Positions 1-23,744 of a stretch of 23,744 nucleotides of DNA are shown piece by piece. The translations under genes were made by a program, and so were the position numbers. Every line of letters starts with the position of its first letter. The first letter of the stretch is position 1. Source of the stretch: Alphaproteobacteria bacterium (lineage in GTDB: Bacteria; Pseudomonadota; Alphaproteobacteria; UBA828); the NCBI GenBank assembly GCA_022826345.1, contig JAJDVB010000182.1, positions 1 through 23,744 of the forward strand, given 5' to 3'. The notes below the pieces were generated by a model. It had not been told where the DNA came from, searched no databases, and saw only the letters and a list, made by a program, of their open reading frames with translations.

Positions 1-1112
1 TGGCGGTCCACCGCCTTGCGGAAGTCGAGCAGGGAGGGGGGAATGGCCTCTCCAAGCCGCAGCACCGGTGCGAGCGGCGTAACCGCCCAGGCCCGGTCTC
101 CCGTGACCGAAGCCGCGTACCATCCGGAGAGGTGCGTCTCGGCGATGCGCCGGTGCAGGGGCTCCGGACGACCTGAACCGAGCCGCCAGCGCACCGTGAG
201 CACCGCCCGGTCCTCGAGCTCCGGACGTACGCCGATAAGCGCGATGTCTGCGAAGCGGCCCTCGCAGGAGATGTGCTCCGTGCGCCATGCCGGCAGGTAC
301 GGCGGATACTCCATGAGCGCCTGCCGGCAGCCCGCGAGCAGCGCGCCCGCATCCAGTATCGCCGTCACCGGCGGCTCCAAGGGCGCCTGCTCCGCCTCCG
401 CCGCCTCCTCGGGCCCGGCGATCAAGTCCCAGAGCGTGCCGCGCTGCGTCCACACGAAGGCGCCGCCCGCCACCATGACAGCCAGCGCCAGGAAGCGCCC
501 CACCTTCGGCAGGCCGAGCATCGAGAGCGGCGCCGCCGCAAGGCGCATGGCGGTATCGTCCGCCAGCGACGCGGGCTCGACCTCGCTCACGGGGAAACCC
601 CCCGGTACATCGCCCTTCACCAGCCCCGGCGTCGCATGGAGCGCCCAGCCCACGGAGGAACTCTCCGGTACCGTGGAACTCACGGGTACGGAGGAACTCT
701 CCGGTAGCGTGGAGCTCTCCGCTACGGAGGAACCCTCCGGTCCACGGGAACTGTTCGTCTCGCCGCGAGCGCGCTCGAAGGCCGCGAGCGCGGCCTCCCG
801 GTCGGCAAACACCTCGTCGCCATCGGCAAGGAAGGCGCCGTCCCTGGCCTTCACCAGCGCAAGGCGCCCGTCGTCCGCCTCCACCAGCGCCATCCAGGTG
901 GGGGCCGCGATGCGCGTCTGCAGCGATGCCGCCAGGCTCGGGCAGCCCTTCGGGCTCTCCTCGTCCGCCGCGTAGCCAGTCTGCTCGCCCCAGTGAACGT
1001 GCCAGGGTCGCTTGAAGGCCCGCGCGTTCCGCGCCACCGAGGCCGCTCCGCCCCGCTCCAGCCAGTAGAGCCCGGCCGCAAAGCGCCGCCCACCGATAGT
1101 CAGCACGCTCAC
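1..1112 (-). CDS. pilO: Type IVB pilus PilO-like (pilin accessory) protein, partial
   Basis: This frame is open from a GTG at 1112-1110 to the left edge, about 370 codons, so the C-terminus is missing. The start overlaps the stop of the upstream pilN by four bases (GTGA) and follows a good GGGGAG ribosome site seven bases upstream. The N-terminus (MSVLTIGGRRFAAGLYW) and the segment near residues 34-48 resemble the pilin accessory PilO family of R64-type thin pili. One membrane segment lies near residues 207-221, so a cytoplasmic N-terminal domain and a periplasmic C-terminal domain are expected. A Ser/Glu-rich linker of six 6-residue repeats (residues 120-155) separates the N-terminal domain from the membrane segment. 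In R64-type systems PilO supports pilus assembly at the inner membrane. The family call rests on similarity from memory plus its place after pilN. Confidence 0.72.
   Translation of the reverse strand, partial: MSVLTIGGRRFAAGLYWLERGGAASVARNARAFKRPWHVHWGEQTGYAADEESPKGCPSLAASLQTRIAAPTWMALVEADDGRLALVKARDGAFLADGDEVFADREAALAAFERARGETNSSRGPEGSSVAESSTLPESSSVPVSSTVPESSSVGWALHATPGLVKGDVPGGFPVSEVEPASLADDTAMRLAAAPLSMLGLPKVGRFLALAVMVAGGAFVWTQRGTLWDLIAGPEEAAEAEQAPLEPPVTAILDAGALLAGCRQALMEYPPYLPAWRTEHISCEGRFADIALIGVRPELEDRAVLTVRWRLGSGRPEPLHRRIAETHLSGWYAASVTGDRAWAVTPLAPVLRLGEAIPPSLLDFRKAVDR
648..755 (-). repeat. Six tandem 18-bp in-frame repeats in the PilO linker
   Basis: Six consecutive 18-base units encode NSSRGP, EGSSVA, ESSTLP, ESSSVP, VSSTVP and ESSSVG. 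Alternate units are more alike, giving a 36-base higher-order pattern. The period is exactly six codons, so gain or loss of units keeps the frame and changes linker length. Confidence 0.85.
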
Positions 1113-2716
1113 TGATAGTCTCCCCGATACCGGGGTTCACCCCGGCCCAGCTCGACCCCGTGAACCTGCGTGATGCCGAGCGGCGCACCGACCTCGGCCG
1201 CGATCAGAAGCACCCGTTCCTCGCGCACCAGGTGCGCGCTGCGCCCGCCGACGGGCAAGGGAAGGTCGGCGTCGATGCTGCCCTGCCGGTCCGACACCGC
1301 ACCCCGGTCGGTGAACCCCGTCACCATCAGGGTCTCGCCATGCGCAATCTTCCGGGTCACCTGCACCGCGCGCCCGCCGTAGGCCGGAAGCTGGATGGTG
1401 TGACCGTCCGTGGTGAAGGTGGTGAAGCGCGGGCGGTCCCGGAGACTGGCGTTGAGACGCACCAAAACCTCGTCCGGTCCGGTGATGCGCGCGAGATAGG
1501 AGAGCGCGAACCCCGACGACACCGTGCCCGGCACCATCTCGGTCTGCGCCACCCCCTGGCCGGCCGTGGTCCTGAGTTCCTTGAGATAGGCCTCGTTGGT
1601 GAGCTCGAGGAACTGCGCCGGCTTGCCGTTGAGCGAAGGGATGTCGGCGGACAGCACCCGGGATACCGTGCCCGCCCGGCTGAGCGCGCGGACCGCCGCC
1701 GCCAGCGTGTCTACGGCACCTCCGGTGTCCACGGCGCCTCCGGTGTCGGTGGGCCTGATCAGCGAGACGGTGTCGCCCGCCACCGAAAGACCAACCGACG
1801 AGTTCAGCGTCTCGCTGAGCGAGACATCCACGCCGTGGTCGCTCTCGCGCTCGAAGCGCACCGCGTAGAGGTGGACGCTCAGCGTCACCGGGCGCAGCAC
1901 CTCGCGGTTGAGCCAGGCGAGGTAGCCGCGCACCTTGCGCACGTCCGCTGGCGCGCCGCTCACCGTCACCGATGCGCTCGCCGGCGAGACGGTAACCGTG
2001 CTCTCCTCGCCCACGAGGCCCGCGATCTGCTCTTCGATCTCGGGCCAGGGGTCGTAGACGGTCTCGCTCTCGATGGACTGGGCGCTGAGACTGCTCGATC
2101 CGTCCTCGCCGGCCTGGTCCTGCGTCGACGACGAGGCGCCGTGGCGCTCGGTGCCGGCGAGCGCGTTGACCCGGAACACCGCCGTCAGCCGACGCACGAT
2201 CTCGATGCGGTTCGCGTCGGCATCGAAGCGCCACTCGTGGCCGGCGGCCTCGGTCCAGGCGTCCAGCAAACGGTCCAGGGGCCCGGTCCAGACGGCGCCG
2301 TTCGGCACCAGCAGGTCCGCGGCGGCGAAGGGCCTCCCCGCGTCCTCACGGGCGGCGCCGACGAAGCGCACTTGGATTCCGGTGACGGCTTCGATGCGCG
2401 CCGCCAGCACTGCATCGTCATCGGCGCCTGCCAGCGGCAGGGTAACCGCGTCTTCGGTAAGCAGGCGCTCGGGCAGCGTGCCCTTGTATTCTTCAATTGG
2501 CACCAGCCCCACCCACGGCCGGTCCACCCGGCGCACCGTCACGTAGCCGGGCTCGGCCGATGTACCCGCGCGCGCCGCTGCGGCGTCGCGCGCCACCATG
2601 CGGGCCTCTTCGCGCGCATCTTCAATTGCGCTCAGGCCGCAGCCGGTCAGAGAGAGCAGGGCAGAGAGCGCCAGCGCCGAAGGCCGCACGATCCGCAAGC
2701 GAGTCCGCGTGCCCAT
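1109..2716 (-). CDS. pilN: PilN-type type IVB pilus secretin, lipoprotein
   Basis: The product has 535 residues. It is predicted to form the outer-membrane secretin ring of a type IVB (R64-like) pilus. Residues 1-26 are a lipoprotein signal with lipobox LTGC, so Cys26 would be lipidated. An N-terminal domain spans about 60-180, a Ser/Gln-rich spacer about 190-220, a short N-domain about 220-300, and the secretin core about 345-520, including the conserved segment around VPGTVSSGFALSY. The ATG at 2716 overlaps the TAA of the upstream gene by one base (TAATG) and has a GGAGAG ribosome site six bases upstream. The downstream pilO start overlaps this stop. The sequence DTGGAV occurs twice in tandem at residues 324-335. 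Length and order fit PilN of IncI-type plasmids and related integrative elements. Confidence 0.85.
   Translation of the reverse strand: MGTRTRLRIVRPSALALSALLSLTGCGLSAIEDAREEARMVARDAAAARAGTSAEPGYVTVRRVDRPWVGLVPIEEYKGTLPERLLTEDAVTLPLAGADDDAVLAARIEAVTGIQVRFVGAAREDAGRPFAAADLLVPNGAVWTGPLDRLLDAWTEAAGHEWRFDADANRIEIVRRLTAVFRVNALAGTERHGASSSTQDQAGEDGSSSLSAQSIESETVYDPWPEIEEQIAGLVGEESTVTVSPASASVTVSGAPADVRKVRGYLAWLNREVLRPVTLSVHLYAVRFERESDHGVDVSLSETLNSSVGLSVAGDTVSLIRPTDTGGAVDTGGAVDTLAAAVRALSRAGTVSRVLSADIPSLNGKPAQFLELTNEAYLKELRTTAGQGVAQTEMVPGTVSSGFALSYLARITGPDEVLVRLNASLRDRPRFTTFTTDGHTIQLPAYGGRAVQVTRKIAHGETLMVTGFTDRGAVSDRQGSIDADLPLPVGGRSAHLVREERVLLIAAEVGAPLGITQVHGVELGRGEPRYRGDYQ
1712..1747 (-). repeat. Two tandem 18-bp units in pilN (DTGGAV twice)
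   Basis: Two 18-base units differing at two third-codon positions encode DTGGAV-DTGGAV before the start of a third (DT). The period equals that of the repeats in pilO, though the sequences are not obviously related. Confidence 0.8.
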
Positions 2717-3429
2717 TACTCGCTCTCCGGAGAGCAGGGGGACTCATCGGTGTCGGGTTCGGGTGGCGGCTTGCCCGGGTCCGGGCGCGAGGAACCCTCA
2801 ATGGACCTCATCCACGAATCCACCTTCGCACGCGCATAGCGCACGAACCGTCCGTCCTGGTAGAACTCCGGACCCCTGCCTTCGTCCCGCCAGCGGCCCA
2901 GGGTTCGCTCGGTCACATTCAGCACGGAAGCCACCTCGCACGGGTTCATGTACGGGCCCTCGCCCACATCCGGCCAAAGCGTCTCCCCGTCGTCGCCTGC
3001 AGAGGCGTTCTCGGCGGCACCGGCGACTTCGATCAGCCGCCACTCCTCGACGTTCGTGCTCTGCCGCATCCAGTCGCGCACACGGTCCATGGTTTTCAGC
3101 TGCGGCGAGCGGCCCTTGAGCACGCGCTTGACGAAGGATGTGTCCTTGAGCACCTCCCTGCCCGGCGCCGAGCGATTGGCGCCGGTGATCTTCAGGTACG
3201 CCTCCATCTCGCGCCGGAAGCGCGGTTCGATGGGCTCAAGGCCCATGGCCTTGAGAACGCGGTCGGCGGTCCTGAGGCGGGGCGAGCTCCCCTTCAGGAG
3301 CCTGAAGACGAAGCTGGGGTTGTTCACCGCTGCCCTTCCCAGCTTGGTGGGACTGATGCCGGTGCGCTTGAGGAAGCGCCGGACGGTGTTTCGGAGGTCT
3401 TGTGCCGTATCGTGCATGCGTTCGAACAT
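2716..3429 (-). CDS. Multi-helix-turn-helix DNA-binding protein, first gene of the pilus operon
   Basis: I do not recognise a named family. From the Met at 3429 it has 237 residues; a start at 3417 is also possible, and the frame is open further upstream, to 3531. Two similar modules lie near residues 34-63 (PSFVFRLLKGSSPRLRTADR) and 93-121 (TSFVKRVLKGRSPQLKTMDR), which look like recognition-helix regions of repressor-type HTH domains. A third, MerR/excisionase-like HTH follows near 161-207 (MNPCEVASVLNVTERTLGRW), then an acidic Pro/Glu tail. The two modules resemble the N-terminal HTH of the divergent S24 repressor (SYVHQFLERGTPKVLRSRDR). The stop overlaps the pilN start, so it is probably cotranscribed and translationally coupled. 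A role as operon regulator is inference. Confidence 0.7.
   Translation of the reverse strand: MFERMHDTAQDLRNTVRRFLKRTGISPTKLGRAAVNNPSFVFRLLKGSSPRLRTADRVLKAMGLEPIEPRFRREMEAYLKITGANRSAPGREVLKDTSFVKRVLKGRSPQLKTMDRVRDWMRQSTNVEEWRLIEVAGAAENASAGDDGETLWPDVGEGPYMNPCEVASVLNVTERTLGRWRDEGRGPEFYQDGRFVRYARAKVDSWMRSIEGSSRPDPGKPPPEPDTDESPCSPESE
2722..2735. promoter_or_regulatory. 14-bp perfect palindrome containing the pilN ribosome site
   Basis: GCTCTCCGGAGAGC is a perfect palindrome. On the minus strand its GGAGAG half is the likely Shine-Dalgarno of pilN (ATG at 2716). If it folds in mRNA (CTCT/AGAG around a four-base loop), translation of pilN could depend on ribosomes arriving from the upstream gene. 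The folding effect is inference. Confidence 0.45.
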
Positions 3430-3794
3430 AGAAAGAACGAACAATCGATGCAATAGCCTATTGACGGTTATTTCATACACAACACGACATAGAGCGACAT
3501 AAGCGGACAAATGTGGCGAAAAGCGACGCAATTCGGACGGAAACGCTACACGGAAATTGCCCGCTCAAGGCCGCTTCGCGGCGGGAATGTCGCCATGTGG
3601 CTGCGCGAATATGGCGCAGAGTGCTGTTTTCTGGAGCTCCGTTCGCGGCCGAGCGGCCGGTGTCTCGGGTCTACCGCAGACGGAAGAGCCGGGGCACGGA
3701 TTGAGTGGATTGAGAACAGACATACAACATATGCTTGACAATACGTATATAGTGCCTAAAACATATCAACGATCCCACTTCCCGAGAACACTCC
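3430..3794. promoter_or_regulatory. Divergent regulatory region between the pilus operon and the S24 repressor
   Basis: This gene-free 365-base stretch separates the two divergent regulators. Its two ends are clearly more AT-rich than the surroundings. The repressor side has TTGACA (3735-3740), a 16-base spacer and TAAAAC (3757-3762), a plausible promoter, with palindromes CATATG (3729-3734) and ATACGTAT (3741-3748) around the -35. The pilus side carries CGACATA twice about ten bases apart (near 3484-3500). Similar words, CATACACAACA near 3474 and CATACAACA at 3721, occur beside both genes and could be shared operator parts. The GC-rich middle (about 3530-3710) shows nothing I recognise. Confidence 0.45.
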
Positions 3795-4538
3795 ATGCCC
3801 CATGACCGAAACGCCTCACAGCCTGCCGATGACAGGCACTTTCTCAAGACAGACCCCGTCAGGCAGAGAATCCGCGACCTCCTCCGGGAGCGCGACGGCA
3901 CCATGCGCGAGGCCTCCCTCGCCATCGGAAGGGGCCCCTCTTACGTGCACCAGTTTCTCGAGCGTGGAACCCCCAAAGTGCTCCGCTCCCGCGACCGCAG
4001 CGCGCTGGCCGAATGGCTCGGCTGCAATCCCGAGAGCCTGCGCCAGGACTTCGTGCCAAGGCGCAGGCCCGCAAAACCCCACGTTCCCCGTTTCAAGCCG
4101 CCCCAGCTTCCCAACGCGCCGGTCTCGGCCGTCCGGGAGATGGCCGTCGACGCTTCCGCCGGTCCCGGCGCACTCAACGAGGACAACGCCGCCGAGGTCG
4201 CGCGCTGGTACATGCCCGACGCCATGATCCGCCACGAGGGACGCACCGCGCCCGAGAACCTGCGCATCCTCGGCGCACGCGGCGATTCCATGGAGCCCCT
4301 CATCGGAGAGGGCGACAGGATCGTGGTCGACATCTCCCGCCGCATGCCGGTGACCGGCGAGATGGTGGTGCTCTGGGACGGCGGCGGCCTCGTGGTCAAG
4401 CGGGTCGAGATGTTGGCCCCCTCCGAGCCCCCCGCAATTCGACTGCTCTCCGCAAACCCGGACTACGAGCCCTATACCTGCCTGATCGACGAGGCCCATA
4501 TCGTCGGCAAGGTGATCTGGACCGTCAGAAGGGTCTGA
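3795..4538 (+). CDS. S24/LexA-type repressor with N-terminal helix-turn-helix
   Basis: The product has 247 residues. The N-terminal HTH lies near residues 22-76 (MREASLAIGRGPSYVHQFLE). The C-terminal S24 signal-peptidase-like domain covers about 155-247, with the catalytic Ser165 in GDSMEP and the general-base Lys202 in VVKRVE, the dyad of LexA/CI-like self-cleaving repressors. An Ala-Gly pair at 122-123 in the linker is a possible autocleavage site; whether it is used cannot be seen. It is transcribed away from the pilus operon and faces it across a 365-base region. The family commonly represses mobile-element or phage functions until DNA damage, so control of the neighbouring operon is a reasonable inference. 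An ATG seven bases downstream, at 3802, is in another frame. The ribosome site is weak. Confidence 0.8.
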   Translation: MPHDRNASQPADDRHFLKTDPVRQRIRDLLRERDGTMREASLAIGRGPSYVHQFLERGTPKVLRSRDRSALAEWLGCNPESLRQDFVPRRRPAKPHVPRFKPPQLPNAPVSAVREMAVDASAGPGALNEDNAAEVARWYMPDAMIRHEGRTAPENLRILGARGDSMEPLIGEGDRIVVDISRRMPVTGEMVVLWDGGGLVVKRVEMLAPSEPPAIRLLSANPDYEPYTCLIDEAHIVGKVIWTVRRV

Positions 4539-4552
4539 GCAGGACCGTCAGA
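4519..4552. repeat. 11-bp direct repeat straddling the repressor stop codon
   Basis: GGACCGTCAGA occurs at 4519-4529 (inside the last codons) and again at 4542-4552 (after the stop), 23 bases apart. It may be a small duplication or a pair of binding sites. Confidence 0.5.
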
Positions 4553-4645
4553 CGCGAGGTCGCCCACACCCGGGTGCCGGCGCCTTCTCCAAAATACTGT
4601 AGGCCGACCGCGCCGGGACCGCTAAGGTATTGACCAGTTGCATGA

Positions 4646-4900
<255 letters not shown>

Positions 4901-4918
4901 AGTCGGCAATCCCCTCGC

Positions 4919-5371
4919 ATGCGCTATTTCGACACCAGTTTCCTCGTGCCCCTCATCCTGTCCGAGGCCACCAGCGAACCGATAGCCGACTTCTTCAAAG
5001 ACCTGCCGGCCGACGAACTGGCGATCAGCCACTGGACCCGGCTTGAGTTCGCCTCGCTGCTTGCCCGCGAGGTCCGCATGGGCGAGCTTGACCCCGCAGC
5101 GGCACACGAGGCGGGTTCGCGGTTCGAATCCATGATCGAGGAATCCTTTGTCGTCCTGTTGCCGGACCGTAACGATTTCGATCGGGCCAGAGATTGGGTC
5201 AACCGGTTCGAGACCGGTCTGAGGGCGGGGGACGCATTGCACCTCGCCATTGCCGCCAACCGCCGGGCCGATGCGATCTACAGCCTGGACAAGTCGATGG
5301 TGGCGGCCGCAACGAAGTTGGGCTTGCCGGCTACCGAAGGCATCCTCCTTTCGAGCCACGGTGATCGATGA
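4919..5371 (+). CDS. VapC-type PIN-domain ribonuclease toxin
   Basis: The product is a 150-residue PIN-domain protein. The expected acidic metal-binding residues are visible: Asp5 in YFDTSFLV, Glu43 in TRLEFASLL, Asp105 in RAGDALHLA and Asp124 in YSLDKSM. All are present, so the toxin looks intact. VapC proteins cut specific RNAs, often tRNAs, with Mg or Mn; the target here cannot be inferred. It lies 18 bases downstream of its Phd/YefM antitoxin and is presumably cotranscribed. Its place beside a repressor and conjugative-type pilus genes fits a stabilisation module of a mobile element. Confidence 0.88.
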   Translation: MRYFDTSFLVPLILSEATSEPIADFFKDLPADELAISHWTRLEFASLLAREVRMGELDPAAAHEAGSRFESMIEESFVVLLPDRNDFDRARDWVNRFETGLRAGDALHLAIAANRRADAIYSLDKSMVAAATKLGLPATEGILLSSHGDR

Positions 5372-5883
5372 CATCCCTCGGCGGGTTTGCCGGCGAGAAT
5401 GTCGACCGACCCCATGTCGCTCGACGCCAACGCGCCCGGCCCCACACCCTCGCCGTCCATTACGTCTCGCTCTGGCCCCAAGTCGGAACCACCTGGAGAC
5501 GCGGGCGCATACGACACGAAAGTGAAGCGCGCGGAGCCGAAAGCGAAAGCGGACATCTGGCTCCGCCCTCTGCGACGGGATTGGAAACGGACACTCAATC
5601 GCTAGAATCCCTAGGCGGCGGAACGCTTGCCCGTCACCCGGTGATCGAACAGATTCCCCTGCGCGCAGAGTTCGGCGTGTGTGTTGACTCAGTGTTTGCA
5701 GTGCAGTACGCAATGCTACATGCGGAGAGGGTGAAATCTGCAGTTGATTGATTTTACATGTCAAATTGGCGCCCTAAACCAAGCCGAAAAAATAGCACCG
5801 AAAGGCGCGTAGCCAAGCGAGCGGAGCGAGCGCCCGGCGCCTGAGAGGGTATGAAAGGCTCTAACGGTGTGCGAGTTTGAGGC
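5372..5883. other. Gene-poor junction between accessory block and core genes
   Basis: No confident gene lies here. An open frame at 5399-5605 (+; 68 codons, MSTDPMSLDANAPGPTPSPS at the start, basic end) is possible but has no recognisable domain and a poor ribosome site. Bases about 5680-5800 are relatively AT-rich and include TTTTACATGTCAAA (5752-5765), a palindrome broken at one position. Bases 5810-5850 hold GCGAGCGGAGCGAGCG-type short repeats. I see no tRNA and no clear att duplication. Confidence 0.5.
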
Positions 5884-6834
5884 ATGACCGGCCTCACCCG
5901 TATCGGCGCCAACGTGCTCTCCGGCATGCCGCTCGACCGGGCCGCACACCTGCGGACCAACGCGGCGTGGCTCAAGGCCCGCTTCGACGACCCGTCCACC
6001 CGCTACGTCGCGATCTGGCGGCAGAACGCCGTGGTCCGTCTGGGTCCCGAGCCACGCCCCGTCATCCACTACCGCGAGACCCTCGACGGCCTGCTGGACG
6101 GCAGCGCCGAGCCCACGCTGCTGGGTGTGGAGGCCGAGGACGGCGCCGCCGGCGCGGCGCACTTCGTGGTCGATCTCTCCCACGTGGAGGCCGGGTCCCT
6201 GCTCGCGCGCTCGCCGGGCGGCGAGATGATGGACCTGCGCGAGCTGGTGCAGATCGTGCCGGGGCCAGATTCCGCGCTCATCGCCTACGCGCGGGGGCTC
6301 ACCTATTGGCACCGGCGGCATCGCTTCTGCGGCACCTGCGGGTCCCCGGCGGAGGCGCACGAGGCCGGCCACCAGAGGCGCTGCACCAACGAGGACTGCG
6401 GCGCGGTTCACTTCCCCCGCACCGACACGGCAGTGATCACGCTGGTCCACGACGGCGACGAATGCCTGCTCTGCCGTCAGTCGCGCTGGCCGCCGGGGAT
6501 GCACTCGACCCTGGCCGGCTTCCTGGAGCCCGGCGAGAGCCTGGAGGAGTGCGTGGCCCGCGAGATCGAGGAGGAAAGCGGCGTGCGCGTGGGCGATGTC
6601 CGCTACCACTCCTCGCAGCCTTGGCCCTTCCCCGGCACGCTCATGGTGGGCTTCATGGCGCAGGCGCTCTCCCGCGAGATCGCGGTCGACGAGACCGAGC
6701 TGGAGTACGCGCATTGGTACAAGCGGCGCGACCTGCTCGGCCGCCGCGACAGCGACGAATTCCGCCTGCCGGGGCGCTACTCGATCTCCCGCCGGCTGAT
6801 CGAGGACTGGCTTGCCGGCCGCATCCCACCCTGA
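5884..6834 (+). CDS. nudC: NADH pyrophosphatase / deNADding Nudix hydrolase NudC
   Basis: The product has 316 residues and hydrolyses NAD(H) between its phosphates; in bacteria the family also removes NAD caps from RNA 5' ends. The domains are in the family order: an N-terminal domain, a zinc ribbon with Cys149, Cys152, Cys167 and Cys172, then the Nudix fold. The Nudix box begins at Gly212 and has the expected REIEEESG core (226-233). The NudC-specific SQPWPFP motif at 244-250 separates it from other Nudix enzymes. The ATG at 5884 has only a weak upstream purine stretch; a later Met at residue 15 has no better signal. It is the first gene on the core side and points the same way as rpmH but has its own spacing. 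Confidence 0.93.
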   Translation: MTGLTRIGANVLSGMPLDRAAHLRTNAAWLKARFDDPSTRYVAIWRQNAVVRLGPEPRPVIHYRETLDGLLDGSAEPTLLGVEAEDGAAGAAHFVVDLSHVEAGSLLARSPGGEMMDLRELVQIVPGPDSALIAYARGLTYWHRRHRFCGTCGSPAEAHEAGHQRRCTNEDCGAVHFPRTDTAVITLVHDGDECLLCRQSRWPPGMHSTLAGFLEPGESLEECVAREIEEESGVRVGDVRYHSSQPWPFPGTLMVGFMAQALSREIAVDETELEYAHWYKRRDLLGRRDSDEFRLPGRYSISRRLIEDWLAGRIPP

Positions 6835-6858
6835 GCCTGCTGCGTCGCAGCGGGCGCG

Positions 6859-6887
6859 TTGACAGGGGCCGGGCGCGCGCTTATACA
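6859..6887 (+). promoter_or_regulatory. Sigma-70-type promoter for rpmH
   Basis: A perfect TTGACA (6859-6864), a 17-base spacer and TATACA (6882-6887) lie about 50 bases before the rpmH start. This is the clearest promoter in the window and fits a ribosomal protein operon. Confidence 0.85.
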
Positions 6888-6937
6888 GCCGCGGCCCCGG
6901 CGCTCGCGAGAGACCATGCCGGGGGCGGAGACGAGGC

Positions 6938-7072
6938 GTGAAGCGGACCTATCAGCCGAGCAACATCGTGCGCAAGCGGCGCCATGGCTTCAGGCAGCGC
7001 ATGAAGACCGTGGCCGGGCGGCGCGTGCTCGCGCGCAGGCGCGCCAAGGGGCGCAAGCGCCTCGCCGTCTAA
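6938..7072 (+). CDS. rpmH: 50S ribosomal protein L34
   Basis: The product is 44 residues, the usual length for bL34, starting at GTG 6938. It begins [20 protein letters not shown], continues [18 protein letters not shown] and ends RKRLAV, a nearly exact family match. It is a basic protein of the large ribosomal subunit. It opens the rpmH-rnpA-yidD-yidC run conserved across bacteria. A strong promoter sits directly upstream. Confidence 0.97.
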
Positions 7073-7201
7073 GGTCGGCGGGGCTCGGCCTCGCCTGCCG
7101 CTATTTCTCGGATGCTCGATGCACTCAGACCAATTGCGGCGCGCCGCGCGCAACCGCATTTCACGGCAACGAAGATAACCGCTCGACCGGAAGCAGCGTC
7201 G

Positions 7202-7630
7202 ATGCGCATCGCCACGCTTAAGAAGCGAAGCGACTTCCTGCGCGTGCGGGCGGCGGCGCGGCGCTGGGCCGCACCGGGGTTGGTGCTGCAGGCAGCACCC
7301 ATGCCCGAGGCGGACGCCCAGGAAGAGTTGGTGCGCGTGGGCTATACCGCGAGCCGCCGGATCGGCAATGCGGTCCAGCGCAACCGCGCCAAGCGCCGAT
7401 TGCGCGCGGCGGTGGCCCATGTTATGCCGGCCTCGGCGCAGTGCGGCAGCGACTACGTCGTCATCGCGCGTGCCGCCACGCTGACCCGCCCGTTCGACGC
7501 TTTGGTCGGTGATCTGGCCGCAGCGTTGGCGCGTGTCGGTGCGCGGACGGGCGATCAAACATCGGACCGGAGACGGCGGGCCGCCGCCGGCCGGTCGCGC
7601 GAAGCGGGCCCGAGAGCGGGAGACGCATGA
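7202..7630 (+). CDS. rnpA: Ribonuclease P protein component
   Basis: The product has 142 residues from the ATG at 7202 ([20 protein letters not shown]). The frame is open upstream to 7112, but the added residues do not resemble the family, so the internal Met is chosen. The RNR-type signature appears as [10 protein letters not shown] in a basic central region that binds the RNase P RNA for tRNA 5' maturation. The C-terminus is longer and Arg-rich compared with typical members (about 115-130 residues). Its stop overlaps the yidD start (ATGA), indicating coupling. Confidence 0.93.
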
Positions 7631-7893
7631 AACCGATCGCGTTACTGATCGTGGGCCTGATCCGCGGATACCAGTATTTCATCTCGCCCCTCTTGCCGCC
7701 GAGCTGCCGCTTCGAGCCGACCTGCTCGCACTATGCGATGACCGCGCTCAGGCGGCATGGCGTTGTCTTCGGCCTGGCGCTCGCGACCTGGCGGATCCTG
7801 CGGTGCAATCCCTATTGCCCAGGTGGGGTCGATGAGGTGCCGGAGCGCCCGCTTCGCATCTTGAGCACTCCCTGGAGGCGCGCCCCCCGCTGA
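7627..7893 (+). CDS. yidD: Membrane protein insertion efficiency factor YidD
   Basis: The product has 88 residues and carries the YidD pattern: an N-terminal hydrophobic/amphipathic segment, then [31 protein letters not shown] and a CNPYCPGG cysteine motif. It assists YidC-dependent insertion of inner-membrane proteins. It overlaps rnpA by four bases and yidC follows after 20 bases, so the three are translated from one message. Confidence 0.95.
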
Positions 7894-7913
7894 GCGGGGC
7901 GGACGAGGGTTCG

Positions 7914-10664
7914 ATGTTCGGCACCGGCCAAGACAAACGCAATCTCATCATCGCGATCGGCGCGATCTTCGTGGTCCTCGTCGGCTGGCAATTCCTCATG
8001 CCGGCGCTGTTCCCGCCGGACGAGAGACCGCGGCGCGTCGCGGAGCAGCCCGCGCCGGGGACGGCGCCGCCGTCGCTCGATCAGGTGGTGCTTGATGTGG
8101 ACGATCCGGCTCAGGTCGAGTTGCGCCAGGCGGGTATCGACAGCCCCCGCATCCAGATCGAGTCACCCAGGCTGAGCGGCTCGATCGCGCGCCTCGGCGG
8201 GCGCATCGATTCCATCACGCTGCTCGACTATCGCGAGGAGGCGGACGAGGAGAGCCCGAACATCGTGCTGCTCCAGCCGCGCGACTCTGTGCGGCCCTAT
8301 TTCGCGGACTTCGGCTGGATCACGGCAAACGAGGGCATTGCGCTTCCCCAACCCGATACCCTCTGGGATGCCGACAAGCTCACTCTCGCGCCCGGCCGGC
8401 CGGTTACGCTCCGCTGGGACAACGGCGCCGGGCTCAAGTTCACGCGCAAGATCGACATCGACACGAACTTCGTATTCACCGTCACCCAATCGGTGCTCAA
8501 CACCACCGGCGCTCCAATCGCGCTCACACCTTACTCGCGAATCGCGCGATTCAGCGACGCCACCGAGTCCATCCTGCCGTTCAAGCCGCTCTTCATCTTC
8601 CAGGACGGCGCGCTCGGCGTCTTCGGCGAGGACTATCACGACGCCGACTACGACGACATGCGCGACGCCTACGACGCCAAGGTGGAGAACCCCCGCGGCG
8701 CTGCCGATTACCGCTACGAGGCCACCGGCGGCTGGATGGGATTGACCGACAAGTACTGGCTGGTGGCACTGATCCCCGATCAGCAAGTGCCGTTCCGCGC
8801 GAGCTTCGAGTACGTGCCAGTCGACGGCGGCGCAGAAGATTCCTTCCAGACCATCTACGAGGCCGAGCCGCTCACGGTGAGTCCGGGGCAGGCGGTCACG
8901 CTCACCTCACACCTCTTCACCGGCGCCAAGGAAATCAGCCTCCTCGATAACTATGAGGAGTCGCTGGGCGCGGATCGCCTGGACCTCTCCGTCGATTTCG
9001 GCCCGGCGTGGTTCCTGTCGAAGCCGATGTTCTACGTCATCGACTTCTTCAACCGGGTGACCGGCAACTTCGGCGTCGCCATCCTGCTGTTGACCATCTG
9101 CGTGCGGGTGCTGCTGTTCCCGCTGGCCAACAAGGCCTACGCGTCGATGAGCCGGATGCGCAAGCTGCAGCCGGAGATGATCCGCCTGCGCGAGCGCTTC
9201 AAGGATGACAAGCAGCGGATGAACAGCGAGCTGATGAAGCTCTACCGCGAGCAGAAGGCCAACCCGGTCGCCGGCTGTCTGCCGTTGCTGGCCCAGATTC
9301 CGGTGTTCTTCGCTCTCTACTACATGCTGTTCGTCACCATCGAGATGCGCCACGCGCCCTTCTTTGGCTGGATCCACGACCTCTCCGCGCCGGACCCGAT
9401 GACCTTCATTACCGGCTTTGGCCTCCTCGAATGGCCGGTGCCGGAGTTCCTGCTGGTCGGCATCTGGCCGATCATCTTCGGCGTGACCATGTGGCTGCAG
9501 ATGAAGCTGAACCCGCAGCCGATGGAGCCGATCCAGCAGAAGATATTGATGGCGCTGCCCATCATCTTCCTCTTCCTGTTCGCGCGCTTCCCGGCCGGGC
9601 TGGTGGTCTACTGGACCTGGAACAACGTGCTCTCCATCGGCCAGCAATGGCTGATCATGCGGCGCATGGGCATCACCCGCCAGAGCCTCGCCGAGGACGC
9701 CGAGAAGATCAAAAAGATCAAGGAGGCGGCGGAGAAGGGCACGCTCTTGAAGCCCAGCCGGTCGGCCCGCAAGAAGACCAAGCGCGCCGATCCGGCCAAA
9801 GAAAGCGCGCGTGCCGCGGGCGAGGACACGGCTCGTCGCGAGGGGACGACGCAGCGGGACACCGCCGCCCGGGCCCGCAAGTCCCAGCCCCGGACCAGCC
9901 AAGCGCGGCGTGACAGCGCTCCGCGCCAAGAGAGAGAGCCGCGCCGCGAGGGAGCCGCGCGCAAGGGCGAGGCACCCCGCCGCAAGTCCGGCGCAACGCA
10001 GGCGTCGGGTGGCAGCGCAAAGGCGGAGGGCTCGGCACGGACCCGGCGTTCAGAATCGGGCGGTGGGCAGAAGACGCGTGCCAAGAGCGCCGCCCGCCCA
10101 CGCGCCGAGCGCAAGGGCGAGGCGAAGAACGAGGCGAAGGGCGAGAGCCGGAGCACCATGTCGCCGGCCAAGCGCGCCGCCCTCGAGCGGGCACGCATCG
10201 CACGAAAGAAGGCCCAGGCCCGCAAGCAGAGGCAGAAGGTCGCGCGCCAGCGCAAGGCCGCGCCCTCAGCCGACCAGCCCGCAGGCCTGATGGATCGCCT
10301 GAAGGCTGGCCTCGGGATTCCCCCGGCTGAAGATGCGCCGCGGCCCACGAGCGCGCCGGCGCCCAAGGCAAAGCCCCAGAAATCGCGCAGGCAGCGCAGG
10401 GCGGAGCGCGCCGCCGCCCGCGCCACCGAGGAGAGAGACGCTCCCACCGACGCAGACGGCGATGCGGCGCCCGCTGACGCAGCCCCTGCCGATGAGGCGC
10501 CGGCCCACGAGGCTGAGGCGGTGAGCGGGGATGCGGCCGGGGACGGCGACGCGTCCACGCAGGAGGCAGCTCCCGGCGCATCCGCTGACGGCGGCGAATG
10601 GACGAGCCAGGACCGGCCGAGGCCGAGACGGCAGAGAACGCGGAAGCGCGCGCGGCGGCGCTAG
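7914..10664 (+). CDS. yidC: Membrane protein insertase YidC with very long charged C-terminal tail
   Basis: The product has 916 residues; most YidC proteins are about 540-620. Residues 10-30 form TM1, about 55-350 the large periplasmic beta-sandwich domain, and about 370-585 the conserved insertase core. Arg398 in ICVRVLLFP is at the place of the groove arginine. After LIMRRMGITRQ (to about 590) comes a hydrophilic tail of about 325 residues. This is Arg/Lys/Ala-rich to about 785, then a short amphipathic stretch (GLMDRLKAGLG, 791-801), another basic patch (815-837), an acidic Asp/Glu/Ala part (about 839-895) and a final RPRPRRQRTRKRARRR. Basic tails in YidC/Oxa1 proteins contact ribosomes; the size here is unusual. 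The last 67 bases overlap engB. Confidence 0.95.
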   Translation: MFGTGQDKRNLIIAIGAIFVVLVGWQFLMPALFPPDERPRRVAEQPAPGTAPPSLDQVVLDVDDPAQVELRQAGIDSPRIQIESPRLSGSIARLGGRIDSITLLDYREEADEESPNIVLLQPRDSVRPYFADFGWITANEGIALPQPDTLWDADKLTLAPGRPVTLRWDNGAGLKFTRKIDIDTNFVFTVTQSVLNTTGAPIALTPYSRIARFSDATESILPFKPLFIFQDGALGVFGEDYHDADYDDMRDAYDAKVENPRGAADYRYEATGGWMGLTDKYWLVALIPDQQVPFRASFEYVPVDGGAEDSFQTIYEAEPLTVSPGQAVTLTSHLFTGAKEISLLDNYEESLGADRLDLSVDFGPAWFLSKPMFYVIDFFNRVTGNFGVAILLLTICVRVLLFPLANKAYASMSRMRKLQPEMIRLRERFKDDKQRMNSELMKLYREQKANPVAGCLPLLAQIPVFFALYYMLFVTIEMRHAPFFGWIHDLSAPDPMTFITGFGLLEWPVPEFLLVGIWPIIFGVTMWLQMKLNPQPMEPIQQKILMALPIIFLFLFARFPAGLVVYWTWNNVLSIGQQWLIMRRMGITRQSLAEDAEKIKKIKEAAEKGTLLKPSRSARKKTKRADPAKESARAAGEDTARREGTTQRDTAARARKSQPRTSQARRDSAPRQEREPRREGAARKGEAPRRKSGATQASGGSAKAEGSARTRRSESGGGQKTRAKSAARPRAERKGEAKNEAKGESRSTMSPAKRAALERARIARKKAQARKQRQKVARQRKAAPSADQPAGLMDRLKAGLGIPPAEDAPRPTSAPAPKAKPQKSRRQRRAERAAARATEERDAPTDADGDAAPADAAPADEAPAHEAEAVSGDAAGDGDASTQEAAPGASADGGEWTSQDRPRPRRQRTRKRARRR

Positions 10665-11284
10665 AGGCTGGTAGGCGGCTGTTTGCGCGGCCCTGCCGCT
10701 TCGTCGCAGGCGTCGCCGGGCTCGACGGCATGCCCGCTCCCGCGCTCCCCGAGATCGCCTTCGCCGGTCGTTCCAACGTGGGCAAGTCGAGCCTCGTCAA
10801 CGCGCTGACCGGGCGCCGCGCGCTCGCGCGCACCTCCAACACGCCGGGGCGCACGCGGGAGCTCAACTTCTTCGACCTCGACGGCCGGCTCATGCTCGTG
10901 GACCTGCCGGGCTACGGCTACGCCGCCGCCTCCAAGACCAAGATCAAGGCCTGGACCCGGCTGGCGGAGGCCTACCTGCGCGGCCGGCCGACACTTCGCC
11001 GGGTCTGCCTGCTGCTGGACGCAAGGCGCGGCATCACCGCAGCCGATGAGCCGGTCATGGAGGCTTTCGATCAGAGCGCCGTCTCCTTCCTCGCGGTGCT
11101 GACCAAGTGCGACAAGCTCGCGCCCGAGGCCCTAGCAGCTCAGGTCGCCGCCATCGAGGCGGCGCTCGCCGCCCACGTCGCCGCCTATCCCTCGCTGATC
11201 GCCACCAGCGCGCGCACTGGCGATGGCATCGCAGCGCTCAGGAGCCACCTCGCGGCGCTGGCCACGACGGAGAGAATAGGCTAG
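10598..11284 (+). CDS. engB: Ribosome biogenesis GTPase EngB/YihA
   Basis: The product has 228 residues and is a small GTPase needed for 50S subunit maturation. The P-loop is GRSNVGKSS (57-65), the switch I region TPGRT (82-86), G3 DLPGYG (102-107), G4 TKCD (169-172) and a G5-like TSA (203-205). The start at 10598 lies inside the yidC reading frame, overlapping it by 67 bases. The stretch ALEAGRRLFARPCRFVAG, which I take as part of the alphaproteobacterial EngB N-terminus, requires a start at or near this Met. The next Met (residue 45) would remove that stretch. The ribosome site is weak, so translation may rely on coupling to yidC. Confidence 0.93.
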   Translation: MDEPGPAEAETAENAEARAAALEAGRRLFARPCRFVAGVAGLDGMPAPALPEIAFAGRSNVGKSSLVNALTGRRALARTSNTPGRTRELNFFDLDGRLMLVDLPGYGYAAASKTKIKAWTRLAEAYLRGRPTLRRVCLLLDARRGITAADEPVMEAFDQSAVSFLAVLTKCDKLAPEALAAQVAAIEAALAAHVAAYPSLIATSARTGDGIAALRSHLAALATTERIG

Positions 11285-11344
11285 TCATCCGCCGCCGGCG
11301 GGCGCCCCGTACCGCGCCGGCACCTGCGACCGACCGGGCACCCC

Positions 11345-12247
11345 ATGCAGCGCATCAGCGACACCAAACATTGGCTGCGCACCGCGGCCACGATCTCCGA
11401 GGCGCTGCCCTACATGCGGCGCTTCGCGGGCCGGAGCGTGGTCATCAAGTATGGCGGCCACGCCATGGGCGACGCTGCGCTCGCCCAGAGCTTCGCGCGC
11501 GACGTCGTGCTGCTGAAGCAGGTCGGCATCAACCCGGTGGTGGTCCACGGCGGCGGCCCGCAGATCGCCAAGATGCTCGCCCGTCTGGGGATCGAGAGCG
11601 ACTTCGTCGACGGCCTGCGCGTCACCGACGCGGCGGCGATCGAGGTCGTCGAGATGGTGCTCGCCGGCTCCATCAACAAGCAGATCGTCACCACGATCAA
11701 CGCGGAAGGCGGCACCGCGATCGGCCTCAGCGGCAAGGACGGCCGACTCATCGAGGCGTCGCCGCTCGAGCGGCGCACGCGGGATGCCGAGACCGGCGCC
11801 GAGCGCGTGGTGGACCTCGGCTTCGTCGGCGAGCCGGAGCGCGTCAACATCGGGCTGCTCGACCACCTGGGCGAGTCCGACATCATCCCGGTTATCGCGC
11901 CGATCGGTGTGGGCGCCGGCGGCGAGACCTACAACATCAACGCCGATACGGCGGCCGGCGCGATTGCCTCCGCGCTCTCCGCCATCAAGCTGCTGCTGCT
12001 CACCGACGTTCCCGGCGTCCTCGACGGCGACGGCGCGCTCATCAGCCAAATGACCGCGGGCGAGGCGCAGCGGATGCTCAGCGGTGGCGCTGTCAGCGGC
12101 GGCATGATCCCGAAGCTCGAAACCTGCCTTGCGGCGATCGAGCGCTCAACCGGGGCCGCCCATATCTTGGACGGCCGCGTGCCTCACGTGATCCTGCTGG
12201 AGCTCTTCACCGAACACGGCACCGGCACCATGATCGTGCCGGGCTAA
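11345..12247 (+). CDS. argB: Acetylglutamate kinase
   Basis: The product has 300 residues and catalyses the second step of arginine synthesis, phosphorylating N-acetylglutamate with ATP. Visible family motifs are [12 protein letters not shown] with the phosphate-binding Lys35, [10 protein letters not shown] (substrate and phosphate loop), the [13 protein letters not shown] segment, [10 protein letters not shown] and [10 protein letters not shown]. The N-terminal helix (to about residue 25) is of the type seen in arginine-inhibited hexameric forms, so feedback inhibition by arginine is likely but inferred. It follows engB by 60 bases, the usual alphaproteobacterial neighbour order, and converges with the ABC transporter operon. 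Confidence 0.96.
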
Positions 12248-12277
12248 GCACTTCTCGACCGCGGGCGCAGCTTGTCA

Positions 12278-12300
12278 CGCGTCCGTCGAAGTCGGACGCG
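12278..12300. terminator. Hairpin between convergent argB and ABC operon
   Basis: CGCGTCCG (12278-12285) and CGGACGCG (12293-12300) form a perfect 8-bp stem with a seven-base loop. It lies between two convergent stop codons and could end transcription from both sides. There is no T tract on either side, so intrinsic termination is uncertain. Confidence 0.55.
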
Positions 12301-12317
12301 CTACTGGGGCCCCGGCG

Positions 12318-13418
12318 TCACCGAGATCGGCTCTCTTCGTGCTCGGGGTGGGAGAGGACCCGCCCTGCCTCATCGAACAGCAGACAGTGCCTGGGATCGG
12401 GTGCCGCATGGAGCCGGTCGCCGACGCGGCCCGCGAAGCCGGGCTCGACCAGGGCGTGCAGTTTGTTGCGGTCGCCGTCTTCGAGAATGACCACCGATTC
12501 CCGCCCGAGATGCTCCACGGCGAAGACCGTGACCGGAATCGCGGCCTCTGTAGCATCTGCTTGGATGTGCAGATGCTGCGGCCGCACCCCGAGCGTTGCC
12601 GGCCCGGCAGCGCCGACGGGTGTGCCCGGCGCGAATGTGAAGTCTCTCGCGACGAAGGGTGTCCGGCCTTCCTGCGCGGCGATCTCGCCTGCGATCAAAT
12701 TCATCGGGGGCGAGCCCACGAAGCCGGCAACGAAGAGCGTAGCCGGGCGGTTGTAGATCTCGTCCGGCGTGCCGATCTGCTCCAGGCGGCCTTCGTTCAT
12801 GACCGCAATGCGGTCCCCCATGGTCATCGCCTCCACCTGATCGTGGGTGACGACGATCATGGTGGTCCCCAGCCGCTTCTGCAGGTTGACCAACTCGGCG
12901 CGAAGCGTGAGGCGGAGCGCGGCGTCGAGTGCGGCAAGCGGCTCGTCGAGAAGAAAGGCCGTTGGCTGGCGGACGATGGCCTTGGCGGTGGCGACGCGCT
13001 GGCGCTCGCCGCCGGAGAGCTGGCTCGGCAGCTTGTCCAGCAGCGCTTCGATGCCGAGGATCGACGAGGCCTCCTCGATCCGCCGGTCCGCCTCCCTCCG
13101 ATCCAGTCTCTGCTTGGCAAGGCTGGTGCGGATGTTCTGCCGCGCTGTCATGTGCGGGTAGAGCAGCGACGACTGAAACACCATGGCGATGTTGCGCTGG
13201 TGCGGGGAAGCCGCGGTGACGTCCTCGTCGTCGAACAGGACGCGCCCTGACGTTGGCGCTTCCAGGCCCGCGATACAGTTGAGCGTGGTGGTCTTGCCGC
13301 AGCCCGACGGCCCCAGCAGCACCAGGAGCTCACCGTTCTCGATCGTCAGATTGAGCTCGCGCACGGCCACGTGGCGATGGAAGGTCTTGTGCAGGCTTTG
13401 GAGCTGGATACGGGACAT
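12318..13418 (-). CDS. Sugar-type ABC transporter ATPase (MalK/UgpC family)
   Basis: The product has 366 residues and energises the CUT1 importer encoded upstream. Walker A is GPSGCGKTTT (36-45), the Q-loop Gln82, the signature LSGGERQ (134-140), Walker B FLLDEP (155-160) and the switch His192. The C-terminal 130 residues are the TOBE-type regulatory domain of the MalK/UgpC group (GVRPQHLHI near 275). It is the last gene of the operon, three bases after the second permease. Substrate cannot be told from the ATPase, which in this family is often shared. Confidence 0.93.
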   Translation of the reverse strand: MSRIQLQSLHKTFHRHVAVRELNLTIENGELLVLLGPSGCGKTTTLNCIAGLEAPTSGRVLFDDEDVTAASPHQRNIAMVFQSSLLYPHMTARQNIRTSLAKQRLDRREADRRIEEASSILGIEALLDKLPSQLSGGERQRVATAKAIVRQPTAFLLDEPLAALDAALRLTLRAELVNLQKRLGTTMIVVTHDQVEAMTMGDRIAVMNEGRLEQIGTPDEIYNRPATLFVAGFVGSPPMNLIAGEIAAQEGRTPFVARDFTFAPGTPVGAAGPATLGVRPQHLHIQADATEAAIPVTVFAVEHLGRESVVILEDGDRNKLHALVEPGFAGRVGDRLHAAPDPRHCLLFDEAGRVLSHPEHEESRSR

Positions 13419-13421
13419 GGC

Positions 13422-14288
13422 TCAGCGGACCGGGTCGACGAGGTTCATTTCGGCAATGTGCCGCTGCAGGAAGAACGCGACCAGTGCCGGCGGCACCATG
13501 GTCAGCACGACCGCCGCAGCGAGGTGGGACGGCTCCGGATGCTGGAACAGGAAGCCGGATATGGCGGTGGGCAGCGTGTTCGCGGTGGTGCCGTTCACCA
13601 GCATCAGCGCATAGGTGTACTCGTTCCAGGAGAACAGGAAGGCGATGACCGCCGACACCGCGACGCCGCTTCGTCCCAGCGGCACGATGATCTTGACGAA
13701 GGTTTCGAAGCGCGAGAACCCGTCGATGCGGGCCAGCCGCTCCACCTGCGGAAGGTTGCGGAAATACCCGATCAACATCCAGGTCACGAAGGGAATGGTG
13801 ATCGTGAGTGTCACGATGATGAGGCCCACCAGCGTGCCGGAGAGACCGAGCCGCACGTACATGGCGTAGAACGGGATGAGGGTCGAGACCGGCGGCAGCG
13901 CCACCGCCAGCAGGATCGCGAACAAGAGCTTGTTCTTGTGCGGAAAGTCGAGGCGCGCGAAGACGTATGCCAGCGGCAGCACCACGAACAGCGTCACGAC
14001 CGTGACGACCGCCGAGACGATGAGGCTGTTGCCGAGACCCCGGATGATCTGATTGGCCTGGCCCGAGCCACGGCGAACCAAGCCGTCGGCCATTTCGTAA
14101 TCAATGCCGAAGATGTTGAAGAAGGCGGCGGGCGTCGGCTCCAGGGGATAGAGGGGTTGCGGAAAGCGCGCGATCTCGTCGGGTGTCAGCAGCGAGTTCT
14201 TCAGGAACCAGTAAATCGGCAGCAGGGTCCAGATCACGACGACCGCCAGAGCCAGCCATGACCAGATCGAGGAGAGGCGAATCCTCAT
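13422..14288 (-). CDS. ABC sugar transporter permease, MalG-like
   Basis: The product has 288 residues and about six membrane segments, beginning with WLALAVVVIWTLLPIYWFL. The cytoplasmic EAA loop is present as RLARIDGFSRFETFVKIIVP and docks on the ATPase. Its ATG overlaps the end of the preceding permease gene by four bases. The C-terminal HIAEMNLVDPVR is close to the GLTAGAVKG-type ends of MalG relatives but lacks that motif. Confidence 0.9.
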   Translation of the reverse strand: MRIRLSSIWSWLALAVVVIWTLLPIYWFLKNSLLTPDEIARFPQPLYPLEPTPAAFFNIFGIDYEMADGLVRRGSGQANQIIRGLGNSLIVSAVVTVVTLFVVLPLAYVFARLDFPHKNKLLFAILLAVALPPVSTLIPFYAMYVRLGLSGTLVGLIIVTLTITIPFVTWMLIGYFRNLPQVERLARIDGFSRFETFVKIIVPLGRSGVAVSAVIAFLFSWNEYTYALMLVNGTTANTLPTAISGFLFQHPEPSHLAAAVVLTMVPPALVAFFLQRHIAEMNLVDPVR

Positions 14289-15184
14289 ATCGACCGGGCC
14301 TCCCGCCGCCCCCAGAAGGCGTAGAGCAGCAGCGTCGTGCCCAGGATCAGCGCCAGCAGCATGAAGGACATGGCCGCGCCGTAGCCGAGGTCAAGGTCTT
14401 TGAAGCTCTCCTTGTAGATGCGGTAGGTGAGGGTCGACGATGCCGTGCCCGGCCCGCCCCCTGAGAGGACGAAGATGAAGTCGAAGAGCTTCATCGAGAG
14501 CACGGTCGTGATGCAGGTGAAGACGAAGAGCGTGAAGCGAAGCGGCGGCAGAGTGACGTTCAGGAATGTCTCCAGCCGGGACATGCGGTCGATGGCGGCG
14601 AGGTCGTAGAGCCGGCTCGGAATCGTCTTGAGGTTGGCGAGCAGGAAGAACGCGACCAGCGGCGCCATGTTCCACGCATTGCCGACCGCCAGCACCTCGA
14701 TCACCCACTGGCGGTTGACGACGTTCACCGCCTCTTCGATCCCCAGCGCGTAGGCGATGGCGGTGCCGATGCCGGTCTGCCCCTTGGCGAGATAAGAGAA
14801 GATGACTCCGGTGCCGTATAGCGAGATGCACCAGGGCAGGATCACGATGGTGCGCACCAGACCGGCGAAGCGCATCGGGCGGTTGAGCACCAGGGCGATC
14901 AGCAGACCGATCACCATCGCCAGCGCCACCGATTCCAGCGTGAACCGGACCGTGATCCAGAGCGACTTCTTGAATTTCCGGTCGCCTATGACGTCAGCGT
15001 AGTTCTCGGCACCGACGAATGTCGCCTTGTAGCCGCCAAAGAAGCTGATTTCATGAACGCTCATCCAGAGCGCGTAGCCGAGCGGATAGGCGACGACCAG
15101 AACCAGGAAGACCAGAACCGGCAGCGCGAGCAGCAGAGAGAATTGAAAGTTGGATAGCTCGGTGGTGCGCTGCTTGAGGCTCAT
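14285..15184 (-). CDS. ABC sugar transporter permease, MalF/UgpA-like
   Basis: The product has 299 residues and about six membrane segments. The first segment (LLLALPVLVFLVLVVAYPLG) and the EAA loop (LYDLAAIDRMSRLETFLNVT, then LPPL) fit the MalF/UgpA branch. It lacks the large periplasmic insert of enteric MalF. It pairs with the MalG-like protein to form the channel. It starts 60 bases after the binding-protein gene, with a strong hairpin in the gap, and overlaps the next gene by four bases. Confidence 0.9.
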   Translation of the reverse strand: MSLKQRTTELSNFQFSLLLALPVLVFLVLVVAYPLGYALWMSVHEISFFGGYKATFVGAENYADVIGDRKFKKSLWITVRFTLESVALAMVIGLLIALVLNRPMRFAGLVRTIVILPWCISLYGTGVIFSYLAKGQTGIGTAIAYALGIEEAVNVVNRQWVIEVLAVGNAWNMAPLVAFFLLANLKTIPSRLYDLAAIDRMSRLETFLNVTLPPLRFTLFVFTCITTVLSMKLFDFIFVLSGGGPGTASSTLTYRIYKESFKDLDLGYGAAMSFMLLALILGTTLLLYAFWGRREARSI

Positions 15185-15201
15185 CGGAACAGAGAAATCG
15201 C

Positions 15202-15235
15202 GCCGGCGGACGGCCCTATCGAGCCGCCCGCCGGC
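15202..15235 (-). promoter_or_regulatory. Strong intercistronic hairpin between binding protein and permease genes
   Basis: GCCGGCGG (15202-15209) pairs perfectly with CCGCCGGC (15228-15235), and an inner GGC/GCC extends it around a short loop. It fills most of the 60-base gap after the binding-protein gene. In maltose-type operons such hairpins protect the upstream mRNA and lower expression of the permeases; that role here is inference. Confidence 0.65.
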
Positions 15236-15244
15236 ACGTCAGCA

Positions 15245-16579
15245 CTAGAGGCCGTACTTGTTGTTCAGATCGACGATCTGTTCGTTGATCGCCTCGATGG
15301 TCTCTACGATGTCGCCGTCGTCCTGCAGGTACTCCTGCAGCGTCTCCTTGAGCCAGCTGTTGAACTCCTCGGCCCAGACGACGCTCCAGATGCCCTTCGG
15401 GTAGGGCGTGGCGGCATAGACCTCGAGCACCGCCGCGATGTCCTGCTCGCGCGCGAGGGCGTTCTTCATCCGCTCGGCCGCTGCGTCGCTCTCCATCACC
15501 GACTTGTAGCCGGAGAAGAGCATGGATTCCTGCATCCAGCGGTTGCCGACGAAGACGTTGCCGGTCTGGTCCTGATAGCCGTACCAGCTCGCGAAGCGCT
15601 TCACATCGTCCGTGTGGCCGTCGCTCCGTTCCCGGCTGGTCATCAGGTAGACGGCGGAATCGAGCAGGCCCCAGCTCTGCCCCTGATAAGGCAGGAGGCT
15701 GGCGTGGCCGGCAATCTGCGAGCGGTCCTCGCGGTTGAACGTCTCCAGATCGTAGAGCTGCTGCGGGCTGAAGACGTAGCGCCCTGACGCATAGGCGTCG
15801 ATGTAGGAGCTCTCGTTGTAGGTCAGCACCTCTTCCGGCACGAGGCCGTCGTTCCAGATGCGCTTCCAGTCCTCGAGAGTCTTGTAGGCCGCGCCGTCGG
15901 CATCGGTGGTCAGCAGCGGTGCGTGATTGTCGGGATGAGCAACCTGACCGCCCCGGTTCATGACCTCGAAGTCGAAGGCCCAGGAGATGCCGTACCACTC
16001 GTTGATCCAGTGCGGCAGGAAGGGCTGCTCGAGGCCCTTATCCCGCATCTCGTAGAGCTGGTCGTAGAGCGCGTCCCAGTTCGCCGGGAAGTCGGCATCG
16101 GTGAAGCCGAGCTCGTAGTACTTCTTCAGGTTGACGTGCATCACCCCGCGCGTGCTGACGAAGTAGGAGAGCCCCAGCAGCTGGCCCTTGTAGGTCCAGG
16201 CATCGAGGATGTTGGGGTACATGTCCGCCTTGATCTCGTCGATGTTCGACAGCGCTTCGGCCGGCATGATCCAGCCGCCGTCGAAATAGCGGCCGGCCTG
16301 CGACGGGTTGGCGTAGAGCACGTCGAGCTCGGCGCCCGCCATCAGGTTCTGCTCCATGATCGCCGGGTAGTCGCCGGTGACGGTCGCGTAATCGACGTTG
16401 CCGCCTTGCTCGCCGTTGTAGCGGTCGACATTGTCCTGGACGATGTCGGTCTTGTACTGCCAGCCGCGGAAGAAGACGGTTTCCTCACTCTGGGCCTCGA
16501 GGCCGCCTTGAGCGAGTGCGGTGCCGCTCACAAGCATGAGCGCCCCTGTAACTGCCAGTGCTGTTGCGCGGAGCTTCAT
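15245..16579 (-). CDS. ABC transporter sugar-binding protein (solute-binding family 1)
   Basis: The product has 444 residues from the Met at 16579, chosen because AGGGGAG lies about eight bases upstream and a typical Sec signal follows (MKLRATALAVTGALMLVSGT, cut after ALA-Q). The frame extends upstream to 16627 without support. The mature protein is periplasmic and captures the substrate for the downstream permeases. Trp-rich segments (WINEWYGISWAF, WGLLDSAVYLM) fit carbohydrate stacking. The fold and length suit SBP family 1 of CUT1 importers. The actual sugar cannot be named from sequence alone. It is the first gene of a four-gene operon. Confidence 0.9.
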   Translation of the reverse strand: MKLRATALAVTGALMLVSGTALAQGGLEAQSEETVFFRGWQYKTDIVQDNVDRYNGEQGGNVDYATVTGDYPAIMEQNLMAGAELDVLYANPSQAGRYFDGGWIMPAEALSNIDEIKADMYPNILDAWTYKGQLLGLSYFVSTRGVMHVNLKKYYELGFTDADFPANWDALYDQLYEMRDKGLEQPFLPHWINEWYGISWAFDFEVMNRGGQVAHPDNHAPLLTTDADGAAYKTLEDWKRIWNDGLVPEEVLTYNESSYIDAYASGRYVFSPQQLYDLETFNREDRSQIAGHASLLPYQGQSWGLLDSAVYLMTSRERSDGHTDDVKRFASWYGYQDQTGNVFVGNRWMQESMLFSGYKSVMESDAAAERMKNALAREQDIAAVLEVYAATPYPKGIWSVVWAEEFNSWLKETLQEYLQDDGDIVETIEAINEQIVDLNNKYGL

Positions 16580-16773
16580 CAGCCAATCTCCCCTTTTCGC
16601 CAATGTTTGGATGCTTGGGTTCGTCAAATCAGACTTCGCGAACGCGAAGACCCGCCCGTACGCGGGTACCAGCGCGGCGCGAACGTATCACCGGCCTCCG
16701 GACGCACGCAAGGAACGGACGGGGCGCACAAACGAAGTCCTTGTCCGGGGACGCTTCCGGTGAGAAATCCCGG
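16580..16773. promoter_or_regulatory. Upstream region of the ABC operon with an inverted repeat
   Basis: CTTCGCG (16634-16640) and CGCGAAG (16643-16649) form a perfect inverted repeat with a two-base centre, 55-70 bases before the binding-protein start. A second repeat (CCCGC/GCGGG) follows near 16651-16666. These are candidate operators or, for fumC upstream, part of a termination structure. No regulator gene is adjacent and I see no clear -35/-10 pair. Confidence 0.4.
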
Positions 16774-18180
16774 TTACGGCGTCGGGCCGGTCATCCTGGC
16801 GGGATCGACCCAGCGCTCGAAGTCGGCCTCGCTCACCACGCCGAGGGCGAGCGCGGCTACCTTCAGCGTCGTGCCGTCGGCATGGGCTTTCTTCGCGATC
16901 TTGGCGGCGTTGTCGTAGCCGACGTGGGGGTTGAGCGCGGTCACCAGCATCAGCGATTCGTGCAGCAACTGATCGATGCGCGCGCGGTTCGGCTCGATAC
17001 CGGCCACGCAGTTGTCGGTGAAGCTGCGGGCGCCGTCGCCGATCAGGCGGATCGACTGCAGCAGGTTGTAGATCATCACCGGCTTGAACACGTTGAGCTC
17101 GAAGTGGCCGTTGGCGCCGCCCACCGATATGGCCACGTGATTGCCCATGACCTGGGCCGCGACCATGGTGAGCGCCTCCGCCTGGGTCGGGTTGACCTTG
17201 CCCGGCATGATCGAGGAGCCGGGCTCGTTGGCGGGAAGCTCAAGCTCGCCAAAGCCGCAGCGCGGGCCCGACGCCAGCAGCCGGATGTCGTTCGCGATCT
17301 TCATCAGACTGGCGGCGACGGTGTTGAGTGCGCCCGACATCTCGACCACGGCGTCGTTCGCGGCGATGGCCTCGAACTTGTTCTCGGCGGTACGGAACGG
17401 AAGGCCGGTGAGCGCCGCGACCTCGGCCGCGAAACGGGCATCGAAGCCCGCCTTGGTGTTGAGCCCGGTGCCGACGGCGGTGCCACCCTGAGCGAGCGCG
17501 CAGAGCCTGGGCAGCGCGGCGCGCACCCGCTCGATCCCGTATTCCACCTGCGTCGCGTAGCCGGAGAACTCCTGGCCGAGAGTGAGCGGCGTCGCGTCCT
17601 GCAAGTGGGTCCGGCCGATCTTCACGATCTCCGCGAAGGCCTCCGACTTCGCGGCGAGTGCGCCCTGTAGATGCTCCAGCGCCGGCAGCAGCAGGCGATG
17701 GCACTGCTCGACCGCCGCGATGTGCATCGCGGTCGGGAAGGTGTCGTTGGAGGACTGGCTGCGGTTGACGTGGTCGTTGGGGTGGACCGGTGTCTTCTGG
17801 CCCATCGGCTGGCCCATGATTTCGCAGGCCCGGTTGGCGATCACCTCGTTAGCGTTCATGTTGCTCTGGGTGCCCGAGCCGGTCTGCCAGACGACGAGCG
17901 GAAAGTGATCGTCGAGCGCGCCCGCGATCACCTCACCGGCCGCCTCGTCGATCGCAGAGCTAACCTCGGCATCGAGCAGCCCGGCCTCGACGTTCACCCG
18001 CGCCGCCGCCTGCTTGACGATGCCGAGCGCGCGGATCAGCGGCGCCGGCATGCGCTCGCCGCCGATCCTGAAGTTCTGCAGGCTGCGCTGGGTCTGCGCG
18101 CCCCAGTAGGCGTCGACCGGCACATCGATCGCGCCGATCGAGTCCGTCTCGCGCCGGGTTTCCGCCGATGTGTCGGTCAT
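16774..18180 (-). CDS. fumC: Class II fumarate hydratase
   Basis: The product has 468 residues, the normal length, and interconverts fumarate and malate in the TCA cycle without an iron-sulfur cluster. The superfamily signature [11 protein letters not shown] is at 321-331, [10 protein letters not shown] at 189-198 and [13 protein letters not shown] at 101-113, which together separate fumarase from aspartase and argininosuccinate lyase. The ATG has a GGAGAGG ribosome site about eight bases upstream. It lies 70 bases after the decarboxylase gene on the same strand and may share its transcript. Confidence 0.97.
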
Positions 18181-18250
18181 GGCCGTGCCCTCTCCGGTTG
18201 CGGGCCTCCTTTACCACGCCGGCGGCCGGTGGCGCGCGCCTTCGTGTCGC

Positions 18251-19723
18251 TCAGTCGGGGAACCGTTCGGCTGAGAGCGCGCCCGCCGTCTCGACGATGC
18301 GAGCCCAGGCTCTCTCGATATGCTCTTGACGGGTCGCGGGCGAGCCGACCGCAAGGCGCAGCACGAGCCGGTCGTCGAGCCGGGTGTGGGTGAGGTAGAG
18401 CGCGCCCGATTCGTTGAGCCGGTTCATCAAGGCCTCGTTGAACGCATCGCCCGCGCGGTGGCGAAAGCACACCAGCCCGACCGAGACCGGCGCGGCCAGC
18501 TCGAAATCCGCAGCTTCCTCCACCAGCAAGGCAAACCGGTCGGCCAGCGCGACACAGTGCCGGACATGGGCGCGCAATCCCTCCGCGCCGTAATGGCGGA
18601 TCACGAACCAGAGCTTGAGCGCGCGGAAGCGGCGGCCGAGCGGGATGTGCCAGTCGCGGTAGTCGATCACCGCGCCCGACTCGGTCGCACGGTTGCGCAG
18701 ATATTCCGGGAGCACGCTCAGCGCCTCGATCAGCGCGGCGCGGTCCGCGACCCAGAAGCAGCTGCAATCGAAGTTGGTGAGCAGCCACTTGTGCGGGTTG
18801 AAGGTGTAGCTGTCGGCGTGCTCCAGCCCGTCGATGAGACCCCGGTGCTCCGGGCAGATGGTGGCGCTGCCGGCGTGCGCGGCATCGACGTGGAGCCAGA
18901 TGCCCTCGCGGCGGCAGAGCGCGCCGATGGCGCTGAGCGGGTCCACGGCACCGGAGGAAGTGGTGCCCACGGTCGCGCACACCATGGCGGGCACGGCGCC
19001 GGCCGCGCGGTCCGCGGCGATCGCGGCCTCCAGCGCGTCGATGCGCATGGCGTGGCTTTCGTCGGCGTCGACGAGCCGCAGGCTGTCGCGCCCCAGGCCC
19101 GCGATCTTCACTCCCTTCTCGATCGAGGAGTGGGCGTGGCGGGAGGTGTAGACCGTGAGCCGCGGCCCCTCCGCGCCACCTGGACCTCGGCCAACGCCAT
19201 GCTCGTTGACCGCACCGGCGCTCGCCCGCTCGCGCGCGGCGATGAGCGCGGTGAGCGTGCTGCTGGATGCGCTGTCTTGGATCACACCGCCGCCGGCCGT
19301 GCTTGATCGGTAGCCCTCCGGCAGCCCCAGCAGGTCAACCAACCAGTCGAGCACATGAGTCTCAAGCTCGGTGCAGGCCGGGCTCGTCGCCCAGATCATG
19401 CCCTGCACCCCGAGCCCGGCGGCGAGGAGGTCGCCCAGGATCGAGGGGCCGGAGGCGTTGGCCGGGAAGTAAGCGTAGAAGTTGGGCGACTGCCAATGGG
19501 TGAGGCCGGGGAGCACGATCTCGTCGATGTCGCGCAGCACTTCGGCGAAGGGCTCGCCCTGCTCGGGCGCGGCGCCTGGCAAACGGGCACGGACCGATCC
19601 CGGTTCCGCTTGTGAGAGCACGGGATACTGCTCCACCTCCTCCATGTAGCGGGCGATCCATTCGACGACCTCGTTCCCACAGCGGCGGAACTCGTCAGGC
19701 GTCATGTGCTTGGGTTCGCCCAT
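18251..19723 (-). CDS. PLP-dependent aromatic L-amino acid decarboxylase
   Basis: From the Met at 19723 the product has 490 residues. GAAGG upstream supports this start over the longer frame, which reaches 19831 with residues that do not fit. It belongs to group II decarboxylases (DOPA/tryptophan/tyrosine type). The PLP lysine is Lys312 in NPHKWLLTNFDCS, Asp280 in HVDAAHAGSA holds the pyridine nitrogen, and His198 in HAHSSIEKG stacks on the cofactor. A tyrosine in the mobile loop (Tyr341 in LPEYLRN) matches the residue that protonates the intermediate, which favours simple decarboxylation over aldehyde synthesis. The likely reaction turns an aromatic amino acid into its amine and CO2; which one cannot be decided. 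Confidence 0.88.
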   Translation of the reverse strand: MGEPKHMTPDEFRRCGNEVVEWIARYMEEVEQYPVLSQAEPGSVRARLPGAAPEQGEPFAEVLRDIDEIVLPGLTHWQSPNFYAYFPANASGPSILGDLLAAGLGVQGMIWATSPACTELETHVLDWLVDLLGLPEGYRSSTAGGGVIQDSASSSTLTALIAARERASAGAVNEHGVGRGPGGAEGPRLTVYTSRHAHSSIEKGVKIAGLGRDSLRLVDADESHAMRIDALEAAIAADRAAGAVPAMVCATVGTTSSGAVDPLSAIGALCRREGIWLHVDAAHAGSATICPEHRGLIDGLEHADSYTFNPHKWLLTNFDCSCFWVADRAALIEALSVLPEYLRNRATESGAVIDYRDWHIPLGRRFRALKLWFVIRHYGAEGLRAHVRHCVALADRFALLVEEAADFELAAPVSVGLVCFRHRAGDAFNEALMNRLNESGALYLTHTRLDDRLVLRLAVGSPATRQEHIERAWARIVETAGALSAERFPD

Positions 19724-19920
19724 GGGAAGACCTTCGCGTTGACCGAGGTGTGCGAGGCACGGTCGGGAGCCGACAATGAACATATGGTGCCCGGTGCGCG
19801 GTGCAAAAGCCCGTGCCCGTGTCACGTCCAAGTGAACCCGGCGACAGCATGAGGGATTTGGCGCGCACTGGCCGCCACCCTATCCTCGCGCCGTCATCTT
19901 AGGGAGACCGGGAGCGTGCC

Positions 19921-20694
19921 ATGGCGAGCGACATGCAACAGAGGGTGATGGTCACCGGTGCCGGCCGCAGCATCGGCCGCGCCGTGGCCGAGCGCTTCCA
20001 CGCCGCCGGCGCCCGTGTCCATATCTGCTGCGTGACCGACGAGAGCCTCGGGGACGTGCTCGGCGCGAACCCCGGCATGTCCGGCAGCATCGCGGACGTG
20101 GGCTCGGCCGCAGCCGTCGCGCGCTGGTTCGAGGAAGGGCTCGCGACCCTCGGCGGGCTCGACGTGCTTGTGAACAACGCCGGCATCAGCGGCCCGCGCG
20201 CGCCCGTGGAGGAGATCGAGGACGACGAGTGGCAGCGGGTGATCGACGTCAACCTCAACGGCATGTTTCACTGCATCAAGCGGGCCGTGCCGGTGATGAA
20301 GGCGCAGGGCTCCGGCACGATCATCAACATTTCCAGCGCGTCCACGCGGGTGGGGATGCCGCTCAGGACTTCCTACATCACCACCAAGTGCGCGGTGGAC
20401 GGCATGACCATGAACCTCGCGCGCGAGCTCGGCCCCTCCGGCATCCGCTGCAACGCCATCCTGCCCGGCATCATCGACAACCCGCGCGGGCGGCGCCTGA
20501 TCGCGCACCTCGCGAAGGAGCGGGGGCAGACGGTCGAAGAAGCGCACGAGCGCTACGTGAGCTTCATCTCCACGCGTTCGCTGATTAGCTGCGAGGAGGT
20601 TGCCGACGCCGCGTTCTACCTGGCGCAGGACTCGGCGCGCAACATCACAGGGCAACTGATCGGGGTCTGCGGCAATCTGGAGTGGGAGGAGTAG
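19921..20694 (+). CDS. Short-chain dehydrogenase/reductase (SDR)
   Basis: The product has 257 residues, a classical SDR. The cofactor motif TGAGRSIG is at 12-19, NNAG at 85-88, the structural Asn at 111, the catalytic Ser139, Tyr152 and Lys156 (YITTK). The substrate is unknown. A GGGAG ribosome site precedes the ATG. It is transcribed divergently from the aromatic decarboxylase across 197 bases. Oxidation of an amine- or aldehyde-derived alcohol would fit but is only a guess from position. It ends against the sspB stop with no bases between. Confidence 0.92.
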   Translation: MASDMQQRVMVTGAGRSIGRAVAERFHAAGARVHICCVTDESLGDVLGANPGMSGSIADVGSAAAVARWFEEGLATLGGLDVLVNNAGISGPRAPVEEIEDDEWQRVIDVNLNGMFHCIKRAVPVMKAQGSGTIINISSASTRVGMPLRTSYITTKCAVDGMTMNLARELGPSGIRCNAILPGIIDNPRGRRLIAHLAKERGQTVEEAHERYVSFISTRSLISCEEVADAAFYLAQDSARNITGQLIGVCGNLEWEE

Positions 20695-21264
20695 CTACTT
20701 CTTGCGGAAGTGGTCGAGCGCCACGACCTTTTCGCCGTTCGCGTCCTGCGCGTCCGCATCGTCCTCCGCCTCCGGCGAGGCCTTTTCCCCACCCGCCGCC
20801 GGCACCGACCCTGTTGCGCGATCTTCCGGCTCGGCCTTTTTCCCGCGGGTCTTCCGCTTCGCTGGTTTTTCGCCCGCTTCCGGCGCGGTCATCTCTCCGC
20901 GCGCCTCCGGCGCGACCCCGAACTGCAGGCCGAACTTGACCGAGGGGTCGGCGTAGCTGGTAAGCGCCGCAAAGGGGACGACGATTCGCTGGCCTACCTT
21001 GTTGAAGCTCAGCGTCACGGAGAAGGAATCGTCCTCGACCGCCAGGTCCCAGAACTGGTGCTGAAGCACGATCGTGAGTTCGTCCGGGTAGCGCGTGTGC
21101 AGGAAATCCGGCACCTCGACGCCGGGGGCTGCGGTCTTGAAGGTGATGTAGGCGTGGTGGGTGCCGGGCCAGCCCTCCTCTGCGACCCGGCGGAGCGCCT
21201 CGCGGACCACCGAGCGCAGGCCGTTCTCGACCAATGTGTTGTAACCGATGAGGTCCTTGCTCAT
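20695..21264 (-). CDS. sspB: ClpXP adaptor SspB, alphaproteobacterial type
   Basis: The product has 189 residues. The N-terminal domain (about 1-120) matches the SspB-alpha fold: MSKDLIGYNTLVENGLRSVV, HHAYITFKT, YPDELTIVLQHQFWDL and IVVPFAALTSYADPSVKFGL. A disordered, charged linker (about 121-175) leads to the conserved tail VVALDHFRKK, the place where alpha-type SspB binds ClpX. The protein carries tmRNA-tagged peptides to ClpXP for degradation. The tmRNA gene lies directly upstream on the same strand. The stop abuts the convergent SDR stop. Confidence 0.93.
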   Translation of the reverse strand: MSKDLIGYNTLVENGLRSVVREALRRVAEEGWPGTHHAYITFKTAAPGVEVPDFLHTRYPDELTIVLQHQFWDLAVEDDSFSVTLSFNKVGQRIVVPFAALTSYADPSVKFGLQFGVAPEARGEMTAPEAGEKPAKRKTRGKKAEPEDRATGSVPAAGGEKASPEAEDDADAQDANGEKVVALDHFRKK

Positions 21265-21292
21265 TGCCGCGTCCGTGTCCGCTCGCTCAACC

Positions 21293-21317
21293 GAGGCTGC
21301 TGTTGCCCGATGCCCCC
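21293..21317 (-). repeat. Hairpin copy B in the sspB leader
   Basis: GAGGC (21293-21297) and GCCCC (21312-21316) flank a 14-base loop. The loop is almost identical to that of the tmRNA-side hairpin (copy A): minus-strand core CGGGCAACAG in both. It lies about 30 bases upstream of the sspB start. Confidence 0.6.
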
Positions 21318-21400
21318 AATCACCCGCGTTCGGAGGCGCCGGCTAGCTTAGCCCGGAAGCCTCGCCACGGTCACGGCCTCGTCGGGAATTCCAGGTTAGC

Positions 21401-21428
21401 GGGGGGCTTCTGTTGCCCGGCGCCCCCC
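21401..21428 (-). repeat. Hairpin copy A at the 3' side of tmRNA
   Basis: A 7-bp stem, GGGGGGC (21401-21407) with GCCCCCC (21422-21428), closes a 14-base loop. The loop CGGG (minus strand) can pair with CCCG about 30 bases downstream (near 21382-21385), which would make a pseudoknot as tmRNAs often have. Confidence 0.6.
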
Positions 21429-21450
21429 AAGCCGCGCTTACCTAGCGATG

Positions 21451-21483
21451 CTAAGCAGCGAGTGCGACTTCGTTGTCGTTCGC
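21451..21483 (-). other. tmRNA tag reading frame, ANDNEVALAA
   Basis: Codons GCG AAC GAC AAC GAA GTC followed by GCA CTC GCT GCT TAG encode the degradation tag. The ALAA end matches the ClpX-recognised terminus of E. coli-type tags and ANDN the adaptor-binding start. The resume codon GCG sits in a 6-bp stem (GTGCGA 21485-21480 with TCGCAC 21467-21462). Confidence 0.93.
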
Positions 21484-21685
21484 ACCTCTGAGTTGGCCCG
21501 ATAACGGCGGTACCATGCCGGGCGAAAACCACACCTTTACCACGCACGTCGATCCTGGTTCGCCCCCGCAACTTGGGCCGCCTGCCCAAAGGGTGGTGGA
21601 GGCGCCGGGTACTGCCCCCGGGTCCGCAACGCTTATTCCGAGCAGCGTTTATCGCCATAGTCGACGGTCTCCCGCCGACCCCAAC

Positions 21686-21714
21686 AATATAGGTGCTCGG
21701 GGCGCGTTTGGGAA
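21686..21714 (-). promoter_or_regulatory. Promoter for tmRNA
   Basis: On the minus strand TTCCCA (21714-21709), a 17-base spacer and TATATT (21691-21686) place a start near 21680, which gives an acceptor piece of about 87 nt. A separate TATGAT (21754-21759) on the plus strand could be the -10 of thyX; its -35 is unclear. Confidence 0.6.
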
Positions 21715-21792
21715 GTGGCCGCGGCGTTTGTGCACTTGGTTGCGGGAGCGGGGTATGATCGCAGCGCGGACCTCCGCTTCACCTCGCCGGGG

Positions 21793-22848
21793 ATGCCCCT
21801 CACCGTGCCGATTGACGACAACAAGCGGGCGGAGATCGAAGCCCAACGCGCTACCTCGCACGAGACCAGGCGCGCCACGGTGCCGGCCCTGGAGTCGATC
21901 CTCTACGAGCGCTTCGATGTGCTCGATCACGGCTTCGTCCGCGTGATCGACTACATGGGGGACGATTCCGCCATCGTGCAGGCGGCGCGGGTCTCCTACG
22001 GCGCGGGCACGCGGCATGTGCGGGAGGATCGCGCGCTGATCCGCTATCTCCTGCGCCATCGCCACACCACGCCCTTCGAGATGTGCGAGCTCAAGCTGCA
22101 CATCAAGGCGCCGATCTTCGTCGCGCGCCAATGGCTCCGCCACCGCACCGCCAGCGTCAACGAGTATTCCGCGCGCTACTCCAGGCTGGACCGCGAGTTC
22201 TACGTGCCGGACGCGGCCCATCTGCAATCGGTGCACGAGGAGCAGATCGGTCGTCAGCGGGCCACAAGCAGTGGCATGGACGACCTGTTCGGGGCCGTGG
22301 ACGCACCGGACAAACGCCTAGCGCTCGCCGCGCAGTCGGGCTCCAACAAGCAGGGCCGGGACGATGCGCTGACGGACGCGGAGGCCCGCCAGGCGCTCTC
22401 ACGCCTCGATTGGATTTCGACCCGCGCCTACGGCGTCTACAAGAACCTGCTCAACGAGGACGACTCGGGCGAGCCGAAGGATCCCGACCGCGCCGGCCTC
22501 GCCCGTGAGCTCGCCCGCGCGGCGCTGCCGGTCAACTACTACACCCAGTTCTACTGGAAGATCGACCTGCACAACCTGCTGCACTTTCTCTCGCTGCGGG
22601 CGGACGATCACGCCCAGTACGAAATCCGTGCCTATGCGGAGGTGATCCTCGACAAGATCGTCGCGCGCTGGGTGCCGGCGACCTACGAAGCCTTCCGGGA
22701 TTATGGGATGGACGCCGCGTCGCTCTCGAAAGGTGGGCTCGACGTGGTCAAGCGCATGCTGGCGGGCGAAGCGGTCGAGCAGGAGAACAGCGGTCTTTCC
22801 AAGCGCGAGTGGCGCGAGTTGATGGCGGTGCTGGGGCGGGAGCCATAG
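21793..22848 (+). CDS. thyX: FAD-dependent thymidylate synthase ThyX
   Basis: From the ATG at 21793 the product has 351 residues and makes dTMP from dUMP with FAD, NADPH and methylene-tetrahydrofolate. The ThyX signature [14 protein letters not shown] is at 116-129. Other family parts are [34 protein letters not shown] and the C-terminal [20 protein letters not shown]. The frame is open back to a GTG at 21715, but that start overlaps the opposite-strand tmRNA promoter, so the internal ATG is preferred. The length is above the common 220-300 residues because of an inserted region (about 145-200), as in other alphaproteobacterial members. No thyA is seen in the window. Confidence 0.95.
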
Positions 22849-22861
22849 CGTCGTAGTCACG

Positions 22862-22900
22862 ATCCCGACCCGCTATCCGGGATGGAGACAGAAAATTTTT
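22862..22900 (+). terminator. Possible thyX terminator
   Basis: A 6-bp stem ATCCCG (22862-22867) / CGGGAT (22878-22883) lies 13 bases after the stop. A run of five T ends at 22900, farther from the stem than ideal. Confidence 0.4.
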
Positions 22901-22956
22901 GGGCGGGATTTGGCGGGATTGTGCGGGATAGAGGGCAGTCGGGTGGGAAAAGTGGG
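22901..22956 (+). repeat. 10-bp tandem repeats and G-run tract
   Basis: GGGCGGGATT, TGGCGGGATT and GTGCGGGATA follow each other with exact 10-base spacing (22901-22930). GGG runs at 22915, 22925, 22933, 22941, 22945 and 22954 with loops of 1-7 bases satisfy the usual quadruplex pattern. Confidence 0.7.
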
Positions 22957-23319
22957 AGGTTGCTTGAGCCTGAAAGGTCTCGCGCACAGGAGGCCGTGTC
23001 GTGCGTTGAGACCGCGTCGTGTGCGCGCCTCATGCGGCCACGCGCGGGGAGCATGGTCTTACTCACCGGATCGCATTGCGCCTGCCTGTCGGTCCTGCGC
23101 ATGACCGCCGTGGCCCGCGCACTCTCACGTTGCAGGGTGCGATCCTGGCGCATAAGCCGCGAGCCCTGCATCGCACCATGGTTCGGGGCATTTGCTGGAA
23201 TGCTTGCCGTGGTCTGAGGCCGAGTCCGCGCCATTCATCCGCCACAGGGGGAGGCCGGCCGCCGTCGCCCGAGGCCACACCCTGACTCCGGGTTAGCACC
23301 AAGGCAGAGGACGAGAGCA

Positions 23320-23744
23320 TTGGCTGATCAAGCCACCGCCGGTTGGGGTGACCTCCTGCGCGGACGAAACGCCCTTCGATCGCTCGCATTGGCCGGCGGC
23401 GTCGCCCTCCATGCGGTGAACGTCTACGTGACGATCACCATCCTGCCGTCAGTCGTCGCGGACATCGGCGGCCTCGACTACTACGCATGGAACACCAGCC
23501 TGTTCATCCTCGCGTCGATCATGGGCTCGGCCCTCAGCCCGCGCCTTCTTGCCTCTCTCGGCCCTCGCGGCGGATATCGATTTGCAACCGTCGTCTTTGC
23601 GGTAGGTGCCGTCATCTGCGCGATTGCGCCCTCCATGCCCGTCTTGTTGATCGGCCGCACCGTGCAGGGGTTTGGCGGGGGCGTTCTGTTTGCACTGTCT
23701 TACGCCATGATCCGGGTTGTCTTTGCCGAGCCCCTCTGGCCCCG
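23320..23744 (+). CDS. MFS efflux transporter (DHA2/EmrB-like), partial
   Basis: The frame is open from a TTG at 23320 to the right edge (141 full codons); the C-terminus is missing. AGAGGACGAG upstream serves as ribosome site, and no in-frame ATG lies near. Residues about 23-47 (LALAGGVALHAVNVYVTITI) form TM1, and three more membrane segments follow. LIGRTVQGFGGGVLFALSYA is the conserved TM4-region motif of 14-TM drug/H+ antiporters. A short loop motif between TM2 and TM3 (SPRLLASLGPRGGYRFA) fits MFS motif A in degenerate form. Substrate unknown. Confidence 0.85.
   Translation, partial: MADQATAGWGDLLRGRNALRSLALAGGVALHAVNVYVTITILPSVVADIGGLDYYAWNTSLFILASIMGSALSPRLLASLGPRGGYRFATVVFAVGAVICAIAPSMPVLLIGRTVQGFGGGVLFALSYAMIRVVFAEPLWP

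Follow-up and report, generated by a model that had tools for sequence, protein, structure and literature searches.

A probable, partly decayed duplicate of the tmRNA 3′-terminal pseudoknot in an sspB leader, and recurrent duplication of this pseudoknot in Alphaproteobacteria

Two hairpins with the same loop length and a common loop core lie 110 bases apart in the window, the 23,744-nt stretch of DNA analysed here. One is at the 3′ side of a tmRNA gene and the other in the 5′ leader of sspB, which encodes the adaptor for ssrA-tagged proteins. Does the second hairpin imitate the tmRNA element and let tmRNA or its partners act on sspB, or is it the residue of a duplication? The tmRNA gene ssrA is of the permuted, two-piece alphaproteobacterial type (positions 21398 to 21718, minus strand; Rfam RF01849, 233.3 bits), with the tag ANDNEVALAA. 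The Rfam match, from 21718 to 21398, spans the full length of the model, and ARAGORN called a tmRNA with this tag at 21360-21688. sspB (20695 to 21264, minus strand; Pfam PF04386, 140.2 bits) lies downstream on the same strand, and the neighbouring thyX (21715 to 22848, plus strand; Pfam PF02511, 177.3 bits) is divergent from ssrA. A tmRNA was present in 53 of 60 relatives; the loci of 48 of them were oriented (five were not included), giving 49 loci with the window. In 42 of these 49 loci (the window and 41 of the 48 relatives) the strand of ssrA also carries sspB further downstream, in 41 of them within 241 nt, which makes a coupling of the two genes plausible.

The copy within the tmRNA gene (copy 1; 21401 to 21434, minus strand) is the known 3′-terminal pseudoknot, pk3, of the permuted alphaproteobacterial tmRNA, as the initial annotation had supposed in assigning one hairpin to a tmRNA pseudoknot. 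It sits at the 3′ end of the coding piece, past the tag stop codon, and is an H-type pseudoknot, in which a strand further upstream forms base pairs with the beginning of the S2 loop. S1 (4 bp) pairs CGGC (21434-21431) with GCCG (21421-21418), and S2 (7 bp) pairs GGGGGGC (21428-21422) with GCCCCCC (21407-21401) around a 14-nt loop, GCCGGGCAACAGAA, which contains CAACAGAA. Scored with a covariance model built for the tmRNA hairpin, this copy reached 66 bits. We aligned 40 of the 49 tmRNA 3′ ends, leaving out nine near-identical ones, and counted 38 distinct rows. Changes on both sides were seen at 9 of 11 pairs, 94.8% of cells were paired (96.7% in S1, 93.7% in S2), and none of 500 shuffles equalled any of the five covariation measures. 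S1 occurred as CGGU/ACCG, CGGC/GCCG, GGGU/ACCU and GGGC/GCCU across the relatives, switching CG/GU and UA/CG on both sides. In PMC1168896 the corresponding element of chain A of the Caulobacter two-piece tmRNA is called pk3; its helix 8 has four base pairs and its tail is ACCU. Copy 1 occupies the same place, a region covered by RF01849, with a 4-bp first helix and a short tail. The two-piece coding RNA is typically credited with two pseudoknots only, PK1 and PK2, in the review PMC3985003, so that the name differs from pk3 but, by position, the element does not. A terminator role for copy 1 or for the second copy was rejected, as a pattern scan of 20400-22400 returned zero terminator-like sites on the minus strand.

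The second copy (copy 2; 21295 to 21328, minus strand) lies in the sspB 5′ leader, where it had first been placed. A direct repeat of 23 nt (21295-21317 and 21405-21427, 87% identity, spacing 110) links it to copy 1. The hairpin described there (21293 to 21316, minus strand) has at most 5 bp including one G-U, GGGGC/GCCUC (21316-21312 with 21297-21293), and its 14-nt loop, AUCGGGCAACAGCA, has the core CGGGCAACAG in common with copy 1. Inspection of the repeat and of both hairpins thus bore out the spacing, the shared loop length and the shared core reported in the initial annotation, but as a hairpin the second element is weak. The covariance model gave it 11.2 bits (E=2.1 in 167,534 bases), which is not significant, and its predicted folding probability is about 0.03.

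The low score of the covariance model would be compatible with a chance similarity of two G+C-rich stretches. We weighed it against a comparison, within each of 91 loci, of pk3 with the 250 nt that follow it (218 nt in one control); G004, a relative of the window, was left out, as its contig starts within the tmRNA. The six top Smith-Waterman scores were 42 in G002, 40 in G006, 38 in the window, 36 in G026, 34 in G034 and 32 in G001. These six loci were set apart from the 85 others, which served as controls; G026 and G034 have intact second copies. The controls reached a maximum of 26 (mean 17.8, sd 2.9), and the 47 controls with at least 60% G+C likewise reached 26 (mean 19.2, sd 2.7), so that the score of the window indicates a homologous duplicate of pk3. 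Dinucleotide shuffling of the leaders against pk3 gave p values of 4e-4 for the window, 2e-4 for G002, 8e-4 for G006 and 1.6e-3 for G001, with the provisos that the p value of the window is inflated by its having been picked for the similarity, and that the relatives are not independent of the window. Four relatives exceed the maximum of all controls, including the G+C-rich ones, and preserve different parts of the parent pk3: G006 retains CGCGGCTT, lost in the others, and the others retain CAAC, lost in G006, as expected from a single parent pk3 copy. Chance does draw some support from G004, a member of the same clade that carries copy 2 by alignment and whose own dinucleotide shuffle found no significant similarity to pk3 (p 0.39). 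We consider chance unlikely; taken by itself the covariance model would favour it, but the comparison with the controls argues for homology. Judged by its sequence, copy 2 is homologous to pk3.

Copy 2 lies between the sspB start and a promoter-like block (21345 to 21376, minus strand) made up of GTGACC (21374-21369), 18 nt and TAAGCT (21350-21345). The match of this block to the sigma-70 consensus is weak, and it was not among the promoter-like sites listed by the pattern scan of 20400-22400. We examined its conservation in the genus of the window, for which the sample consisted of eight genomes (G001 to G008) and the window, all nine with the sspB upstream region. Five of them carry copy 2 (the window, G001, G002, G004 and G006). 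In these five carriers, 28 of 32 columns of the block are invariant, and the block is also present in G003 and G008 and, by eye, in G007. Its conservation makes it look like the sspB promoter. In contrast to those 28 of 32 columns, only 12 of the 28 columns of copy 2 are invariant in the five carriers; the figure for the stretch from the copy to the start codon is 20 of 27. Copy 2 itself appears in the leader alignment as a 28-column insert without counterpart in G003 and G008, although this gap could be a deletion in those two genomes rather than an insert in the carriers. The leaders of G003, G005, G007 and G008 showed no significant similarity to pk3 (shuffle p 0.30-0.90). Thus, across the nine genus members, copy 2 is not conserved as an sspB leader element. 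The parent pk3 is strictly kept in the same genus: 46 nt are identical in six of eight genomes (the window, G001, G002, G003, G006 and G008), the remaining two differ at 2 and 3 positions, and the contig of G004, which covers just the last 32 nt of pk3, has the same sequence there.

The stem and loop of copy 2 have not been held constant in its carriers. The full 5-bp stem is present in the window and G002 only, and at least one pair is damaged in the other three (G001, G004 and G006). Over the five sequences 80% of stem cells are paired, with no compensatory change on both sides, and three of the five are unpaired at columns 65-82. The loop core varies as CGGACAACGA, CGGGCAACGG and CGGGCGACGG. 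Pairwise identity among the carriers is 84% in the loop core versus 65% in the leader just upstream, which leaves room for a weak constraint. The initial annotation had offered selection on the loop or a recent duplication; duplication is upheld by the score of 38 versus the control maximum of 26, whereas the drifting core speaks against selection on the loop.

Folding predictions point to another structure. In the window, GGGGGC of the leader is predicted to pair upstream with a P of 0.96, versus about 0.03 for the copy 2 hairpin. In the resulting 5′ leader hairpin of sspB (21307 to 21342, minus strand), the 3′ strand would be supplied by the GGGGGC-AUCGG half of copy 2. The upstream pairing is also predicted in G001 (1.0 at five of the six bases) and G004 (1.0 at all six); the predicted fold of G002 is mixed, with about half of the weight downstream, and that of G006 is a shifted hairpin. 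In the five sequences 84.9% of the cells of this alternative stem are paired and three pairs have changes on both sides, but, depending on the measure, between 53 and 132 of 500 shuffles match this, so that the alternative hairpin is only suggestive. On the predicted probabilities and the damaged stems of the relatives, we rejected a pk3-like fold of the sspB leader.

These observations bear on the proposal of the initial annotation that the leader hairpin might bind a factor of pk3, so that tmRNA or its partners would feed back on sspB. The proposal has in its favour the frequent position of sspB just after ssrA, the retention of the stem and most of the loop in the window and G002, and an intact pk3 outside tmRNA in all three genomes examined of another family, f124. 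The damaged stem, the drifting loop, the competing predicted fold and the two relatives without the insert make tmRNA-mimicking feedback on sspB unlikely. Moreover, the copy was not found in four of nine genus members, a comparable copy occurred in none of the 85 control loci even though sspB follows ssrA in most loci tested, and G026 has an intact second copy and yet no sspB within 1500 nt after its tmRNA. Absence of the hairpin in close relatives and a lack of loop conservation, which the initial annotation had named as evidence against its own proposal, are thus largely what we found, and we hold such feedback to be very unlikely. A widespread sspB leader element was also rejected. In each of 42 named loci from elsewhere in the Alphaproteobacteria (among them Roseomonas, Belnapia and Ferrovibrio), which had been chosen by an exact pk3 pattern and whose pk3 is near-identical, the covariance search returned a single significant match; the next best match in them reached 14.4 bits (E 0.66).

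The best explanation, which we regard as probable, is that copy 2 arose by duplication of pk3 into the sspB leader, has partly decayed and no longer has a pk3 fold under selection. A pk3 segment of about 30 nt would have been copied about 110 nt downstream, between the promoter-like block and the ribosome-binding region of sspB, in the ancestor of a subclade of this uncultured Rhodospirillales genus. Its bases may since have been recruited by a different hairpin, where the sspB leader begins, or may simply lie within that hairpin, and copy 2 would most likely be a neutral spacer or a generic 5′ stem. We propose that short duplications of the structured 3′ end of tmRNA arise repeatedly, through slippage or recombination within the G-rich stem or possibly as scars of integration.

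Integration at tmRNA genes could leave a second copy of the tmRNA 3′ segment. An integrative element that targeted the ssrA 3′ end might in this manner have left copy 2 as a second target copy. Genomic islands often integrate into tmRNA genes (PMC11915505), and the loop-to-loop spacing of comparable copies, 71-110 nt, would fit such scars (110 in the window, 100 in G298, 93 in G026 and 71 for the third copy of G514), as would the 3′ half of pk3 in G150, which recurs there exactly. Unlike in those islands, no element lies between the copies of the window, which are too close to hold one or an integrase; and the copies of family f14, described below, are adjacent full pseudoknots, better explained by simple tandem duplication. 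We find a scar of this kind quite unlikely. The repeat in G150 (L093, 1535-1550 and 1660-1675) comprises 16 nt, GAAGCACCCACCACTT, 125 nt downstream, and is possibly an attachment-site scar or a partial duplication.

Duplication of pk3 is recurrent in the class. A scan of 387 alphaproteobacterial genomes, each with a completeness of 90% or more, looked for pairs of GCAACAGAA loops separated by 12-133 nt, and the matches retrieved were inspected by eye and scored with the pk3 model; a class-wide covariance model search scored the best 16 candidates per genome. Since both loops had to match GCAACAGAA exactly, diverged copies were missed and the counts are limited by the pattern. A second pk3 copy after the tmRNA was found in 8 of 387 genomes, from four families; families and genera go by anonymous labels here (f1, g1, f14 and similar). 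The second copies are all pseudoknot-like and intact in f14 (G034, G155, G236 and G304), f121 (G225 and G357) and f6 (G026). In the eighth genome, G298 of f126, the loop CCTCGCAACAGAA is kept and the stem of the second copy is damaged (L199, 1476-1520 and about 1575-1625), so that it resembles the case of the window. One further match, in G232, joined pk3 to a chance match inside sspB and was discarded, as were the other remaining matches, which had no pk3. Three pk3-type loops follow the tmRNA in G514 (L245) and G438 (L246). The third copy of G514, which recalls that of the window, is partial; its loop is identical, but the 5′ strand of its stem differs.

Most of the f14 genomes sampled have the doubled form: two tandem pk3 pseudoknots were found in about 86 of 119 (L184-L187, L207-L234), given that 89 matched the pattern and three of these (G451, G509 and G478), without a pseudoknot context, were judged chance. 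From its size and its number of genera, our guess is that f14 may be the Sphingomonadaceae. We looked closely at 32 f14 loci (4 + 28). All four S1 pairs of the second copy could form in 32 of 32 loci; when partners were shuffled and the offset was rechosen, the mean was 13.4 of 32 and the maximum 22 in 2000 shuffles. Counted by cells, 128 of 128 were paired, versus a mean of 107.6 and a maximum of 117 in the same control. We relied on this control, since shuffling at a fixed offset (mean 92 of 128 cells, maximum 107) flattered the result. The second copy displayed five S1 types and twenty S2 stem sequences, whereas S1 of the first copy hardly varies and therefore carries no covariation signal. 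This pairing pattern indicates that the second pseudoknot of f14 is under selection.

In f121 the pattern was present in 12 of 31 genomes (L173, L174, L235-L244), with the copies 63-66 nt apart from loop to loop and an apparent small hairpin between them; none of the six genomes of genus g126 in this family had tandem pk3. We tested nine tandem loci, six from f14, two from f121 and one from f6. In all nine, the RF01849 match ends before the last pseudoknot and the ARAGORN gene end precedes the loop of that pseudoknot, falling inside the pseudoknot in f14 and f121. This affects the ends assigned to tmRNA genes, which are used to map genomic islands. We propose that in f14 and f121 the second copy would be an extra pseudoknot of the mature tmRNA. 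Such tandem pk3 with covariation at tmRNA 3′ ends might suggest the same role for copy 2 of the window; there, however, the conserved promoter-like block stands between the copies and the pk3 fold of copy 2 is lost, and we judge this role extremely improbable for it. A decayed duplicate remains our preferred reading of copy 2: an adjacent copy may be kept as an extra pseudoknot, and a copy beyond the sspB promoter would decay.

Tandem pseudoknots have a parallel in one-chain cyanobacterial tmRNA, for which PMC1168896 describes pk4a and pk4b, two smaller units in tandem. The likeness lies in a tmRNA pseudoknot present as tandem units; the difference is that f14 and f121 double the 3′-terminal pseudoknot of a two-piece tmRNA. 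The literature searched, whose coverage did not extend to key specialist papers, held no mention of doubled 3′-terminal pseudoknots in two-piece tmRNA. Compared with the Caulobacter pk3, copy 2 differs in that the loop core is kept, the stem is not conserved and the copy is outside the tmRNA, in the sspB leader. The copy of the window is a relic, and the tandem pk3 found elsewhere is the more interesting result. Shared loop letters beside a tmRNA gene can thus be a duplication scar, and for the window a tempting regulatory story is removed. More generally, the last pseudoknot of two-piece tmRNA has been duplicated repeatedly, and the tandem loci are natural material for asking what pk3 does.

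The tandem copies of f14 and f121, the putative small RNA of f124, which would have a promoter of its own, and the copy in the sspB leader might together mark pk3 as a self-contained, transferable module that Alphaproteobacteria copy time and again, and at least some copies would still bind its partner. This broader reading is doubtful in our estimation, and for the window's own copy taken alone we think it very improbable.

The f124 locus was present in the three genomes examined (L090:1391-1547, plus strand; L103:1497-1654, minus strand; L248:1391-1548, plus strand). It is RNA-gene-like, free-standing and about 155 bp long, with the intact pk3 at its 3′ end. It contains TTGACA-N17-TAnnnT promoter-like sites, the tmRNA-like segments TTAAATGnAAAT and AATGATAAT, and a hairpin; a tRNA-like domain is absent, and the Rfam and ARAGORN scans of L090 and L103 made no tmRNA call. 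In two genomes a tyrS-type gene and an MFS gene flank the locus, in G145 with an extra ORF in between, and in G554 it is located elsewhere. Each of the three genomes also has a normal tmRNA, identified with Rfam in two and by eye in G554. A second permuted tmRNA was seen in G111, on contig C5 (L095; 72.8 bits), with the tag ANDNSPVAMAA and near three tRNA genes; the stronger tmRNA of this genome is on another contig (L104).
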